From positions 2,170,001 to 2,234,000 of the forward strand of contig NZ_CP007174.1 in the NCBI RefSeq assembly GCF_000730285.1: a stretch of DNA of 64,000 nt, given 5' to 3'. Source of the stretch: Candidatus Nitrososphaera evergladensis SR1. GTDB lineage: Archaea > Thermoproteota > Nitrososphaeria > Nitrososphaerales > Nitrososphaeraceae. Of this stretch, positions 1 through 64,000 are shown one piece after another. The notes under the pieces were generated by a model, which made no database searches, was not told the DNA's origin, and saw only the letters and a list, made by a program, of their open reading frames with translations. The translations under genes were made by a program, and so were the position numbers. Every line of letters starts with the position of its first letter. The first letter of the stretch is position 1.

Positions 1-795
1 ACGCCGTATGTTGCAACGCCTGATGGTTCCCTTCCAACAGAATACCAAAACGTGCTTGACCCACTTGAAACCCTCACCTACATAGCGGGAAACACTACGA
101 AAATTTCTCTGGGAACCTGCCTGATTGACATGCTGTTTCACAACCCCGTCGTGCTGGCAAGGAGGTTTGCCACGCTAGATGTCCTTTCGGGCGGGCGAGT
201 TATTGCCGGCCTTGGCATTGGATGGTCAAAAGACGAGTACGAGGTGTCCGGCGTGCCGTACAAGCAGAGAGGAGCAAGGGCAGACGAATTCTTGCAGGCG
301 CTAAAGCGGATATGGACCGATGACGTGGTCGAGTTCAAGGGCCAGTTCTACAACATACCAGCTTCAAAAATCGGCCCCAAGCCGGTGCAAAAGCCGCATC
401 CCCCAGTGCTTCTTGGCGGGTTCAGCCCAAAGGTGTTCTCAAGGATAGTAAACTATGCAGACGGATGGCTGCCCATTGCAGGAGTTGGACCGCTGGAACA
501 GCTTGAACAGGCGGTAAGCGGCTTGAGGGAAGGCGCAAGAAAGGCAGGCAAAGACCCTTCGAAGGTTCGCGTGTTCGTTCTGTCGTATCCAACCGTGATG
601 GACTCTCCTTCTCCCAATCAGCAGCAGAGATGGCCCATGACCGGCACCATCGACCAAATTGGAAGCGACATAGAGCGAATAAAAGCGATAGACGGGGTGG
701 ACCACATAATATTTGGTTACGCGTTTTCTTCGGTGGGCAGGGACGTGAAAAAGATGATCGAGATAACAAAACAGCTTGTCAGGTTTGCCAGATAA
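1..795 (+). CDS. LLM-class F420-dependent oxidoreductase (5' end outside window)
   Basis: The reading frame is open from the first base, so the gene begins before the window; 264 residues are visible. The sequence has the luciferase-like monooxygenase (bacterial luciferase/F420-dependent) pattern: a segment about cohort timing of LARRFATLDVLSGGRV followed by GLGIGWSKDEYE, then a PVLLGG strand and a C-terminal DGVDHIIFGYAF strand of the TIM barrel. Members bind coenzyme F420 (or FMN) in the cytoplasm and transfer hydride to varied substrates; the substrate cannot be told from sequence. The GTG at 52 is internal and is not the true start. The next gene, on the other strand, is also an F420/FMN-type protein, but the two are convergent and not an operon. 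Confidence 0.88.
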   Translation, partial: TPYVATPDGSLPTEYQNVLDPLETLTYIAGNTTKISLGTCLIDMLFHNPVVLARRFATLDVLSGGRVIAGLGIGWSKDEYEVSGVPYKQRGARADEFLQALKRIWTDDVVEFKGQFYNIPASKIGPKPVQKPHPPVLLGGFSPKVFSRIVNYADGWLPIAGVGPLEQLEQAVSGLREGARKAGKDPSKVRVFVLSYPTVMDSPSPNQQQRWPMTGTIDQIGSDIERIKAIDGVDHIIFGYAFSSVGRDVKKMIEITKQLVRFAR

Positions 796-838
796 GAGAA
801 TACATTATCCTTGCTAGAAACACAAACGTGTACTAGAA

Positions 839-1297
839 TCAAGAATTGCGCCACGACGTTACCTTTTCCGGCCGGATGACGATGCATGTTTCACCCGGCC
901 CGATTTTTTGATACTGGGGATATTTGGCAATCAATTTTTCGTAGACTTTGTTCAACTGTATGCCTCCCTGTGTTTTGCCTGCCATCATTATTGACGCCTT
1001 TCCTCGTATCATTACAAAGGCCAGCCTTGTCCAATCATCATCATAATACTCGTCGATGAGCAAGGCGACGTTTGGATTGTCCCGTATGTTCCTGAGCCGC
1101 CTTAGGTTCTCCGGTTTGACCGTCTTTCTTTTTTCATCTATCGGTACAAAGAAACAGTTGTCATCAAACACAAACACTATAGGCACCAAGTGAGGCTTGG
1201 ACTCTGAATCTACCGTTGCAAGCCTTGCAACTCTAGCTCTTTCTACAAGTTCTTTGACATCGTGGGCAATAATAGCAGTAGCATTATCATCATCCAT
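839..1297 (-). CDS. PPOX-class F420/FMN-dependent oxidoreductase
   Basis: This 152-residue protein looks like the pyridoxamine 5'-phosphate oxidase fold (split beta-barrel). The N-terminal helix is followed by ARVARLATVDSESKPHLVPIVFV, the usual opening strands of the family, then a KRKTVKPENLRRLRNIRDNPNVALLID segment that contacts the cofactor phosphate in relatives. The Arg/Lys-rich KTxxPxxLRRLRN stretch is typical of the F420-dependent PPOX subfamily of archaea and actinobacteria. A soluble cytoplasmic enzyme reducing an unknown substrate is likely. Length matches the family, so the ATG at 1297 is taken as start. It converges on the F420 oxidoreductase upstream with 43 bases between stops. 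Confidence 0.85.
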   Translation of the reverse strand: MDDDNATAIIAHDVKELVERARVARLATVDSESKPHLVPIVFVFDDNCFFVPIDEKRKTVKPENLRRLRNIRDNPNVALLIDEYYDDDWTRLAFVMIRGKASIMMAGKTQGGIQLNKVYEKLIAKYPQYQKIGPGETCIVIRPEKVTSWRNS

Positions 1298-1404
1298 TGT
1301 TCCATCTATTATTACAAGACAGCGCCTTGTTCATAAAAAGTGTGGGCGACGGTGTTGTTTCATTGTTAAGCAGATAATAATTTTTTGGCGCTGGTCAGGG
1401 ATGG

Positions 1405-1656
1405 CTAGCTGCGGCTGTGCAGTTCCACTACCATCATTGTCTGTGTCGCCTTGACTTTTTCAATCCGCCTTATGCGCCTGTTTATGATCTCCTTTAGCCG
1501 TTCTTCAGTCTCTGCCCAGACTTTGACAATTATGTCAAAAGTGGAACCGTAAATCTGGCTTGCTTCGACGACTCCTGGCAGCGTCTTGAGCTCGTCAATG
1601 ACTGCGTTTTCGCATCCAAGCTCGCAGTTGATCAGGATGTATGCAGATGAAGGCAT
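1405..1656 (-). CDS. Stand-alone Lrp/AsnC ligand-binding (RAM) domain protein
   Basis: The 83 residues consist only of the ferredoxin-like RAM/AsnC ligand-binding domain: AYILINCELGCENAVIDEL, then LPGVVEASQIYGSTFDIIVKV and a final strand. There is no helix-turn-helix. Such single-domain proteins form oligomers that can bind amino acids and may co-assemble with full-length Lrp regulators. A partner is plausible here, because a full-length Lrp gene lies 1.7 kb away beside glutamine synthetase, but that pairing is inference. The frame spans exactly the domain, which supports the ATG at 1656. Confidence 0.85.
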   Translation of the reverse strand: MPSSAYILINCELGCENAVIDELKTLPGVVEASQIYGSTFDIIVKVWAETEERLKEIINRRIRRIEKVKATQTMMVVELHSRS

Positions 1657-1726
1657 GATGATGTATAATCACAACACATACAAGATTGTTATCATCATCT
1701 TCGACTCCAAAGCGTACCTATCATCA

Positions 1727-3199
1727 TTATACGTCATAGTACATCCTGAACTGTCGCTCCTTTGAGCAGTCTCCAGCCTCTTCCACCTCTTTTTCCTTGA
1801 GGGAAAGATAAGTCTCTAGCAGCTCGTCGCTAAAGCACGACTTTAGGTAGCCCAAATCGCTCTCCAATGCGGCAATCGAGTCTTGCAGGCTGCCCGGGAG
1901 GGGCTTTATCCCAAGGCTGCGCCTCTGGTCGTCAGTCATTTTGTAGATGTTTTCGTTTATCGGGTCTCCGGGGTCCGTCTTTTTCTTGATGCCGTCAAGC
2001 CCTGCAGACACGACGGCGGAAAATGCCAGGTACGGGTTGGCCGAAGGATCTGGCGCTCGAAACTCGATGCGCTTTGATCCAGAGCTTCCCCTCTCGTTTA
2101 CCGGCACCCGTATGATGGCCGACCTGTTTCCCCGGGACCACGCGGCGTACACTGGCGCTTCAAAGCCAGGAACCATCCTGTAGTACGAGTTTACCGTCGG
2201 CGCAACAAGGCAGGCAAGCGAAGCCGCGTGGTCCAGCAGCCCTCCGATAAAGTACCTCCCCGCCTGGCTAAACTCGGCGTATTCGTCAGAAGGGTCGTAG
2301 AAAATGTTGCGATGGTTGTTGCTGTCTTTAGCAGCATGGGATTTGGTCCACAGGCTCACGCTGACGTGCATGCCCGAGCCGTTGTCGCCGGCCCTCCTGT
2401 CGCTTTCATCAAAGATCGGTTTGGGCATAAAGTTTGCCACCTTGTTGTGTTTCTTTGCCACGTTTCTGACGACGTCTTTGTACACCTGGACGTTGTCAGC
2501 CGCCTTGGTGAGCGTGTCATGCAAAAAGTTGATCTCTATCTGGCCGCTGCTTGCGACTTCGTGGTTCAGGTTTGTGACCTCGATTGAATAGTACTTCTCA
2601 AGCATGTCTGCGACTTCAAACCTGAACTCCATCAAAGAATCCTGAAAGGGCGGCGCGTCGTATCCCCCCTTTCTGCGCAGCGGATACTTGCTCTGGCCTT
2701 CATCTTCTACAGACACGATTTTGGCTTCGTGGCCTCCAGAAAAGACCATGTCGTCAAAAATAAAGCACTCTACCTCGGGCCCGACCTGGCAGGCAAGCCC
2801 GTCATAGGCGAGGCGCTCTTCTACGCACTGCGATACGTGCCTCGGGTCCCGCGGCAGCCTTCCCCTGCCAAAGCCCCTGTACACGTCAGCAATCACCGTC
2901 GCCACGTTAAAGTCAGGCAGGGGAAGTCTTCTCAGGGTCGACCTGTCTGGGACCAGCAGAAGGTCCGACTCGTCTATGGTGGCAAAGCCCCTGACGGACG
3001 AGCCGTCCAGGCCAACTCCGCTTTTGAAATACTCGCGGAGGCTCTTGTTTCCGCTGAAAACATACTTTGCCAAAAACCTGCCGGGAACATCAGTGTACCT
3101 TAGCTGGAGAAATTCGGCAGACGTGATGTCATCCGGGCCACTGCTGCTATTATTCTTCTGCTGCAGCTCCTCTAACGAACTCGCATCTCTAAAGGACAT
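1727..3199 (-). CDS. glnA: Glutamine synthetase
   Basis: Glutamine synthetase catalyses ATP-dependent ligation of ammonia to glutamate, the high-affinity entry of ammonia into biomass. Seen in the 490-residue product: the beta-grasp DGSSVRGFATIDESD segment, the metal-binding EVECFIFD strand, the NGSGMHVS motif, and the NRSAIIRVP and KRIEFRAPDPSANPYLAFS segments that bind ATP and glutamate. Length is somewhat above the usual 440-470. I chose the ATG at 3199 over the longer frame from 3253, because the latter would begin upstream of a TATA-like box (CTTATAT, 3229-3235) that sits about 33 bases before 3199 and would give a very short leader. It is divergent from an Lrp regulator, suggesting local control by amino acid or nitrogen status. 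Confidence 0.95.
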   Translation of the reverse strand: MSFRDASSLEELQQKNNSSSGPDDITSAEFLQLRYTDVPGRFLAKYVFSGNKSLREYFKSGVGLDGSSVRGFATIDESDLLLVPDRSTLRRLPLPDFNVATVIADVYRGFGRGRLPRDPRHVSQCVEERLAYDGLACQVGPEVECFIFDDMVFSGGHEAKIVSVEDEGQSKYPLRRKGGYDAPPFQDSLMEFRFEVADMLEKYYSIEVTNLNHEVASSGQIEINFLHDTLTKAADNVQVYKDVVRNVAKKHNKVANFMPKPIFDESDRRAGDNGSGMHVSVSLWTKSHAAKDSNNHRNIFYDPSDEYAEFSQAGRYFIGGLLDHAASLACLVAPTVNSYYRMVPGFEAPVYAAWSRGNRSAIIRVPVNERGSSGSKRIEFRAPDPSANPYLAFSAVVSAGLDGIKKKTDPGDPINENIYKMTDDQRRSLGIKPLPGSLQDSIAALESDLGYLKSCFSDELLETYLSLKEKEVEEAGDCSKERQFRMYYDV

Positions 3200-3319
3200 A
3201 TCTATGCCATAGATATGGCGTTTGTACGATATAAGGCCATTGACGATTATCATTTAAACTTGCAAACTATTATCAGCAAATACTTTATACTTGTAAAACC
3301 ATACCCGCATGATGACCAT
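3200..3319. promoter_or_regulatory. Divergent promoter region glnA / lrp
   Basis: The 120-base gap holds a TATA-like box on each strand: CTTATAT on the minus strand at 3229-3235 for glnA, and CTTTATAC at 3283-3290 on the plus strand for the Lrp gene. Both predict short leaders (about 7-10 bases). The short shared region makes co-regulation by the Lrp product likely, though I could not define an operator. Confidence 0.6.
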
Positions 3320-3763
3320 ATGGACAAAACAGATGTAAAGATACTCGAAAAGATGCTGTCAGATGCACGAATGTCCTACCGGAAAATAGCAGAGGAGATC
3401 GGCGTTTCGCCCCCGACAGTTCTTGCAAGGGTGGAAAAGCTGGAAAAGGAAGGCATAGTCAAGTCCTACTCTGCCCTGCTTGACCACGAAAAATTGGGCT
3501 ACGACCTGACCGCAATAATTGACATAACTGCCGCCAAGGGCAAGATAATCGAGATCGAAAAACAGATAGCCAAATTCCCAAACGTCTGCGCGGTCTATGA
3601 CATAACGGGCCTGACGGACATGACAGTCATTGCCAAGTTCAGGAACAGAAAGGAGCTCAGCAACTTTGTGAAAAAAGACCTTTCGCTGCAGTACGTCGAA
3701 AGGACAAACACGCACGTGGTACTGATAACCGTAAAAGAGGATTTCAGGTTTGTTGAGAGCTAG
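3320..3763 (+). CDS. Lrp/AsnC family transcriptional regulator
   Basis: A 147-residue regulator with an N-terminal winged helix (MDKTDVKILEKMLSDARMSY, then RKIAEEIGVSPPTVLARVEKL, residues about 1-50) and a C-terminal RAM domain (LTAIIDITAAKGKIIEIEKQ, residues about 65-140). This is the classical feast/famine regulator layout, binding promoter DNA as dimers or octamers and sensing amino acids. The frame could open at 3215, but a TATA box at 3283-3290 lies inside that extension and the family normally starts at the MDKTD-like residue, so ATG 3320 is preferred. Divergent to glnA, so glutamine synthetase is its likeliest target. Confidence 0.93.
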   Translation: MDKTDVKILEKMLSDARMSYRKIAEEIGVSPPTVLARVEKLEKEGIVKSYSALLDHEKLGYDLTAIIDITAAKGKIIEIEKQIAKFPNVCAVYDITGLTDMTVIAKFRNRKELSNFVKKDLSLQYVERTNTHVVLITVKEDFRFVES

Positions 3764-3780
3764 CACTGCTGCAAGATAAT

Positions 3781-3829
3781 AAAAGAACTATCGCGCAAGA
3801 AGAGGCTGCCACTGGAAGCACGCCCCTCC
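3781..3829 (-). repeat. Diverged copy of the convergent-junction element (copy A)
   Basis: On the minus strand this stretch contains the 18-mer GGGGCGTGCTTCCAGTGG (plus-strand 3809-3826), followed by a T-rich tail with TTCTTTTATTATC. The same 18-mer and a similar tail occur at 39139 and 54537. Copy A lies downstream of gdhA in the gap between the convergent lrp and gdhA genes, oriented with gdhA. It may be a 3' processing or termination element or a tiny mobile remnant. Confidence 0.6.
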
Positions 3830-3871
3830 CCTCTTTCTGCTGCACGCGGCAAAAGAAAGAAAAAGAGTGGG

Positions 3872-5125
3872 TTACGGCCAGAGGCCGCGGGTCTTGATCG
3901 CTTCGACGACCCTGTTGACTGCCAGGACCATCGAGGCCTTGCGCATGTTGACGCCGTATTCCTCGTGCGTATGGTAGATGTCGAGGAACGCCTTTGTGAT
4001 GTTCTTGTCAAGTTTCTGGTTGACTTCGGCCTCCGACCAGTACTCGCGCCGTAGGTTCTGCAGCCACTCAAAATACGAGACCGTGACGCCGCCCCCGTTT
4101 GCCAGGATGTCCGGTATCACAAGCGTCTTGTTCTTGAACAGCACATCGTCGGCTTCAGGAGTGGTCGGGCCGTTGGCAGCCTCGGCAACTATCTTGGCCT
4201 TGATATTCTTGGCGTTCTTGCCGTTTATCTGGTTTTCAAGCGCGGCAGGTATCAGGATTGTGCAGTCGGTTTCCAGCAAGTCCTCGTTGCTTATCGGCTT
4301 GGCGCCGGAAAACCCGACGACAGAGCCTGTCTTTTCCTTGTGCTTGCGAAGCGCCTGCGCGGACATGCCGGCCTTGTTGTAGACGCCGCCCTTAGAGTCA
4401 GACGCCGCGATGACTGTTGCGCCCTGCTCTTCAACGAGCTGCGACGCAAACTGGCCGGCGTTTCCAAAGCCCTGCACCGCGACCGTGGCGTTTTTCATGT
4501 TTATCTTTAGCTTCTTTGCCGCTTCCCTCACCGTGAAGGACAGCCCTCTGCCGGTAGCCTCGTTTCTGCCAAGCGAGCCGCCGATTGAGAGGGGCTTGCC
4601 GGTGATAACTTCGGGCTGCACATAGTTGCCCTTTAGCGCAGAGTAGGTGTCCATTATCCATGCCATCTCGTTGCCTCCGGTGTAGACATCGGGGGCGGGG
4701 ATGTCGGTATGCGGGCCAATGATGTCGGCAATGCTGTAGGCATAGCGCCGCGTCATCCTTTCAAGCTCGCCCTTTGACATTTCCTTTGGGTTGCAGATGA
4801 TCCCGCCCTTGCCTCCCCCGTACGGGATGTCGGCAACTGCGCACTTCCAGGTCATCCACATCGACAGCGCCTTTACTTCGTCGATTGAGACCTGCGGGTG
4901 GTAGCGGATTCCGCCCTTGTACGGGCCGCGGGCGTCGTTGTGCTGCGACCTAAAACCGGTGAAAACCTTGACCTCGCCAGAGTCCATCTTGACCGGGATC
5001 GAGACTGTCAGGACCCGCTTTGGATGCGCCAGGACCTGGTGCATGCCATTATCGAGCTTTATTAGCTTCGCTGCTTCGTCAAGTTGCTTGAGTGCCATCT
5101 CAAAAGGGTTGATTGGCTGGGACAT
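3872..5125 (-). CDS. gdhA: Glutamate dehydrogenase
   Basis: Hexameric glutamate dehydrogenase interconverts 2-oxoglutarate plus ammonia and glutamate with NAD(P)H. The 417-residue protein shows the dimerisation and substrate domain (GPYKGGIRYHPQVSIDEVKAL; the GGGKGGI loop with its catalytic-region lysine; PAPDVYTGGNEMAWIMD) and a Rossmann domain (VAVQGFGNAGQFASQLVEEQG near residue 215). Length is exactly family-typical. Together with glnA 700 bases away it forms the ammonia assimilation pair expected in an ammonia oxidiser. Cofactor preference is not decided from sequence alone. Confidence 0.95.
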   Translation of the reverse strand: MSQPINPFEMALKQLDEAAKLIKLDNGMHQVLAHPKRVLTVSIPVKMDSGEVKVFTGFRSQHNDARGPYKGGIRYHPQVSIDEVKALSMWMTWKCAVADIPYGGGKGGIICNPKEMSKGELERMTRRYAYSIADIIGPHTDIPAPDVYTGGNEMAWIMDTYSALKGNYVQPEVITGKPLSIGGSLGRNEATGRGLSFTVREAAKKLKINMKNATVAVQGFGNAGQFASQLVEEQGATVIAASDSKGGVYNKAGMSAQALRKHKEKTGSVVGFSGAKPISNEDLLETDCTILIPAALENQINGKNAKNIKAKIVAEAANGPTTPEADDVLFKNKTLVIPDILANGGGVTVSYFEWLQNLRREYWSEAEVNQKLDKNITKAFLDIYHTHEEYGVNMRKASMVLAVNRVVEAIKTRGLWP

Positions 5126-5172
5126 GCTTCCGATCTAGCAAAATAGCGTATTTAAGCCTAAGCCTACTATCA

Positions 5173-5523
5173 TTATGCGTTCATGCGCTGCGAGATGAGT
5201 GACCTGAGCTCCTCGTCGCTCTTGCCGGCGCAGTCGATGCCAAGCGAGGTTGCTATCACTTCCAGCTTTTCTCGCTCTGTCGCAACGGGGCTTGTGATCC
5301 GGGGGACCTTGCTGATGCCGGCTTCCCTCCTTGCCTGCTCGGTTGCGTCCTGCATCTCTTGCCTAAACTGCTGGCGGGCCTTTTCGTACTCGCCTACCGC
5401 TTTTCCCAACGAACGCGAGACCTGCGGCAGGCGCTTTGTGCCAAAGATGAGGATGAGCGCAACCAGGATTATTATTGCCCACTCTGACCCCGCAATGTCC
5501 AAGAGCAGGCCGGAAAACGGCAT
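5173..5523 (-). CDS. TatA/TatB-type twin-arginine translocase subunit
   Basis: This 116-residue protein has a short N-terminal membrane segment (WAIIILVALILIFG) directly followed by the FGTKRLPQVSRSLGKAVGEY amphipathic helix, the hallmark of TatA/TatB, then a charged soluble tail. Tat systems move folded proteins across the cytoplasmic membrane. TatA and TatB are hard to separate by sequence; archaea generally have only TatA-like proteins. TatC is not in this window. It follows gdhA's start region on the same strand with a 47-base gap, but functional linkage is unlikely. Confidence 0.88.
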   Translation of the reverse strand: MPFSGLLLDIAGSEWAIIILVALILIFGTKRLPQVSRSLGKAVGEYEKARQQFRQEMQDATEQARREAGISKVPRITSPVATEREKLEVIATSLGIDCAGKSDEELRSLISQRMNA

Positions 5524-5555
5524 ATTTGTACTTGTACACTGAATATAAACAGGAA

Positions 5556-6209
5556 TTAAATATTTCCTCTTCCACCCGGCAGCCTCTTTTCAAGGCCGTC
5601 TATGGCATCGACCATCGCCTTGCGCCTCTTTTCCTCCGTGACTACTGCCCGGATGTCCTCAATAAGCATCCTTGCCACGTCCAGCTTTTTCCGCAGGCCG
5701 GCCACGATGTTGTCGTACACTGCAAATGGATAGACCGCGCCGTAAATGTCCTCCATCACTGCAAACAGGCTCTCGGCGTCCTTCTCGTTGCCGGACCTCA
5801 TGCGGTCGTACACCAGCCTCTTTATCTCGCCGACGCAATCCAAAAGCCCGGTGAGGTATGACGGACCAGAGACTTCAAGGTCGGCCATCGACGGGAGCTG
5901 CGACGATCCTTCCATGACTGCGCGCAGCACGTACGCCTCCACCAGCTCTTGCTCTGCCACTGCGATGTAACGATAGAGGTCGTCGCCGGCGTGGACGCGG
6001 AACTCTACGAGCATCGCCTTTGCCTGGCCCATCATTTCAGCTGCCTCGCCAAGCTGGCCGTGGTGCATCGCGATTATCGACTTGCTGCAGAGCGTCACTG
6101 CATCGCGCGTCCCCTTGATCAGTTTTTCCCGGCGCTCCTGCACGTCCTTTAGGTCCTTGTCGATGGCTTCAAGCGAGCCCTGTATGCTGCTGGTAACAAC
6201 AACTGGCAT
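5556..6209 (-). CDS. Translin family protein
   Basis: The 217-residue, almost wholly helical product (EAIDKDLKDVQERREKLIKG, then a GDDLYRYIAVAEQELVEAYVL helix, a GEIKRLVYDRMRSGN segment and an acidic pair in the catalytic helix) resembles archaeal translin, relatives of TRAX/translin that form octameric barrels binding single-stranded RNA or DNA; some have RNase activity. The frame stays open to 6287, but the upstream part is Ser-rich and unlike the family, so ATG 6209 is chosen. It is divergent to the Holliday junction resolvase gene, with about 126 bases between starts. Confidence 0.75.
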   Translation of the reverse strand: MPVVVTSSIQGSLEAIDKDLKDVQERREKLIKGTRDAVTLCSKSIIAMHHGQLGEAAEMMGQAKAMLVEFRVHAGDDLYRYIAVAEQELVEAYVLRAVMEGSSQLPSMADLEVSGPSYLTGLLDCVGEIKRLVYDRMRSGNEKDAESLFAVMEDIYGAVYPFAVYDNIVAGLRKKLDVARMLIEDIRAVVTEEKRRKAMVDAIDGLEKRLPGGRGNI

Positions 6210-6335
6210 GTGTGTACGCCCTTTAGCGCGGCTGGTCTGGATAAAAGACTTGCTACTACTACCACTATTCTGCCATGATGACGACATCTACGATTTTTAT
6301 AGACGGAACAGTAACCGCTAGTCGGACTCGGTTAG

Positions 6336-6866
6336 TTGGGCAGCAACATTCGCAGGAGCAGGGGCTACGCCTTTGAGCATGGGCTTGTTGAGCGCTTTAA
6401 CTCGCTAAAAGAGTGGCACGCGCGCCGCCTCGGCGGATCATCGACAGGCCTGCCGGACATTGTCGCGGTAAACAACAAGCAAGGGATACTGCTCACTATC
6501 GAGGCCAAGTCCGGCACAAGCGACATCCTGTACGTGCCGCAGGACCAGATCGAAAGATGCATAGTAGTCACGGAAATGTTTGCCATCTACCCTACCCGCC
6601 ACATAGTTTTTGCATTCAAGTTCATGAGCAAAAAGAGGTTCAGGCGCAAGAACGCGACCGTGTACGAGCAGCGCAAACTGGCAGAATACTACAAGGTTGC
6701 AGACGCGCTTGCGAGCATGAAGCCGCTTCCCGTAGTAAAGTGCACGTACGACGGCAGGACGTTTGCGATGCTTGACGGCAAGACGGTGGAACTGAACCTG
6801 CCTGACCTGCCAATGCCATTTCAGCAACACCATAACAATAACAACGATGATGGTGCAAAGAAATAA
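6336..6866 (+). CDS. hjc: Holliday junction resolvase Hjc
   Basis: Hjc cuts four-way DNA junctions in recombination. The nuclease-fold catalytic residues are visible: E14 in YAFEHGLVERF, D41 in GLPDIVAVNN, and E56/K58 in LLTIEAKSG. The N-terminal nuclease domain is followed by a longer C-terminal part than in the usual 120-140-residue Hjc (176 residues here), with a low-complexity His/Asn end. The start is TTG 6336, since a stop lies immediately upstream in frame and no ATG precedes the catalytic Glu; a TATA-like TTTTTATA at about 6294-6301 supports it. Its end overlaps the next gene by 20 bases. Confidence 0.92.
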   Translation: MGSNIRRSRGYAFEHGLVERFNSLKEWHARRLGGSSTGLPDIVAVNNKQGILLTIEAKSGTSDILYVPQDQIERCIVVTEMFAIYPTRHIVFAFKFMSKKRFRRKNATVYEQRKLAEYYKVADALASMKPLPVVKCTYDGRTFAMLDGKTVELNLPDLPMPFQQHHNNNNDDGAKK

Positions 6867-7296
6867 CACGATGACGAACAAGAAAAAGAAGGCATTATTA
6901 CTTGAATTTTCAAAGATAGGCGAAAAGGTAGAGATAGAGCTTGACGACACGCAATCGCCCCGGACGGTCGGGGCTATTGTCGACAGCCTTCCGCTGACCA
7001 TGACAATAGAAAGATGGGGCGACGAACTGTATTCAGAGGCAACGCCGGTAAAGGTTGCAGAGGAAAATGCAAGATCGGAGGTATGCCTGTTCGATGTCGC
7101 ATACTGGCCGCAAGGCAGCGCCCTGTGCTTCTTTTACGGGCCCACGCCGATAACAAGCAAGGCCGGCAAGATACTGCCGTACTCGCCTGTCAACATTGTC
7201 GGCAGGATAAAGTCAAGGCCTGCAGACATACAGGATTTTCTGCGCAGGGTAGAAGAGGCGCACGTAGCGGAGCGTGTGCCCGTGGTTCTGCGCTAG
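6847..7296 (+). CDS. Cyclophilin-like fold protein (DUF369/TM1367 type)
   Basis: This 149-residue protein resembles the small cyclophilin-like family found in archaea and some bacteria: an opening strand LLLEFSKIGEKVEIELDD, AIVDSLPLTMTIERWGDELYSE, and FDVAYWPQGSALCFFYGPTP followed by SPVNIVGRI. The biochemical role of the family is not known; the fold is that of peptidyl-prolyl isomerases. Start could be ATG 6847 or ATG 6871; the first overlaps hjc by 20 bases, suggesting translational coupling. The stop overlaps the convergent nuclease gene by 4 bases. Confidence 0.75.
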   Translation: MMVQRNNTMTNKKKKALLLEFSKIGEKVEIELDDTQSPRTVGAIVDSLPLTMTIERWGDELYSEATPVKVAEENARSEVCLFDVAYWPQGSALCFFYGPTPITSKAGKILPYSPVNIVGRIKSRPADIQDFLRRVEEAHVAERVPVVLR

Positions 7297-8111
7297 CGGC
7301 AGCCGTACTGGCGGGCCCACGGTTCTGAGGCAAACTCGCTTTTGTCGCAGAATGTCGTGAGAATGACGGCGTGCTTGGCGTTTAGGAGCTCGGCGTTTAG
7401 CACCTTGTCGCCGCAAAACACCTTTGCCACCATTCTGTCATAGCTCCCCGCCTGCTGCTCATCATCCTCGTCTACAAGCGCAGTCGAGCCGACCGGGCAC
7501 AACGCCCTAGTAAAGTCTGTCGCCTCCTTGTATCCCGGCTGGCCTCTTTCAGGCGTGTTTACAAGTGCAAGACGGATTGCAATGTTGTTGACCCGAATTG
7601 TGTCGCCATCAGTTATTTTTGTGACCGTGCCGGAAAAGCATACGGCGGCACCTACGCAATGGGCTACGGAGGTTGTGCCAGCAATGTCAAGAAAACCGGC
7701 GGAGGCTTGGGATAGCGGTTTTGGGGAGGACAGGCTGTCCCAGACAAAGGCCTGGATTATGTACCTCCCCTCTTTTTGCGGCGTCCAAGAAAACTCAAAA
7801 GTGCGCTGCCCCGTAAATGCGACCTGCTCCCACTTTAGGTAATCAGTATAACCATCCGGGTCCTGTACTTGTACAATGTAGAAAATTGGGCCCTGTTGTT
7901 GGCTGGAAGAAGTAATGTTTACCCGTATCGACATTTGCCTTCCGGCTTCAAATTGGCCTCCCTCTGGCACAACCAGCAGCTTGTCTATCGTGACGCCAGC
8001 ATAATCATCATCATTGCTAGCCGCTGCCGCCAGAGCGAACACGGGAAGCGGCGCCAAAGCTAGAACGACCAAAAAGAGGGCCTTGAGCACAATTCTTGGG
8101 AAGCATGTCAT
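7293..8111 (-). CDS. Secreted thermonuclease-like (SNase) protein with N-terminal Ig-like domain
   Basis: The 272-residue product begins with a signal peptide (KALFLVVLALAPLPVFALA). Residues about 38-140 form a beta domain (VTIDKLLVVPEGGQFEAG through IQAFVWDSLSSPKPLS). A staphylococcal-nuclease-type domain follows: GTVTKITDGDTIRVNNIAIR, LVNTPERG and SYDRMVAKVFCG carry the Asp/Thr, Arg and Glu, and second Arg of the catalytic set. It probably degrades nucleic acid outside the cell, perhaps for phosphate or defence. The N-terminal domain resembles most of the secreted protein at 62922-63401. Several Cys near the C-terminus could form disulfides. Confidence 0.85.
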   Translation of the reverse strand: MTCFPRIVLKALFLVVLALAPLPVFALAAAASNDDDYAGVTIDKLLVVPEGGQFEAGRQMSIRVNITSSSQQQGPIFYIVQVQDPDGYTDYLKWEQVAFTGQRTFEFSWTPQKEGRYIIQAFVWDSLSSPKPLSQASAGFLDIAGTTSVAHCVGAAVCFSGTVTKITDGDTIRVNNIAIRLALVNTPERGQPGYKEATDFTRALCPVGSTALVDEDDEQQAGSYDRMVAKVFCGDKVLNAELLNAKHAVILTTFCDKSEFASEPWARQYGCR

Positions 8112-8336
8112 TATAATTATATTGTAGGTTCATATAGCAGAATTGCTGTAATATTTTCAGAAATCACTGCTCCGGACGTGTGGTAACAGGCGCAAACACT
8201 GCAAGCATTTGCATTTCAACAATCCATATATTAGCATTTAGGAATAAAAACCTGCAATTTCTATCCGATGGAAAATAATTGTTGAAAATTCTCAATAGTA
8301 CAAACCCCGAATGCAATTATACTTAGTTCCACAGGC

Positions 8337-8344
8337 CTTATAAG
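8337..8344 (+). promoter_or_regulatory. TATA box of the tfb gene
   Basis: CTTATAAG lies directly before a TTG (8345) that opens the longest frame. Transcription would begin about 25 bases downstream, so translation cannot start at 8345, and ATG 8384 becomes the start. The rest of 8112-8336 is AT-rich, with no gene that I can see. Confidence 0.65.
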
Positions 8345-8383
8345 TTGCAAACGCGATACTACATTGCTTTTCAGAGAGAGAAA

Positions 8384-9289
8384 ATGAAAACATCACTAGT
8401 ATCCCCGTGCAAACACGAAAAGACGGTCACAGACCCAGAGTCTGGCGAGATTATTTGCCGGAGCTGCGGACTTGTGATATCGGACAAGATACAGGAGATG
8501 CGGCCCGAATGGCGCGCGTTTACCTCTCAGGAGGCAGACGACAGGGCGAGGACTGGAATCCCCAGTTCCCTTGCACGCCATGACATGGGCCTGTCTACAG
8601 TGATTGCAAGGACAGACAAGGACGCAAGCGGGCGCCTGATAGAGGGTGTCATGAAGTCTACGATGGACAGGCTGAGGGCGTGGGATTTCCGCACGCAGGC
8701 CCACTCGCCGACTGACAGGAACCTCAGGCAGGCGTTCTCGGAGCTGGACAGGCTAAAAGACAAGCTGTCGCTGTCCGACGCCGTGGTGGAAAAGACGGCT
8801 TATATATACAGAAAAGCGCAAGAGCGCGGTCTTGTAAGGGGCAGAACCATATCTGCAACCCTGGGAGCTGCGCTGTACATTGCGATACGTGAGACAGGCA
8901 TGTCAAGGACGCTCAAAGACATCGCCGAGACCAGCAACGTCAAACGCAAGGACCTGGCAAGGATGTACAGGCTCGTAGTGCTTGAGCTGGACCTGAAAAT
9001 CCCGATGATTGACCCGATGAAATGCATTGCAAGGGTTGCAAGCAAGTCGGGATTGAGCGAAAAGACCAAGCGTCATGCTATGAACATAATGTATGATGTA
9101 GTAAAGAGCGGCATGTCCGCCGGCAAGGACCCGATGGGACTTGCCGCATCAGTGCTGTACATGGCGTCGCTTGAGACAGGCGAGAACAGGACCCAGACAG
9201 ACATCGCCGAGGCCGCGGGAGTCACCGAAGTGACCGTCAGAAACAGGTACAAGAATCTAAAGAGCCGGCTTGATTCGCTGGCGAATTAG
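8384..9289 (+). CDS. tfb: Transcription initiation factor IIB (TFB)
   Basis: TFB bridges TBP-bound promoter DNA and RNA polymerase. Seen in 301 residues: an N-terminal zinc ribbon (CKHEKTV...IICRSCGLVI, with Cys and His in the first knuckle), the B-reader/linker region (RPEWRAFTSQEADDRARTGIP), and two cyclin repeats (LRQAFSELDRLKDKLSL through the first, VASKSGLSEKTKRHAMNIMY to the end), closing with a helix-turn-helix AEAAGVTEVTVRNRYKNLK that reads the BRE. Thaumarchaeota usually carry several TFB paralogues; nothing marks this as the main one. It stands alone on its transcript. Confidence 0.95.
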   Translation: MKTSLVSPCKHEKTVTDPESGEIICRSCGLVISDKIQEMRPEWRAFTSQEADDRARTGIPSSLARHDMGLSTVIARTDKDASGRLIEGVMKSTMDRLRAWDFRTQAHSPTDRNLRQAFSELDRLKDKLSLSDAVVEKTAYIYRKAQERGLVRGRTISATLGAALYIAIRETGMSRTLKDIAETSNVKRKDLARMYRLVVLELDLKIPMIDPMKCIARVASKSGLSEKTKRHAMNIMYDVVKSGMSAGKDPMGLAASVLYMASLETGENRTQTDIAEAAGVTEVTVRNRYKNLKSRLDSLAN

Positions 9290-9372
9290 ACTCTACTGAT
9301 ACCTCTCCCCTTTTTGATATCATTAAAATAATAAACACCTAAATAGCAATTTTTGGTAAACACCGTCCAACA

Positions 9373-10797
9373 GTGGCAGCGTCTGCCGACGTTTCCATCA
9401 TCAAGAGAAATGCTCTGCGCTATTCGCTTGCAGCAATAGCGTCCGTTTTTGTCTTTGAATTTACAGCAGGCATCATCACAAACAGCCTTGCTGTCCTGAC
9501 AGACAGCACTCACGCGCTACTCGACGCTGTCGTGACTGCGATACTGATAATTGCGGTGAGCCTTGCAGCCAAGCCCCGCGACAAAGAGCACACGTACGGC
9601 CATGGCAGGATAGAGACGATAGGCGGCTTTATCGGAGGAGCGGCGCTTTTCGTAGTTTCAATATTTTTCATCTACGAGGCGGCGGCAAGGCTTGCGTTTG
9701 GAGGCACGGCTGCGCTCTCGGTCAACCCCGGCATGATAGGCTTTGCGGCAGTCGTGTACACGCTTGCAGTCGACGCTTTCAGGATGGCGGTGCTTGGCAG
9801 GGCGATGCGCAAGACAAGAAGTGGCGCGGCCACGCTCAAGGCAGACCTCTACCATGCAATAGCAGACTTTGCCTCAACTGCGGTAGCCCTTGTCGGCCTG
9901 TGGCTTGTCACCACCGGCTTTTACCAGGGCGACGCAATTGCCGCGGTGATCCTGGGTGCATTTCTTGCATATCTCAGCAGCAAGTTTGCATACCAGAACG
10001 CGTTTGAGCTTACAGACAGCATCCCGCCGCGGCTTGTGGCAAGGGTGCGCCAGGCGGCCGCAGAGACAGATGGCGTGCTTGACTGCAAGGACGTCAAGAT
10101 GAGAAGGGTAGGAAACGATATTTTTGCAGAAGTCACGATAAGCCTAAAGGCAGACATTAGCTTTGAAAAAGCGCACGAGATAAGCGCGCAGGTGGAGCGC
10201 AACATCGAGTCGAGCCTTGCGCAGGCTGGTGACTCTGTTGAAAGCATCACCGTGCACTTTGAGCCGATATACGGCCCTGACCTGCCGCTTGAATCGATAA
10301 TCGAGCGTGCGGCAGCGCGTGTATCGGGAGTAAAGGGTGTCCACAACATTATCGTTTCAAGGGTTGTCGACGGCACCGACAGGCTCGAGATCTCGCTCCA
10401 CATCCAGGTCAACAGGTCTGCGAGCCTGAGCGAGGCGCACGCAATAGCAAGCGCTGTCGAAGAGTCGATAAAGGGCCAGGTAAAGCGCGCGGAAAACGTG
10501 ACGGTGCACCTGGAGCCTTTGATGCCAGAGGTGGCCGGCGTCCAGCCGCTGGCAGACATCGAAATCCAGAACTCTATAAGGCAGATAGTTCTGGCATCGG
10601 GCGACATCAAAAAAGTGGGAAGGATAGCAACGTTTAGGACCGACGAAGACACGCTCAAGATAGACGTCGACATTGGCTTTTCCACTGAAAGGCCGTCCAC
10701 CATAGAGCAGGTGCACGAGTTAGTGACAGAAATAGAAAAACAGATACGCGCCAAGTACCCCGGCTCCATAGTCACGATACACGCAGAGCCGGGCTGA
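9373..10797 (+). CDS. CDF-family cation efflux protein with three C-terminal dimerisation domains
   Basis: Cation diffusion facilitators export Zn2+, Fe2+, Mn2+ or Co2+ in exchange for protons. The membrane part (residues about 15-205) has the metal-site motifs TDSTHALLDA (D44, H47, D51) in the second membrane helix and DLYHAIAD in the fifth, plus HTYGHGRIE in the loop. After it come three tandem copies of the cytoplasmic ferredoxin-like domain (about 215-300, 305-385, 395-474), each ending in a VTVHLEP-like strand; ordinary CDF proteins have one. GTG 9373 is the start, about 25 bases after a CCTAAATAG box (9338-9346). The metal specificity is unknown. Confidence 0.9.
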   Translation: MAASADVSIIKRNALRYSLAAIASVFVFEFTAGIITNSLAVLTDSTHALLDAVVTAILIIAVSLAAKPRDKEHTYGHGRIETIGGFIGGAALFVVSIFFIYEAAARLAFGGTAALSVNPGMIGFAAVVYTLAVDAFRMAVLGRAMRKTRSGAATLKADLYHAIADFASTAVALVGLWLVTTGFYQGDAIAAVILGAFLAYLSSKFAYQNAFELTDSIPPRLVARVRQAAAETDGVLDCKDVKMRRVGNDIFAEVTISLKADISFEKAHEISAQVERNIESSLAQAGDSVESITVHFEPIYGPDLPLESIIERAAARVSGVKGVHNIIVSRVVDGTDRLEISLHIQVNRSASLSEAHAIASAVEESIKGQVKRAENVTVHLEPLMPEVAGVQPLADIEIQNSIRQIVLASGDIKKVGRIATFRTDEDTLKIDVDIGFSTERPSTIEQVHELVTEIEKQIRAKYPGSIVTIHAEPG

Positions 10798-10840
10798 GCC
10801 AGCTGAATCTCTTTATATCTTGGCCTGTTCGCTTCCTCTT

Positions 10841-11707
10841 GTGGCCGTAATCACTACCATAAACCTGCCGCTAGCCAAGAAACTGATGCCGCCTCGCAGG
10901 GCGTCGTCAAAAAAGGGCGACAACGGCACGGTGCTTGTAGCTGGCGGAAGCCGGTTCTACCACGGGGCGCCAGTGTTTACCAGCATGGCCGCGCTCCGTG
11001 CAGGCACAGACCTTGTCTATACAGCGGTTCCACGCTCGATAATCACAGAGGTGCGCTGCTTTTCGCCAGCGCTCATTGCGCTTCCGCTTCCGGACGACAA
11101 GCTGACCGTGGGTGCGGCAAACAGGCTTGCCGCAATGCTTCCAAAAAAGCCCGACGCTGCGGCCATAGGAATGGGCATGAGCATCGCCGGCCCGGAAGCG
11201 ATAATCGCGCTTGCAAGAAAGCTCAAAGAACGCGGGACGAAAATCCTGCTCGACGCATCCGCGCTTGTGCCAGAGATACTCCCGGAAATTGCCAATGCAA
11301 ACGCCGTCGTGACTCCCCATGCAGGCGAATACAAGAGGCTGTTTGGAGAGGAAGCCGGCGAAACGGAAAAGGAAAGGATTGCAAACGTGTCTGCCAATGC
11401 AAAAAAGCACGGCATAACCATCCTGCTCAAGGGTCCCACCGACATTGTTTCTGACGGCAAGAGCACAGGGATAAACCGCACGCACAACTGCGCCATGACG
11501 GTCGGGGGCACCGGCGACGTGCTTGCAGGCATTACCGCGGGCCTGATGTGCAAAGTCCCACCCTTTGAAGCGGCGCTGCTTGCAGTCTATTTCAACGGGC
11601 TTGCAGGCAACCTTGCGTTTAACCGCGTCGGCCTGCACATGACGTCTACAGACCTGCTGGAAGACCTGCCGGTTGCCATGAAGCGCTTTGACGTGATAAT
11701 CAAATAA
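10841..11707 (+). CDS. nnrD: ADP-dependent NAD(P)H-hydrate dehydratase
   Basis: This enzyme repairs hydrated NAD(P)H (NAD(P)HX) using ADP in archaea and bacteria. The ribokinase-like fold shows KKGDNGTVLVAGGSRFYHGA, the TPHAGEYKRLFG segment and the nucleotide-binding TVGGTGDVLAGITAGL near the C-terminus. It lacks the N-terminal NnrE epimerase domain often fused to it. The longest frame opens with TTG 10820, but a TATA box (CTTTATATC, 10811-10819) abuts it; GTG 10841 lies at the expected transcription start, so a leaderless 288-residue protein is more likely. Confidence 0.9.
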   Translation: MAVITTINLPLAKKLMPPRRASSKKGDNGTVLVAGGSRFYHGAPVFTSMAALRAGTDLVYTAVPRSIITEVRCFSPALIALPLPDDKLTVGAANRLAAMLPKKPDAAAIGMGMSIAGPEAIIALARKLKERGTKILLDASALVPEILPEIANANAVVTPHAGEYKRLFGEEAGETEKERIANVSANAKKHGITILLKGPTDIVSDGKSTGINRTHNCAMTVGGTGDVLAGITAGLMCKVPPFEAALLAVYFNGLAGNLAFNRVGLHMTSTDLLEDLPVAMKRFDVIIK

Positions 11708-11741
11708 TATAGCAGAGAGGCAATGCACAACAGCAGGGCAC

Positions 11742-12551
11742 TTGAAATCAGTCATCGTAACAGGAGCGTCAAGCGGCATCGGCAGGGCTGCTTCATCCAG
11801 GCTTGCAAACGCGGGGTACAGGGTATATGGCCTTGCGAGGAGCTATGACAAACTGCAGGCAATGGCCGGCGAGCTTGCAAACTTTGTTCCTGTCGAGTTT
11901 GACGTGACAAAACCGGACAAGTTTGACAAGGTACTGGACCCGATAATCGCGTCATCACCATCAGGCATCTTTGGGCTTGTCAACAATGCAGGTTACGTCG
12001 AGCCCGGCGCTATTGAGGATTTGTCCATGGAAAGCATCAGGATGCAGTTTGAGACCAACTTTTTTGGGCTTGTAGGCGTCACGAAAAAGATCCTGCCGTC
12101 CATGATGGCGCAAAAAGAAGGCCGGATTGTAAACGTCAGCTCGATGGCAGGCATGGTGTCGCTTCCCACAATAGGCATGTACTGCGCAACCAAGCACGCC
12201 CTTGAAGCGTTCACGGAGGCGCTGCGCATGGAGCTGTGGAATACAGGGATAAAGGTCGCAAGCATAAACCCGGGCATAATTGAAACGAACATACATTTTG
12301 TGACTGATGAAAAGGTGTCGCAATTAAAGAATTCCAGGTTTGCAAAAGCATATGCAAAATACCTGAAAGAAACGCCCCGGGGCCTGCCGTCGTCAATAGT
12401 TGCAGACGCCATATATGACGCAGTGTCGACTTCAAAGCCAAAATACAGGTACCTGCTTGGCTCGGCAAGGGAAAAAGCAGGAGTCAGGCTCAGGCGCATT
12501 GCGCCGGACGACATCATCCATTCGCTTGTTGCAAAGCGCGTGCTCGAGTAG
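11742..12551 (+). CDS. Short-chain dehydrogenase/reductase
   Basis: Classical SDR of 269 residues: nucleotide-binding TGASSGIGRA at the N-terminus, the NNAG strand (LVNNAGYVEPG), the catalytic serine region (VNVSSMAGMVSLPTIG), and the Y-x3-K pair in MYCATKHALEAF. It oxidises or reduces an unidentified alcohol or carbonyl with NAD(P)H. The start is TTG 11742, right before the conserved first strand (KSVIVTGASSGIG). It lies 34 bases after nnrD, so the two may be co-transcribed. Confidence 0.9.
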   Translation: MKSVIVTGASSGIGRAASSRLANAGYRVYGLARSYDKLQAMAGELANFVPVEFDVTKPDKFDKVLDPIIASSPSGIFGLVNNAGYVEPGAIEDLSMESIRMQFETNFFGLVGVTKKILPSMMAQKEGRIVNVSSMAGMVSLPTIGMYCATKHALEAFTEALRMELWNTGIKVASINPGIIETNIHFVTDEKVSQLKNSRFAKAYAKYLKETPRGLPSSIVADAIYDAVSTSKPKYRYLLGSAREKAGVRLRRIAPDDIIHSLVAKRVLE

Positions 12552-12609
12552 ATATATGCACACCAATTTAATAGCCCCTCTGTTACTGAAAAAAGAAGAG
12601 TACACGAAT

Positions 12610-12972
12610 ATGAGCGAGCAAGGCCACGACAATAACAATAACAGCAACATCATCACGTTTGACGAGTTTATCAAGGTGCAGCTGAGGATTGGCAAGGTAG
12701 TGAGTGCAGAGGCCATCCCCGGCATGAAAAAGGTGTTCAAGGCTATTGTCGACATTGGAACAGAAAAGCGCGAAGTCGCGGTGGGCGCGGCGCTGTGGAT
12801 AAAGCCTGAGGATTTTGTGGGCAGGACTGTGGTGATATGCACAAACCTTGCGCCCCGGAAAATTGGCGACATGACTTCAAATGGCATGCTCTTGGCGGCA
12901 GACGGGCCTGAAGGCAGGCCAGTCTTCCTTACAACCACTGAAGAAGCGCCGCTTGGCGCGCCGATACACTAA
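12610..12972 (+). CDS. tRNA-binding domain protein (Trbp111/MetRS C-terminal type)
   Basis: The 120-residue product is a stand-alone OB-fold tRNA-binding domain as in Trbp111, Arc1p/EMAP and the C-terminus of bacterial MetRS: FIKVQLRIGKVVSAEAIPGM, then GTEKREVAVGAALWIKPEDFVG, VICTNLAPRKIGDMTSNGMLLAA. Such proteins bind the outer corner of tRNA and help synthetases. The frame extends upstream to 12400, but that overlaps the SDR gene; ATG 12610 follows a TATA-like AATTTAATAG (12563-12572). The first 15 residues are Asn-rich. Confidence 0.9.
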   Translation: MSEQGHDNNNNSNIITFDEFIKVQLRIGKVVSAEAIPGMKKVFKAIVDIGTEKREVAVGAALWIKPEDFVGRTVVICTNLAPRKIGDMTSNGMLLAADGPEGRPVFLTTTEEAPLGAPIH

Positions 12973-12976
12973 CTAA

Positions 12977-13720
12977 CTAGCCTGTCCCCGACCCAAACTT
13001 GCCAGGCCCAGGCTCTTTCTTTTTCTGTATCTCTTCCAGTATCGATTCGTAGTGCTGGTCAAGAGGCTTTGTATCAACCGGGATTTTTTCCAGCCTTGAA
13101 AACGCAGACACTATGCTCTTTGCGGCAAGCGGCTGAGGGACGGTGGTTTCAGATATCTCGCCAAACAAGCCGATTGCGTCGATGCCACGCTCTGCGGCAA
13201 GGCCCAAGATCACGCCGTTGAACCACGTGATGCTTGAAATTTCACTTCCGACGAGGTCGATGCCGGCCCTTGCCAGCACTTTTTTCAGCTCCGGCCTGTT
13301 GACCACTCCGCATACCCGTGGAGCGCCGGTAAGCTGCTCACGGAGATAGCCGCCGGCACCGTACAGTTTTTTCACCGTGCCGATTTTTTGCGCATAGTCC
13401 AAAAACGCGTTGCACAGCGCGTACAGTTGGCCAGGGTCCTGCGGCTGCGACTCTCCTGTAAACACTAGCAGCTTGTGCGCCCTGTCATAAAATATCTTGT
13501 ACGTGTCGCTTGCGCTTTTTACCACGCCGTTGGAGTACGACACCCACGGCTTGTCGCTTGACACAACCTCTGCCACCTGCTCGCACTTTAGATGCTGTGC
13601 AAGAAAGGACGACACGAGTCCGCCTACCCGCCCCATGTCCGGAAGCGACGCAAACGCGGTAAACTCGTTGTCGTCAGCCTGCAGCTCCTTTAGCACGACA
13701 AGTTTCATCGTCATCGTCAT
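12977..13720 (-). CDS. PAC2 family protein (proteasome-assembly-chaperone-like)
   Basis: This 247-residue protein resembles the archaeal PAC2 (DUF75) family: an N-terminal strand-helix with FASLPDMGRVGGLVSSFLAQHL, a KLLVFTGESQPQDPGQLYAL segment, and a GYLREQLTGAPRVCGVVNRPELKKVLARAGI region. Eukaryotic relatives assist 20S proteasome assembly; the archaeal role is unsettled. Its start overlaps the stop of the upstream dehydrogenase by 4 bases, which implies translational coupling in a two-gene operon. Confidence 0.8.
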   Translation of the reverse strand: MTMTMKLVVLKELQADDNEFTAFASLPDMGRVGGLVSSFLAQHLKCEQVAEVVSSDKPWVSYSNGVVKSASDTYKIFYDRAHKLLVFTGESQPQDPGQLYALCNAFLDYAQKIGTVKKLYGAGGYLREQLTGAPRVCGVVNRPELKKVLARAGIDLVGSEISSITWFNGVILGLAAERGIDAIGLFGEISETTVPQPLAAKSIVSAFSRLEKIPVDTKPLDQHYESILEEIQKKKEPGPGKFGSGTG

Positions 13721-14625
13721 TTTGTTTTTCTTCCTTCTCCTCCTTCCATCCCGTTTATCTTGGCAAGAAAGGCGCAGATTGCAGTATAGTCCATCTCCGA
13801 GTATCCGCTGTTGTTTGCCGCCCTGAACATCTGCTGTACATGCGCAGTAGTCGGAAGCGTGATGCCTTGCACCTGAGCCGTGTCGTTTGCAAGCTCTAGG
13901 TCTTTGAGCATGTTCTTTAGGTGAAAAGAGGGCGCATAATCATTTGCCACCATGAGCGGTCCTTTTTTCTCCGACAGGCCAGTCTTGAAGTAAGTGGTAT
14001 TTAGCACCTGCACAAACACCGCAGGGTCGATGCCAGATCCCTTTACAAGCATAATGCCTTCTGACACCGCCGTTGCAATTAGCGCGATGTTGAGGTTGAG
14101 GGCAAGTTTCACCGCGTTTGCAGAACCGTCCTTTTCAGAGATGTAAAATACACGCTTGCCCATCTTTTCTATCACGGGTCTTGCCTTTTCAAACGCCTGC
14201 CTGCTTCCGGCAACCATGGGCACAAGTTCGCCTGCCTCGGCAGCCGCAGGCCCGCCCATCACTGGCATGCCAAGCATTTCAATCCCGACTTTGCGCAACT
14301 CTTGCGCGCAGTACGCAGACTGCTCTGGAGAGATGGTGCTGGCGTCTATGATTATTGCATGGGAGCCGTTTTTCTTTGACGACTTGGCAATGCCTTTATC
14401 GCCAAAAAACACTTGTTTTACAGCATCAAAGTTTGTCACGACGGTTATCACAAGGTTGCAGTTTGAGGCAAGTTCAAGTGGGCTTGCGGCCACTTTGGCA
14501 TCCTTTGAAAACAGGTTTGCTTTTGACTTTTCCCGGTTATAGACCCAGACATCGTGGCCCGTGCTTATCAAGCGCTTTGCAATGCCAGAGCCCATAAGGC
14601 CCAACCCTGCTATGCCAACTTTCAC
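13717..14625 (-). CDS. NAD(P)-dependent beta-hydroxyacid dehydrogenase (3-hydroxyisobutyrate dehydrogenase family)
   Basis: The 302-residue enzyme begins with GIAGLGLMGSGIAKRL (Rossmann glycine motif), continues with DASTISPEQSAYCAQEL and the substrate-loop sequence MGGPAAAEAGELVPMVAG, and has the catalytic-helix lysine in NAVKLALNLN. These are signatures of the family that includes 3-hydroxyisobutyrate, tartronate semialdehyde and succinic-semialdehyde/glyoxylate reductases, so the exact substrate is open. The PAC2 gene follows with an overlapping start. Confidence 0.88.
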   Translation of the reverse strand: MKVGIAGLGLMGSGIAKRLISTGHDVWVYNREKSKANLFSKDAKVAASPLELASNCNLVITVVTNFDAVKQVFFGDKGIAKSSKKNGSHAIIIDASTISPEQSAYCAQELRKVGIEMLGMPVMGGPAAAEAGELVPMVAGSRQAFEKARPVIEKMGKRVFYISEKDGSANAVKLALNLNIALIATAVSEGIMLVKGSGIDPAVFVQVLNTTYFKTGLSEKKGPLMVANDYAPSFHLKNMLKDLELANDTAQVQGITLPTTAHVQQMFRAANNSGYSEMDYTAICAFLAKINGMEGGEGRKTK

Positions 14626-14816
14626 GCCCTTTTTCCCTCATGCGCCAATAAAAAACCTATACACGATGGCCGATTCTTAAACTACGAGAAAAAAGGTTAA
14701 ATCGTTGAGGTTTGTTCTATAACAAAGTAATTGCTTTTTGATCTTGCAGTTTCCAGTACATATATACATTTATTCCCATTTATGGTTACTGACGGCAGAA
14801 GAAGAAGAGGAATGAA

Positions 14817-15620
14817 ATGATCAAGATGGACATGCCGCGCCTTTTAGACGAAAGAGGGTACAAGCCACTAAAAGTGCAGGAAAAGGCAGTGGCCTCTGCG
14901 GCATTGAGCTCGCTCACGGTCCTCGGCGAGTCGTCTGTCAGGGCGCTTCTTTACCACATGGCAGCCCTTGCCGCAATGCAGGAAAGAGAGCTCCTCTCAA
15001 ACTACAAAGAGTTTGAAAAAGCGTTGTGGTCTGCTCTTGGCAGCGGAGCTGACATTATCCTAAAGCGCTTTGACGAAGAGCTTGCAAAGAACGTGCAGGC
15101 AACAGACATGGGGCCAAACGAGGTGCTTGACGCGATGAAAAGGGACCAACCCTACGTCTTTATGCGAAATATTTCAGCAGGCGAGCACGTTTTGGTCCTG
15201 TACAGGAGCACCCAGTTCCGCGACAGGATGCTTGGCGCTTTCTTTGATTCAACAACTGCGCAAGGAGGCGGAGGACGTCAGGCAAAGGGCGCGATACTGT
15301 CGGAGCCGGCTTCACTTGCATTTGCACAGTCCATCACGTGGCGCGACTTGCAGGAAAAAAAGAAGGCAGGTGGCACAAGCCTTGACGAAAAGGTATCCGA
15401 GTGGACATCAACGCTTGGCGGAGGCAAGCTGAGGCTTGCAAGGGACAGCACCTGGCTTCTGGAAAACAACATAGAGGAAACCGCCGCTGCAAAATTCAAG
15501 GATGCGGCCCTTGTGTGCGCCTGCGACCTGCGGGTCGGCATCGAGCGCGCAGCCAAGGCAATGGAGTCGCACAATTATGTCGTGCTAGAAGACTCGAAGA
15601 TAGTGTATGCAAGGGACTAA
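14817..15620 (+). CDS. Possible signalling protein: NitrOD5-like N-terminus, MEDS-like C-terminus
   Basis: No certain family assignment for these 267 residues. Residues about 25-95 (SSLTVLGESSVRALLYHMAA, then LLSNYKEFEKALWSALGSGAD) have the pattern I associate with NitrOD5, an output domain described for thaumarchaeal signalling proteins. Residues about 115-165 (ISAGEHVLVLYRSTQFRDRM, then GAFFDSTTAQGGG) recall the start of MEDS/DcmR sensory domains (H-V-L-L-Y). No membrane segment or signal peptide. Likely a soluble sensor or regulator, tentatively. A TATA-like CATATATACAT near 14758-14768 and a GAAGAGGA stretch just before the ATG support the start. Confidence 0.5.
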   Translation: MIKMDMPRLLDERGYKPLKVQEKAVASAALSSLTVLGESSVRALLYHMAALAAMQERELLSNYKEFEKALWSALGSGADIILKRFDEELAKNVQATDMGPNEVLDAMKRDQPYVFMRNISAGEHVLVLYRSTQFRDRMLGAFFDSTTAQGGGGRQAKGAILSEPASLAFAQSITWRDLQEKKKAGGTSLDEKVSEWTSTLGGGKLRLARDSTWLLENNIEETAAAKFKDAALVCACDLRVGIERAAKAMESHNYVVLEDSKIVYARD

Positions 15621-15682
15621 GGTCCCCTCCCTCCCCCTTGAGTGTCTTTTGTCTTATTAGGCATGTATTTGCATGTGCCAAC

Positions 15683-16651
15683 ATGTCGTCAGGGCTATGG
15701 TATGACGTTTCAGCTCCAAGGTACGAAGCCAAGAAGGCCAAGTCGATAATCCACCCCTTTGCGGTCAAGGGTTACACGGGCATGACCGTAAACCCTTACC
15801 AAGGATGCCAGCACAGGTGCGCCTACTGCTATGCAACGTACGAGTGGTCGCCAGAATTCTATGACAAGGTCTATGCCAAGAGCAACGCGCCGGAGGTTCT
15901 TGAGAAGGAGCTCCAGTCATGGAAGGCAAGCACCATAAACCCCATGATGGTAGCGTCAGCAACAGACGCCTACCAGCCGGCAGAGCTAAGGTACGGCCTG
16001 ACAAGAAAGTGCGTGCAGGTGCTGCAAAAATACAACGTGCCGTACTATGTCTTTACAAAATCTACAATCATAGAGCGAGACCTTGAACTGCACCGCAGGT
16101 ACGCCCGCAACTGCCTTGTCATCTGGTCGATAACTACCGCAAACGAGAAGATAAGGCGCATAGTAGAGCCCGGCACGCCTCCGGCAGAGCGGATCTTTGC
16201 AGTCATTAAAAAGTTCACGGACGCCGGCGTCCCATGTGGAATAAATGTCGACCCCATAATGCCCCTTGTCACCGATACCGACGAGGAGCTTGGCGCAGTG
16301 GTGGACCGCTGCAAGGAGGCTGGCGTGAAATACGTCTTTGGAGCCATGCTTCGTATGCGCGACGACATCTGGGACCGCATGAAGCTGGCCCTCCGGCTGC
16401 TGCAAGTTCCTGACGGCGAGAGGCGCTACCGCCAGATCTATGAGATCAAGGAAGAGCTATCTGCCGATGCCAAGCAGAAGTACATCGCCTGCAACAAGGA
16501 ATACGGAAAAAGAGTGACTGACAGGCTGCACGAAATAATAAAATCGCGGGGCCTCTGCCCCGACTTTCCCGACCATGTGCGGCCGCAGGATATCGACAGG
16601 TCATGCACGGGCCAGATGACAATGCTTTCATTCGTTCACAGAGACATCTAG
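15683..16651 (+). CDS. Radical SAM protein, spore photoproduct lyase-like
   Basis: The 322-residue protein carries C42, C46 and C49 in GCQHRCAYCYATYEWSPEF, a C-x3-C-x2-C cluster site for a 4Fe-4S/S-adenosylmethionine centre. Later segments (ATDAYQPAELRYGLTRKCVQVL; VFTKSTIIERDLELHRRYA; GTPPAERIFAVIKKFTDAGV) match the archaeal and bacterial SPL-like family, which is broader than true spore photoproduct lyase. Substrate unknown; DNA repair is only a possibility. The frame is open from 15401, but that overlaps the previous gene; ATG 15683 is preceded by a TCTTATTAG box around 15651-15660. Confidence 0.85.
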   Translation: MSSGLWYDVSAPRYEAKKAKSIIHPFAVKGYTGMTVNPYQGCQHRCAYCYATYEWSPEFYDKVYAKSNAPEVLEKELQSWKASTINPMMVASATDAYQPAELRYGLTRKCVQVLQKYNVPYYVFTKSTIIERDLELHRRYARNCLVIWSITTANEKIRRIVEPGTPPAERIFAVIKKFTDAGVPCGINVDPIMPLVTDTDEELGAVVDRCKEAGVKYVFGAMLRMRDDIWDRMKLALRLLQVPDGERRYRQIYEIKEELSADAKQKYIACNKEYGKRVTDRLHEIIKSRGLCPDFPDHVRPQDIDRSCTGQMTMLSFVHRDI

Positions 16652-16688
16652 CGACCAGGCTGTACAGCCCAGCCAGTACTAAAGAGGC

Positions 16689-16817
16689 TCACTTGCGCGG
16701 CTTTGTCAGAAAGATTGCCTCGCATTCGCAGTGGCCGTCGATGCGCACTTGCCTGCCGCACTTGGGGCATATGGTCAGTGGCGCCGGTGCCTCAAGTTCA
16801 AGCTCGAACAGCGACAT
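16689..16817 (-). CDS. 42-residue zinc-ribbon-like protein
   Basis: A short open frame, ATG 16817 to TGA 16689, encodes an acidic, hydrophobic N-terminus (FELELEAPAPLT), then CPKCGRQVRIDGHCECEAIF with the pattern C17-x2-C20...H29-C30-x-C32, and a basic end (TKPRK). Four or five Cys/His ligands in so short a chain suggest zinc binding. A TATA-like CTTTTAAAG (16841-16849, minus strand) lies about 28 bases ahead of the ATG, giving a leaderless transcript. Function unknown; it is convergent with the radical SAM gene and divergent to the NUDIX gene. Confidence 0.7.
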   Translation of the reverse strand: MSLFELELEAPAPLTICPKCGRQVRIDGHCECEAIFLTKPRK

Positions 16818-16996
16818 ATGTGCAGTATTATCACAGTTGTTCTTTAAAAGATTTTGGCACTATAATGAGATAAGGATTGTATTTTCCTATATTTCTAATG
16901 ACATGCAGTATTTTCACAGAGAAAACTGGCATTTACTGAAATTACTGCAATGCATGCAATCGTTAAAAGCGCCGGGAAGCGCACACAGAGATACTG

Positions 16997-17461
16997 ATGA
17001 GCAGCTATCGCAATCCCACGCCCACAGTCGACGCCATACTGCAAAAAGGGTCCAAGGTCCTAATGGTAAGGAGGAAAAAAGACCCGTTCAAGGACACGCT
17101 TGCGCTTCCGGGCGGCTTTGTGAACGAGGGCGAGACCGTCGAGGACGCAATGAAGCGCGAGGTTATGGAGGAGACAGCGCTGGAAGTAGAGCCCATAGAC
17201 ATACTGGGCGTCTACTCTGACCCGCACAGAGACCCAAGGATGCACACCATGACGGTGGTGTTTGTGGCAATTATAATCGGCGGCAAGGAAAAGGCGCAGG
17301 ACGATGCTGCAAGCCTCGAATGGGTAGAGCTTGCAGGCATTGAAAAGGCGGCGTTTGACCATGCGCAGATACTTGCAGATTATCGCCAGTGGAAAGGAAA
17401 CGCGGGTAGCACATACTGGTCGACAAAGCGCAGGAGCACACAGGTTGATCGAAATTATTAA
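16997..17461 (+). CDS. NUDIX hydrolase
   Basis: The 154-residue protein has a clear NUDIX box, GGFVNEGETVEDAMKREVME followed by ET, with Ala in place of the usual final Gly. Preceding residues VLMVRRKKDPFKDTLALPGG match ADP-ribose/ADP-sugar pyrophosphatases and archaeal 8-oxo-dGTPase-like members. The enzyme hydrolyses a nucleoside diphosphate linked to another group; substrate undetermined. ATG 16997 lies about 30 bases after a TTAAAAG box (16964-16970), so it is probably leaderless. The next small gene follows after 23 bases. Confidence 0.9.
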   Translation: MSSYRNPTPTVDAILQKGSKVLMVRRKKDPFKDTLALPGGFVNEGETVEDAMKREVMEETALEVEPIDILGVYSDPHRDPRMHTMTVVFVAIIIGGKEKAQDDAASLEWVELAGIEKAAFDHAQILADYRQWKGNAGSTYWSTKRRSTQVDRNY

Positions 17462-17484
17462 AGCCACATGCAGGATGAAAAAAA

Positions 17485-17856
17485 GTGCATTTGCGCTCTG
17501 AAAAGGACATACGGCTCAGAATAGACCTGCTTGAAGGGCAGGCCAGCTCGATAGCCAAGATGCTTGCCAAGGCCATGCAGGAGCACAACGAAGAAGCAGT
17601 AAAGCAGTATTCCGAGAAACTTGCCCAGCGAAAAGGCAAGGTTGAGGAGCTCCTGTGGGTGCTTGGGGTAAAGACAGGCCAGAGCGTGCTTGACACCAAG
17701 GCTGCAGTCCCGGGGAGGCAAGAAATGACCGTCCGCGATATCCTCGACCTGCTCAAGGAAGGCAGGATAAAGATGGACGACCTTGCGCTTGACGTGCAGG
17801 CGCTGGTCCGCAAGGGCGCTCTTGAGGCTAAAAACGCAATGAGGCATACAACTTAG
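17485..17856 (+). CDS. Conserved-looking hypothetical protein, helical
   Basis: The 123 residues are strongly helical and charged: RSEKDIRLRIDLLEGQASSI, then AKAMQEHNEEAVKQYSEKLAQRKGKVEELLWVLGV, and a C-terminal VRDILDLLKEGRIKMDDLALDVQALVRKG. The first two thirds look like a helical hairpin or coiled coil. I do not recognise the family. Start is GTG 17485 or TTG 17491; no ATG is in frame. The gene lies 23 bases after the NUDIX gene and is probably co-transcribed. Confidence 0.65.
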   Translation: MHLRSEKDIRLRIDLLEGQASSIAKMLAKAMQEHNEEAVKQYSEKLAQRKGKVEELLWVLGVKTGQSVLDTKAAVPGRQEMTVRDILDLLKEGRIKMDDLALDVQALVRKGALEAKNAMRHTT

Positions 17857-17918
17857 CTTGTACAAATTATGGAGTTAGGCCGTACAAATTACCAAAACCC
17901 CGGTTGTAAAGTGGAAAA

Positions 17919-17928
17919 TATATATAAA
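17919..17928 (+). promoter_or_regulatory. TATA box of the SUF operon
   Basis: ATATATAAAA is centred about 30 bases before the sufB ATG. It is the strongest TATA match in this part and likely drives sufB and the closely packed genes that follow. Confidence 0.65.
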
Positions 17929-17953
17929 ATAACAGCGTTATGAAACTGTAGAG

Positions 17954-19354
17954 ATGACCGCAGAAGACCTTAACATGGATTATAGCAAGTACGACTTTAA
18001 AGATTCAACAGAGCTTTATGTTTACCTTAGCAAAAAGGGGCTCTCCCGTGGCACTGTAGAAGAGATAAGCCGCATGAAGGGCGAGCCAGACTGGATGCGT
18101 GATTTCAGGCTCAGGTCTTTTGACGTTTTCATGAGCAAGCCGATGCCGGAATGGGGAGGCGACCTGTCAAAGATTGACTTTCAGAACATCTACTACTATG
18201 CCAAGGCTTCCGAGAAGCAGGGCAAGAGCTGGGATGAAGTGCCCGAGTCGGTCAGGAACACGTTTGAAAAGCTCGGAATCCCGGAGGCAGAGCGCAAGTT
18301 CCTTGCAGGCGTGGGCGCGCAGTACGAGTCTGAAGTAGTTTACCACAACCTGCGCGACGATCTTGCGAAAAAGGGCGTAATTTTTGCCGACACCGACACT
18401 GCGGTAAAAGAGTACCCCGAGATAGTAAAGAAGCACTTTGGCAAGGTCATACCGCCAGAGGACAACAAGTTTGCAGCGCTCAACAGCGCGGTTTGGTCCG
18501 GCGGCTCGTTTATCTACGTCCCGCCAAACGTCAAGGTCGACCTTCCGCTGCAAGCATATTTCAGGATTAACGCAGAGAACATTGGCCAGTTTGAGCGCAC
18601 GCTCATCATAGCAGACGAAGGCGCTGACGTCCACTACATCGAGGGCTGCACGGCGCCAGTGTATTCAACAGAATCGCTGCACTCTGCAGTCGTTGAGCTG
18701 ATTGCAAAGAAAGGAGCCAAAATACGCTACACGACAATCCAGAACTGGAGCAAGGACGTCTACAACCTTGTGACCAAGAGGGCGTATGCCTACGAGGGCG
18801 CGACAGTCGAGTGGATTGACGGCAACATTGGAAGCAAGCTGACGATGAAGTACCCCGGCGTCTACATGCTCGGCAAGGGCGCGCACGCGGAGGTCGTTTC
18901 AATCGCGTTTGCAGGCGGAGGCCAGCACCAGGACGCAGGGGCAAAGGCAGTCCACCTTGCGCCAAACACCACGTCAAGGATCACAAGCAAGTCGGTCAGC
19001 AAGGACTCTGGCAGGACCACGTACAGGGGCCTGTTGCACGTTGCCAAGGGTGCCACAGGAGTAAAGTCAAACGTCAGGTGCGACGCGCTGTTGCTTGACG
19101 AAAAGTCAAGGACTGACACGTACCCATACATCGAGGTAAACGAGGACGACGCGACCATCACCCACGAGGCAACAGTCGGCAAGATAGGCGAGGACCAGAT
19201 ATTCTACCTGATGTCACGCGGATACACAGAGTCTGACGCGCTGTCCATGATAGTCGGAGGTTTCATCGAGCCGTTCACAAAAGAGCTCCCGATGGAATAC
19301 GCAGTAGAGCTGAACAGGCTGGTAAAGCTAGAGATGGAAGGCTCTGTAGGCTAG
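17954..19354 (+). CDS. sufB: Fe-S cluster assembly scaffold SufB
   Basis: SufB is the core scaffold subunit on which Fe-S clusters are built with SufD and the ATPase SufC. The 466-residue protein shows the family core: an N-terminal helical region, [20 protein letters not shown], and the beta-helix ending in [20 protein letters not shown], which in SufB/SufD contacts Suf[10 protein letters not shown] contains a cysteine at the position usual for SufB. It is first of a compact run sufB-sufD-Rieske-sufS-sufU. Confidence 0.95.
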
Positions 19355-19402
19355 ACGCCTACGCTCTGCTTCTTTTTTGTGAGAGGGTGATTGAGAAAAA
19401 AT

Positions 19403-20827
19403 ATGCCGACCACACTTGCCAACATCAACGCAAGCAACGTAATAGATGAAGTGTCTCCAAAAGATCCTGCGTGGCTTGCAGAGGAGAGGAAAAAGGCGAT
19501 TGCAAAATATCTCTCGCTTCCGAATGAAGTCTCGCCTCTCTACTCGAAATACTCTGATGCAAACAGGATCAAGCCGCAGGGCGTACACCTGAACTTTGGA
19601 CAGGGAAACAGCAGGCACGTGTTAAGCAGCGATCTTGCCAAGAGGCTTGAAGAGCTTGAAAAAGAGACAGGAATTTTGCAGGTAGGTCCTGAAATAAACA
19701 AGGTAGTGATCAAAGAAAACGTCGCCAAGCAGGGAGTAATCGTAACCGGCATCAAAGACGCGATTTCCAGGCATGCCGACCTTGTCAAGGCGCACATTGA
19801 AGCAAACCCGCTTGACCACGGCGAGGACAAGTTTCTGGCGCTTGAAGCGGCCGCATTCCAGTCGGGCGTCTTTGTCTACGTTCCAAGGAACGTCGTCCTT
19901 GAAGAGCCTATCAGGATCATAACGTCGCTTGCAGATGACGGCACGTCGCTTGTGTCAAGAAACATCTTTGCAGTCGAGCAGGGCGCCAAGGCCACCGTCG
20001 TGCAAGAGCTGTACGCGCCGGGGACGGGCAACGCAGCAGAAACGCAGCAGGGCTATTTTGAATTAATCGAGACTTCAGTCAAGCCAAACGCGCACCTTGA
20101 AGCAGTCACGCTGCAGGCAATGGGCACGGACACTGTTTGCGTCTCAAACAGAAAGGCGTTTGTTGAAAGGGACGGCAAGATGTCGTGGTACGTCGGCCTC
20201 TTTGGAACGATGCTTTCAAGGTTCAAGACGGACAGCGTCATGAAGGGCCAAGGCGCAAGCGCCGAAGACGTCGAGATAGTCTTTGGAGTCGGCAACCAGT
20301 CGTTTGACATCATGTCAAACCTGATACACAACGGCCAGTTCTCCCGCGGCAAGGTGCAGGTCAAGTCGGTCATGAAGGACACTTCAAAATCGCTGTTCAA
20401 GGGCATGATAAAAATCGGCAAGGACGGCAAGGGCACGGAATCCTACCTAGCAGGCCACGCAATCCTGCTTGACAAGGGAGCAAAATCAGACTCGATACCG
20501 GGCCTGGAAATTCTGACGAACGAGGTCAGGGCAACCCACTCGGCCTCGGTAGCCCAGATCGACGAGAACCAGATATTCTACCTCACCACTAGGGGCCTGA
20601 GCAGGGAAGGAGCAAAGCGCGAGATAGTCTCGGGCTTTCTCGAGCCGCTGTCAAGAAAGATGGGCCCGACCATAAGGGCGTGGATAAATTACCTGATAGA
20701 GAACAAGTGGCAGGGCAACCCGCTCATGCTTCGCGCCGACGAGGCGATGGAGCAGATTCTAGAAGTCGAAAAGTCGCGCTACCGCGAGACGCAAGACATC
20801 TTTGAAAAGCACTACAAGTACAGGTAG
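19403..20827 (+). CDS. sufD: Fe-S cluster assembly protein SufD
   Basis: SufD pairs with SufB in the SufBCD complex. Seen: EDKFLALEAAAFQSGVFVYVPRNV, a long beta-helix, and the conserved C-terminal segment DENQIFYLTTRGLSREGAKR, then EIVSGFLEPL. The chain is 474 residues from ATG 19403. The frame also contains TTG 19391, but that codon touches the likely ribosome-binding GAGGGTGA; ATG 19403 leaves better spacing. The gene begins 48 bases after sufB. Confidence 0.93.
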   Translation: MPTTLANINASNVIDEVSPKDPAWLAEERKKAIAKYLSLPNEVSPLYSKYSDANRIKPQGVHLNFGQGNSRHVLSSDLAKRLEELEKETGILQVGPEINKVVIKENVAKQGVIVTGIKDAISRHADLVKAHIEANPLDHGEDKFLALEAAAFQSGVFVYVPRNVVLEEPIRIITSLADDGTSLVSRNIFAVEQGAKATVVQELYAPGTGNAAETQQGYFELIETSVKPNAHLEAVTLQAMGTDTVCVSNRKAFVERDGKMSWYVGLFGTMLSRFKTDSVMKGQGASAEDVEIVFGVGNQSFDIMSNLIHNGQFSRGKVQVKSVMKDTSKSLFKGMIKIGKDGKGTESYLAGHAILLDKGAKSDSIPGLEILTNEVRATHSASVAQIDENQIFYLTTRGLSREGAKREIVSGFLEPLSRKMGPTIRAWINYLIENKWQGNPLMLRADEAMEQILEVEKSRYRETQDIFEKHYKYR

Positions 20828-20836
20828 TAGAACAAT

Positions 20837-21157
20837 ATGGGAGAGGAGTGGGTGCGCGTCTGCGACGCCGGCTCGCTTTCAAGTGGCGAGCTGGTCGAGT
20901 TTGACCATGGAGGCAAGAAACTAATGGTGGCAAAAATTGGAAGCGATATTTATGCCACCGACAGGATATGCACCCATGCATATGCCGACCTTACTGCGGG
21001 CTTTGTAAACGAGGGCGAAAAGACTGTGACATGCCCTCTTCATCTTTCTGCCTTTAAATTCGCAGATGGCGTGCCGCAGAACCCTCCCGCCACCATCCCC
21101 CTTAAAACTTACAAGGTTAAAATACAGGATAACGCAATTTACATCAAGATCGATTAA
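20837..21157 (+). CDS. Rieske-type ferredoxin in the SUF operon
   Basis: A soluble 106-residue Rieske [2Fe-2S] protein. The cluster ligands are clear in ICTHAYADLTAG (C-x-H) and TCPLHLSAFKF (C-x2-H), separated by about 18 residues, as in dioxygenase-type ferredoxins such as the small subunit of nitrite reductase or biphenyl ferredoxins. No membrane anchor is present. Its place between sufD and sufS, nine bases after sufD and five before sufS, suggests it supplies electrons or is a test substrate for cluster assembly; this role is inferred from position only. Confidence 0.92.
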   Translation: MGEEWVRVCDAGSLSSGELVEFDHGGKKLMVAKIGSDIYATDRICTHAYADLTAGFVNEGEKTVTCPLHLSAFKFADGVPQNPPATIPLKTYKVKIQDNAIYIKID

Positions 21158-21161
21158 GATT

Positions 21162-22409
21162 ATGATGCAGAAAGGTGCCCTCAACGTCGAAAAGATCCGC
21201 AAAGATTTCCCCATCCTGAAGCGGAAGGTGATGGGTGGCAAGCCCCTGGTATACCTCGACAACGCGGCAACTACGCAAAAGCCGCTTGCAGTCATTGACG
21301 CCATCCACGACTATTACATGAACTACAATTCCAACATCCACAGGGCGGTGCACCAGCTTGCAGAAGAGGCGACCAAGGCGTACGAGGACACGAGGGTCAA
21401 GATTGCCAAGTTCATAAACGCCCGCTCGACTGACGAGATAATTTTCACCCGCAACACGACAGAAGCGATAAACCTTGTCGCGTACTCGTGGGGAAGGGCC
21501 AACATAAAAAAAGACGACAGGATAGTGATTACCGAGATAGAGCACCACTCTAACATTGTTCCGTGGCAGATACTGACGCAGGAAAAGGGCGCCAAACTGG
21601 AATACATTGGAGTCGGCGACGACGGCTACTTGAAGATGCACGAGTACAAGAAATACCTTGACTCTGGCAAGGTCAAGCTCGTGTCCGTGTCGCACATGTC
21701 AAACGTGCTTGGCACCATTACTCCAATAAATGACATCATCAATATGGCTCACGAGAAAGGCATCCCGGTGCTAGTCGACGGCGCGCAGTCGGTCCCGCAT
21801 ATGCCAGTCGACGTCCAAAAGCTGGACTGCGAGTTCATGGCGTTTTCAGCCCACAAGATGCTTGGGCCCACGGGCGTCGGCGTGCTGTACGTAAAGCGCG
21901 AACTGCTTGAAAAGATGCCGCCGTTTATGGGCGGTGGCGACATGATAAAAGAAGTTCACAAGTACGAGACGCGCTACAACGACCTGCCGTACAAGTTCGA
22001 GGGAGGCACGCCCAACATCGCCGATGTCATTGGCTTTGCAGCGGCAATAGACTACCTTCAAAAGATCGGCATGGACAGGGTCAGGGAGCACGAAATCGAC
22101 ATCACCAAATATGCGCTTGACAGGGTTGCGCAGGTAAAAGGAGTGACAATCTACGGCCCGATGAACGCAATAGACAGGGGCGGCGTTGTGTCGTTTAACA
22201 TCGGCGACATCCACCCGCACGACCTTGCGACCATCATGAACGACCACGGAGTCGCCATCAGGTCCGGACACCACTGCGCGCAGGTGCTCATGGAGCGCCT
22301 TGACGTTGCCGCAACTTCGAGGGCAAGCTTTTATATCTATAACACCAAAGAGGAGGTCGACGTGTTCATTGATGCTCTGTCTGAGGCAAGGAGGCTGTTC
22401 AAGATTTGA
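21162..22409 (+). CDS. sufS: Cysteine desulfurase SufS
   Basis: SufS releases sulfur from cysteine as a persulfide for Fe-S synthesis, using pyridoxal phosphate. The 415 residues show the class V aminotransferase fold: PLVYLDNAATTQKP, the LVDGAQSVPHMPVDV strand with the PLP aspartate, AFSAHKMLGPTGVGVLYVKRE with the PLP lysine, and the catalytic cysteine in RSGHHCAQVLM. The frame extends upstream across the Rieske gene, but ATG 21162 matches the family start. Its stop overlaps sufU by four bases. Confidence 0.95.
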   Translation: MMQKGALNVEKIRKDFPILKRKVMGGKPLVYLDNAATTQKPLAVIDAIHDYYMNYNSNIHRAVHQLAEEATKAYEDTRVKIAKFINARSTDEIIFTRNTTEAINLVAYSWGRANIKKDDRIVITEIEHHSNIVPWQILTQEKGAKLEYIGVGDDGYLKMHEYKKYLDSGKVKLVSVSHMSNVLGTITPINDIINMAHEKGIPVLVDGAQSVPHMPVDVQKLDCEFMAFSAHKMLGPTGVGVLYVKRELLEKMPPFMGGGDMIKEVHKYETRYNDLPYKFEGGTPNIADVIGFAAAIDYLQKIGMDRVREHEIDITKYALDRVAQVKGVTIYGPMNAIDRGGVVSFNIGDIHPHDLATIMNDHGVAIRSGHHCAQVLMERLDVAATSRASFYIYNTKEEVDVFIDALSEARRLFKI

Positions 22410-22834
22410 GTGACGACATTTACCGCGAGATAATACTCGATCATTACCGCAACCCAAGGAACAAGGGCAAGATACAGAACGCGGACGTCAGCATACACGA
22501 TTCAAACCCGCTCTGCGGCGACGAAATCGACATCCACCTGAAGGTTGACGGCGACAAGATAAAGGACATCAAGTTTGAGGGTCGCGGCTGCGCTATAAGC
22601 CAGGCAAGCGCATCGATGCTGACAGAGATGGTCATGAACAAGCAGCTTGCGTCGGTAAAGGACCTGACAAAGGACGACATCCTGGAGAATATCGGCCTCA
22701 TGAACCTCGGCCCGGCAAGGATCAAGTGCGCCCTTTTGTCGCTAAAGGTGCTAAAGCTTGGCATGGTAAAGTACTATGCCGACAGGGATCCTGCGTCAGC
22801 CAAAAAGCTGCAGGATGACACGAGAACGCTTTAG
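22406..22834 (+). CDS. sufU: SufU/IscU-type scaffold or sulfur acceptor
   Basis: The 142-residue protein has the IscU fold with three conserved cysteines: NPLCGDEIDIHLKV, GRGCAISQASASM and RIKCALLSLKVLK, plus the SufU-type insertion between the last two. SufU takes sulfur from SufS or serves as scaffold. It starts with TTG overlapping the sufS stop (TTGA), a sign of translational coupling. LIDEHYRNPRNKG-like opening (ILDHYRNPRNKG) is typical. Confidence 0.93.
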   Translation: MSDDIYREIILDHYRNPRNKGKIQNADVSIHDSNPLCGDEIDIHLKVDGDKIKDIKFEGRGCAISQASASMLTEMVMNKQLASVKDLTKDDILENIGLMNLGPARIKCALLSLKVLKLGMVKYYADRDPASAKKLQDDTRTL

Positions 22835-22837
22835 GCC

Positions 22838-23191
22838 ATGTCAGCATCTACTACTCCAAAGGTAAGCAGGCAGGACATACGCCAAATAATATCTGACAAT
22901 TTCAACGACACAGACTACCGCTTTTCAAACGATGAGATCCTGGGCTACCTCAACGAAATGGACAGGTACAAGGCGGCAAACCTCGATGTCTTGGACTTTG
23001 AGGACGTGCTCTTGGAAATGGAAGAATCTGGCTTTTTGCGCCCTATTGCGCAGAATTTCAACACGCGCTACTACAAGATAATGACGGAACTTGAATCCAA
23101 GACGTGCAAGGACTGCAACACGGTTTCATGGTTTGCAGAGGCAGAAGAGCCCAAGCTGTGCCCGCGGTGCAGGTCCAAGAACATGGCTTAG
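22838..23191 (+). CDS. Zinc-ribbon protein following the SUF operon
   Basis: The 117 residues start with a helical region (SRQDIRQIISDNFNDTDYRF, then NDEILGYLNEMDRYKAANLD) and end with CKDCNTVSWFAEAEEPKLCPRCRSK, a four-cysteine zinc ribbon. The family is not named to me. The middle resembles winged-helix-like helical proteins, so nucleic-acid binding is possible. It starts three bases after sufU and is likely the last gene of the operon. Confidence 0.75.
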   Translation: MSASTTPKVSRQDIRQIISDNFNDTDYRFSNDEILGYLNEMDRYKAANLDVLDFEDVLLEMEESGFLRPIAQNFNTRYYKIMTELESKTCKDCNTVSWFAEAEEPKLCPRCRSKNMA

Positions 23192-23229
23192 GAAAACAAT
23201 TAAACAGCAAGCGCGCGCCTTCTTTACAG

Positions 23230-23955
23230 TTGTCAGCTGCTGCAAACCCGCCGTGGATGTTCAGGACGCGCTCGTTCCAGTTTGTTGCGTTCCTGGCCGC
23301 ATTCGTGGTTTTCAGCGCAGTGGTTGCGTCAGGCGCCACAAATGTCATTGACGAGCCTGTCAACAAGTATGCAAAATCAATAGAGGGCAACCCCGGCCTT
23401 GACGCGGTCATGATCGCAATAACGACGATGGGCGACGTGGCGACGCTCCTCCTGTTTGCCATTGCAATCACCATAGTCAGGCGCACAAGAAAGGCAGGCA
23501 TGATATTTCTCATCAGCATAGTTGCGCTTGCCATAGCAGTCATGTACCTAAAACCGTTTGTAGGCAGGACAGCGCCGCCGTACGAGTTTGTCCCTGCGGT
23601 AAAGCTGCCAGAGAACTTTGGCATCGAAAGCGACAGCCTTGCGCCGTTTGCAGCGGCCTTTTCCTACCCGTCGGGCCACGTGTCAAGGGCCACGGCTCTT
23701 GCGTTTATCGTCGGATACCTGCTGTACAGAAAATCAAGAGTGGCAGGGTACGCGATATGGGCATTTCCCATAGTCATAGGGATTACCCGGGTCTACGTCC
23801 AGCAGCACTTTCCGACAGACTTGATAGGCGGTTTTCTGATTGGCATGATAATATCAGTCGTCCTGAGCAACTCGATGAAGCTGTGGCAGCCGTTCCAGCT
23901 ATCAAGATTCAAGGGCAAAGAGGACGAAGAGGGCGCCAAGGCCAGCAGCGCCTAG
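23230..23955 (+). CDS. PAP2-family membrane phosphatase
   Basis: A 241-residue membrane protein with about six hydrophobic helices and the three phosphatidic acid phosphatase motifs: KPFVGRTAPP (K-x4-R-x2-P variant), SYPSGHVSRATAL (PSGH) and TRVYVQQHFPTDLIGG (R-x5-H-x3-D). Such enzymes dephosphorylate lipid phosphates or polyprenyl pyrophosphates at the membrane face. Start: TTG 23230 lies about 25 bases after CAATTAAAC (23199-23207), so it is preferred; ATG 23257 is the alternative. The longer upstream frame overlaps the zinc-ribbon gene and is discarded. The C-terminal tail is charged and cytoplasmic-looking. Confidence 0.88.
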   Translation: MSAAANPPWMFRTRSFQFVAFLAAFVVFSAVVASGATNVIDEPVNKYAKSIEGNPGLDAVMIAITTMGDVATLLLFAIAITIVRRTRKAGMIFLISIVALAIAVMYLKPFVGRTAPPYEFVPAVKLPENFGIESDSLAPFAAAFSYPSGHVSRATALAFIVGYLLYRKSRVAGYAIWAFPIVIGITRVYVQQHFPTDLIGGFLIGMIISVVLSNSMKLWQPFQLSRFKGKEDEEGAKASSA

Positions 23956-24284
23956 GCCCGGCCTTCAAACTTTTCAAATATTTTTGGGCTTGCAAGGAGC
24001 CAGCCGTAATGTTCTTCGTCATGCACGTAGCGCAGGTCTCGCACCTGGGGCACGAGCCCGCGCTTGCGAATGGTCAGTATAAACTCGCCCTGGAACGTCA
24101 TGCCAAGCTTTTTGGCCTTGCCGGTCAGTTTTTCTCCCCGGGGCAAAAGTATGCGGAAACTAAACTCATCCTGCCTTTTCTCATAGGCGTCTGCCACCTT
24201 GTCGACTGCGAGGCGAATGTCTGCAGCGTCGCGCAGGTCGATTGTGTCTATCACTGGAAAGCCGGCGTATTTTGAGGTCATCAT
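23952..24284 (-). CDS. Conserved-looking hypothetical protein in the geranylgeranyl reductase operon
   Basis: 110 residues from ATG 24284: YAGFPVIDTIDLRDAADIRL, then a central FRILLPRGEKLTGKAKKLGMTFQGEFILTIRKRG and a LRYVHDEEHYGWLLASPKIFEKF end. I do not recognise the family; a small alpha/beta domain is likely. The start codon comes two bases after the stop of the upstream reductase gene, so the two are almost certainly translated from one mRNA, pointing to a role near isoprenoid lipid reduction (inference). The stop overlaps the convergent PAP2 gene by four bases. Confidence 0.65.
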   Translation of the reverse strand: MMTSKYAGFPVIDTIDLRDAADIRLAVDKVADAYEKRQDEFSFRILLPRGEKLTGKAKKLGMTFQGEFILTIRKRGLVPQVRDLRYVHDEEHYGWLLASPKIFEKFEGRA

Positions 24285-24286
24285 TA

Positions 24287-25741
24287 TTACTTGTACTTGG
24301 CAAACGCTTCCTGCAGCATGCCGTGGAGCGTCTTTTGCCACGCGGAAAAGCCGTCAGGCGTTTCAGGGTAGTTGTAGTAGTGGTCCGTGAGCTTTTTGTT
24401 GATGCTGGCGCAGTAGCGCAAGTCCTCTGCAAGTTTCTTGTTCATGGCGCCCCTTATCATCATGCCCAGCTTGTCGACCGTGCTAAACTCGGGGTGCTCG
24501 CCCTTGGTTATCTTGTCGATGTCCATCTTTGACAAAAAGTGCTTCATGCCATAGTTTATCTGGTCGTTTGTGAGACCTTGCAGCATCCTTCTGAACACTT
24601 CAAGGCCGGCCGTCTTGTAGCCATAGTCGTTTATGAAATGCTTGTTGTATTTCCACAGGTTGCGCTCGGAAGTGTCGTTGGCCTCTATCGCCTCGACGGC
24701 GTCCTTGCCTGCGATTGTGGCCGCGATTATTGCCGGGCCGATGCCTCCTGCATCAAGCGGCTTGGGCATCCACGCCGAGTCGCCTACCAGCATGTAGCCG
24801 TTTGACACCATGCAGTCGTTCTGACGCCTTACTGATACCTGCCATGTGCCCCAGGCGTTGCCGTCGTCCATCTCTCCGTCTGCAAGCGTCGGGTTCTTTA
24901 TCGTCGGGTTTGCCTGCACATACTCGTTTATGAGCGTGGTAAGGTTCGGGTTTACGCCCATTTCCTTGTTGCGCGCCTCAAACGCCTTTTGCTGCACGCC
25001 AAGGCCGATGTTGACCTTGGTCTTGCCCTTTGGAAAGACCCAGCCGTAGCCTCCCGGGGCAAGCTTTTGATCCAGATGAATAATGCAGTAATCCGGATCG
25101 AAATAGGTTTTGTCGTCGTTTGCAAGCTCGAAATTGTAGATGTAGCGGCCTGTCGCTTCAAGATCGTCGCGGTCAATCCTGCGCTCAATGTACGACTTTA
25201 GCGGAAAGTTTGTGCGAAGCACAGAGGTTACGCCCGTGCAGTCAACCACCAGTTTGGCAGTTTTCTTGAAGGGAGTCTTGCTGGCAAGGTCCTCGCCCTC
25301 GACCCCAATGACGGCGTTGTTTTCAATAATGAGAGAGCGTATTGCGACGCGTTCTTTGAGCTCTACTCCCATCTTTTTGCAGTCCGCCATTTGGCGCTGC
25401 GGGAGCATCTTGCGGTTCAAGATGTAGCCTTCGCCGTCAAACGCGACCTTGGTTTCGTGGTCTGGCGAGAACGCGACCACTCCCTTGACAGGGTGCTCGA
25501 TCTCGGGCTTGCCCCAGTTGATGTGTATGCGCTCTGCCATATAGTCGACGGTGTTCCTGCCTACCGCATCGCCGCAGACCCAGCCGGAGATGGTCTTCAT
25601 TCCCTGCTGGGGAAACGCGTTCCTGTCGATTACCAGTATTTTCAGCTTTTGCTTTGAATAATACGCGGCGGAGGTGCCAACTATCATGCCTGCAAGGCCA
25701 CCGCCTGCCACAATAATGTCATAATCACGCTGTCCGGGCAT
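24287..25741 (-). CDS. Geranylgeranyl reductase family flavoprotein
   Basis: FAD-dependent reductases of this family saturate the geranylgeranyl chains of archaeal membrane lipids or quinones. The 484-residue protein begins with DYDIIVAGGGLAGMIVGTSA (FAD-binding Rossmann motif), has WVCGDAVGRNTVDYMAE, a PGGYGWVFPKGKTKVNIGLG motif characteristic of the family, and MLVGDSAWMPKPLDAGGIGP, the second FAD motif. Its reductase partner and exact substrate (archaetidyl lipid or menaquinone) are open. A CTTTAAATA box (25776-25784, minus strand) precedes the ATG. The small gene behind it is coupled. Confidence 0.9.
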   Translation of the reverse strand: MPGQRDYDIIVAGGGLAGMIVGTSAAYYSKQKLKILVIDRNAFPQQGMKTISGWVCGDAVGRNTVDYMAERIHINWGKPEIEHPVKGVVAFSPDHETKVAFDGEGYILNRKMLPQRQMADCKKMGVELKERVAIRSLIIENNAVIGVEGEDLASKTPFKKTAKLVVDCTGVTSVLRTNFPLKSYIERRIDRDDLEATGRYIYNFELANDDKTYFDPDYCIIHLDQKLAPGGYGWVFPKGKTKVNIGLGVQQKAFEARNKEMGVNPNLTTLINEYVQANPTIKNPTLADGEMDDGNAWGTWQVSVRRQNDCMVSNGYMLVGDSAWMPKPLDAGGIGPAIIAATIAGKDAVEAIEANDTSERNLWKYNKHFINDYGYKTAGLEVFRRMLQGLTNDQINYGMKHFLSKMDIDKITKGEHPEFSTVDKLGMMIRGAMNKKLAEDLRYCASINKKLTDHYYNYPETPDGFSAWQKTLHGMLQEAFAKYK

Positions 25742-25850
25742 TGTTGCTTGCTAGCCGAGAAAAGAGCCCAAAACGCTATTTAAAGTGTTGGAGGCTCAAA
25801 ACGCAGAATATAATATAAGAATACTTTGCAGAAATGAGATAAAGAGAAAG

Positions 25851-26570
25851 ATGCACAGGCAGCAGCCGTTCGTGTTCTTTGACCTTGGACAGACGCTTGT
25901 CACGGAATGGGATTTCATCAACCACTTTGACGGCAAATTCCTTGAACTCTTGAACGGCTATGGCGCAAGGATTGACATGCGCAACTATCGCGCCGTTCGC
26001 GACAGCATGATACGCGACCGCAGGATAGGCCACGGAAGCGTAAAAGAGCTTGTGATTGAGATCTGCCGGGCAGTCCTGCCGTCCGGCTATGAAAACGCGA
26101 TACTGCAGAAAATAGACCCGCAGGTCAAGGCAGGCAGAAGAGAGCTATTCAGGTTTGCAGACGGCGCGGAGCAGGTTTTAAAGGAACTGTCGCAGGGAAA
26201 AAAATGCGACCTTGGCATAATCGCAAACCAGTCTGAGGATATTGTCGCGCTCTTGCAGGGAGCAGGCCTTGACAAGTACTTCAAAGTCACTGCAATATCA
26301 GGTGCTATCAAGATGAAAAAGCCCGACCCGCGCATATTCCAGCTTGCGCTCAAGCAAGCAGGAAGGGAGGCGCAAGAGTGCGTCATGGTAGGCGACAGGC
26401 TTGACACGGACGTGTGCCCGGCAAACAGACTTGGCATGACCACGATGAGGATCACCGACTCGCTCTTTGCGCTGCAACAGCCCCGCGAGGACTGCGAGCG
26501 CCCCGACTATACTATTGCCAAGCTGACCGAAGTCCCTGCAACAGTGGAAAAAATTATTAGCAGAAAATAG
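25851..26570 (+). CDS. HAD-family hydrolase
   Basis: The 239-residue protein shows haloacid-dehalogenase motifs: FVFFDLGQTLV at the N-terminus (motif I as D-x-G, with the second Asp replaced, as in some phosphatase-like members), GIIANQSEDIVALL (motif II region), IKMKKPDPRIF with the motif III lysine, and VMVGDRLDTDVCPANRLGM (motif IV). A phosphatase on a small metabolite is likely, though loss of the second motif I Asp could change its chemistry. TATA-like ATATAATATAAG (25807-25818) supports ATG 25851 over the longer frame. Confidence 0.88.
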   Translation: MHRQQPFVFFDLGQTLVTEWDFINHFDGKFLELLNGYGARIDMRNYRAVRDSMIRDRRIGHGSVKELVIEICRAVLPSGYENAILQKIDPQVKAGRRELFRFADGAEQVLKELSQGKKCDLGIIANQSEDIVALLQGAGLDKYFKVTAISGAIKMKKPDPRIFQLALKQAGREAQECVMVGDRLDTDVCPANRLGMTTMRITDSLFALQQPREDCERPDYTIAKLTEVPATVEKIISRK

Positions 26571-26582
26571 CAAGATACACAT

Positions 26583-26891
26583 GTGCTGCGCGCAACTATC
26601 AAGATGCTCAAAAACACTCACAGGCACCCTGCCAACAAGGCGCTTCATGCAGTTGGTCTTCCAATATACGCATACGGCATTGCCATGATTATTGGCAGTT
26701 TTGCGGGTGCAGGCACGGATAATGCCTTGCTTGGACTTGGCCTGTGGGCCCTTGCAGTTTCCATGCTAGTTGCAGGCCATGCAATAGAGGGCAACGTCAT
26801 GTCCATGACGCCGGTGCTGCTTGCCCGGCTTGTCTTTCGCTCACTTTGCCGGGTTCATCTTGTCGAGAAGCGCGTCCATCTCTTGCGCTGA
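26583..26891 (+). CDS. Mpo1/DUF962-like membrane protein
   Basis: A 102-residue protein with two hydrophobic helices (IYAYGIAMIIGSFAGAG; LLGLGLWALAVSMLVAG). The arrangement H-x3-N-x3-H-x2-G-x-P in THRHPANKALHAVGLPIY, and GHAIEGN later, matches the Mpo1-like (YGL010w/DUF962) family, whose yeast member is an Fe2+-dependent dioxygenase acting on 2-hydroxy fatty acids. The archaeal role is unknown. Its last 51 bases overlap the convergent HIT gene and encode a degenerate tail (RSLCRVHLVEKRVHLLR). GTG 26583 or ATG 26604 may be the start. Confidence 0.65.
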   Translation: MLRATIKMLKNTHRHPANKALHAVGLPIYAYGIAMIIGSFAGAGTDNALLGLGLWALAVSMLVAGHAIEGNVMSMTPVLLARLVFRSLCRVHLVEKRVHLLR

Positions 26892-27272
26892 CAGCTTTGG
26901 CCGGTTCTTGAACATAGAGTGAACCGGCCCGGCCCCGTCGCCAGGCTTTCTCGGTATGATATGGATGTGGACGTGGGAAACCTCCTGCCCTGCTTCTTTG
27001 CCATTATGGATTGCAATTGTTGATGCGCCTGTACCGGCAGCAGACTCGACTCTGGCGGTTATTTTGTATACGAGATCAAAAACCGCCTGTGCGTCAGGCG
27101 CATCCATATCCTGCACCTTTTGAAAATGCGCCTTTGGCACTACAAGCGTGTGGCCCGCGGCAAGCGGAAAGGCGTCAAGAAACGCCGTCGCCCTGTCGTT
27201 CTGCATTATAACCCTTGCAGGAATCTGGCCCGTCGCTATTTTGCAAAAGATGCAGTTTGGATCTTGCGGCAT
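26841..27272 (-). CDS. HIT family nucleotide hydrolase
   Basis: The 143-residue protein opens with CIFCKIATGQIPARVIMQND (two Cys that may bind zinc) and has the histidine triad in VSHVHIHIIPRK. HIT proteins hydrolyse AMP-linked substrates such as adenosine phosphoramidates or diadenosine polyphosphates in the cytoplasm. Length fits the Hint/HIT group. It shares its 3' end with the opposing Mpo1-like gene. Confidence 0.92.
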   Translation of the reverse strand: MPQDPNCIFCKIATGQIPARVIMQNDRATAFLDAFPLAAGHTLVVPKAHFQKVQDMDAPDAQAVFDLVYKITARVESAAGTGASTIAIHNGKEAGQEVSHVHIHIIPRKPGDGAGPVHSMFKNRPKLSAQEMDALLDKMNPAK

Positions 27273-27304
27273 CGCGCGTTATCCGGTACAGGAAGAGGAG
27301 GATA

Positions 27305-28702
27305 TTAACTCGCCGGCTTTAGCAGGCGTGCAAGTTTTGCCTTTTGTGCCACATACATACTTGCGTCTTTTTCTATTGCGATTGACGGCGCGCCTTTTTT
27401 TGCAACAAAGCCTATCCTTTCAGGTGCAAAGTGGTGCTGGCGCAGATCCTCCGCCGCAAGGTTCAGCACGTCCTTTGTGCCAACTAGTATGTGGCAGCCG
27501 TGCTGCGATGCAGTCGAGTTTTCTACAAGCGACTCTTTTGTTGCAAGCCTTGCAACCTCTTCGTGCCTTACAGGAAGCTCGTTTACCGCAATGTGGGCAT
27601 TTGCCAGCTCCGCAAGGGCGCCAAGCGCAAACAGGCCTTTTGCGCCGACAGGATAGACGGCGGTGATGTGTGCGCTCTTGTCGTATCCCTGCCCAAAGTC
27701 TGGGCAGTATTTTGAGATTATCTTGCCCAGCGCAAAGTGGGGCTCGCTGAGGCTCTTTAGCGCCTCGTCCCTTGCAGCCGTCAAGTCAGGCATTGAGACG
27801 CCTGCCTGCTCGAACTTCAAAGCGTTGGCAGGGTCGGAAAGAGCAAGGGCGTGCAGGCTGACTGCCGCAAGCCCGCCAAACTTGTTTGTTATCATGACTT
27901 CCATTCCCTCTTCTATCTGCTCGTAGCGCGTTGGAAGCTCTTTGTTTGTGATCGCAACGGCGCTTGTGCCGTAAAACAACCGGCCGCGCTTGAGTGAGCT
28001 ATAGTCTTCCATGACAAGGTTGTAGCGCGACATGAACGCGTCGAGGTTCGTGCGGATCCTGTCGAGCATCCCTTCATCAGGCGCATCATATATCGGAAAG
28101 AACTTGAAAAGCGCCGAGTTGCCGCAGCCAAGCAAGTTCAGGCGCTCCACTGCGTCAGTAAGCGCGATCCTGACATGCACTTCGTCGTCTGGTGCTTTTG
28201 TAATGTCTGCCACCTGCTCAAACGATGACAGCGCTGGCATGTAGCCGTCCTTGTTGCCCCGGCGAAGCTCGATGTAATCGAGCAGTGCAAACTGGGCGCC
28301 AGGATGCTCTGTCGTTGCAACAGGCGCACTTGTCACCGCCACTTTGGCCCTGAAAACCGAAAAGAACTTGCCCAGTGTTTCTGCAAGTGCCTGTGGCGAC
28401 TCGGCAGTAGCAGAGTGCACGCGCAGAATAGCAAGCGCTCTTTTGACCTCCACTTCCTTGTCCACGACGGGGCTTGCCAGATCATAGACGCGCCTTGTCA
28501 GCTCGGGCTCTTTTCCTTCGATATGAAAGTACGAGTCAAACCAAAAGGGCGACGCCAGCTTTATCGTGCTGCGCTTTATCTCGGCAAGGGCGCTTTTGAC
28601 GATATTTGAGTCGGCCTCAAGCGAGCAAGACGAGAGCCAGCGCAGCGGATCGGCGCCCAGCTTCCTGTATTGCTCTACATTTTCCCAAAAATTATTAGAC
28701 AA
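27305..28702 (-). CDS. SelD/AIR synthase-related protein, probably sulfur-linked
   Basis: The 465-residue product resembles the PurM/SelD (AIR synthase-related) superfamily in its middle and C-terminal parts: LLGCGNSALFKFFPIYDAPD, KRGRLFYGTSAVAITNKELPTRYEQ, and EGMEVMITNKFGGLAAVSLHAL, followed by a YCPDFGQGYDKSAHITAVYP segment. It is longer than true SelD and lacks the Sec/Cys-Gly-Lys catalytic loop at its N-terminus, so selenophosphate synthesis is unlikely. SelD-like proteins with sulfur links are known in archaea, and it is divergent to APS/PAPS reductase and ATP sulfurylase. Start is TTG 28702, about 28 bases from an ACAAATAG box. Confidence 0.65.
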   Translation of the reverse strand: MSNNFWENVEQYRKLGADPLRWLSSCSLEADSNIVKSALAEIKRSTIKLASPFWFDSYFHIEGKEPELTRRVYDLASPVVDKEVEVKRALAILRVHSATAESPQALAETLGKFFSVFRAKVAVTSAPVATTEHPGAQFALLDYIELRRGNKDGYMPALSSFEQVADITKAPDDEVHVRIALTDAVERLNLLGCGNSALFKFFPIYDAPDEGMLDRIRTNLDAFMSRYNLVMEDYSSLKRGRLFYGTSAVAITNKELPTRYEQIEEGMEVMITNKFGGLAAVSLHALALSDPANALKFEQAGVSMPDLTAARDEALKSLSEPHFALGKIISKYCPDFGQGYDKSAHITAVYPVGAKGLFALGALAELANAHIAVNELPVRHEEVARLATKESLVENSTASQHGCHILVGTKDVLNLAAEDLRQHHFAPERIGFVAKKGAPSIAIEKDASMYVAQKAKLARLLKPAS

Positions 28703-28859
28703 ACCCAGACTCCCCTAGCAATCACACTATTTGTAATGAACGAAGTTACACAATATATAGAAAATAACTTGTTAATAAACAAATTCTTGTACGTCCTCAT
28801 GTGACGGGATTTTACCGGAACAAGTATTATAAGGCGTTCAGAAACGAAGAATCACGTAT

Positions 28860-29603
28860 ATGAGGTTCACCGCTGAGCAGGTCGAGCAGCTGGCCAAGGA
28901 CTTTGAGGGCAAGACGGCCCAGCAGGTGCTAGAGTGGGCCCTTGAAGAGTTTGGCCCCAAAATTGGCCTTGCCTCAAGTTTTGGAGCAGAGGACGTTGCC
29001 ATCATTGACATGATGGCACAGATAAACAAGGACAAGACGCACGTTTTCACGCTAGAGACAGGCAGGCTCAACCAGGAAACCTACGACGTGATGGACGACA
29101 TTCGCGCCCGCTATGGCATCAGCATAACGGCGTATTTTCCAGACCAAAAGGAGGTAGAGGAGATGATAAGGGCAAGGGGAATGAACCTCATGTATGCAAG
29201 CGTCGAGAACCGCAAGCTGTGCTGCGAGATACGCAAGGTCCACCCTCTTAACAGGGCGCTTGCAAGCCTTGACGGCTGGATAACCGGCCTGAGAAGGGAC
29301 CAGGTCGCAACGAGGGCAAGCACGAGAAAAATAGAGATAGACAGCGCGCATGGCGGTATAATCAAATTAAACCCGATAGCAGACTGGACATCTGAAATGG
29401 TCTGGGACTATATCAAAAAGAACAACGTCCCGTACAACAAGCTGCACGACATGGGTTACCCAAGCATCGGTTGCGAGCCGTGCACGAGGGCGGTAGAGCC
29501 GGGAGAGGACCCACGCGCAGGCAGGTGGTGGTGGGAAAACGCCGCGCACAAAGAGTGCGGGCTCCACTTTGACCCGGTAAAAATGATGAAGAAGAAAAAG
29601 TGA
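28860..29603 (+). CDS. cysH: APS/PAPS reductase (assimilatory sulfate reduction)
   Basis: The 247-residue enzyme reduces activated sulfate to sulfite. Seen: GLASSFGAEDVAIIDMMAQI (PP-loop-like substrate site), the KLCCEIRKVHPLNRAL motif, GCEPCTRAV, and the redox ECGLHFDP near the C-terminus. The CC...CxxC pairs are those that bind a 4Fe-4S cluster in the APS-type enzymes, so adenylyl sulfate is the likelier substrate than PAPS. A TATTATAAG box (28825-28833) lies about 30 bases before the ATG. It is followed after 13 bases by ATP sulfurylase. Confidence 0.92.
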   Translation: MRFTAEQVEQLAKDFEGKTAQQVLEWALEEFGPKIGLASSFGAEDVAIIDMMAQINKDKTHVFTLETGRLNQETYDVMDDIRARYGISITAYFPDQKEVEEMIRARGMNLMYASVENRKLCCEIRKVHPLNRALASLDGWITGLRRDQVATRASTRKIEIDSAHGGIIKLNPIADWTSEMVWDYIKKNNVPYNKLHDMGYPSIGCEPCTRAVEPGEDPRAGRWWWENAAHKECGLHFDPVKMMKKKK

Positions 29604-29616
29604 GGATGATAGTAAT

Positions 29617-30747
29617 ATGGCTTTGCAACAACCACACGGCGGAAGGCTGGTAAGCAGGTTTTCAAACGCAAGCCTTGACGGCATGTTCGCTGTCGAGGTT
29701 TCAAACGACCTGAGAAGCGACATCGAGAACATCGCCGACGGTATTTTCAGCCCCCTTGAAGGCTTTGTCGGCCAGGACGACTTTGACAGCATCGTAAAGA
29801 CGGGCAGGCTGAAAAGCGGCCTTGCATGGACGGTCCCAATCGTGCTCGACCTTGACGAGCAGGCCGCAAAAAATGCCAGGCAGGCCGGCGAAGTCGCGCT
29901 TGCAACCGCAGGGGAAAAATTTGCATCACTTAAAATAGAAGAGGCATACACGTTTGACAGGCTTGCCTCTGCCAGGGCAGTCTATGGCACAGACGACCTC
30001 AACCACCCAGGGGTTGCCAAGATGTCAAACATGAAGAGCCACCTTGTCGCCGGTAGGATAGAGGTTTCAAAGAGGATCCCGCAAGGACAGATAAGGAAGT
30101 ACAGAAAGACCCCAAAGGAGACGAGAGAAGAGATGGCGCAGCGCGGCTGGAAGACCGTCGTTGGCTTTCAGACCCGGAACGTGCCGCACGTTGCGCACGA
30201 GATGCTGCAAAAGGCGGCCCTCAACCTGTACGACGGGCTTTTCGTAAACCCGCTCATCGGCAAGAAAAAGCAGGGCGATTTCAAGGACGAGGTGATTCTT
30301 TCTGCGTACGAGACCCTCATCAACAACTATTACCCAAAAAACCGCGCCATGTTTGTCACATTGCACACAGAGATGCGCTACGCCGGGCCCAAGGAGGCGA
30401 TACACCACGCAATCATGAGAAAGAACTTTGGCTGCACGCACTTTATTGTCGGGCGCGACCACGCCGGCGTTGGCAGTTACTACCACCCCTTTGCATCACA
30501 CGAGATATTCAAGAACTATCCTGACCTGGAGATACAGCCTGTGTTCTTTCCGGCGTTTTACTACTGCAAAAAATGCCTCAGCTACGCCAACGAGCGCAAC
30601 TGCCCCCACGGCCCGGAGGTCAGGGAGGAACTGAGCGGCACAAAGATGAGAAGGATGGTCAGCTCTGGCGAGATGCCGGCAGAGCACCTGATGAGGCCGG
30701 AAGTATCAAGGCTGATAGTGTCGTTCAAAGAACCTTTTGTGTCCTAG
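29617..30747 (+). CDS. sat: ATP sulfurylase (sulfate adenylyltransferase)
   Basis: ATP sulfurylase makes adenosine 5'-phosphosulfate from ATP and sulfate. The 376 residues contain FQTRNVPHVAHEMLQK (Q-x-R-N and H-x2-H motifs), MRYAGPKEAIHHAIMRKNFG, and IVGRDHAGVGSYYHPF. There is a Cys/His set (CKKCLSYANERNCPHG) typical of the zinc-binding archaeal and bacterial monomeric type. It forms an operon with the reductase upstream, together supplying reduced sulfur for cysteine and perhaps for the Fe-S system at 18-23 kb. No APS kinase domain is fused. Confidence 0.95.
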   Translation: MALQQPHGGRLVSRFSNASLDGMFAVEVSNDLRSDIENIADGIFSPLEGFVGQDDFDSIVKTGRLKSGLAWTVPIVLDLDEQAAKNARQAGEVALATAGEKFASLKIEEAYTFDRLASARAVYGTDDLNHPGVAKMSNMKSHLVAGRIEVSKRIPQGQIRKYRKTPKETREEMAQRGWKTVVGFQTRNVPHVAHEMLQKAALNLYDGLFVNPLIGKKKQGDFKDEVILSAYETLINNYYPKNRAMFVTLHTEMRYAGPKEAIHHAIMRKNFGCTHFIVGRDHAGVGSYYHPFASHEIFKNYPDLEIQPVFFPAFYYCKKCLSYANERNCPHGPEVREELSGTKMRRMVSSGEMPAEHLMRPEVSRLIVSFKEPFVS

Positions 30748-30774
30748 AGAATCCAAAAGAAAAAGAGACGGAAA

Positions 30775-30799
30775 GACCCTCGTAAAAAAGAAGAGGGTC
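30775..30799. terminator. Hairpin between convergent sat and the giant surface protein
   Basis: GACCCTC (30775-30781) and GAGGGTC (30793-30799) form a perfect 7-bp stem around an A-rich loop. Located in the 55-base gap between two convergent stops, it could serve as terminator for both strands. Confidence 0.45.
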
Positions 30800-30802
30800 G
30801 TA

Positions 30803-33800
30803 TCAGGAAGTGAACACGATGTTCACGTTAACAACGTGCCACTGCATGTTGCCGGCGCTGTCAGTCGCCCTTGCCACCAGCTGGTGCGCGCCAGCGGTCT
30901 TGAAGACTACACTTTTTGTCCAGTGGGCGTACCCGTCAGAGGTCGCCGCAGTGCTATAGCCGCTTGTATCTGTCCTTACTTCTACGATCTGCACTGCAAA
31001 GTTGTCAGACGAGGTGCCCTGCAGGTTCACCGTCACTCCGCTTGAAGGACCAGACAGGGAAGACCCTTCAACAGGGATGGTTACGGTCACCACTGGCCTT
31101 GTCACGTCTATTGTCATGCCTATGTTTATGTTGATGACGTGCCACTGCATGTTGCCGGCGCTGTCAGTCGCCCTTGCCACCAGCTGGTGCGCGCCAGCGG
31201 TCTTGAAGGTGATGCTCTTGGTCCAATTAGCATAGCCATCCGCAGTTGTCACCGGGCTGTAGCCGCTCGTCTCTGTCCTCATCTCGACTATGTGTATTCC
31301 GCTTCCGCCTGCGTTATCTGATGAAGTGCCCGAGATGTTTACCGTGACCCCGGACGTCGGCCCGTTGATGGTGGCGCCGTTTGCAGGCACAGAGATGTGG
31401 ACTGTCGGCTTGACTGCGTCTGCGGCAGTTATTGTATAGACTTCTGTCTTGACCGATTCCTGGTTGCCTGCCGCGTCCTTGGCAAAGAACTTGAGCGTGG
31501 TTGTCGACGTTATCGATACTGGCGAGCTATACACTGGACTTGAGGTTGTCGGCGCTGTGCCGTTTGTTGTGTAGTAGATTGTGGCCGGCTCGCTGGCTGT
31601 CAGCGATATTGATTGCGGGCCAACAAAAGTGCCTCCTGCAGGGGCGGCCGTTGTAGTCGGCGCTGTCGTATCCGCAACCGCCAGAGATATCGCAGCAATG
31701 TTGCTGTCCAGTGTTCCGTCATTTGCCTTGAACGTGAACGAGTCTGGGCCGGTGTAGTTTGCGCTTGGCGTGTACGTCAGGTTTGGCGCTGTGCCGGAGA
31801 GTGTACCGTGAGAGGGGCTATCCACCACAGAGTAAGTCAGGGTATCAGCAGGCAGGTCGGCATCGCTTGCCACCAAGGTGACGCTTACTGGAGTTCCTTC
31901 GCCAGTGCTTGCCAATCCGTCGCTTGCTGTCGGTGCCGAATTAACCTCCGTCACTGTCAGGCTGAATGTCTTGCTGTCCGTGCCGCCGTTGCCGTCGCTC
32001 ACCGTGACTGTGATTGAGGAGGTGCCGTCATCTGATTCGCCGGGTGTTCCCGTAATCTCGCCGGTGGTAGCGTTGATTGCAGCCCATGACGGAAGCCCGG
32101 TCGCGCCGAAGGTCAGCGTGTTGGCTGGGACATCAGAATCGCTGGCCGACATGGTGATGGATGCAAGCGCCAGCTCGGGTACTGACTGGTCAGCGGGCTG
32201 CGCCAGCGAAGGCGGATCGTTTGCCGGGGTAACAGTGATGTATACGATAACTTCGTTGCTGTCTGCCTGCCCGTCGCTGACCTTGAAGGTAAAGCTGTCT
32301 TCCCCGGTAAAGTCAGATGATGGCGCGTATGTCAGGTTCGGAGCCGTTCCGGAGAGGACGCCGTCAAACGGCCCCAGGACTATTTCATATGTCAGCGTGT
32401 TGGCCGGCTGGTCAGAGTCGGTCGCTGACAGAGTTATCGGGACAGGAGTATCTTCGGCAGTTATTACAGGGTCGTTGTTGTTTGCAACCGGCGCAGAGTT
32501 GACTTCATTTACAGTGACCGTTACGCTCTTGCTGTCTGTGCCGCCGTTGCCGTCAGACACCACCACGTCAAAGGTGTACGAGCCGGGGCCCTGGGCTTCA
32601 GCAGGCGTCCAAGAGAACGCGCCTGTCGTTGAATTCATGGATGATCCCGCGGGCTCGCCGGATAGGCTGTAGGCAAGAGTGTCTGCCATATCACTGTCAG
32701 TAGCTGAAGCGTTGAAGGCCAATTCTGACAGCTCGTTTACCGTTTGTGGATCTATCGCGGCAAGTACCGGAGCGTCATTGACCGGACTGACGGTGACCGC
32801 AATAGTAGCCTCCGCGCTGTCTGCATTTTCGCTGTCTGTCACTTTGAACTTGAACTCGTCAGGGCCGTTATAACCGGCGTCAGGCGTGTAGGTCAGATTA
32901 GGAGCAGTGCCATTGAGGGTGCCGTGTGAAGGACTGGAGGTAACAGCATAGTTCACCAAGGCGCCATCTTCGGTGTCGTTTCCTGTTAGTGTTATTGCTA
33001 CTGGCGTATCCTCATCTGTTGAAACTGATTGGCTGTTGGCTAGCGGTACGTCATTTACTGCGTTAACAGTGATAGATATAGTGGCTGTGTTGCTGTCAAG
33101 TGTTCCGTCGTTTGCTTTAAAGGTAAACGAGTCGGAGCCGCTAAAGTCAGCGTTGGGCGAATATATCCTACTGTCTCCGGTTCCTGACAGGACACCGTTG
33201 GACGGTCCTGAAACTATTTCATATGTCAGCAAGTCACCATCCGAGTCTGTCGCTGGCAGAACGATTGCGGCAGTTGGCGTGTCTTCATTAGTCGTGGCAG
33301 AGGCGTCGGAAGCCACGGGCGCGTCGTTCACGCCGTTGACGGTAATGCTCACCGTTGCTTCGGCGCTGTCGAGCAATTCCGAGTCTGTTACCGTGAATGC
33401 AAAGCTGTCCGGTCCGTTGTAGTTGGTATCCGGAGTGTACGTCAAGTTCGGAGCGGTGCCGGCAAGTGTACCGTGAGACGGGCCAGATGTTACCGTGAAT
33501 GTCACTGCTGTGCCGTCTTCAACGTCGCTACCAGCAAGCGTGATGCCAGTTGGCGTATCTTCGTTGGTTGCTACATTCTGGCCGTCGGCTGTCGGCGCGT
33601 CATTGACCGCATTGACGGTGATTGAAACCGTGGCTATGTTGCTATCTGCCGCGCCATCATTTGCCTTGAATGTGAAGGAGTCTGTGCCGTTGTAGTTTGC
33701 GTCAGGTGTATATGTCAGGTTTGGAGCCGTTCCAGAAAGAACGCCGTGGGATGGGCCATCAACTACGCTGAAGGTCAAGCCGTCGCCATCGACATCAGAA

Positions 33801-36637
33801 GCTGTCAGCGTAATTGATTTGGCCGCATCTTCATCGCTCGAAACGTTCTGGTCATCAGCTACTGGCGCGTCGTTGACTGCGTCGATTGTGATGGTTACTG
33901 TTGCATCGTTGCTGTCTGCCTGTCCGTCGTTGACCTTGAAGGTGAAAGAGTCAGGCCCGTTGTAGTTTGCATCAGGCGTGTACGTCAGGTTTGGAGCTGT
34001 GCCGGAGAGTGTACCATGGGAGGGGTTTGTGACATTGTACGTCAGAGTGTTGGAGGGAATGTCGGTATCGCTTGCCACCAAGGTGACGTTGGCGGGCGTG
34101 TCTTCACTCGTTGTAACCGCGCCATCGCTTGCAGTAGGCGCCGAGTTGACTTCTGTTACTGTAATATCAAAGGTCTGACTGTCATTGACAGAGCCGTCGC
34201 TCACAGTAACAGTGACTGACGATGTGCCGTCGTCAGCTTCGCCCGGCGTTCCTGTTATTTGGCCAGTGTTCTCGTCAATTGCAGCCCACGGAGGAAGACC
34301 TGTAGCAGCATAAGTGAGTGTATTGGCCGGCACATCACCATCTGCGGCCAAAAGCTGGATGGAAACTGGAGAGCCTTCCGGCACCGACTGGCTGCCGGGG
34401 TTGGTCAGTGAAGGCGCCAGATTTACCTCATTGACGGTTACTGTTACGTTCTCTGAATCTGTGCCGCCGTTGCCGTCAGACACTATTACATCAAAGGTGT
34501 ACGAGCCGGGACCCTGGGCTTCAGTAGGCGTCCAAGAGAACGCGCCTGTTGATGAGTCTATAGACGCACCGGTCGGTTCGCCTGACATGCTGTAGGTCAG
34601 TGTATCTGCGAGGTCGCTGTCGGTGGCTGAAGCGTTGAAGGCCAATTCAGATAGCTCGCCTATTGTTTGTGGACCTATGGCGGCAAGTGCTGGTGCATCA
34701 TTGACTGCGTTTACTGCAATTGACACTATAGCTTCGCTGCTGTCCAGGCTTTCAGTATCTGTCACCTTGAACTTGAACTCGTCAGGGCCGTTGTAGTTGC
34801 TGTCTGGCGTGTACGTCAGGTTGGGCGCAGTTCCGGATAGGGCGCCGTGGGATGGGCCGGATGTAACAGCATATGTCACTGTCGCGCCGTCTTCAACGTC
34901 GCTGCCAGTGAGGGTCACCGTGGCTGCAGTGTCTTCATCGGTTGTCAGGGATTGGCCGTCAGCAGTTGGAGCGTCATTTACCGAGTCCACGATGATTGAA
35001 ACCAGAGCCGTGTTGCTGTCTACTGTGCCATCATTGGCCTTGAACGTAAAACTATCAGAGCCGTGATAGTTGGCGCTTGGCGTGTACGTCAGGTTTGGAG
35101 CCGTGCCAGAAAGCGTGCCATGGGCGGGGCTATCTACCACTTCGTACGAGAGCAAGTCACCATCAATGTCTGTTGCAGCCAAGACAATTGGCAACGCGGT
35201 ATCTTCGTTAGTTGAGACGCTCTGGTTGCTTGCTACTGGCGCGTCATTGACCGCACTGACCGTTATTGACACGGTTGCCGCAGAGCTGTTTTCAAAGCCA
35301 TCGTTGACCCGGAAGGCAAAGCTGTCCGGTCCGTTGTAGTCGGCAGCAGGGTTGTACGTGACTGCGCCTGTCGCAGAGTTAAAGCCAGAAAGGGTGCCGT
35401 GCGAGGGGTTAGTGACTATTTCAAAAGTCAGCGTCTGCCCGACGTCGTTGGCGTTGCCTGTTAGTGTTATTGGAAGCGATGTGTCTTCATCGGTGTTAAG
35501 ACTCTGTGCGTTTGCAGTTGGCGTAGTATTTGGCGGCAACGTATAGTAGACTGTCATCGTAATGTGGTCTACGCGTGCTGATTCATCGGTATTGGAATTG
35601 CTCTGCACCGACAGTACGACACCAAAGTTTGCATTGTTGATGTCTGCAGGCGTCCAGGTTGTGCCCCAAAGATCGCTGCTGCTGCCATACGTTGCCGTCG
35701 TGTCTGTCGTTGGCCAGTTTGTACCAGTAACTGCCTTGTTACTTCCTGTAACTACGTTGTTCTTAACTAGACTAACAACGTTATCCTGAATCTCCGCGTT
35801 GCCGAGGCCGCCCTCGCTTCTTTCTATCTTTGCTTCAATCCCGGTTATGGTAGCGGTACTAGGAATCGTGAAACCGAATCCCGTGGCTCTGAGATAGTTG
35901 GATATATCAGCGTCATTTTGTATCGTGACATCCGCATAAAGATTGTTTGATGTTGTAATGTTACCTGCGTTATTCCAGTTGGCATCGCCGCTAGTGATTG
36001 CAATGTTACCTGCGGCGGTCGAGCTACTTTGCGGTCCCTGCGCCGAAGGAACAAAATAAGTAACAGTGATTGTCATGTGGTCAACCCTTGCAATTTCGTT
36101 TCCGCCAGATGTGCGACCTACTGACAGTACGACACCAAAGTTTGCATTGTTGATGTCTGCAGGCGTCCAAGTTGTGCCCCACAGGTCGGAGCTTCCACCG
36201 TATGTTGCAATAGCGTCGGTCGTAGGCCACGCTGTAGAAGTGCCCTTGTCCTGCCCGGTGACGACGTTATTCTTTACTAGGCTGACCACATTGTCAAAAA
36301 TAGTTGCAGTTTGAGTATTGGCTTCGCTTCTTTCTATTTGTACTTCAATTCCTTGTATAATTGCGGTAGTAGGAATCGTGAAGCCAAAGCCGGTTGCCCT
36401 GAGATAATTGGATATATCCAAAGAACTGGTTACGGTTGCTGTTGCATAGGAGTTGTCGGAACTAGCCGCGTTGCTAGGATTCACCCAATTAAAATCGCCG
36501 GAGGCAATAGGAACGTTTCCTGCAAAGGTCGTGCCACTTCTTGGTCCAGCAGAATCTGCATAGGCAAACGGTATAGTAACCATTGAGGCGACCATGACTG
36601 CAAGTAAAGCGATTGCCAGTATGATTTTCTTGTTCAA
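30803..36637 (-). CDS. Giant secreted repeat protein (cadherin-like/Ig repeats), 1944 residues
   Basis: Signal peptide KIILAIALLAVMVASMVTIPFAYA. Two copies of a 171-residue beta domain follow (residues about 29-199 and 200-370), each with ISNYLRATGFGFTIP and GTTWTPADINNANFGVVLSV. Fourteen repeats of about 92 residues (369-1660) come next: ten cadherin/VCBS-like (VNDAP...NEDT...GTLSGTAPNLTYTP...DSFTFKANDG) and four putative-Ig type (repeats 4, 5, 11, 13; SDGNGGTDS). Then a chitobiase C-terminal-like domain (1662-1735, YYTTNGTAPTTSSPVYSSP) and two 101-residue Ig-like modules ending AGNMQWHV. No C-terminal membrane anchor is seen. Likely an extracellular adhesin or surface-layer component, possibly Ca2+-binding; carbohydrate binding is inferred. 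Confidence 0.9.
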   Translation of the reverse strand: MNKKIILAIALLAVMVASMVTIPFAYADSAGPRSGTTFAGNVPIASGDFNWVNPSNAASSDNSYATATVTSSLDISNYLRATGFGFTIPTTAIIQGIEVQIERSEANTQTATIFDNVVSLVKNNVVTGQDKGTSTAWPTTDAIATYGGSSDLWGTTWTPADINNANFGVVLSVGRTSGGNEIARVDHMTITVTYFVPSAQGPQSSSTAAGNIAITSGDANWNNAGNITTSNNLYADVTIQNDADISNYLRATGFGFTIPSTATITGIEAKIERSEGGLGNAEIQDNVVSLVKNNVVTGSNKAVTGTNWPTTDTTATYGSSSDLWGTTWTPADINNANFGVVLSVQSNSNTDESARVDHITMTVYYTLPPNTTPTANAQSLNTDEDTSLPITLTGNANDVGQTLTFEIVTNPSHGTLSGFNSATGAVTYNPAADYNGPDSFAFRVNDGFENSSAATVSITVSAVNDAPVASNQSVSTNEDTALPIVLAATDIDGDLLSYEVVDSPAHGTLSGTAPNLTYTPSANYHGSDSFTFKANDGTVDSNTALVSIIVDSVNDAPTADGQSLTTDEDTAATVTLTGSDVEDGATVTYAVTSGPSHGALSGTAPNLTYTPDSNYNGPDEFKFKVTDTESLDSSEAIVSIAVNAVNDAPALAAIGPQTIGELSELAFNASATDSDLADTLTYSMSGEPTGASIDSSTGAFSWTPTEAQGPGSYTFDVIVSDGNGGTDSENVTVTVNEVNLAPSLTNPGSQSVPEGSPVSIQLLAADGDVPANTLTYAATGLPPWAAIDENTGQITGTPGEADDGTSSVTVTVSDGSVNDSQTFDITVTEVNSAPTASDGAVTTSEDTPANVTLVASDTDIPSNTLTYNVTNPSHGTLSGTAPNLTYTPDANYNGPDSFTFKVNDGQADSNDATVTITIDAVNDAPVADDQNVSSDEDAAKSITLTASDVDGDGLTFSVVDGPSHGVLSGTAPNLTYTPDANYNGTDSFTFKANDGAADSNIATVSITVNAVNDAPTADGQNVATNEDTPTGITLAGSDVEDGTAVTFTVTSGPSHGTLAGTAPNLTYTPDTNYNGPDSFAFTVTDSELLDSAEATVSITVNGVNDAPVASDASATTNEDTPTAAIVLPATDSDGDLLTYEIVSGPSNGVLSGTGDSRIYSPNADFSGSDSFTFKANDGTLDSNTATISITVNAVNDVPLANSQSVSTDEDTPVAITLTGNDTEDGALVNYAVTSSPSHGTLNGTAPNLTYTPDAGYNGPDEFKFKVTDSENADSAEATIAVTVSPVNDAPVLAAIDPQTVNELSELAFNASATDSDMADTLAYSLSGEPAGSSMNSTTGAFSWTPAEAQGPGSYTFDVVVSDGNGGTDSKSVTVTVNEVNSAPVANNNDPVITAEDTPVPITLSATDSDQPANTLTYEIVLGPFDGVLSGTAPNLTYAPSSDFTGEDSFTFKVSDGQADSNEVIVYITVTPANDPPSLAQPADQSVPELALASITMSASDSDVPANTLTFGATGLPSWAAINATTGEITGTPGESDDGTSSITVTVSDGNGGTDSKTFSLTVTEVNSAPTASDGLASTGEGTPVSVTLVASDADLPADTLTYSVVDSPSHGTLSGTAPNLTYTPSANYTGPDSFTFKANDGTLDSNIAAISLAVADTTAPTTTAAPAGGTFVGPQSISLTASEPATIYYTTNGTAPTTSSPVYSSPVSITSTTTLKFFAKDAAGNQESVKTEVYTITAADAVKPTVHISVPANGATINGPTSGVTVNISGTSSDNAGGSGIHIVEMRTETSGYSPVTTADGYANWTKSITFKTAGAHQLVARATDSAGNMQWHVININIGMTIDVTRPVVTVTIPVEGSSLSGPSSGVTVNLQGTSSDNFAVQIVEVRTDTSGYSTAATSDGYAHWTKSVVFKTAGAHQLVARATDSAGNMQWHVVNVNIVFTS
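30834..30905 (-). repeat. 72-bp perfect direct repeat, copy 1
   Basis: Identical to 31137-31208, 303 bases away, within the two C-terminal Ig-like modules of the giant protein. It encodes the shared end, KTAGAHQLVARATDSAGNMQ and W-H-V. The identity of third codon positions points to recent duplication or gene conversion. Confidence 0.9.
31137..31208 (-). repeat. 72-bp perfect direct repeat, copy 2
   Basis: Second copy of the 72-bp perfect repeat at 30834-30905; flanking codons diverge immediately outside it. Confidence 0.9.
35610..35656 (-). repeat. 47-bp direct repeat in the N-terminal duplicated domain, copy 1
   Basis: Identical to 36123-36169, 513 bases away. It marks the coding of the shared WTPADINNANFGVVLSV segment in the two N-terminal domains of the giant protein. 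Confidence 0.85.
36123..36169 (-). repeat. 47-bp direct repeat in the N-terminal duplicated domain, copy 2
   Basis: Partner of 35610-35656 (see there). Confidence 0.85.
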
Positions 36638-37085
36638 TTTGTATTTCTCCTTCTGTTAATGGAACCGCCGGTGATTGCTGACTGGGATGGCCCAGACTTG
36701 GCATCTTTCATCATCAAAGCACTCAAGTGTGCAAGGAGTATCGTTTCAGATACCGTGCGCTCGTGGGTGCCAGTTGCAAAAAATGCCTCATCATTTTTGG
36801 TATTCTCCGTCGAGAATCTACGGTGGAGGGTGGTGGTGTCCATTATAATTTCGACAAAGCTTGCAGCATTATGATAGCAATCGGTTCGCCTGCAAACAAT
36901 TTACTCACTAGAAAAACCTTCTCAGGAAATTCTATAGAGTAAAAAACCCGATCAATTGCATGGCCGTGAAGCAGGCTAATAACACACCTGTTTATAGTTC
37001 CATTGAACGCCTTTGATGAAAAATCACAGGATTATCATTGTAAACATCAAAAATACCTGCTATCGAAATGCGTATTTTTCAGCAT
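36638..37085. other. 448-base gap upstream of the giant protein gene
   Basis: No gene is supported here. A minus-strand TATA-like AATTATAATGG at about 36840-36850 could begin a roughly 180-base leader for the giant protein, and a plus-strand TGTTTATAG occurs near 36988. Short frames of 69-71 codons on both strands lack any recognisable pattern. Confidence 0.4.
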
Positions 37086-37454
37086 CTATTCTGCTGCTAA
37101 AAGAGGAATTATCTTTTGTAGAATTATCTTCTCATGTTCGGCCTCGACGTCAAATGAGACCATGAGACAGTGGCTATCAGGATCGCGAATTGGTATGGTG
37201 GCGCGCTTTACTCGCTCGTACATTGCAAACGCAAAGATTGTCGGACCCAGCTTGTTCTCAAACACCGAGCGGGTTCCCATCCGCAATATCGACTGCGTCA
37301 CGGACAGTTCTGACTCTTCCTTTGTCAATAGGGGCTTGACGTTTTTGCGATACTGTGACGCCACAATCCTGCCAAGATGGTCGGCAACGCTGGCAAAGCG
37401 CACCTTCGGGTCGATATCAAGTATCTTAAGGCACAAGGCGTCATAGTCGACCAA
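37086..37454 (-). CDS. Small thaumarchaeal protein, possibly DUF6659/roadblock-like
   Basis: 122 residues: YDALCLKILDIDPKVRFASV, then SVTQSILRMGTRSVFENKLGP and YERVKRATIPIRDPDSHCLM...VSFD. The later strand-turn-strand and the terminal helix resemble the small single-domain proteins abundant in soil thaumarchaea (I believe DUF6659), with a fold reminiscent of roadblock/profilin sensors. Function unknown. ATG 37454 follows a TTAATTATC stretch around 37487-37496 on the minus strand. It sits 100 bases after the next gene upstream, beyond a T-rich stretch that may terminate that gene. Confidence 0.6.
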   Translation of the reverse strand: MVDYDALCLKILDIDPKVRFASVADHLGRIVASQYRKNVKPLLTKEESELSVTQSILRMGTRSVFENKLGPTIFAFAMYERVKRATIPIRDPDSHCLMVSFDVEAEHEKIILQKIIPLLAAE

Positions 37455-37554
37455 GAGATTCCAGAAACGGAATATTTTGCTGCAGATAATTAAGTTAACG
37501 GTAAGGAGAAAGATAGAGAAGAATTTAGAAAAAAAGAAAAAGGCAGGGGCGTCT

Positions 37555-38598
37555 CTAGTTGACGCCCGGGAGGTTGTTGTTTGCCGAGTTGTACGCCTTG
37601 GCGTCCGTGAAGAGCAGGAAGGTAAAGAACACCGGCTGCGTCGGGTTGTCCACGGACCACGGAGTCGACTGCGGCTTTGGCTCTGGCGCGTTTACGCCCC
37701 ATTCTGCCAGCTTGGCATAGTCAACTGGAGGCGGATTCTTCAGGGACGGGTCGTCTGCAAGAGGCGTAAAGCTCTGCGCCTGCTCCGGCGTTAGAGGGCC
37801 TATTCCGCCTGGAAGCTGCACTCCGCTTGGGACGTTTACGAGGAAGAGGAGCACTACAAGCGGCGTGCCGTCGTTGTTCTGCATGTCGGAGTAGAACCCT
37901 TTCTCGTCCACTGCTTTACCCACCATCAGGTGCATGAATATGTTCTTTGCAACCAGCTTGCCGCCGTCAGTCTCGTCGTAGACGTTTGCATGGCCGTACA
38001 CCACGACCTTGTTTGAGAACAGAGGCACGTCCGCCCTGTCTATCATAGAGTGGCCGTGCTGGTACTGGTCAAATGCCACGCCGTTTCCAGGCAGGAGAAA
38101 GTCTGGCGTCCTTGTGGGAAGCGGAGTCTGCGCAGGGTCGTCGTTGTTCCACTTTGTGTCTACCATCACCACCTTGTACTTGTGGCCTTTGACCTGGTGG
38201 TCGCCGTAGGTGATTGGCGCGGTGTACGTGGCAACGAACCTGTTGTCGCCCCGCGTGCCATTCTCCTTGAATACGCCCTTGAAAGTTGCATCCGTCTGGA
38301 CGCCGCAGGTTATCGCGTTTCCGCAAGAGAAGGTGTCGTTAAAGAACGGAAATATGCCGCCTGGGCCAAACACGTTTGTCTTGCCTGCATTGGGCTCGTA
38401 CAGCGCTGAACTGCCTGCAAAAGCCTTGACGTATGGCTGCTGCACCATGTCTGCCGCTTCTGCTTCTTCTGTGGCTGCTCTCATAGATGAGCTAATGGCC
38501 ACCACCGCCGGGACCATTGCAACCAGCATGGCTGCAAAGACCGTGGCGACAATGACATTAGTCTTGATTTTGCCGTTATCGTCGCGAAGAGGATTCAT
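37555..38598 (-). CDS. Secreted or anchored protein of unknown function
   Basis: 347 residues with an N-terminal hydrophobic helix (VIVATVFAAMLVAMVPAVVAI), then an extracellular part: TFSCGNAITCGVQTDATFKG with two Cys likely bridged, VATYTAPITYGDHQVKGHKY, DTKWNNDDPAQTPLPTRTPD, and a HGHSMIDRADVPLF segment. The C-terminus is Pro/Asn-rich. I do not recognise the family. It is upstream of the small 37086 gene on the same strand and divergent to a winged-helix regulator, which might control it. Confidence 0.65.
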   Translation of the reverse strand: MNPLRDDNGKIKTNVIVATVFAAMLVAMVPAVVAISSSMRAATEEAEAADMVQQPYVKAFAGSSALYEPNAGKTNVFGPGGIFPFFNDTFSCGNAITCGVQTDATFKGVFKENGTRGDNRFVATYTAPITYGDHQVKGHKYKVVMVDTKWNNDDPAQTPLPTRTPDFLLPGNGVAFDQYQHGHSMIDRADVPLFSNKVVVYGHANVYDETDGGKLVAKNIFMHLMVGKAVDEKGFYSDMQNNDGTPLVVLLFLVNVPSGVQLPGGIGPLTPEQAQSFTPLADDPSLKNPPPVDYAKLAEWGVNAPEPKPQSTPWSVDNPTQPVFFTFLLFTDAKAYNSANNNLPGVN

Positions 38599-38700
38599 TG
38601 CGGGTGCTTTTGCTCCGGCTATAAAGGATTTTTCCCCAATTCACACCCAATTTACTCCCCAATTGCGGACAACTTTATAACCACGCAAAAACACGCAGTT

Positions 38701-39123
38701 TTGTCGATGTTTCTAACGGCAGGCATTTCAGGCATCATTGCTGGCCTCCTCGTCACCCTCCGCCTGCCATCGTCATCGTTTCTGCACGCGGCACCCGGCG
38801 GATTTGCAGGACAAGGCGGAGGATACATCGATCCCCGCTTCAAGCGCGTGCTGTGGTACCTGATAGCAAGCAGCAGGGGAGGCGCTAACCGCGCCAAGAT
38901 AATCGACATGCTAAACGGCCGGCCGGCAAACGCAAACCAGATCGCATCAGAACTGAAACTTGACTACAAGACCGTGCTCCACCACCTCAAGGTGCTCACG
39001 GAAAACGGCATGATAATAACGGAAAACCGCGAGACGTACGGCGCCACATACTTTTTGACGCCGCTCATGGAAAAGAACTATGCTTCATTTCAAGAGATAC
39101 TGGCCAAGGTAAAGAAAGAATGA
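38701..39123 (+). CDS. Winged-helix (ArsR-like) regulator with N-terminal membrane segment
   Basis: 140 residues: a short hydrophobic N-terminus (LTAGISGIIAGLLVTLRLPS), a Gly-rich linker, then a winged helix: RFKRVLWYLIASSRGGANRA, NANQIASELKLDYKTVLHHLKVLTENGMI and a wing EN-RETYGATYFLTP. It could be a membrane-tethered transcription factor. TTG 38701 lies about 26 bases after CTTTATAAC (38670-38678), consistent with a leaderless transcript; ATG 38707 is the alternative. It is divergent to the secreted protein gene at 37555-38598, with 102 bases between. Confidence 0.8.
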   Translation: MSMFLTAGISGIIAGLLVTLRLPSSSFLHAAPGGFAGQGGGYIDPRFKRVLWYLIASSRGGANRAKIIDMLNGRPANANQIASELKLDYKTVLHHLKVLTENGMIITENRETYGATYFLTPLMEKNYASFQEILAKVKKE

Positions 39124-39138
39124 TTGCCATGGGGGAGT

Positions 39139-39200
39139 GGGGCGTGCTTCCAGTGGAACACGGCAGTTTCCAGTTACTTCTTTTATACTCGCAAGAGAAA
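39139..39200 (+). repeat. Convergent-junction 62-bp element, copy B
   Basis: Matches 54537-54598 in 58 of 62 bases and shares its first 18 bases (GGGGCGTGCTTCCAGTGG) with the minus-strand element at 3809-3826. It contains GGAA...TTCC arms, then a T-rich CTTCTTTTATACTC. Located between convergent genes and oriented as the upstream regulator gene. Confidence 0.8.
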
Positions 39201-39218
39201 TTGAGTTACGGACCTATG

Positions 39219-40844
39219 TCATCGGCTGTAAAGCTCTGTTTCCGGATGGAATGCCACCCACTCAAACCAGAACCCTTCGTCAAAAGGAAGGCGACTTAGC
39301 TGCTTGCCCTTCAACGGCCCTTCGATTGCTCTCCCATTAAAGTCCCACACACTTGATGTCTGCTTATCCATAATCTTGCCATCCGGGTACTGAAAGTCCA
39401 GAACCGCACCGTCATCTAATGCCCTGTCGAACAACCGGACACCAAATGGATAGACGGAGAACAATGCTATGGGCCTCGCACCGACCTGGTCATTGATCAC
39501 GTGTCTGTCTTCGACATCTTGGAGCTTGTATGCCTTGTAAGTGCCAGAATTTTCTTCAAGCCCTATCACGATTTCCTTTGGACCAAGCCTATCGTCACGA
39601 TGGGAAACCGGAAACAAAATGTCCGGGCTTGTATAATAGTCACCATACGGGTCTGAGCCATAAGGCCGGCCATAACCTGTATCCTGAGAGAGTACCTTTG
39701 ACTGCGGGTGCAGCTCTTTCCAGTCCTTCCAGTATGCCAGATCAAACGGAACCCGCTCAAGCTTCACCCCTGCATATTTGCCGGCAATTCCTTGCCCGAG
39801 TGCTTGGCTCCAGAGCGACTCGCTTGTCCTGTCATACATTACCAAGTTACTGTTGTACAGCTTGCCCGAAGTCCCAAATTCCACTACAGTATTATTATTT
39901 CCATCATCTACTACTGCACGCTTGAACACCTGGTTAGTAAAGCAGAGAGGGCAGTACGTGACTGCCACAGGCATGCCACCGACGTTGTCATTAACAATCT
40001 CGTGCCAGACCATGATGCGCAGCGGGTATGCCCTGATGTCGCCGTTGATTTCAAGCCCGAGCACAAGGTCAGAGTCCCCAAGCCCCGCACCATTCGCCGA
40101 AGTAAACTTGGGATTGTCGATTGACGGAATCCCGTCGCGCGGAGGACCTCCATTCACAATCTTGTCTGGCGGCACCACCACGAAAGGTCCTGCAGGCCGA
40201 TCACCCGTCGCGGATGTTGTATTGCTTGACGGCTGCTGTTGCTGATAAGTAGCGGCGGCCGCTGACGCAATAATCACGACTGCAAGGACTATAGAGCCGA
40301 TCAATATCGCCAGGGGCTTACCAATACTAACTGAAGGAGGTCTGGGCGCCATTCTTGACATACGGCGATGCAGCCTCGCGCCGTTGAGGACTGTCAGGCC
40401 CAGTACCGACGCCGTGGCGACGTAAGAAAGCGGTTTTGAATAGTCAATGAGAAATGCAGAGGCTGCAGTGCCCAAGACTGACGGGAGAAAAGATAGCAAA
40501 AGGAGCCAGCTGCCGCAACAGCCAAGCGGGACGAGCGAAAAGAACGAGAAAAATGAGCCGACCGCACTGCCTGAACCTGTACCAAGCCGGCTTCTTTTTT
40601 CAAGATTGCATCCAAAAAGACTTTTCCCATAGCTGGCAAACAAGGTCTGCACGGCTACCGCCGTCGAGGTGCCGCCAATGACAATAGGGTTTGCCGAAAA
40701 AGAAGCTTGAATGGCTGAAAGGGCAGGGAGGCTTGGAGTAGTCAGCACTACTACAAGCAAGTACAGGGACATTGTTATGCCACCTGCCAGCAGACTCTTA
40801 GTCAACGCATTTCTTTCGATGTAGCCCAGGCGCCGCTGCTGCAA
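39219..40844 (-). CDS. DUF3179 protein fused to an N-terminal membrane domain
   Basis: 541 residues. The first 190 hold about five hydrophobic helices, including LTKSLLAGGITMSLYLLVVV, SFFSLVPLGCCGSWLLLLSF (with a CC pair), and GKPLAILIGSIVLAVVIIAS. The rest, from DGIPSIDNPKF on, is a DUF3179 domain: VLGLEINGDIRAYPLRIMVW, HEIVNDNVGGMPVAVTYCPLC-F, and later YGSDPYGDYYTSP. The YCPLC site may bind metal. DUF3179 has no established function. The membrane part resembles small membrane proteins with Cys pairs, so redox or metal handling is a guess. Confidence 0.75.
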   Translation of the reverse strand: MQQRRLGYIERNALTKSLLAGGITMSLYLLVVVLTTPSLPALSAIQASFSANPIVIGGTSTAVAVQTLFASYGKSLFGCNLEKRSRLGTGSGSAVGSFFSFFSLVPLGCCGSWLLLLSFLPSVLGTAASAFLIDYSKPLSYVATASVLGLTVLNGARLHRRMSRMAPRPPSVSIGKPLAILIGSIVLAVVIIASAAAATYQQQQPSSNTTSATGDRPAGPFVVVPPDKIVNGGPPRDGIPSIDNPKFTSANGAGLGDSDLVLGLEINGDIRAYPLRIMVWHEIVNDNVGGMPVAVTYCPLCFTNQVFKRAVVDDGNNNTVVEFGTSGKLYNSNLVMYDRTSESLWSQALGQGIAGKYAGVKLERVPFDLAYWKDWKELHPQSKVLSQDTGYGRPYGSDPYGDYYTSPDILFPVSHRDDRLGPKEIVIGLEENSGTYKAYKLQDVEDRHVINDQVGARPIALFSVYPFGVRLFDRALDDGAVLDFQYPDGKIMDKQTSSVWDFNGRAIEGPLKGKQLSRLPFDEGFWFEWVAFHPETELYSR

Positions 40845-40909
40845 ATCTATCGCTAGCCATAATTCGTCTGTTCATTATTTAATTCCGTACTTTAAGGGTT
40901 AAAGAAAAG

Positions 40910-41104
40910 CTAAATGGGTTGATTCAATCCACTACTACAAGTAGTAGTTCTTCTAATCTCTGCTATTTCATGGAGCATCCTGTTGATCCTTCTCCTCTGC
41001 CTGATGACCTTGATCCCCTTCATCATGACTGGGCTTGCTGCCATGCCTAAAAGCATGCCCACTGTCATGTCAAGAGAGACAAACCCGAGCATCAACGGTT
41101 CCAT
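40910..41104 (-). CDS. Small membrane protein, 64 residues
   Basis: From ATG 41104: a hydrophobic segment EPLMLGFVSLDMTVGMLLGM with several Met, AASPVMMKGIK, then a basic amphipathic stretch (RQRRRINRMLHEIAEIRRT). No family recognised. The frame is open to 41158, but a TATA-like CTTTTATTG (41125-41133, minus strand) lies inside that extension and points to 41104. Met-rich helices recall copper-linked proteins, which is only suggestive. Confidence 0.55.
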   Translation of the reverse strand: MEPLMLGFVSLDMTVGMLLGMAASPVMMKGIKVIRQRRRINRMLHEIAEIRRTTTCSSGLNQPI

Positions 41105-41339
41105 AGCCCTTGTAGGCTGCAAAACAATAAAAGATTTTTTCCGGTTTTGCGACGGCAAATGCTATTAGTTCTGCTACGATCCCGCGTGTCCTGCTAACTG
41201 GGCCGGCTGCTGCACGTCGCGGGCCTTTGTTGCAAGGCGCGGCCAGACTGGCTTTTTCTGGCGCTGCCAAGTTGTAATGACAGGCAACCGGGGAAGAAAA
41301 ATTGGTCGTGGCTGCTGGAGCAGAAGCAGGAGATTCGTT

Positions 41340-41900
41340 TCAGCGATGTCGATTTCTAGCTTCCCTTAGCACGAATACCGATGTTACTGTTCCCAAGACA
41401 GCGCCGTATACCAGATGCTCGATTACGCCGATACCCATCATTGTGGGCATCGCCTGCTGCATCATGCTCATGACCTGCTGCGTCGCTCCGGGGTTCATGC
41501 TCAACATCATTCGCATAAGGACTAGGGGCATCATCACCATGCTAACCGGCAAAAAGAGAACTGCCAACGCTATTGCACCGGTTATCACACCCTCGCCGAT
41601 TCCTTTCCCCATGCTTGTAATGTTTAGCTTCTTTACCGCGGACGTTACAAATCCAAATATTGCTCCTATCAAAATGCTAGTAAGCATATGGATGCCAAAG
41701 CCGGCCATTACAGCGTTATCCATGCTAGCACCAAACATCAGGCCTATCGCCTTGAGCATAGTATCCGCGGGCATTCCAACAGCTATGCCGGTTAGCATCA
41801 TAAACGGTGCCATCACCAAGCCTGCAATGATACCACCCACTGCACCACAGGCCACACTTTTGCCTAGGGGTTTCTGCCTAAGAGTTCCGGTTGATGTCAT
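41340..41900 (-). CDS. Multi-pass membrane protein of unknown function, Met-rich
   Basis: 186 residues with about four to five membrane helices: VACGAVGGIIAGLVMAPFMM, GFGIHMLTSILIGAIFGFVT, GVITGAIALAVLFLPVSMVM and MGIGVIEHLVYGAVLGTVTS. A Met-dense loop, MRMMLSMNPGATQQVMSMMQ, lies between the third and last helices. No recognised family. It lies upstream of the mercury-related group and could belong to it, but there is no shared promoter motif that I could find. Confidence 0.65.
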   Translation of the reverse strand: MTSTGTLRQKPLGKSVACGAVGGIIAGLVMAPFMMLTGIAVGMPADTMLKAIGLMFGASMDNAVMAGFGIHMLTSILIGAIFGFVTSAVKKLNITSMGKGIGEGVITGAIALAVLFLPVSMVMMPLVLMRMMLSMNPGATQQVMSMMQQAMPTMMGIGVIEHLVYGAVLGTVTSVFVLREARNRHR

Positions 41901-42027
41901 ATTTTTCCGATTCGTTAATGATTTATTTCATTTGCCTAGAACAGATAAAGCATTTTTTGAATTGTTAGATTTACTACCTGTAACATTATTTCCGCAGGAT
42001 CAATCTTGCAGATTCCTTCATTGGATG

Positions 42028-42726
42028 TTAATTTGTGGTGGTCGGGGTGCTGCTGATGGCGCTGCTTGTGACCAGCAATTTGCCAAGCGTGGTCAGCTTT
42101 GCAGATATCTTGCCCCTGTCGCCCTTTTCCACTTCAAGCAGGCCAAGGTCTGCAAGCCCTTTGGATTCACGCGAGCCCATCACGTGATAGCTGAGCAAGG
42201 GCTTGCCGTAGCCTGACACTTGCTCGAGCTGATCCAGACTCTCGATGGCGCCGCCGGCGCCGTGGATTGCCTTCAGTATCCTGATCTTTGCTTCAGAGAT
42301 TATTTCGCTGTAGCTGAGTTTCAGAACAGGCATGAGCAAGGGCGCGCCGGCGGAGTCCATCCCGAAAGCCTTGATTCCGTTGATAAAAGCCGCAGACAGC
42401 GCCGCGCATCCCATCAGCTTGTCCCCGCAGCTCACGTTCACGAGGACCTGCTGGAACTCTTTTTGAGAGATGTTGTTGAGGATTTCGCCCACCCTTTCCA
42501 TCGTGTCCCTGATGACGTTTTCACGCGTGACCAGGCTCAGCGTGACTGTCAGGCCAAGGACTGTCCGGAGCTTCCTTGCAAACTCTTCTGCCTTTTGCCT
42601 GTCAGAGTTGTAGCACAGGAGCACCAGCTGGTGTACGGGGAAATTTCTGATGCCGGCAGCAATGCCTTCCTGACCTTCGCTTCCAAAAGTCGCTATCTGG
42701 AGCGTGGTCATTTGCTGCTGAGACAT
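42028..42726 (-). CDS. CARF-like domain protein with C-terminal winged helix (Csa3/DUF6293-like)
   Basis: 232 residues. The N-terminal Rossmann-like half begins TLQIATFGSEGQEGIAAGIR, has VHQLVLLCYNSD and, after helices, LVNVSCGDKLMGCAALSAAF, which corresponds to the N-x-(T/S)-x-G-x-K-x-M nucleotide-ligand motif of CARF domains. The C-terminal half (KIRILKAIHGAGGAIESLDQ through HVMGSRESKGLADLGLLEVE) is a winged helix. Related proteins are CRISPR regulators (Csa3) or the archaeal DUF6293 group. No cas gene or repeat array is in this window, so it may respond to a nucleotide signal independently of CRISPR. Confidence 0.7.
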   Translation of the reverse strand: MSQQQMTTLQIATFGSEGQEGIAAGIRNFPVHQLVLLCYNSDRQKAEEFARKLRTVLGLTVTLSLVTRENVIRDTMERVGEILNNISQKEFQQVLVNVSCGDKLMGCAALSAAFINGIKAFGMDSAGAPLLMPVLKLSYSEIISEAKIRILKAIHGAGGAIESLDQLEQVSGYGKPLLSYHVMGSRESKGLADLGLLEVEKGDRGKISAKLTTLGKLLVTSSAISSTPTTTN

Positions 42727-42820
42727 ATGGGATAAATTGAGCGAATGATAGTATTAAAAATAGCGTTAAACCGTTCAATTTTTCCTTTAACAGAAGAAAA
42801 GGAGAGCCGTACTAAAAATA

Positions 42821-43180
42821 TTATTTGGAGTCAAGCGCCGCATAGCATGTCCCGCATTTGGATTTGTATCTATATTCAAGACCAAATCCGACTGCAAGCA
42901 CAGCTATAAGGGTAGTAAATGTAACCCATGCCGGCAGATTTACCACTCCTATAGTGTCCAGGAGAGCCAAAATGCCAAGTCCCAAGAATCCCGGCCCGGT
43001 TATTTTGCAGTGGTATCTGCCGCATGAGCCATAATTGACTAGACACAATGCACCTGCTGCAAACCAGCCCGCGACTAGCGCCCATCCTTCATACGGAGAT
43101 GGCATCAAGTTATCTGCCAACACCATGTATCCGATTATTGCCAGCCAACCCCACAGGGGAATCTCCTTATGCCTAGCCAT
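42821..43180 (-). CDS. Small membrane protein with Cys motifs, divergent to HTH-10 regulator
   Basis: 119 residues from ATG 43180 (GTG 43213 possible). Four hydrophobic stretches: WGWLAIIGYMVLADNLM, ALVAGWFAAGALCLVNY, GFLGLGILALLDTIGVV and FTTLIAVLAVGFGL. NYGSCGRYHCKITGPGFLG and the C-terminal KSKCGTCYAAL hold two Cys pairs suited to thiophilic metals. Its minus-strand TATA box (GGGTATAAAG) lies on the same 19-bp motif as that of merB, so mercury-linked expression is likely. Transport or sensing of Hg is inferred, not shown. Confidence 0.65.
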   Translation of the reverse strand: MARHKEIPLWGWLAIIGYMVLADNLMPSPYEGWALVAGWFAAGALCLVNYGSCGRYHCKITGPGFLGLGILALLDTIGVVNLPAWVTFTTLIAVLAVGFGLEYRYKSKCGTCYAALDSK

Positions 43181-43247
43181 AGGTTCAACCGGTTGCCGAT
43201 TGTTCTGTCTCACAGGTCTGCTTTACAGAAGCAATACATTTTTCCTT

Positions 43248-43266
43248 TATACCCCACAGGTTGGGC
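43248..43266. promoter_or_regulatory. Shared 19-bp motif in the divergent regulator promoter (probable mercury operator 1)
   Basis: TATACCCCACAGGTTGGGC matches 44733-44751 at 17 of 19 positions (TATACCCYACAGGTYGGGC). On the minus strand it includes the TATA box of the 42821 gene; on the plus strand it lies four to five bases before the TTTATTATT box of the regulator gene. Confidence 0.7.
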
Positions 43267-43311
43267 ACATTTATTATTAGAAACAAGATACTATTAGTAA
43301 GCGTATGCAGC

Positions 43312-43962
43312 ATGCGGCGCGTAACTCTGGAATTCAACTATCAAGATGCATGGAAGCAGATCTTTGGTTCCAATTACGGCAAGGTCGAGGTTCTTGAGGC
43401 TCTCAGGTGCTTCAGGTGCGATACTCAGGGTCTAGCCCTCATCTGCAGGATAAGATTGAAGGACAAGAGTATGGATGTGAAGGATTTAGTAGGTAATGGA
43501 CTTCTTACAAATCTAGAGGTTCTTTACAGGGAAAAGGACGGGTCACTGGTGGTTTTTCTTGAAGGAGAGACCGTTGTCCCGCAATCGCCGGGGAATCTCT
43601 ATCGGCCCAGATTGCTAATGGCTCGACCGCCAGAATTTTTGGATGTAAATAGAATGAAGGCAGAGCTGGTAGGCAAAGAGACAGAAATAAAGAAATTCCT
43701 TCAATATACGAATAAGTTGAGTAGTACGTACAAGATCCTTGGACTCACTTCGGTCGATACAAAAGCAGAATCGCCTCTGTCAAAGCTGACCCTTAAACAA
43801 AGACAGACGCTTCTCATGGCTTTTGCTCTGGGCTACTATGACGTGCCAAGAAGGATTTCCTCAGAAGAGCTCTCCCGTCACCTGAATGCTGACAAGTCCA
43901 CCGTTGTTGAGCACTTGAGGAAGGCCGAGAGAAAGCTCATTGACGGAATCATAGCCGGATAA
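43312..43962 (+). CDS. Bat/HTH-10 family transcriptional regulator
   Basis: 216 residues from ATG 43312, after a TTTATTATT box (43270-43278). The N-terminal two thirds carry an ALRCFRCDTQGLALICRIRL segment (Cys pair, C-F-R-C) and a C-terminal helix-turn-helix of the bacterio-opsin activator type: LTLKQRQTLLMAFALGYYDV, PRRISSEELSRHLNADKSTV, VEHLRKAERKLIDGI. The CxxC could sense a metal. Placed between a Cys-rich membrane protein and merB with a repeated promoter motif at both, it is the best candidate for the mercury-responsive regulator (inference). Confidence 0.85.
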   Translation: MRRVTLEFNYQDAWKQIFGSNYGKVEVLEALRCFRCDTQGLALICRIRLKDKSMDVKDLVGNGLLTNLEVLYREKDGSLVVFLEGETVVPQSPGNLYRPRLLMARPPEFLDVNRMKAELVGKETEIKKFLQYTNKLSSTYKILGLTSVDTKAESPLSKLTLKQRQTLLMAFALGYYDVPRRISSEELSRHLNADKSTVVEHLRKAERKLIDGIIAG

Positions 43963-43983
43963 AATAAAATGAAAAAAGCTATA

Positions 43984-44003
43984 TGATGCCCTGTTGAGCA
44001 TCA
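43984..44003. terminator. Short hairpin between convergent regulator and merB
   Basis: TGATGC (43984-43989) pairs with GCATCA (43998-44003) around an eight-base loop, in a 53-base gap between two convergent stops. Confidence 0.35.
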
Positions 44004-44015
44004 TGCAAGAAAATT

Positions 44016-44699
44016 TCAGCAGCATATTCTTTCCTGCCGTACAGTCATGTCGCCGTACTTGTTCAGAATTATGTGCTTCATCGCTTGATAGACATCGTTT
44101 GCAGGATAGAACATCTTGTCTGGATGCTTTTCAATCCATCTTGATGCTGTTTCAGGAGAGCTGAAGAAATGCACATGGCAGCATCCGCTACCTCGGATGT
44201 TTGTAGCATCTACGTTCTTTACCCATGATACAACAGCACTTTTAGGCTCTATCTCCACCACTCTGTCAGGCGTTACACCGACTCGAATCTTCTCTCCAGT
44301 CACAGGATCGGGCGATTCTATATAGGCAGTGTGATTGAGCATGACTGGAAAGAGCAGTGCGTCCGCCGCGCACCATGTGTACAGCTTGCGGCCGTCAACT
44401 TTGTAGACATGCGGAGTTGGAACTAGAGTCAGACCGACTCCCAGTACGTTGCCGTCTTTGTCGAATTCTGCGCCAAATCCGCGAAGAGTAGAGATCACCT
44501 TGTCTGTCAGGACTTGTAGGCGTATAGCTATTTCGTCAGGTGGAACGGGACAGCCATTTGCCAGTAGTTGCAACGTTTGACCGAAAATACGCCGCTGTTC
44601 TTGTTCTGGGATGAGGCTTTCAAAGATGTCTGTTGCAATCTTGTCGATTGCTTGTTGCACTTCGTTGCCGTTCATTTTCTTTTGGTTGGTTTTAGCCAT
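44016..44699 (-). CDS. merB: Alkylmercury (organomercurial) lyase
   Basis: MerB cleaves carbon-mercury bonds, releasing Hg2+. The 227-residue protein shows TLVPTPHVYKVDGRKLYTWC, with C110 and D113 (WCAAD) and C173 (GSGCCHVHFFSS), matching E. coli MerB C96, D99 and C159 with the same spacing of 3 and 63 residues. AYIESPDPVTGEKIRVGVTP and HVHFFSSPETASRWIEKHPD are also family-typical. It ends in an additional CC. No merA reductase lies in the window, so the fate of Hg2+ is unclear. The TATA box overlaps a motif shared with the neighbouring regulator. Confidence 0.93.
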   Translation of the reverse strand: MAKTNQKKMNGNEVQQAIDKIATDIFESLIPEQEQRRIFGQTLQLLANGCPVPPDEIAIRLQVLTDKVISTLRGFGAEFDKDGNVLGVGLTLVPTPHVYKVDGRKLYTWCAADALLFPVMLNHTAYIESPDPVTGEKIRVGVTPDRVVEIEPKSAVVSWVKNVDATNIRGSGCCHVHFFSSPETASRWIEKHPDKMFYPANDVYQAMKHIILNKYGDMTVRQERICC

Positions 44700-44732
44700 G
44701 CAACTAACTAGGAGCGTGCAGCGGATTAGTTC

Positions 44733-44751
44733 TATACCCTACAGGTCGGGC
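44733..44751 (-). promoter_or_regulatory. Shared 19-bp motif at the merB promoter (probable mercury operator 2)
   Basis: TATACCCTACAGGTCGGGC. Read on the minus strand it gives CCTGTAGGGTATAGAAC, the same placement on the TATA box as in the 42821 gene (CCTGTGGGGTATAAAGG). Confidence 0.7.
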
Positions 44752-44875
44752 TCTTCAAGGGTTCAGAGTGTTTTGTTCACACATCAAACAGGATTGCCAG
44801 TTAATGGGCAAGATAATACTGTTGCATATATCATTACCCCTTGCCTCCTGTTCTGCATCAGAATCATAGTTTAAT

Positions 44876-46084
44876 TCATCCTTCTTTGTGCATGTGCTTT
44901 GATACTGTTTCTTCGCCAAAGAATGGGCAGTTTACAACATGCTTGCCTTCCATCGCAGGGGCCAGCGTGATCGAGCCATCTGCAACCATTGTGTTTATGT
45001 CTCCTAGATTTTCCAGAACCCGGGCCTGCGATGGATCCTTCCACTGGATGAAGGAGATCTTCCACATGGGGCTGTACTTTGCGCTGTCGTCAGGATTTGC
45101 CCCACCGATGCCTGCCTGAAAGCCCATCGGGCCGGTTCCATTTATGCCGTTTGTAAACTGGAACAGGTCAACTGCGACTGGAGTCCTCGCAAGTTTTTCG
45201 TCCGCCGGCACGCTGGCCACCCCCATCATCGTTGCCGGCATTTCAGGCGTGGCGTCTGTCACCACATAGTAGATTGTTTTCCCGTCTGGTCCCCATCCCC
45301 TGTGGGCAACCATCGTGACGAGCATCCTGTCCGTGTCTATGTTGAGAATCTGGCCTCCTACGTACGGCGAGTCATCGGTGATGTTGTCCCTGTCGTCCCG
45401 GATCTTTAGCGAGCCGCCGTCCCACTTGATCGTAGGGTGGTTTACGATAATGCCGGTCTTTGTCACGCTCAGCTGTCCAGAGCTTTGCGCATCCATGATC
45501 TGCTGGACCGAAGTTAATTCTCTTGGAGCTGCGCCTTCTTTCCAACTTGCCATGTTGACCTGCCACAGCGGGCTGTAATTCCTGTCGCCGGGTTTGGATG
45601 TTACCACGGGCAGTTGGAACCCAAATGTGCCATTGCCTTTAATGCCGTTAGTAAAGACGTATGCCTGGTTGCGCGCATCCTGCGGGGCCTTGGCAAGCAG
45701 CGGCGCAAAGTTGACTGCAAATCCACTCTTGTTAGTTAGCTGGGCGGCAAAGTTCTGGTCCGACGCGTCGGTCGTTATAAAGAATATCTCTTTTCCATCT
45801 TGGTATCCCTTCTCAAGGGGCATGTCTATTGGGACGCTTGCCCTTGACAGCTTTAGAACCGAGCCGGCGTTGATGTCCACTACCGTGGCGTTAGACGCTG
45901 CAACAGCAGTAGCAGTACCTGCCTGATCCTCTGTCGATTGTTGTTGTAGTGATGTCGCTGTCGCAGTTTCCTGCTGTTGCATTGATGACAAAGAAGCAGA
46001 CATGACGACCAGTATTGCGATTATCAAAACTGATGCAGCTACTGTAGAGGTAACTACACTCTTTTTCGTCTTTGACAAAACCAT
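44876..46084 (-). CDS. Secreted protein with duplicated domain (DUF7482-like)
   Basis: 402 residues with an N-terminal hydrophobic helix (VVTSTVAASVLIIAILVVMS), a Gln/Thr/Ala-rich linker, and two homologous halves: GKEIFFITTDASDQNFA... SPLWQVNMASWKEG... and GKTIYYVVTDATPEMPA... SPMWKISFIQWKDP, each with an FTNGIxGxGxxGFQ loop. I associate this with the archaeal DUF7482 family; the function is unknown. The C-terminus has HVVNCPFFGEETVSKHMHKEG, a Cys and three His that might bind metal. A minus-strand TTTTATACG box at about 46107-46115 precedes the ATG. Confidence 0.7.
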   Translation of the reverse strand: MVLSKTKKSVVTSTVAASVLIIAILVVMSASLSSMQQQETATATSLQQQSTEDQAGTATAVAASNATVVDINAGSVLKLSRASVPIDMPLEKGYQDGKEIFFITTDASDQNFAAQLTNKSGFAVNFAPLLAKAPQDARNQAYVFTNGIKGNGTFGFQLPVVTSKPGDRNYSPLWQVNMASWKEGAAPRELTSVQQIMDAQSSGQLSVTKTGIIVNHPTIKWDGGSLKIRDDRDNITDDSPYVGGQILNIDTDRMLVTMVAHRGWGPDGKTIYYVVTDATPEMPATMMGVASVPADEKLARTPVAVDLFQFTNGINGTGPMGFQAGIGGANPDDSAKYSPMWKISFIQWKDPSQARVLENLGDINTMVADGSITLAPAMEGKHVVNCPFFGEETVSKHMHKEG

Positions 46085-46254
46085 CTATGCTCTTTCGACG
46101 GCTTGTGCGTATAAAACGAGTATTTCCAACAGTTCAAGATTGACTTTAAGCGTTTGATTTCAGAGACGGCGGCAACAGCGAGAGTCAAATTAGCTTGAAT
46201 TGGGACCGAATTGGGAAAAAGTAAATTAGGCAAGCCGAGAGCCCAAAATCCGTA

Positions 46255-46557
46255 TTGGTGGACTTTATGCTTGGTGCCGCAGGGGCCGCCCTTTTGAACA
46301 TCGGGCTCCTCGGAGGCATAGTCGCGCTCTACATACAGAGCCTGAGAGTGATAAAGTCCTACTTTACATGGGGCCTCGTCATAGTGGCGTCGCTTTTCAT
46401 AGTCCAGAATATTGTCATAGTCATCTTTTGGTCAAACCTCTACCTTGCAGGTCCATCGATAAAGGCCATAGTAGATGCAGCGGCGCCGTACCTGTTTGCG
46501 ATAAACGCGGCCCAGTCAGGCGGGCTTGCAGTTCTTTTCTGGATAACTAGAAGGTAA
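46255..46557 (+). CDS. Three-helix membrane protein of unknown function
   Basis: 100 residues, nearly all hydrophobic: GAAGAALLNIGLLGGIVALY, SYFTWGLVIVASLFIVQNIV and AAPYLFAINAAQSGGLAVLF, with the basic end WITRR. Possibly part of a small family of thaumarchaeal membrane proteins, but I do not recognise it. TTG 46255 and GTG 46258 lie about 30 bases after GTAAATTAG (46221-46229); ATG 46267 is a further option. Confidence 0.6.
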   Translation: MVDFMLGAAGAALLNIGLLGGIVALYIQSLRVIKSYFTWGLVIVASLFIVQNIVIVIFWSNLYLAGPSIKAIVDAAAPYLFAINAAQSGGLAVLFWITRR

Positions 46558-46823
46558 CATACAGCCTCCATGATGTAACTTTGAACTAATGTATGCGCAA
46601 ATTGCAAGGCTAAAACCTGAGATGATGTTTTTATCCACTGCACGACAGTATTCTGGGCCAAATGCCAACTTGACAATAGTTGGCTCCATTCATGAAGCTC
46701 AAGTTATATATCACATACATAGCCTTACTTTTTCCAAAACATTGCATCAGCGGCTTTATAAACACCATAATATTGCCATCACTTCGATTAACCCTTTAAA
46801 ATTGTAGTCCCTAGTATACGGTA

Positions 46824-47405
46824 ATGTCAAGGCTTGGAAGGTACGAAAAAGTGGTTATTCTAGCCATGTTGGCTACAGGATTAGTGACTGCGTCAATGAC
46901 AATGGCAGTTGCACCGCGGGCTTTTGCGCAAGCTGCAGTTTCAGCAGCCGCACAATTGTCGTCTACTGAATCAATCCAACCAACTGATACTGCGCCAGTA
47001 GTCGTTACCATGAACTCTAACGATTACATCAATGCGGGCGTCACGCACAGCAACACTTCAAACACGGGCGATGTGGTCGTCAACGAACCCGGGGCTTACC
47101 TGATCGTGGCAGCAGGCCAGGTGGGAAAGACGTCAGGCAACAATACAACTTGCAATGTCGATTTGTGGCTTAGGCAAAATGACAAAGATGTAGCAAATAG
47201 CAATACTCGCGCTTCAGTCATTTCAACAAATGACACTATCGTCCTCGTATCGCAAGCAATTTTACTATTGAACAAGGGCGACAAGATAAATACAATGGTG
47301 TCAGTGTCTGCTACCGACCAAGGTTGCGGCCTTATCAATACCGCACCAGCTGGCGAGCCAGATATTCCTGCAATCATATTCAGTATCGCAAGGATAGGTG
47401 ATTGA
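46824..47405 (+). CDS. Secreted protein with C1q/TNF-like jelly-roll domain
   Basis: 193 residues: a signal peptide (VVILAMLATGLVTASMTMAV...AFA) and a beta domain with VVVNEPGAYLIVAAGQVGKT, CNVDLWLRQNDKDVANSNTR, VSQAILLLNKGDKINTMVSV, which follows the strand order of C1q/BclA-type jelly rolls. Two Cys (one in each half) may be bridged. Probably an extracellular or surface protein, ligand unknown. A CCCTTTAAAATT box (46791-46802) and the ATG give a short leader. A strong hairpin follows the gene. Confidence 0.65.
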   Translation: MSRLGRYEKVVILAMLATGLVTASMTMAVAPRAFAQAAVSAAAQLSSTESIQPTDTAPVVVTMNSNDYINAGVTHSNTSNTGDVVVNEPGAYLIVAAGQVGKTSGNNTTCNVDLWLRQNDKDVANSNTRASVISTNDTIVLVSQAILLLNKGDKINTMVSVSATDQGCGLINTAPAGEPDIPAIIFSIARIGD

Positions 47406-47782
47406 TGTACATAGATAGAAAAACAGAGACATCCGCCAATTTTGCTGGACCAAGCGCATAGACCTAGGATGGCAAAAAAAGAAGAGCCATCCTAGGTCTA
47501 TGCTTCCTTATTTCTCCTCCTGGCACACAGCATCTGGTGAGACATCAGGACGCGAATGATAATAATTCAAAATTGAATTACGCCACAGTCCAAATGCAAG
47601 ATTTAATGTAGCAGGCATTATATGCATACATGTTAACAGAATTTATTTTCAATTTTTTGAAAAACATCAGGCAGGGCTCAAAGCCCTATTTTGCATCGAT
47701 ATGCATTACTACTTGATAATTAGTGGCAGTAGAAGAAGAAGGATTTTGTGGACACAAGAGGTAGTAGTAAGAAAAAAGGGAC
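47406..47782. other. 377-base gap with hairpins, no gene seen
   Basis: Contains the 18-bp hairpin described separately and a small hairpin AGGGCT-CAA-AGCCCT at 47673-47687. The rest is AT-rich, with no coding frame that I can support. Confidence 0.5.
47456..47503. terminator. Perfect 18-bp inverted repeat after the jelly-roll gene
   Basis: GCATAGACCTAGGATGGC (47456-47473) and GCCATCCTAGGTCTATGC (47486-47503) are exact complements around a 12-base A-rich loop. It begins about 50 bases after the stop and is followed by TTCCTTATTTCTCC. Such long perfect stems are rare in archaeal termination and may instead protect the mRNA end or be a remnant of an element. Confidence 0.6.
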
Positions 47783-48085
47783 CTACTGTGCCACAAGCTG
47801 CACTTTTTGCTGTTCTTCGGGGTATCCTTTGATCAGGTCGGCCATTCTGTTGAAGTAATGCAGAAACTCTCTTCCCTTTTCGGTTGTGCGGTACACCGGC
47901 GAGCCTTCCATGATGTCTTGCGTAAGCAGGCCCTTTCCAAGCAGTTCGTTTAGGTAGTAGAGTATCTGCTCGTAACTCAGGTTGGCTTTGTACATGATGT
48001 GGGTCTTTTTTATCCCGACCGTTGACAGGGTCAGGACGTCGGCCATGATCTCGATTTTGCCCCTGTTGTTTTTGCGTTCAGACAT
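47783..48085 (-). CDS. Winged-helix regulator (HTH_45/ArnR1-like)
   Basis: 100 residues forming a single winged helix: RGKIEIMADVLTLSTVGIKK, THIMYKANLSYEQILYYLNE, LLGKGLLTQDI and a wing SPVYRTTEKGREFLHYF. This matches the archaeal HTH_45 (ArnR1-like) type. The minus-strand AATAATATAG box (about 48101-48110) lies some 20-27 bases before the ATG, so the gene is probably leaderless. Two palindromes upstream suggest autoregulation. Confidence 0.82.
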   Translation of the reverse strand: MSERKNNRGKIEIMADVLTLSTVGIKKTHIMYKANLSYEQILYYLNELLGKGLLTQDIMEGSPVYRTTEKGREFLHYFNRMADLIKGYPEEQQKVQLVAQ

Positions 48086-48137
48086 GGCTCTATCAGATTG
48101 TTCTATATTATTTTAGGAATAGGGTGGAATTCGTGCT

Positions 48138-48174
48138 GGAACGCGCGTTCCAAATGCCCTTTTTTGGTCCAAAA
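48138..48174. promoter_or_regulatory. Paired palindromes upstream of the winged-helix gene
   Basis: GGAACGCGCGTTCC (48138-48151) is a perfect 14-bp palindrome; TTTTGGTCCAAAA (48162-48174) is palindromic around one base. Both lie 50-90 bases before the regulator start and may be operators. Confidence 0.45.
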
Positions 48175-48298
48175 TATCCCTAAAGCAGCGTTTAGAACGG
48201 CAATCTTGCCCCTGACGCCATGATAACTGCTACTATAACCTAATTACCATAAAATAGCCTAGAAATCAAGACTTTAGGAAATTACCAAAACACTTGTG

Positions 48299-49594
48299 CT
48301 AGAATGAATGAATCAGTCGATTGACGTCGATAAGGGTCTTGGAGGCGGTCGAAAGCGATTCCCGGGCTGACTGGTAATTCCCATCGTCAATTGCAGTTCT
48401 TGCCACGTTGATGAGGCTTATCGCCTCGCGTATCTGGTTTTCAGCCTGCGCGTTGCCGGCTGCATCGGCAAGCAGCTTTTCAGCCCTCTTTTCCAGCCTG
48501 TCGGCAGACGCTGACAGGTTACGCGCTTCTGGACTGTTTACTGCTGCCGCATTATTTTCATGGCTGGTGGCGGCGACTACACTGGCATCATCACCATAAT
48601 TGCCGCTGCTGGCGGCCTGCTCTACAAGCTTGGCTCGCGCCTTGTCCAGCATCGACTCTGTCAGTGCAAGCGTAGGTTCGGCCGAGTTGAGGTCCTTGAC
48701 TCCTATGAGCCTCTTTGCCTCGACGAGCAGCGACTGTATGTCGTCAAATATGGCATCGGTGACGCCGTTCTTTTCCGCAAGGCCTGCAAGCGTGCGGTAA
48801 ATGTTGGCCAGCCTGTCGTACCTGTCGTTTGCGGCCGCCAGTCGCCTTTCTTCGTCCTCGTCTGCCTGGGGCTGCAAGAGCGCCTTTGTGTTTTCCGGCG
48901 AGAGAAGGTCCAGCGCATCTGCAAAGTAGGCAAGCGCCGCGTCCATGTGCTTGTGCGCACTGGATGTTTCGCCGTACTCTGCTGACTGGATTGCAAGCGA
49001 AGCCTCGGACGCGCCAAGCTGGTACTTTTCGACCGCCTGTGTCGGTATAGAGGCGCCAGCCTGTACAAGCTCTTTTATCCTTGCGTTGACCCTGTCCGTT
49101 GCCTGCATCACGGTGTCGCGTACCTGAGCCAGCTCGTCGCTGTGCTCCACCACATTCTCCTCATCGACTATGCGAAAGCCGGTGGTCGCCAGCTGGGCGC
49201 GATAGGCGGCAGTCACGGTGTAGTTGCCGGACCCGCAGTCCACCTTCATGGGCCGGGAAATAAACGAGCCGTCGCGCTCTACCCTGACAAACTGCTGGCC
49301 GCAGATGACGTCGTCCTTTGCCACCTTGACTGTCACGAACTTGGCTTTGTCCTTGTTGCTGTTATCATTATTGTCACCCAAGTCGACAGTCCCGGCCACG
49401 ATGACACGGTCGCCGGAATCAAAAACGCTCTTGTTGGTAGTGACTACAAACGATGATGATGATGATGAGGAGGAAGAGGAAGAGGAAGAGGAAGAGGAAG
49501 AGGCAGATGATTGGCCGTACGCCCCGGGGAGGATTGCGGCAGCAAGCAGCAAAGCTACAAAAGGCAAGCCTAGCCCCTTTACCCCTCCCACCAT
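48299..49594 (-). CDS. Secreted helical protein with poly-Ser linker
   Basis: 431 residues from ATG 49594: signal peptide GLPFVALLLAAAILPGAYG, then a run of about 21 Ser, a beta domain (VVTTNKSVFDSGDRVIVAGT... VRVERDGSFISRPMKVDCGS), and a long helical C-terminal part (RDTVMQATDRVNARIKELVQ; SEASLAIQSAEYGETSSAHK; REAISLINVARTAIDDGNYQ) resembling helical repeats. No transmembrane anchor at the end. The frame opens at 49741, but the extra 49 residues lack secretory character and overlap the divergent gene's promoter. Likely a cell-surface protein of unknown function. Confidence 0.7.
   Translation of the reverse strand: MVGGVKGLGLPFVALLLAAAILPGAYGQSSASSSSSSSSSSSSSSSSSFVVTTNKSVFDSGDRVIVAGTVDLGDNNDNSNKDKAKFVTVKVAKDDVICGQQFVRVERDGSFISRPMKVDCGSGNYTVTAAYRAQLATTGFRIVDEENVVEHSDELAQVRDTVMQATDRVNARIKELVQAGASIPTQAVEKYQLGASEASLAIQSAEYGETSSAHKHMDAALAYFADALDLLSPENTKALLQPQADEDEERRLAAANDRYDRLANIYRTLAGLAEKNGVTDAIFDDIQSLLVEAKRLIGVKDLNSAEPTLALTESMLDKARAKLVEQAASSGNYGDDASVVAATSHENNAAAVNSPEARNLSASADRLEKRAEKLLADAAGNAQAENQIREAISLINVARTAIDDGNYQSARESLSTASKTLIDVNRLIHSF
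49452..49503 (+). repeat. Trinucleotide/hexanucleotide tract encoding poly-Ser
   Basis: GAT repeats run into GAGGAA/GAAGAG repeats, translated on the minus strand as Ser codons (ATC is avoided; TCA/TCC/TCT-type). In-frame length variation by slippage would change only linker length. Confidence 0.75.
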
Positions 49595-49744
49595 GTTCCT
49601 GCTTTTGATAGGGCTGGCGCTTATTTCAGGAACCCTTGAAACGGCCGTTCCTCCATAAAAGTGCGACAATAGTCGCATATGCGGCGGGCGAAGCAGCTGT
49701 TGCGAGTCGTATATATTGCCTGATTGCATACCTCTATCCAAAAT

Positions 49745-50449
49745 ATGCGCCTTTTGCGCCCGGCCTTGGCAGTATTTGGGTTTCTCGTCATTGTGCTTGT
49801 CCCGTTACAGCAGGCACTTGGGCAAGAGGAGATCCAGCCCACGAACGTTATAAAATCGCCAAAAGACGAGAGCTTTGTCCTCCCGTACCAGGCGGCAAAC
49901 CGGGACATCCGCAACCCGGTGGTCTACAAGTACGACCAGTCAAAGGGCCAGAACTGGATATTCACGGTCGACGACAAGCTTTCGTACGTCCCAAGAAACG
50001 ACTCCAAAGTCGTGATAACCATCAAGGAGCCGGCGCCAAGCGAAAAGTACATCCAGATATTCATGTACGGAGGCGACGAGCAGAAATTCGTAGTCGCGGT
50101 AAACGCGCCACAGACGGGATACCAGATAATCGAGAGCGGCAACTGGGTCTACGAGGAGCTTGTCACCCTGACCCACAGCGACAACAGCGGGCTCACGGTG
50201 ACGGACGGCAAGAGAATAGTGGTTGACAGGCTCGACATACAGGGATTCAACCCCGCGTCAATCGAGGTGTACGGCATGGACGAAGCAGGAGCGCTTGCAA
50301 ACGCGTACGGCGGGACGCTTGGCATAGGCATCCTGTACGGAAGCCCTTCGGACACTCCGATATACTATGTGCCGGCGGCAGTCATGATAGGCGTTGGCGC
50401 GCTCATGGGCGTTCTTTTGTGGAAGAAGAAGAGATCGTCGTCGTCGTAG
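49745..50449 (+). CDS. Signal-peptide protein with C-terminal membrane anchor
   Basis: 234 residues: signal peptide RPALAVFGFLVIVLVPLQQA, an extracellular beta-rich domain (GQNWIFTVDDKLSYVPRNDS; SEKYIQIFMYGGDEQKFVVA; NWVYEELVTLTHSDNSGLTV), then a C-terminal helix VPAAVMIGVGALMGVLLWKK with a KKKRSSSS end: a type I membrane topology. Family unknown. The frame starts at 49724, but ATG 49745 begins the signal peptide cleanly. The last 47 bases overlap endonuclease III on the other strand. Confidence 0.65.
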   Translation: MRLLRPALAVFGFLVIVLVPLQQALGQEEIQPTNVIKSPKDESFVLPYQAANRDIRNPVVYKYDQSKGQNWIFTVDDKLSYVPRNDSKVVITIKEPAPSEKYIQIFMYGGDEQKFVVAVNAPQTGYQIIESGNWVYEELVTLTHSDNSGLTVTDGKRIVVDRLDIQGFNPASIEVYGMDEAGALANAYGGTLGIGILYGSPSDTPIYYVPAAVMIGVGALMGVLLWKKKRSSSS

Positions 50450-51131
50450 CATAGTAGCGGCACACACTTTTCAAGTCGCACACGCGGCAGTTCGGCTTGA
50501 CAGGCAGGCAGATGTTCTGTCCGTACATGACAAACGTGTCGTTTACCTTTGTCCACAGCCTCCTGTCCACCATCCTGCTCAGCTCCTCCTCGGTCTGCTC
50601 TGGAGTCTTTGTTTCCACGAGCCCAAGGCGGTTTGATATGCGGTGCACGTGTATGTCGACAGGGATAGCAGGCTTGTCAAACGCGTAGACGAGCACGCAG
50701 TTTGCAGTCTTGCGGCCCACGCCTGGAAGTTCCAGCAATTTGTCAATGTCAGAAGGAACAATGCCTCCAAATTTTTCGACGATGGCCTGCGCGACCTGTT
50801 TTATCCTTGCCGCCTTGACATTGTAAAAGCCGATGCTGTGTATCAGTTTTTTAAGGTCGTCAAGGTCGGCAGACGCCAGCTCTTCCGGCGTCCTGTAGGT
50901 TGCAAACAGCTTGTTAACCACCTTTGTCGTGTATTCGTCGCGCGAGCGCGCAGACAGGATGGTTCCTATCAGTATCCGGAAGGGGTCGCCATTCTCTTCC
51001 TTCTGCAGGCCGCGAAGCGCGGTCAGGCGCGGCGGATTTTCCCGGTAAAGCGCCGCTTCCATCCGGCGGAGGATCTCGCCCATTGCCATCTTCTTGTTCT
51101 TTGTCGTCGCAGTCCTCCCCTTCTTGGCCAA
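50403..51131 (-). CDS. nth: Endonuclease III (DNA glycosylase/AP lyase)
   Basis: Endonuclease III removes oxidised pyrimidines and nicks the resulting abasic site. The 242-residue protein has the helix-hairpin-helix LLELPGVGRKTANCVLVYAF with the catalytic lysine, the aspartate in PVDIHVHRISNRLG, and a 4Fe-4S motif CLPVKPNCRVCDLKSVC (C-x6-C-x2-C-x5-C). The N-terminus (first 25 residues) is basic and variable; the core would start at about MGEILRRME. It ends TTTTISSSSTKERP inside the opposing gene's coding sequence. It is divergent to the phosphomevalonate dehydratase genes. Confidence 0.95.
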   Translation of the reverse strand: MAKKGRTATTKNKKMAMGEILRRMEAALYRENPPRLTALRGLQKEENGDPFRILIGTILSARSRDEYTTKVVNKLFATYRTPEELASADLDDLKKLIHSIGFYNVKAARIKQVAQAIVEKFGGIVPSDIDKLLELPGVGRKTANCVLVYAFDKPAIPVDIHVHRISNRLGLVETKTPEQTEEELSRMVDRRLWTKVNDTFVMYGQNICLPVKPNCRVCDLKSVCRYYATTTTISSSSTKERP

Positions 51132-51217
51132 GCAATGGTGCGTTCGTGCGCCCGTGATATAACCCTGCTCCCGTGCAAGAGATATGGTTCTTATACTCTG
51201 TTTATGGAGATGTTTTC

Positions 51218-52384
51218 GTGGAGCTGACGAGGGAGGAGGAGAGGGCGCTTGCAGGAGAAGAGGGCGAGGCGCTTGCTATGGCGTACCGCATCCTTGCGGC
51301 CATCGGTGAGGCCACGGGCGCAAAGAGGCTGGTGCCGATAAAGTGGGCCCACGTTTCTGGCGTCAACTATAACACTATTGGCGACGCAGGCGTGCAGTTC
51401 CTTGAAAAGTTCAGCGAGGGTGCAAGGGTCGCAGTAAAGACGACTATAAACCCGATGGGCTATGACAGAAGCAGGCCAGAGCAATTGCCTGAAAAGTTCA
51501 TTGAAAGGCAGGCAAGCATAATGCGCTCGTACGAGCGCATGGGAGTCACGCCATCGTTTACGTGCACTCCTTACGAGGTTTTTGACATCCCGAAAAAGGG
51601 CACCGCGGTCAGCTTTGCAGAAAGCAACGCGGCCGTGTTTTCAAATTCGCTCCTTGGACTTCGCACCAACAAGGAGAGCGCGCTCTCCGCCCTTGCAAGC
51701 TCTGTCACCGGCAAGGCGCCGCTTTCAGACCTGCGCCTTGACGAAGCAAGGAGCCCCAGGGTGGCCATAGAGACAAAAGGACTTGCATTTGAAAGCGATC
51801 TGGACTATGGCCTGCTCGGGTATTTTGCGGGCAAGGTGGTAAAGGACAGCAGCGTCGCGCTTGCAGGCAGCATTGGAAGTTCAATAGGCAGGCCGCAGGC
51901 AAAAGCGCTTTCCGCAGGCATCGGCACTTCCGGCTCGTGCGGCATGTTCTCGCTTGGAGATTCGATAGCAGGCAAGGAAAAGATAGCGTTTGGCAAAGAG
52001 GAAGCAAAAAAGGCAAGGGACGAATTGAACACGGCGGAAGACGGCGACATCATCACCCTTGGAAGCCCGCAGCTAGGGCTTGAAGAGCTTGCCACCCTTG
52101 CCAAGATGACAGAGGGCAAGAAATTCAACAAACGCTGCATGATATTCTGCTCACGCGCCATCCACAACCAGGCGACCAAGATCGGCCTGACAGGGCAGAT
52201 CGAAAAGGCAGGAGGCGAGTTCATGTGCGATTCTTGTACGTGCCTGACGCCGTACGTCGACAAGGACAAGTACGATTCCGTGGTAACAAGCAGCGTCAAG
52301 GCGGCGTACTACATGAACAACTCTAACAAGGTACGAGTCGCGCTCAAGGACATAAAGACAATAGTAAAGGAGTACACAAGATGA
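51218..52384 (+). CDS. Phosphomevalonate dehydratase large subunit (aconitase X)
   Basis: The archaeal mevalonate pathway uses a two-subunit aconitase X enzyme to dehydrate 5-phosphomevalonate to trans-anhydromevalonate phosphate. The 388 residues match the AcnX catalytic domain (DUF521): GVNYNTIGDAGVQFLEKFSE, TTINPMGYDRSRPEQLPEKF, SFTCTPYEVFDIPKKGT and FSLGDSIAG; C-terminal CDSCTCLTPYV provides cluster-binding cysteines. GTG 51218 is preferred over GTG 51173, since a GTTCTTATACTC box (51187-51198) lies within the longer form. The small subunit starts with a four-base overlap. It supplies isoprenoid for lipids, along with the reductase at 24.3 kb. Confidence 0.88.
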   Translation: MELTREEERALAGEEGEALAMAYRILAAIGEATGAKRLVPIKWAHVSGVNYNTIGDAGVQFLEKFSEGARVAVKTTINPMGYDRSRPEQLPEKFIERQASIMRSYERMGVTPSFTCTPYEVFDIPKKGTAVSFAESNAAVFSNSLLGLRTNKESALSALASSVTGKAPLSDLRLDEARSPRVAIETKGLAFESDLDYGLLGYFAGKVVKDSSVALAGSIGSSIGRPQAKALSAGIGTSGSCGMFSLGDSIAGKEKIAFGKEEAKKARDELNTAEDGDIITLGSPQLGLEELATLAKMTEGKKFNKRCMIFCSRAIHNQATKIGLTGQIEKAGGEFMCDSCTCLTPYVDKDKYDSVVTSSVKAAYYMNNSNKVRVALKDIKTIVKEYTR

Positions 52385-52791
52385 CAATGATAACCGGTTG
52401 CCGCAGGATTGTTGGCGGCAAGGGCGAAGGCGAGGCGCTTGTCAGCTCGCAGCCGATAAACTTTCTTGCGATGGTCGAGGCAAAAAGCGGCAGGATAACC
52501 GACCCAAAGCACAAGCTTTACGGCAAGTCGCTCAAAGACACGGTCCTGGTGTTTCCAAACGCCGTTGGAAGCAGCGTGGGCGCATACGTCTTTTATTCGC
52601 TCAAGGAAGCAGGAACGGCTCCAAAGGCCATAGTGTGCGCAAAAGCAGACATTACCACCGCCTCTGGTTGCGCAATCGCCAACATCCCGGTCGTCGACCT
52701 CCCGGAGAAGTCGTCATCCTTAGTGTCTCTGGTTAGGCCCGGCTCCAGAATAAAGGTAGATGCAGACGCGGGCCAGATAGCAACAGTTTAA
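52381..52791 (+). CDS. Phosphomevalonate dehydratase small subunit (aconitase X swivel domain)
   Basis: 136 residues of the DUF126/AcnX small subunit: GCRRIVGGKGEGEALVSSQP, then LGGMVEAKSGRITDP-like segment (LAMVEAKSGRITDPKHKLYG), VLVFPNAVGSSVGAYVFYSL and ASGCAIANIPVVD. It overlaps the large subunit by four bases (ATGA), so the two are translated together and form the enzyme. Confidence 0.88.
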   Translation: MTMITGCRRIVGGKGEGEALVSSQPINFLAMVEAKSGRITDPKHKLYGKSLKDTVLVFPNAVGSSVGAYVFYSLKEAGTAPKAIVCAKADITTASGCAIANIPVVDLPEKSSSLVSLVRPGSRIKVDADAGQIATV

Positions 52792-52818
52792 TCTTTTTTC
52801 CTACGCAGCAAAGCTTGC

Positions 52819-52893
52819 TCGGTGCACGGCACACCAGATGGGCGAACCGACCGCGGCTAGCCTGCGGAATGACGACCAAAGTCCGTGCACCGA
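52819..52893. ncRNA. Candidate structured RNA or hairpin element
   Basis: TCGGTGCACGG (52819-52829) pairs exactly with CCGTGCACCGA (52883-52893), an 11-bp stem. Inside, CCGC (52851-52854) and GCGG (52864-52867) bracket the palindrome GGCTAGCC, giving a stem-internal loop-stem shape. It follows a T-rich stretch after the AcnX small subunit and precedes the promoter of the next gene. The layout recalls a guide RNA with a two-sided internal loop (H/ACA-like), but no ACA box is at the expected place, so identity is open; it may be only a terminator or regulatory hairpin. Confidence 0.4.
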
Positions 52894-52933
52894 CTGAAAA
52901 AACCTTTTATTTGCGCGTGGAAACGGGATCATA

Positions 52934-53149
52934 TTGGTCAGCTACTGTCCCGAATGTGGAGGCGAGCTCAAGTTTGACCTCGCCAGCAAGAATTTCATCT
53001 GCAAGAGCTGCGGCCTTTTTGCTTCAAGAGAAAAAATAGACGAGCTGCGCGACAAGGCCGACGCCAGAAAAGAAGACATGCGCCAAAAGAAGCATGACGA
53101 TTACATCGACTGGTGGCAGTCTTCCAAGAAGGACAAGCAGCAAAAATAA
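52934..53149 (+). CDS. Small zinc-ribbon protein
   Basis: 71 residues: a zinc ribbon YCPECGGELKFDLASKNFIC, K-S-CG (two C-x2-C knuckles), followed by a charged helix (EKIDELRDKADARKEDMRQK). It resembles small archaeal zinc-ribbon proteins of unknown function. TTG 52934 starts about 25-30 bases after CCTTTTATTTG (52903-52913), so it is probably leaderless. Confidence 0.75.
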   Translation: MVSYCPECGGELKFDLASKNFICKSCGLFASREKIDELRDKADARKEDMRQKKHDDYIDWWQSSKKDKQQK

Positions 53150-53203
53150 CACAGAGCCCGAGAATAATTAATATCCCTAGCAGGGCTTGCAGCAGATGTA
53201 ATC

Positions 53204-54160
53204 TTGCACACCTGCACCAAGTGCCACAAAGACCCTTCCGTGTATTTTCGCGCCTACTCTGGCGAGTACCTGTGCAAGAAGTGCTTTGTGCGATCCATCG
53301 AGGACAAGACCGCAAGGACGATGTCCAAGTACTCGATGCTGAAATACGGCGAGCGGGTCGCCGTAGGCGTTTCTGGTGGAAAGGACAGCCTTTCGCTTTT
53401 GTATGTTTTAAAAAAGATCTTTGACGAGCACGACCGTGGCAAAGACGACCTCATCGCAGTCACGATTGACGAGGGGATAAAGGGATACCGTGACGAGTCG
53501 CTTGAAATCGTCAAGGACTTTTGCCTGCAGCTTGGAGTGCAGGGCAAGATAATGAGCTACAAGGATCTGTTTGGCGTGTCGATGGACGAGGCGATGGTGC
53601 TGCGGCCATCAGAGAAAAAGATGTCATCATGCTCGATGTGCGGCACGTTCAGGCGGCGTGCTATTGACTTGGCGGCAGAAAGCGTCGGCGCAGACGTCGT
53701 AGCTACTGCGCACAACATGGACGACCAGCTTCAGACGTTTATGATCAATTTATTGGCAGGCGACGTGGAGCGCATCGGCTGGATATACCCGGAGCCGATA
53801 GAGTACGCAGGCGGCATGAAAAAGATCAAGCCCTTTGTGGAACTGTACGAGCACGAAATAGTATTTTACGCGCTGCAGCGCGAGATCCCGTTCCAGTCAG
53901 AGGAATGCCCGTACATGAACGAGAGCATCAGGACGGACCTGCGCGAGTTTTTCAACAAGATGGAAGGGGAGCACCCGGGGATAAAGAACAACGCGTACGC
54001 GTCGATGATGAAAGTGTCGGAAAAATTACGAGCGTCGTTTACAGAGCCAAGGGGCGACAAAAAATGCAGGCTGTGCGGCCGCGATTCCACCGGCGATGTC
54101 TGCTCGGTATGCAAGACAACAAAGAGTCTGCTCGGACAGGCGTCACAAATCGACCGCTAG
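53204..54160 (+). CDS. tRNA 2-thiolation protein of the TtuA/Ncs6 family
   Basis: 318 residues. N-terminal zinc finger (CTKCHKDPSVYF...CKKCF), PP-loop VAVGVSGGKDSLSLLYVL for adenylating tRNA, the catalytic/cluster cysteine site SSCSMCGTFRRRA, and a C-terminal second zinc finger CRLCGRDSTGDVCSVC. This is the TtuA/Ncs6/CTU1 type, which thiolates U34 or U54 of tRNA. The start is TTG 53204, after AATAATTAATATC (53162-53174). Sulfur may come from ThiS/Urm1-like carriers or from SufS. TTG is the only start near the first Cys. Confidence 0.9.
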   Translation: MHTCTKCHKDPSVYFRAYSGEYLCKKCFVRSIEDKTARTMSKYSMLKYGERVAVGVSGGKDSLSLLYVLKKIFDEHDRGKDDLIAVTIDEGIKGYRDESLEIVKDFCLQLGVQGKIMSYKDLFGVSMDEAMVLRPSEKKMSSCSMCGTFRRRAIDLAAESVGADVVATAHNMDDQLQTFMINLLAGDVERIGWIYPEPIEYAGGMKKIKPFVELYEHEIVFYALQREIPFQSEECPYMNESIRTDLREFFNKMEGEHPGIKNNAYASMMKVSEKLRASFTEPRGDKKCRLCGRDSTGDVCSVCKTTKSLLGQASQIDR

Positions 54161-54189
54161 TATAATATAGCGATTTTTGTACAGGCATT

Positions 54190-54509
54190 GTGGAGGCAGG
54201 GAGGGTCGGGGTGCTAGCCGTGCCCCACACTGGAAATCGGCTTTATGCCAGGATCAGTAACCGCTGGGTAAATCCGCTGGGAGGGGGTACCCGCTTGCCT
54301 TGCGGAAATGAAATCACGCCGTGTCGGATGGTTATGAGCAGCGATCTGCGCGAAGGCGCGGCGTCGACTGCGCATCGTCGAAATGGGTGAGGTCCGGGAG
54401 GGAGCAACCCTAAGGCGGCGTAGCCATGCTAGCACGTCTACGTGGTGGATCTCGCAGGGCTTGAGATGGGGCCTTTTTCCAACGGTGGTACCGGTGGGCT
54501 GCCTCCACT
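54190..54509 (+). ncRNA. Signal recognition particle RNA (7S/SRP RNA)
   Basis: About 320 bases without a protein gene. TGGAGGCAG (54191-54199) pairs with CTGCCTCCA (54499-54507), forming the closing helix 1 of archaeal SRP RNA. The highly conserved helix 8 region is present near 54391-54420 as GAGGTCCGGGAGGGAGCAAC and CCTAAGG, with the asymmetrical loop that binds SRP54. A GCGCGAAGGCGC hairpin lies where helix 6 would bind SRP19. The Alu-like 5' part contains GGTGCTAGCCGTGCCCCACA. A TATAATATAG box (54160-54169) precedes it by about 25 bases. Confidence 0.88.
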
Positions 54510-54536
54510 CTCTTTTGTATATGTGTACTGGGAGTA

Positions 54537-54598
54537 GGGGCGTGCTTCCAGTGGAACACGGCAATTTCCGGTTACTTCTTTTATACTCTCAAGAAAAA
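54537..54598 (+). repeat. Convergent-junction 62-bp element, copy C
   Basis: 58 of 62 bases match 39139-39200. It starts GGGGCGTGCTTCCAGTGG and ends in a T-rich CTTCTTTTATACTC stretch. Placed 27 bases after SRP RNA and before the convergent Met-rich membrane gene. Confidence 0.8.
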
Positions 54599-54633
54599 AT
54601 GAACAGAGTTGTTGGCAGCGAGTTAGGCTATCA

Positions 54634-55080
54634 TCACTTTTTGGCTAGTGCCAGTATTCCTGCTATGATTCCAAGTATTGGACCGATGAAGAAGCCACTC
54701 ATGCTGACAAGACCTACAATAGACGCAACTAGAATTCCGATTCCCCAGACGCCCGCACTTGCTGGCTTTCTATGAATGGCCAATCCTCCTGCTACAGATA
54801 CTGCACCTGCACCTACAGATATTGCAGACAAGGTCCCGACAGCCCACCACATGAATCCTGCACCGTCTGGCACCATCATAGTCATGCCCCATCCTCCGCT
54901 TCCACCCATCATCATTTGGCCGCCCAGTCCAGATGGCATCATCATCCCCATCATCTGCGTGTTCCATAGGCTAAGCATTGAAAGGGCAAATATTCCTCCC
55001 GCAAGCATGAGTGCGCCTCCTATGACTGCCATTATCGCGGAAGGAGCTATTCCTCCGTTGGTTTTTGAGACACTTTCCAA
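54634..55080 (-). CDS. Met-rich membrane protein of the copper regulon
   Basis: 148 residues, about four membrane helices (PSAIMAVIGGALMLAGGIFA; FMWWAVGTLSAISVGAGAVS; GVWGIGILVASIVGLVSMSG; IGPILGIIAGILAL). The extracellular-looking loop WNTQMMGMMMPSGLGGQMMM is very rich in Met, which suits Cu+ binding. Its promoter has the palindrome TTTACAATTGTAAA at 55143 and a TATA-like GCTTATCT at 55128-55135 (minus strand). Start is TTG 55080, with AAGGAGGAG nine bases before it, a clear ribosome-binding site. Function (copper storage or transport) is inferred. Confidence 0.7.
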   Translation of the reverse strand: MESVSKTNGGIAPSAIMAVIGGALMLAGGIFALSMLSLWNTQMMGMMMPSGLGGQMMMGGSGGWGMTMMVPDGAGFMWWAVGTLSAISVGAGAVSVAGGLAIHRKPASAGVWGIGILVASIVGLVSMSGFFIGPILGIIAGILALAKK

Positions 55081-55142
55081 TTGTTATCGCTCCTCCTTCT
55101 GCACACCTTATTGTTGCAGAAAATGATAGATAAGCGCAGCAA

Positions 55143-55156
55143 TTTACAATTGTAAA
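55143..55156. promoter_or_regulatory. Copper-regulon palindrome, site 1 (bidirectional)
   Basis: TTTACAATTGTAAA, a perfect 14-bp palindrome. It lies about eight bases from the TATA-like box on each side: TTGATATAAC at 55165 for the YHS gene and GCTTATCT at 55128-55135 for the Met-rich gene. Confidence 0.8.
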
Positions 55157-55195
55157 GTGCTGTATTGATATAACACGGGTTAGAGCTGAAAGTAC

Positions 55196-55387
55196 ATGCT
55201 CGGATTACTTCAAAAGCATTGCCCGGTATGCGGAATGGACGTTGACAAGAATACAGCAATGAAAAGATTCGGGAAATACTTTTGTTCAGAGGAGCACGCC
55301 GGGCAATATGCCGAAATGAAAATGGCAAGGGATATAGAAAGAAAGGATTATGAAGATAGGGGCTCCGGCGGCGGAGGATGCTGTTAG
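55196..55387 (+). CDS. YHS/TRASH-type metal-binding protein, 63 residues
   Basis: A small protein with the YHS/TRASH pattern: HCPVCGMDVDKNTAMKRFGK, then YFCSEEHAGQYAEMK, and a C-terminal GSGGGGCC tail with two further Cys. TRASH-type knuckles bind Cu+ or other soft metals with Cys. The promoter carries the shared palindrome. It likely buffers or delivers copper in the cytoplasm. ATG 55196 is 20-30 bases after the TATA box. Confidence 0.8.
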   Translation: MLGLLQKHCPVCGMDVDKNTAMKRFGKYFCSEEHAGQYAEMKMARDIERKDYEDRGSGGGGCC

Positions 55388-55418
55388 CTGCATAATATCA
55401 GGTGAATGAGAGAAAAAA

Positions 55419-55934
55419 ATGACAAAAGGCAGCAAGCCAGATGCAAGAACACAAAAGAGCGGCATCAAGATAATCATCATAGCTGCCATAGCAGTTATAG
55501 CTGCAGGAATTACTGCCGCTGCAGCTAGTGGCGCGATTCAACCGCCAAATGCACCAATGGCAAGTACCAATAACGACAAGCCGATGGTCATGCACATTCA
55601 TCCTAAACTCTCGCTATTAGTTGGCGGTCAAGAAACACAGGTTCCACAAAATATAGGGATAGACAAGACTTTATGGAATGACCATTCGCTTGACTCTTTT
55701 GGTATGCAGGGAATGGCCCCGCTACACACGCATGACACAAGCGGCACAATTCACGTCGAATCCAATGAGCAGAGGGACTACACATTGGGCCAACTTTTGG
55801 ACATCTGGGGCGTGATGTCGGACAGCAAGTATGCAGGCAAGGAAGTAAAAGTGATCGCAGACGGCAGTCCTGTCCCCGACTTTAAGAATCTGGTTCTAAA
55901 GGACGGGCAGGAAATCAGGCTAGAGGTATCATGA
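55419..55934 (+). CDS. Membrane-anchored His-containing protein
   Basis: 171 residues: N-terminal membrane helix IKIIIIAAIAVIAAGITAAA, then an exported domain with MVMHIHPKLSLLVGGQETQV, MQGMAPLHTHDTSGTIHVES and DYTLGQLLDIWGVMSDSKYAG. The H-x-H and H-T-H-D-x2-G-x-I-H pattern is found in small exported proteins of bacteria and archaea, and may bind metal. It comes 31 bases after the YHS gene, without its own clear promoter, and probably shares that copper-regulated transcript. Confidence 0.7.
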   Translation: MTKGSKPDARTQKSGIKIIIIAAIAVIAAGITAAAASGAIQPPNAPMASTNNDKPMVMHIHPKLSLLVGGQETQVPQNIGIDKTLWNDHSLDSFGMQGMAPLHTHDTSGTIHVESNEQRDYTLGQLLDIWGVMSDSKYAGKEVKVIADGSPVPDFKNLVLKDGQEIRLEVS

Positions 55935-56035
55935 GGACTGCAGCAAGGGCTAAGAAAGACACAAGACCGATGAATGAAGCAAGTCCAGAGCAAGCTAGGT
56001 TTTAATGTCAAAAAATCCCTTTTTTGATTAGATAA

Positions 56036-56809
56036 ATGTCTATCAAGTGTGCAGAATGCCAGTGTGACCCGCAGGATTGCATGAAGGTGGAACATGCTCA
56101 ACGCTGTGGCACCTGCACCAAAGAGGCATGTTGTTGTATTGCCATTCATAACAGTGCGAAAAAGTATGCGTCAAAGTTGACGCTGACAAAAATGAATGAC
56201 GATTGCTGCGCTTCGGGTGTTTGTAAAAATGACTCTATACCGCAAAAAACAACCTCGCAATCCGGCTTACTTCAGTTTCTTAGAAATGCAAAAGCACTGT
56301 ACGCTGCTGCACTTGGCATTGAAATTCTCTGCATCGTGGCTACTGAAATTGGCGAAAACACGGGCTTGTACCTCTTTGGCTTCAATCAGATAGGGATACC
56401 TATAGCATATGCAATGGGCTACGCCCTTGCAGGATTTACTACGTTTGCCACAATACTTGGCAGATACAATTACGGCTCAAATGACAGGATTGACGGCTGC
56501 TGCTCTGTTTTGGAGCAAGGAGCAGGAACAGGCTTTACCTCAAACCTAAAGACGACTTTCAAAAACCTTGCAATTGGCATGACTAAACTGCCTCAGCTGC
56601 ACCGCCAACCAAACAAAAAGTACATGTTGAAAACAAGTGCATACATTCTAGTAACTGCTGAAAGTGCTTGCATCCTGACAGCAGAGACAATCGATTTAGT
56701 ATTCTATCAATACTCGTTGCTACTGTCAATTCCTTTGGCTCTCCTTGCCGGTGCCTTCACGGTGGTCGCACCAGAAGCCTACCGAAAGACAAAACGAAAG
56801 GCTAACTGA
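56036..56809 (+). CDS. Cys-rich N-terminus, four-helix membrane protein
   Basis: 257 residues. The first 63 include twelve Cys: CAECQCDPQDC, CGTCTKEACCC, and DDCCASGVC. Four membrane helices follow: ALYAAALGIEILCIVATEIG, IPIAYAMGYALAGFTTFATI, SAYILVTAESACILTAETID and YSLLLSIPLALLAGAFTVVA. The Cys clusters suit soft metal binding. Family unknown. ATG 56036 follows GGTTTTAATG (55998-56007), a TATA-like box at the right distance. No palindrome of the copper type is upstream, so its membership of the regulon is by position only. Confidence 0.65.
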   Translation: MSIKCAECQCDPQDCMKVEHAQRCGTCTKEACCCIAIHNSAKKYASKLTLTKMNDDCCASGVCKNDSIPQKTTSQSGLLQFLRNAKALYAAALGIEILCIVATEIGENTGLYLFGFNQIGIPIAYAMGYALAGFTTFATILGRYNYGSNDRIDGCCSVLEQGAGTGFTSNLKTTFKNLAIGMTKLPQLHRQPNKKYMLKTSAYILVTAESACILTAETIDLVFYQYSLLLSIPLALLAGAFTVVAPEAYRKTKRKAN

Positions 56810-56993
56810 CCTATTGTATATTCTTCATCATCCCAATTCAACACATCGCGACTCGGTCTCAACAGAGACGGAGTTTCACCCGAATTTTCACCAGTGCCAT
56901 AAATGATCGCAACCCTCATAGCAATCCAAGCAGCACCACATAGCAGATGCAGAGCCTTGCAAAAGAAAGTGTCATCGGAAGGATTGCGCCGAC

Positions 56994-57254
56994 TTACTTT
57001 TTCTTTCTTCCCTTGATCTTCGTGTAGACAATATAACCAACAAGACCTACGGCTGCCGCGGCAGCCAGCACTCTGATTATATCACGAATGTCAAATGGAG
57101 ATGAGGCAGGAATATTATTACTGCTGCTTTGCGGTTGTTCTTCTTCCGTCTGGGCAGGCGCAGGTTGCGGGACATCCAGAACCAGCTTGACAGGATACAG
57201 CCTTGAAACTATCAAGCCGTCATCGTCCTTCTCAGGAGTCTGAACCTTGACCAT
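56994..57254 (-). CDS. C-terminal fragment of the beta-propeller protein with membrane anchor (split by frameshift)
   Basis: 86 residues from ATG 57254: VKVQTPEKDDDGLIVSRLYP and KLVLDVPQPAPAQTEEEQPQ, then the helix VLAAAAAVGLVGYIVYTKIK and RKKK, a standard membrane anchor. The frame remains open before the ATG as SGQNNSKPGNYTAM, which continues an Ig-like strand (pGnYta pattern). It thus looks like the missing end of the 57212-58669 gene rather than an independent protein. Whether the shift is real or a sequencing error cannot be told here. Confidence 0.6.
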   Translation of the reverse strand: MVKVQTPEKDDDGLIVSRLYPVKLVLDVPQPAPAQTEEEQPQSSSNNIPASSPFDIRDIIRVLAAAAAVGLVGYIVYTKIKGRKKK

Positions 57255-58669
57255 CGCGGTATAATTGCCGGGCTTGGAGTTATTCTGGCCTGAAGCTGAA
57301 TGTTAGATTCGGCAGAAGAAGATGATGCATTTTCTTGCAGATTAACCCTCGGCGGATTTGCGTGATAGGTCACCCCTGCGAGTCCTGACTCGGTCATTCC
57401 GGTTAGCCCAACTTCGACCTGCGAAAGGGACAAGGAACCAAGACTATTATCACTACCATTTGCAATGGCAGATTTTTTTATCAAAACATCCAAGCTTGCA
57501 GCCCCGCTTTTGGTCAGCGTGATAGACTGCTGCGGCTGAAGGATTTGCGCATCAAAAGGCACCTGCGCCGAGGCATCAAGATATGCCACCTTGTTTGACG
57601 CCCATTCAGTAAACCACACTTTCTTTCCGTCATGAGAAACAGCAGCAAATACCGCTGCAGAAAGTGGCCCGGTGGGAATTTCGTACTCGGTCATAACTCC
57701 CTGCGAATCTATCCTTGCTATCCTGTTTCCGCCATGCTCGGGAAAATAGACGTTGCCTGATTTATCATCTGAAACGATCTGGCTTGGCAGAGTGGCGGGA
57801 AATGATCCAGAAGGAGATGTCCAGTACGACGTATAGTTCTGCAGCGTCGCGTCAGATACTATGACCCGGCTTGAGCCGTGATCAGAGAGATACAATTTGC
57901 CGTTATTTGCTACCGCGATTCCAAACGGAGAAAAGGAATCAGGCTTTGGCAATGACAGAATGGGCATACCAGCTGCACTGCTTGACGCAAGCAGCCAGGG
58001 CTCTATCCGCATGACGCTTCTTGAATAGGACAGGCTGACCCAGAGAGCCCCGCTATCGTCAAAATCAAGAAAGGTTGGGCCGCTCTGCTCTGGCAAAGAG
58101 TATTCAGCCGTTATCTTTGCAGAAGCCGTATCGACTTTGCCTATTTTATTGCCCAAGATTTCTGCAAACCAGACGCTCCCGCCATCAGGCGACAGGGCAA
58201 TGCCCATCGGTCCCGATTTCTCTGTCGGTATAGGTATGAGTTGGATTTGCCCGTTTGCCAGCCTGCCTATCGAATTGGTTCTGGCGTCCGTAAACCACAG
58301 GGCACCTTCTCTGTCAAATACGAGCTGGCCAGCGGCCAGCTTTATTACAGGATTGTCGACAACTGTCTCGCCTTGCACGTCGTAGCGAGTAAATTTGTTG
58401 CCCGAGGGGTCAAAGCTGAAAACTGCGCTTGTGGCATTGGTTGAGAAATAGAACCATGGCATTCCCCGTGCATCGGTTGTTATCCCTCCGAGCCCGCGGT
58501 CTTCTTTTAGGTCGTTAATTTGAAATTCTTTTATGAATTTGCTTTCCTTGGTGTACGTGACATCATCATTTCCAGTGGTAACTGTCTGGGCATTAACAAC
58601 TTGGAACGGCAAGACAGCCAAGAGCAATACCGCTACCGCTAATGCTGGTGCAACCACGTATCTCCACAT
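57212..58669 (-). CDS. Vgb/NHL-like beta-propeller protein, apparently frameshifted near its end
   Basis: 485 residues in this frame. Signal peptide VAPALAVAVLLLAVLPFQVV, then a propeller of repeats with streptogramin lyase (Vgb) pattern: GREGALWFTDARTNSIGRLA-like strands (e.g. LVFDREGALWFTDARTNSIG; VWFAEILGNKIGKVD; VYFPEHGGNRIARID; VWFTEWASNKVAYLD). An Ig-like domain follows, then the reading degenerates into ITPSPAIIPRWSRFRLLRRT. The proper continuation lies in the frame of 56994-57254; the shift is around 57270-57305. ATG 58669 is preferred to TTG 58684, as an ATTAAAG box (58696-58702) predicts a leaderless start there. A copper-type palindrome is upstream. Confidence 0.75.
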   Translation of the reverse strand: MWRYVVAPALAVAVLLLAVLPFQVVNAQTVTTGNDDVTYTKESKFIKEFQINDLKEDRGLGGITTDARGMPWFYFSTNATSAVFSFDPSGNKFTRYDVQGETVVDNPVIKLAAGQLVFDREGALWFTDARTNSIGRLANGQIQLIPIPTEKSGPMGIALSPDGGSVWFAEILGNKIGKVDTASAKITAEYSLPEQSGPTFLDFDDSGALWVSLSYSRSVMRIEPWLLASSSAAGMPILSLPKPDSFSPFGIAVANNGKLYLSDHGSSRVIVSDATLQNYTSYWTSPSGSFPATLPSQIVSDDKSGNVYFPEHGGNRIARIDSQGVMTEYEIPTGPLSAAVFAAVSHDGKKVWFTEWASNKVAYLDASAQVPFDAQILQPQQSITLTKSGAASLDVLIKKSAIANGSDNSLGSLSLSQVEVGLTGMTESGLAGVTYHANPPRVNLQENASSSSAESNIQLQARITPSPAIIPRWSRFRLLRRTMTA

Positions 58670-58710
58670 ACGGACTAGAATCAAAAATAGCCCATACTTT
58701 AATCCTAATC

Positions 58711-58724
58711 TTTACAGTGGTAAA
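58711..58724. promoter_or_regulatory. Copper-regulon palindrome, site 4 (variant)
   Basis: TTTACAGTGGTAAA, with central mismatches. On the minus strand it is TTTACCACTGTAAAG, and a GGATTAAAG box follows at the same distance as in the other sites, serving the propeller gene. Confidence 0.65.
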
Positions 58725-58754
58725 TTGCCACCCTTAACGCATTGTCATTCCTCA

Positions 58755-59333
58755 TCAATCGTCATCATCGTCATGATGGCCGTGGTGATGATGGTGATGT
58801 TCGTGCGTCCAGTGTCCAAAGGCTCCGTCCATCATTCTTCCAAGACTCGAATTGTCTATCGGCTTTGCAGGCGAGGTGTAAAGCACGCTTCCATTTCCTG
58901 CATCAACGATTACCTTGTGAACAGTCCCGTCGTTCATGTTTGCCACCGTGATGGTGTATACCAAGTAGTCGTGCACTACGCCGAGGCGGCCTGTGACTGC
59001 CGTCCCGTTGCCCTGACTTCCTGCCACCCTGGAAGCGTCGGTGAGAGTCACGCGGAGATGGTCACTTAGGAATGTTTTCTCTGCTTCTTTGATGTTTATC
59101 GTGCCTACTATCTTGTCCATTGTTGCCGCCTGAGTACTGTTAGTATTGTTGTTCGCTTGAGGAATTGCTCCTTTCTGCGTACTATTATTGGCATTGTTGG
59201 TGTTATTGTTTCCTAGAGGACTGGTCGTGTTCTGCGCGGAGGCAAATGACGTGGCCGCAACCAATGAGGCAACCAGGCCCGCGGCCAAAAGAGCGGGAAT
59301 TAGGAATTTCTTGTTTCCTTTTAGGCTTGACAT
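58755..59333 (-). CDS. Secreted PepSY-like protein with His/Asp tail
   Basis: 192 residues: signal peptide FLIPALLAAGLVASLVAATS, an Asn/Thr-rich linker with many N-x-T glycosylation sites, then a PepSY-like domain (VGTINIKEAEKTFLSDHLRV; HDYLVYTITVANMNDGTVHK; VIVDAGNGSVLYTSP). The tail HWTHEHHHHHHGHHDDDDD is an obvious metal-binding stretch. It precedes the propeller gene by 85 bases on the same strand and is divergent to copA. Likely an extracellular copper or divalent metal buffer (inference). A minus-strand AGTATTAAG box lies near 59357-59365. Confidence 0.75.
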   Translation of the reverse strand: MSSLKGNKKFLIPALLAAGLVASLVAATSFASAQNTTSPLGNNNTNNANNSTQKGAIPQANNNTNSTQAATMDKIVGTINIKEAEKTFLSDHLRVTLTDASRVAGSQGNGTAVTGRLGVVHDYLVYTITVANMNDGTVHKVIVDAGNGSVLYTSPAKPIDNSSLGRMMDGAFGHWTHEHHHHHHGHHDDDDD

Positions 59334-59558
59334 CGATTCATTATCGCTCTCATGATTCTTAATACTTGAGGAGACACAACTGATTATCTTGCTTACCTAG
59401 AATAGCAATAGCAGAATCCTGAAGAAGCAATCTGCGGGTGTGGAACAGAAAACCAAGCATCGAACAGTCGCGAAAGCGAAAACTTTCAGGGCGCCGTAAC
59501 AGAGTTCTGCAGACTGATGAAGCAACACCATAAAGGCGGCATCAGGTGAAACCTGTTT

Positions 59559-59572
59559 TTTACAGTTGTAAA
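59559..59572 (+). promoter_or_regulatory. Copper-regulon palindrome, site 2 (copA promoter)
   Basis: TTTACAGTTGTAAA followed by GTCCTGCT and the TATA box CCTATATACG (59581-59590). One base departs from perfect symmetry. The copA ATG is 29 bases after the box. Confidence 0.8.
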
Positions 59573-59618
59573 GTCCTGCTCCTATATACGAGAAAGCCCA
59601 GAGGTACAGCAGAACAAT

Positions 59619-61808
59619 ATGGCAAAAGATCCAGTCTGCGGAATGTTTGTTGAAGAAAAGCCCGACGCCATACGCCACACGGCGGACGGCAGGGAATACT
59701 TTTTCTGCAGCACGCAGTGCCTCAATGAATTCACTGCGCCAGAAAAAGAGCTGAGAAAGCTAAAGATAGTCACAGGGGTTAGCATCGCCCTCACCATACC
59801 GATAACGATACTGACCTACCTGATGCTGCTTCCAAAGGAGGTGAACAGCTACGTCCTCCTTGCGCTGGCAGCGCCTGTGCAGTTCTGGGCCGGATGGCGG
59901 TTCTACAAGGGGACGTGGGACGCTATCAAGGCAAGGGCGTCAAACATGGATACGCTGATCGCTGTGGGAACCACGGCCGCCTTTCTGTACAGCGCCGTCG
60001 TGACTGTAGCGCCTGGCCTGTTCCCGTTTGAAGGCGTGTACTTTGAGACGGCCGCCATAATCATCACCCTGATACTCATAGGCAGGCTGCTTGAAACAAG
60101 GACAAAAGAAAAGGCGTCAAACGCGGTGAGGAAACTTCTCGACCTCCAGCCGAGGATGGCACGAGTGATCAGAGACGGCGGAAGGGAGGAAGAAGTGCCG
60201 GTAGAGCAGGTGCAGGAAGGCGACTTGTTCCTTGTCAGGCCGGGCGAGAGGATACCCACCGACGGGACGGTGGCAGAAGGCTCTTCCTCTGTTGACGAGT
60301 CGGCCGTCACGGGCGAGTCGATACCGGTCGACAAGTCCGCCGGCTCTGAAGTCATCGGCGCCACGATAAACAAAAGCGGCCTGCTCAAGGCAAGGGCAAC
60401 CAAAGTCGGCCAGGACACGGTCCTGTCGCAGATAATAGCGCTTGTCCAGGAAGCAAGGACGGGCAAGGCGCAGATGCAAAAGATGGCAGACCAAGTTGCA
60501 AAATACTTTGTCCCGGCCGTCATCGCGGTGGCAATCGCGTCAGCGCTGGCATGGTATTTCGTAGGAGGCATCGGGCTCACGTTCTCGCTGCTTGCATTTG
60601 TGTCGGTCATAATCATAGCCTGCCCGTGCGCTCTTGGAATTGCAACACCGGCCGCGTTGATGATGGGAGCAGGCAAGGGGGCAGAAAACGGCATACTGTT
60701 CAAGGGAGAAGAGTACCTGGAGATGGCAAGAAAAGTCAGGACGGCGGTGTTTGACAAGACGGGCACCCTGACAAAGGGCCAGCCCGAAGCCACCGATGTC
60801 ATAGCGTTGTCGGAAAAGATGGGCGGGCAGCAGGAATTGCTCAGGCTTGCCGCAATAGCAGAGTCAGGTTCCGAGCACCCGTTAGGGCAGGCGATAGTGA
60901 GAAAGGCAAAGGAACAAGGGCTTGTTATTGCAAGCCCGGAATCGTTTGAAGCGGTGTCGGGCCACGGGTTGAAAGCCGGATATGCAGGCCACTCTATAAT
61001 GATTGGAAACAGAAAGATGATGGCCGACAACGGAATAGCTGTCCCGGACAAAGTCAATGCCACGATGAGCAGGCTTGAGACAGAAGGCAAGACAGCAACG
61101 CTTGTCTCAGTTGACGGCAGTCTTGCAGGCATTGTGGCAATGGCCGACACCGTAAAGGAGCACGCGCAAGAAGCAATCGACTCGCTGAAGCAGATGGGCA
61201 TAAGAGTCGTCATGCTAACGGGCGACAATGAAAGGACGGCAAGGGCAATAGCATCCAGCCTGGGCATTGACAGGGTAATCGCGCAGGTGCTACCCCAGCA
61301 GAAGGAGCGAGTGATTACAGAGCTCAAGTCGGAAGGCAGAGGCGCGGTGGCAATGGTAGGCGACGGCATCAACGACGCACCGGCGCTTGCCCGTGCCGAC
61401 CTTGGCATCGCAATAGGCTCCGGGACTGACGTTGCAAAAGAAACGGGTGGAATCATACTGATAAAAAATGACCTGCGCGACGTCGTGACTGCATTTGAAC
61501 TTGGAAGGAAGACGGTGTCAAAGATAAAGCAGAACCTGTTCTGGGCCTTTGCGTACAACACGGGTCTGATACCCATCGCGGCAGGGGCGCTCGTGCCAGC
61601 ATTTGGGGCGCAGATGTACGAATGGCTCCCGCTGCTTGCGGGAGGGGCGATGGCCATGAGCTCGGTTTCCGTCGTGGGCAATTCGCTGCTACTTGGCAGG
61701 TACAGGCCGAGGTTTGCGACAGCAGAAGGCAAGCCAGAGAAGGAGCGGATATACGGCGAGAAGGAGCCAAAGCAGGTCTACTACTACAACAACGCAGAGG
61801 CTACATAG
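59619..61808 (+). CDS. copA: Copper-transporting P-type ATPase CopA with YHS domain
   Basis: PIB-1 ATPases pump Cu+ out of the cytoplasm using ATP. Order in 729 residues: an N-terminal YHS domain (DPVCGMFVEE...YFFCSTQCLNEF, residues 4-42) in place of the usual HMA domain; membrane helices; the actuator loop VDESAVTGESIPVD; the transport CPC in IIACPCALGIATPAAL; DKTGTLTKGQP; SGSEHPLGQAI; and MVGDGINDAPALA. The late helices carry AYNTGLIPIA and GGAMAMSSVSVVGNS, the Y-N and M-x2-S-S residues diagnostic of Cu+ specificity. It ends with a short Tyr/Asn-rich tail overlapping the HMA chaperone gene by eight bases. The operator is site 2. Confidence 0.95.
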   Translation: MAKDPVCGMFVEEKPDAIRHTADGREYFFCSTQCLNEFTAPEKELRKLKIVTGVSIALTIPITILTYLMLLPKEVNSYVLLALAAPVQFWAGWRFYKGTWDAIKARASNMDTLIAVGTTAAFLYSAVVTVAPGLFPFEGVYFETAAIIITLILIGRLLETRTKEKASNAVRKLLDLQPRMARVIRDGGREEEVPVEQVQEGDLFLVRPGERIPTDGTVAEGSSSVDESAVTGESIPVDKSAGSEVIGATINKSGLLKARATKVGQDTVLSQIIALVQEARTGKAQMQKMADQVAKYFVPAVIAVAIASALAWYFVGGIGLTFSLLAFVSVIIIACPCALGIATPAALMMGAGKGAENGILFKGEEYLEMARKVRTAVFDKTGTLTKGQPEATDVIALSEKMGGQQELLRLAAIAESGSEHPLGQAIVRKAKEQGLVIASPESFEAVSGHGLKAGYAGHSIMIGNRKMMADNGIAVPDKVNATMSRLETEGKTATLVSVDGSLAGIVAMADTVKEHAQEAIDSLKQMGIRVVMLTGDNERTARAIASSLGIDRVIAQVLPQQKERVITELKSEGRGAVAMVGDGINDAPALARADLGIAIGSGTDVAKETGGIILIKNDLRDVVTAFELGRKTVSKIKQNLFWAFAYNTGLIPIAAGALVPAFGAQMYEWLPLLAGGAMAMSSVSVVGNSLLLGRYRPRFATAEGKPEKERIYGEKEPKQVYYYNNAEAT

Positions 61809-62031
61809 CTTCTGTCCTTCTGACGAACTGGTAGCCAGAGCGCTCCAGCCTCTGTTTTATTTCCTCTTTTGTGATTAATGCAGGATCGTATTCTACTATG
61901 ACAGAATCAGTCATAAAATCTAGGTCTATCTTTTTTATCGCCTGCTCACCCTTCAACTGCTTTTCTACAATGGGCTTGCACGTAGTGCAGTACATGCCTA
62001 CTACTTTGAAGAGCGCCTTTTGAACTGCCAT
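61801..62031 (-). CDS. HMA-domain copper chaperone
   Basis: 76 residues from ATG 62031: a heavy-metal-associated domain with VVGMYCTTCKPIVEKQLKG (C-x2-C metal site) and a VEYDPALITKEEIKQRLERSGY C-terminal half. It resembles CopZ, delivering Cu+ to CopA, which itself lacks an HMA domain, so this protein may be its partner. The frame opens at ATG 62049, but the TATA-like CTATTATC (62056-62063, minus strand) predicts transcription to begin near 62033. Palindrome site 3 lies just upstream. Confidence 0.9.
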   Translation of the reverse strand: MAVQKALFKVVGMYCTTCKPIVEKQLKGEQAIKKIDLDFMTDSVIVEYDPALITKEEIKQRLERSGYQFVRRTEAM

Positions 62032-62071
62032 TTGTACTAGATAGATCATATCTTGGATAATAGGTTGCAGC

Positions 62072-62085
62072 CTTACAATTGTAAA
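62072..62085. promoter_or_regulatory. Copper-regulon palindrome, site 3 (bidirectional)
   Basis: CTTACAATTGTAAA; the core TTACAATTGTAA is perfect. TATA-like boxes lie on both sides about eight to nine bases off: CTATTATC for the HMA gene, TCTTTATCT (62092-62100) for the YHS gene. Confidence 0.8.
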
Positions 62086-62125
62086 GTGCCGTCTTTATCT
62101 ACGATGCAATGCCTATTAATGGCAC

Positions 62126-62269
62126 ATGTTCAAAGACCCTGTTTGCAAAATGATGGTTGACGAGAGGACTGCAAAGCACGTATCAGAGGCGGGAGGCAGA
62201 AAAGTCTACCTGTGCTCTGCAGCATGCAAGTCACAGTTTGACGCCAACCCATCAAAGTTCGGATATTAA
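62126..62269 (+). CDS. 47-residue YHS-domain protein
   Basis: A short frame ATG 62126 to TAA 62267 encodes FKDPVCKMMVDERTAKHVSE, AGGRKVYLCSAACKSQFDAN and PSKFGY. The D-P-V-C-x-M...Y-L-C-S-x2-C-x3-F pattern is a complete YHS domain, closely like the N-terminus of CopA in this window. TATA TCTTTATCT precedes the ATG by about 28 bases (leaderless), beside palindrome site 3. Probably a free copper-binding partner in the same regulon. Confidence 0.85.
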   Translation: MFKDPVCKMMVDERTAKHVSEAGGRKVYLCSAACKSQFDANPSKFGY

Positions 62270-62395
62270 AGAGACGACGCACTTTTTTATCAATGCGGCC
62301 TCTTGTTTTTCCGTGCGTATGCGTAAATGCGTATTTACAATAATAATAAAAAAGCACGGTTTTCTTTGGCTTTCTTTTGAGCAGTTTTTGATCTA
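62270..62395. other. T-rich convergent gap
   Basis: This 126-base gap lies between two convergent genes and is rich in T and A runs on both strands, suiting termination. No gene seen. Confidence 0.35.
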
Positions 62396-62710
62396 CTATT
62401 TTTCTGGCCGCTTATTTTCTTCCAGCTTGAATCCTATTTTCTTCAAGTATTCATCAATTTCCCTCTTGCGGTTATCTTGCTCTGTCTTGACAGGCTCTAT
62501 TTGCGCCAGTCTCTCTCTTACCTTGTCGATCATCAATAAGAGATCTTTGAATTTGAAATCTTTGGAAACGCTGAATTGCATGACGGGTTCTAACCTGTCA
62601 GATCCTTCGCACTTGATCACCGCAACGCGCAGCATCGCAACACATTCTTCGTCATTGGCAACCTTATCGCCTACCTTGGGGTTTTCGACATCCAAAGAGC
62701 CGTCTCTCAT
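62396..62710 (-). CDS. Hypothetical protein, 104 residues
   Basis: From ATG 62710: RDGSLDVENPKVGDKVANDE, CVAMLRVAVIKCEGSDRLEP, then a helical part SVSKDFKFKDLLLMIDKVRE and an EIDEYLKKIGFKLEENKR end. No family recognised; soluble, with two Cys. The frame extends to 62761, but a TTTTATATTTT box (62733-62743) inside it argues for 62710. Confidence 0.55.
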   Translation of the reverse strand: MRDGSLDVENPKVGDKVANDEECVAMLRVAVIKCEGSDRLEPVMQFSVSKDFKFKDLLLMIDKVRERLAQIEPVKTEQDNRKREIDEYLKKIGFKLEENKRPEK

Positions 62711-62921
62711 ATTTATCACTAAAAAATGGGAAAAATATAAAATAGATTCCAGCAAAAGCATGAACTGATTCCGGCAATTCTTTCAAGCACTTCCATAGCT
62801 ACATACAAACAAATGCCAGCTTGCTTTTTTTTCAGTACGAAATGGCCGGCAAATCAGCGATTGTTTTTGGCGTCATTCTGGACATAATCGTTAAGTAATT
62901 ATCGATGCAATTTCCTTCAAG

Positions 62922-63401
62922 ATGGAACTGCCCTCTCACCGATACAGGCGGTTCGCAGGTGCGGGGCTTTGCATTGTCTGTGCCTTTCTTTTCATGCCAA
63001 TAATAATAACGCCGTCCGTTTATGCTCAGAGCGCTCCCTACCCAATCGAGATTGAAAGCGTCAGATTAATGGACCCCAGCGGGCACCCTCTCAATGACTG
63101 CCGATCAGGCGAGGGACTGGTCATGATCGCTGTCACGCTCAGAAATCTCTCAAATTCAGTCCAGCCTGCAGCTATCATAGTCGACCTTCAAGACAATAGC
63201 AATGGCATTTCACAATTCGTCCAGTGGCAGACAATGTCCATCAATTCAAACGATGTGCAGCAGATGGCCCTAAGTTTCGATCCTTCTTCCCTGCCGTCAT
63301 CATCAACAGTTCAATATGACGCCAAGGTTTTCGTATGGGACAAGGTGTTGACGCCTGTGCCTTTAGCAGACCCATTAAAAGTCCCGATTAGCTGCAAATA
63401 A
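62922..63401 (+). CDS. Secreted Ig-like domain protein
   Basis: 159 residues: signal peptide GAGLCIVCAFLFMPIIITPS, then a beta domain IEIESVRLMDPSGHPLNDCR, VMIAVTLRNLSNSVQPAAII, VDLQDNSNGISQFVQWQTMS, and YDAKVFVWDKVLTPVPLADP. The domain resembles residues 38-140 of the secreted nuclease at 7293-8111 (shared VQD/LQD...WQ...VFVWD-x-L/V-x2-P-x-PL). Two Cys may bridge. Function unknown. Confidence 0.65.
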   Translation: MELPSHRYRRFAGAGLCIVCAFLFMPIIITPSVYAQSAPYPIEIESVRLMDPSGHPLNDCRSGEGLVMIAVTLRNLSNSVQPAAIIVDLQDNSNGISQFVQWQTMSINSNDVQQMALSFDPSSLPSSSTVQYDAKVFVWDKVLTPVPLADPLKVPISCK

Positions 63402-63458
63402 CACTATACGAGCAGGTTCCCATTGGATGGCACGGTAAGGATAGAGATGACATTCTCT

Positions 63459-64000
63459 CTATTTTCTCCAGTTTCTTCTTCTGCCCCCGCCAAAACCGCT
63501 GCGGTTTCGGTTGCTGCGCCTGTGCTGCTGCGGATGCTGCTGCCGGCCATGTTGATTGGGGTGTCGTTGCTGCATCGCAGGAACTTCAATCCCCATCGCC
63601 TCGTTCAGCCTGCTTATTGGAAGCTTGGTCTGCCTCAGTATCCTTTCAAACTCGCCGAACCGGTCAGGGGACACGAGCGAGACGGCGGTGCCCTCCGCGC
63701 CTGCCCTTGCGGTCCTGCCTATCCTGTGAAAGTAGGTTTCCGGCTCGTTTGGGACGTCGTAGTTTATCACGTGACCTACCGCCGGCACGTCGATTCCCCT
63801 TGCGGCAATGTCCGTTGCGACAAGCACGCTGTCTGCGCCCTTTCGGAACCTGTTCATGACGTGGTCCCGCTCTTTTTGCGACAGGTCGCCGTGTATGGCA
63901 GACGCCCTAAAGCCTCCTGCTTTCAGGTTTGCCGCCAGCTTGTCCGCCCTGCGCTTTGTCGCGGCAAATACTATCACCTGCTCCTTGTGCGGGCGGATGA
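63459..64000 (-). CDS. DEAD-box RNA helicase, C-terminal part (5' end outside window)
   Basis: The frame stays open to the window edge, so the N-terminal helicase domain is missing. Visible: QVIVFAATKRRADKLAANLK (motif IV), FRASAIHGDLSQKERDHVMN, VLVATDIAARGIDVPAVGHV (motif V) and YFHRIGRTARAGAEGTAVSL (motif VI). The tail is Gln/His/Arg-rich and ends with GGGRRRNWRK, a basic RNA-binding extension as in cold-shock helicases such as DeaD/RhlE. Unwinds RNA with ATP; likely acts in RNA decay or ribosome assembly. Confidence 0.93.
   Translation of the reverse strand, partial: IRPHKEQVIVFAATKRRADKLAANLKAGGFRASAIHGDLSQKERDHVMNRFRKGADSVLVATDIAARGIDVPAVGHVINYDVPNEPETYFHRIGRTARAGAEGTAVSLVSPDRFGEFERILRQTKLPISRLNEAMGIEVPAMQQRHPNQHGRQQHPQQHRRSNRNRSGFGGGRRRNWRK

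Follow-up and report, generated by a model that had tools for sequence, protein, structure and literature searches.

RESULTS

A palindrome common to the promoters of a copper gene cluster

The window, by which we mean the whole 64-kb stretch of DNA analyzed, contains a cluster of predicted copper genes with palindromic sites in the gaps between them. The features are as follows, with sites and promoter elements named as predicted.

54634..55080, minus strand: 148-aa Met-rich membrane protein, with a longer leader and GGAGGAG before a TTG start
55126..55133, minus strand: TATA-like box TTATCTAT flanking palindrome 1 on its minus side at the +9 spacing, for the Met-rich membrane protein
55143..55156, both directions: palindrome 1 TTTACAATTGTAAA, predicted operator, a strict genome-wide match
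55166..55173, plus strand: TATA-like box TGATATAA at +9 from palindrome 1, assigned to the 63-aa YHS-like gene and fitting the 62-promoter profile
55196..55387, plus strand: 63-aa Cys-rich YHS/metallothionein-like protein, beginning 39 bp beyond palindrome 1
57212..58684, minus strand: secreted beta-propeller protein of the Vgb_lyase/NHL type (Pfam PF24684, E = 2e-42)
58711..58724, minus strand: site 4 TTTACAGTGGTAAA, probable and degenerate, one mismatch, with a spacing of 41 bp to the ATG (58669)
59559..59572, plus strand: palindrome 2 TTTACAGTTGTAAA, predicted copA operator, a strict match
59582..59589, plus strand: TATA-like box CTATATAC at +9 from palindrome 2
59619..61808, plus strand: CopA, P1B-type ATPase with an N-terminal YHS domain (Pfam E1-E2_ATPase, 8e-59; YHS, 1.5e-8)
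61801..62049, minus strand: HMA-domain copper chaperone, CopZ-like (Pfam HMA, 4e-13)
62056..62062, minus strand: TATA-like box TATTATC for copZ, on the other side of palindrome 3 at the +9 spacing
62072..62085, in the gap separating copZ from the 47-aa YHS gene: palindrome 3 CTTACAATTGTAAA, bidirectional predicted operator, conserved in two relatives (G014 and G015)
62095..62101, plus strand: TATA-like box TTATCTA at +9 from palindrome 3
62126..62269, plus strand: 47-aa YHS/TRASH protein, beginning 40 bp beyond palindrome 3 (Pfam YHS, 4.5e-9)

Pfam confirmed the CopA, HMA, and YHS assignments made in an earlier sequence-only reading of this DNA and placed the propeller protein in the Vgb_lyase/NHL kind. 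Two tiny YHS/TRASH proteins had been described; the label holds for the 47-aa protein, while the 63-aa protein returned weak scores and can only be called YHS/metallothionein-like. A homologue of the Met-rich membrane protein lies behind a CopA-site palindrome in G014 and is syntenic in G015.

The palindromes proposed at 55143, 59559, 62072, and 58711 were all present in the sequence as given, all are intergenic, and the continuation GT(G/C)CYG was correct for the three strict sites. The TATA-like box expected after each site is found on both sides at 55143 and 62072 and on one side at 59559; that of site 4 (TAAAGTAT, at +9) is poor. Site 4 has one broken half-site and a spacing to the start codon that fits, and we grade it as probable only, because it is not shared by the nearest propeller homologue in a relative (L189). 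In another relative (G026), a less closely related Vgb-like gene carries TTTACAAGTGTAAA 50 bp upstream. Of the four proposed sites, three are strict and not due to chance, and the fourth is correctly spaced and degenerate.

The strict pattern, YTTACANNTGTAAR, occurs three times in the window and in none of 100 dinucleotide shuffles. Genome-wide (2.95 Mb), 7 copies were counted versus 0 for a reversed-pattern control, and the binomial probability that 3 of the 7 fall within 6,980 bp is approximately 5e-7. Five of the seven are upstream of copper genes; among the four outside the window, one precedes a second CopA, which carries two HMA domains, and another the gene of a DUF4396 membrane protein. 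The remaining two, at 541818 and at 1145711, where the palindrome overlaps a small RHH-like gene at its start, are away from copper genes and would suit an explanation by chance or by a role unrelated to copper. Against this explanation, to which we give almost no credence, stand the empty shuffles, the clustering, and the conservation of spacing and targets across many genera, and a chance origin of the three strict sites was rejected on these grounds. A palindrome scattered before unrelated genes had been named in advance as a result that would refute a copper regulon. The regulon survives that search, since five of seven strict copies precede copper genes.

One promoter layout in related genomes

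Across 31 related genomes, 63 starts of copper genes (CopA, CopZ, YHS, DUF4396, and CopT) have one layout in common, in which CTTTACAWTTGTAAAG is followed 9 bp on by a TATA box and the start codon is usually 37 to 42 bp away. A composition profile of 62 promoters placed the TATA box at +9 to +15, and 61 of the 77 target starts classified lie 34 to 51 bp from the palindrome (median, 39). Palindromes numbered 130 in 61 genomes, versus 50 for the reversed control, and 42 versus 6 in the window's genus. As far as sequence comparison can tell, both palindrome and layout are conserved in the copper promoters of relatives from soil to sea. The placement of the palindrome just upstream of BRE and TATA, already pointed out in the sequence-only reading, was borne out and is that of the CopR site of Pyrococcus furiosus (PMC7830388).

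A probable CopT-type regulator encoded in trans

The cluster had been said to lack a regulator gene, and this is so; a candidate, CopT, exists elsewhere in the genome (~1.44 Mb), remote from copA.

G000:C1:1439787-1440227, minus strand: CopT, 147 aa, AsnC-type HTH plus TRASH, without the Lrp RAM domain

Its N-terminal HTH matches HTH_AsnC (PF13404, E = 8e-14), and in comparisons with profiles of solved structures, Lrp/AsnC proteins were matched over about the first 66 to 88 residues. The C-terminal TRASH domain (PF08394) scored above the cut-off (3.6e-7), and its cysteines C97, C100, C121, C122, and C125 are invariant. No match to AsnC_trans_reg (RAM, PF01037) was obtained in the 147-aa protein; the domain is present in relatives of 204 to 209 aa. 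Because it is absent here, we term this protein a variant: the RAM-less form with its own operator is a variant of the otherwise known archaeal CopT/CopR regulators (Lrp HTH plus TRASH). A structure model of a CopT relative was of moderate quality (pLDDT 69.5) and lends support to no more than the HTH and the TRASH region. In Nitrososphaera viennensis, the "CopT" named beside CopZ probably corresponds to the 47-aa YHS protein, which has no DNA-binding domain, and our analysis suggests that the real CopT candidate of that organism lies elsewhere in its genome.

Elsewhere in the family, each of the 15 short copT genes recovered has a strict palindrome 33 to 45 bp upstream, and in most other ammonia-oxidizing archaea the palindrome lies 31 to 45 bp before copT, where it is often common to a divergent copA. 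Among named copT loci with usable upstream DNA, recovered in a contig search with the short CopT forms alone, about 30 of 36 have the strict palindrome, including those of Nitrosopumilus, Nitrosarchaeum, Nitrosotenuis, and Nitrosocosmicus. Within the window's own genus, no palindrome was found upstream of copT, and in three genomes (G002, G006, and G010) copT lies just behind a palindrome-preceded copA. Palindrome number follows the presence of the gene: in 121 genomes of the family Nitrosopumilaceae, the mean was 4.4 with copT and 1.5 without (p = 6e-8; within-genus permutation p = 5e-5), and the reversed control showed no difference. In one genome of the size of that of Nitrosopumilus maritimus SCM1, 17 of 19 palindromes lie in 23 kb around copT (1,029,732 to 1,052,919). 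Before the long CopT forms of other families, the palindrome occurs in some relatives of the order (G041, G043, and G049) and was not found upstream of those from family f2 or from more distant members of the phylum; the operator is therefore not universal for CopT.

Relation to known copper regulators and to alternative readings

CopR of P. furiosus (PF0739; PMC7830388), like CopT here, joins an N-terminal Lrp-type HTH to a C-terminal TRASH domain. It also resembles the inferred CopT system in having a palindrome with TTnnCA half-sites directly upstream of BRE, in controlling copA, and in having redox proteins of the thioredoxin and peroxiredoxin types among its targets. Its motif, TTNNCAWWWTGNNAA (15 bp), is one base longer than the operator here, TTTACAWTTGTAAA (14 bp) (PMC7830388). 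Unlike CopT, which is RAM-less and encoded by an orphan gene in the window's genome, CopR is described as an Lrp-like octamer with a His-rich tail and is encoded divergently from copA. CopT/CopR of Saccharolobus solfataricus (SSO2652) likewise combines HTH and TRASH and is reported, as cited in PMC7830388, to activate a copper ATPase and a TRASH chaperone; there copT sits beside copM and copA (copTMA cluster), whereas here it is remote and RAM-less. A copper limitation motif of N. viennensis, TTCSGSMTTTGWACYANT (PMC7785015), has also been proposed for copper-related promoters in the same genus, but differs from the palindrome in sequence and in genes (CopC/D and MCO4).

The likeness to the bacterial cop box noted in the sequence-only reading is real for the core, TACAnnTGTA, which is identical to that of CopY/CopR sites at copper export targets (PMC7253601). 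If it reflected homologous systems, the protein bound to the palindrome would be a copper repressor of bacterial origin, either of the CopY type (penicillinase-repressor fold) or of the CsoR type. This is highly improbable: neither Penicillinase_R (PF03965) nor CsoR (PF02583) was matched in the window's genome or its 17 genus relatives, and the palindrome is linked to copT in many genera. Moreover, the CopY 16-mer (RNYKACANNYGTMRNY) demands R and Y at its flanks, whereas here C or T precedes the palindrome and G follows it, the reverse pattern, and the site lies upstream of BRE/TATA in an archaeal promoter. With the CopY domain missing from the genus and the flanks reversed, the likeness looks superficial, and CopY and CsoR are largely refuted as regulators. 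Another protein, such as an additional Lrp/AsnC or ArsR regulator, might bind the palindrome with copT merely a target, as copT appears to be in many genomes, and several further Lrp/AsnC genes exist per genome. We consider this unlikely, as palindrome number depends on copT within genera, no other Lrp/AsnC gene recovered as a locus has a strict palindrome upstream, and the half-sites match the P. furiosus CopR motif.

Less easily set aside, though still not the reading we favor, is that CopT at this operator represses until copper lifts the repression, or that it is a dual regulator. CopR of Thermococcus onnurineus is reported as a repressor and that of P. furiosus as dual, repressing copR and activating copA, and a palindrome between divergent copT and copA would suit autoregulation. 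However, about 9 bp separate the end of the palindrome from TATA, and BRE and TATA are left free, the typical position of an activator site; the equal position in P. furiosus gives activation (PMC7830388).

DISCUSSION

Resting on the observed operator sequence, TATA spacing, target set, CopT domains, and linkage and co-occurrence of palindrome and copT, our preferred reading, held with good confidence, is that CTTTACAWTTGTAAAG serves as operator for a copper regulon under a trans-encoded, RAM-less regulator of the CopT/CopR type. Binding, dimerization, copper sensing, and the sign of control are inferred, in the absence of binding or expression data. A CopT dimer would read the two TTTACA half-sites, Cu(I) would be bound by the TRASH cysteines, and the complex, directly upstream of BRE/TATA, would alter recruitment of TFB and TBP. 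The most likely outcome would be activation of export (CopA), cytosolic copper handling (CopZ and the YHS proteins), and envelope copper proteins. From its site CopT probably acts as an activator, with the sign of control still open, since CopR is cited in PMC7830388 as an activator in P. furiosus and Saccharolobus and as repressing in T. onnurineus. Counting against the reading, copT in the window's own genus lacks an upstream palindrome, and the operator, at 14 bp, does not equal the 15-bp P. furiosus motif. For N. viennensis, upregulation under copper limitation was reported for CopA2 (NVIE_012900), palindrome-controlled as judged by synteny, with CopA1 and CopZ unchanged (PMC7785015); simple activation by copper excess does not account for this.

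Ammonia-oxidizing archaea are major nitrifiers and need copper for ammonia monooxygenase and electron transport. Our literature search found nothing on the palindrome motif or on a thaumarchaeal CopT regulon, and a 2020 transcriptome study stated that Cop gene regulation in these archaea "remains an open question" (PMC7785015). What is offered here is a proposed operator with its regulator and targets, concrete enough for testing in culturable strains. Whether RAM-less CopT regulates copper genes in ammonia-oxidizing archaea generally, having lost the Lrp effector and oligomerization domain, sensing copper solely through TRASH, and using one conserved operator for efflux in soil and for an envelope block (multicopper oxidase, plastocyanin-like protein, DsbA, DsbD, and DegP) in marine lineages, is in our estimate evenly poised. 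If so, copper status would be tied to the maturation of the cuproproteins needed for ammonia oxidation.

Distribution of the palindrome

A sequence-only reading had proposed a copper regulon defined by four palindromes, all of which are present in the sequence. Three of them, at 55143, 59559, and 62072, match the strict form YTTACANNTGTAAR, of which the window holds no further copy and 100 shuffles held none; the whole genome (2,954,373 bp) holds 7 strict copies versus 0 of a reversed-pattern control; three of the seven fall within a 6,980-bp stretch (binomial probability, ~5e-7). The palindrome at genome position 1810140 lies 38 bp from the start of the second copA gene, whose product has two HMA domains; the one at 1989312 lies upstream of a gene for a DUF4396 membrane protein that contains His and Met (PF14342, E 2e-33), while those at 541818 and 1145711 adjoin unrelated genes. 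As 5 of the 7 strict sites serve copper-type genes, the finding that would have refuted the regulon, palindromes before unrelated genes at similar density, was not made. The exact palindrome at 1145711, TTTACAGCTGTAAA, overlaps the start of a small gene (locus L001, 1498-1743) whose ribbon-helix-helix-like product has no Pfam match; the copper promoter layout is missing there, and the palindrome is perhaps that protein's own operator.

The fourth site, TTTACAGTGGTAAA at 58711, lies at the canonical distance from its gene (41 bp to the ATG at 58669), but one half-site is broken and the site is missing from the nearest propeller relative. By chance, ~0.007 one-mismatch sites are expected in the copper gene cluster (55120-62100), and in a related genome (G026) a well-formed site lies 50 bp from a more distant Vgb-like gene. 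We consider site 4 a probable, not certain, operator.

Other features were noted in the window. Near-palindromes TTTAAACTTGCAAA and TTTATACTTGTAAA (3253-3297), 31 bp apart and directly upstream of an Lrp/AsnC gene, are possibly that regulator's own operators and not copper related. A 257-aa membrane protein without a Pfam family (56036-56809), encoded downstream of the YHS-like gene and in the same orientation, has a Cys-rich N-terminal stretch, CAECQCDPQDC...CCC...CC. An archaeal SRP RNA gene (54194-54504; RF01857, 109 bits) adjoins the cluster.

Promoter geometry

Across 61 relatives of the order, 130 strict palindromes were counted versus 50 reversed controls (42 versus 6 in the genus Nitrososphaera). 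The genes recurrently found behind the palindromes encode CopA (YHS or HMA type), CopZ, a 47-aa YHS protein, DUF4396, and the candidate regulator CopT, with the start codon at a median distance of 39 bp. Alignment of 62 promoters extended the palindrome to CTTTACAWTTGTAAAG and placed the TATA box information peak at +9 to +15, bearing out the proposed spacing of 8-9 bases, to which the five promoters at the window's three strict sites also conform. For genes that start near 38 bp, this places the TATA box ~22-29 bp before the start codon, a distance from which we infer a fit with leaderless transcripts. MFS drug-transporter-like genes of two genera (L090 1501 in G013; L160 1721 in G022) start 38 bp after a strict palindrome and are possible further members of the regulon.

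A candidate regulator in trans

The cluster indeed contains no regulator gene, as had been remarked, but a TRASH-family search of the genome returned one strong candidate outside it, a 147-aa protein (1439787-1440227) adjoining a CbiD-like gene. It combines an AsnC-type HTH with a C-terminal TRASH domain and lacks the Lrp ligand-binding (RAM) domain that longer relatives have; judged by its domains, its make-up is otherwise that of archaeal CopT/CopR. Short forms of CopT occur in Nitrososphaera, Nitrosocosmicus, Nitrosotenuis, Nitrosarchaeum, and Nitrosopumilus. In G015, an HTH-TRASH CopT lies at 358500-358934; the N. viennensis gene adjoining CopZ and published as "CopT" (NVIE_012920, matched to L150 7175-7643 of G015) is, to judge from its position, most probably the 47-aa YHS protein.

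In the rest of the family, each of the 15 short copT genes found has a strict palindrome 33-45 bp upstream. The same holds for ~30 of the 36 named copT loci whose upstream sequence was usable, and in many of these copA diverges from the shared site; in 3 genomes of Nitrososphaera itself, copT lies behind a palindrome-preceded copA. Among 121 Nitrosopumilaceae-type genomes, those with copT average 4.4 palindromes versus 1.5 without (p 6e-8), the control motif showed no such difference, and the association persists within genera (permutation p 5e-5). In G153, a presumably marine genome of 1,645,259 bp, 17 of 19 strict palindromes form one block:

G153 1029732-1052919 (loci L283, L284), 23-kb block with 17 strict palindromes around copT

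Among the products encoded there are a multicopper oxidase, a plastocyanin-like protein, two DsbA-like thioredoxins, a DsbD-type membrane protein, a DegP-like protease, a kelch propeller, and a Met-rich protein. None of these palindromes yielded a CopA-type target, and the block has the look of a copper/redox regulon of the marine cell envelope.

Mode of control

The core TACAnnTGTA is, as previously pointed out, identical to the bacterial cop box (CopY consensus RNYKACANNYGTMRNY; PMC7253601). Its flanks differ, being C/T and G in the 62-promoter alignment, and searches of 18 genomes from the genus turned up no CopY- or CsoR-family protein. A regulator of either type is very unlikely on these grounds, and we read the resemblance, from sequence alone, as convergence.

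Beyond the observed operator, geometry, target set, regulator domains, and genomic linkage, we infer a mechanism in which CopT, dimerizing without a RAM domain, would bind the palindrome, sense copper, and activate its target promoters. In P. furiosus, the CopR motif TTNNCAWWWTGNNAA directly precedes BRE, and CopR activates copA in vitro (PMC7830388). Because the palindrome-BRE/TATA arrangement is the same here, activation is favored over repression, although T. onnurineus CopR is reported as a repressor. In N. viennensis under copper limitation, CopA2 rose and CopZ was unchanged (PMC7785015); the sign and trigger of control by CopT, the putative activator, therefore remain open.

Both this class of regulator and the notion of a CopR regulon are already known. 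Our literature search, with subscription literature mostly outside its reach, found no published description of a RAM-less CopT/palindrome regulon. The novel elements are the operator, the putative RAM-less regulator and its use across soil and marine ammonia oxidizers, and the marine target set.
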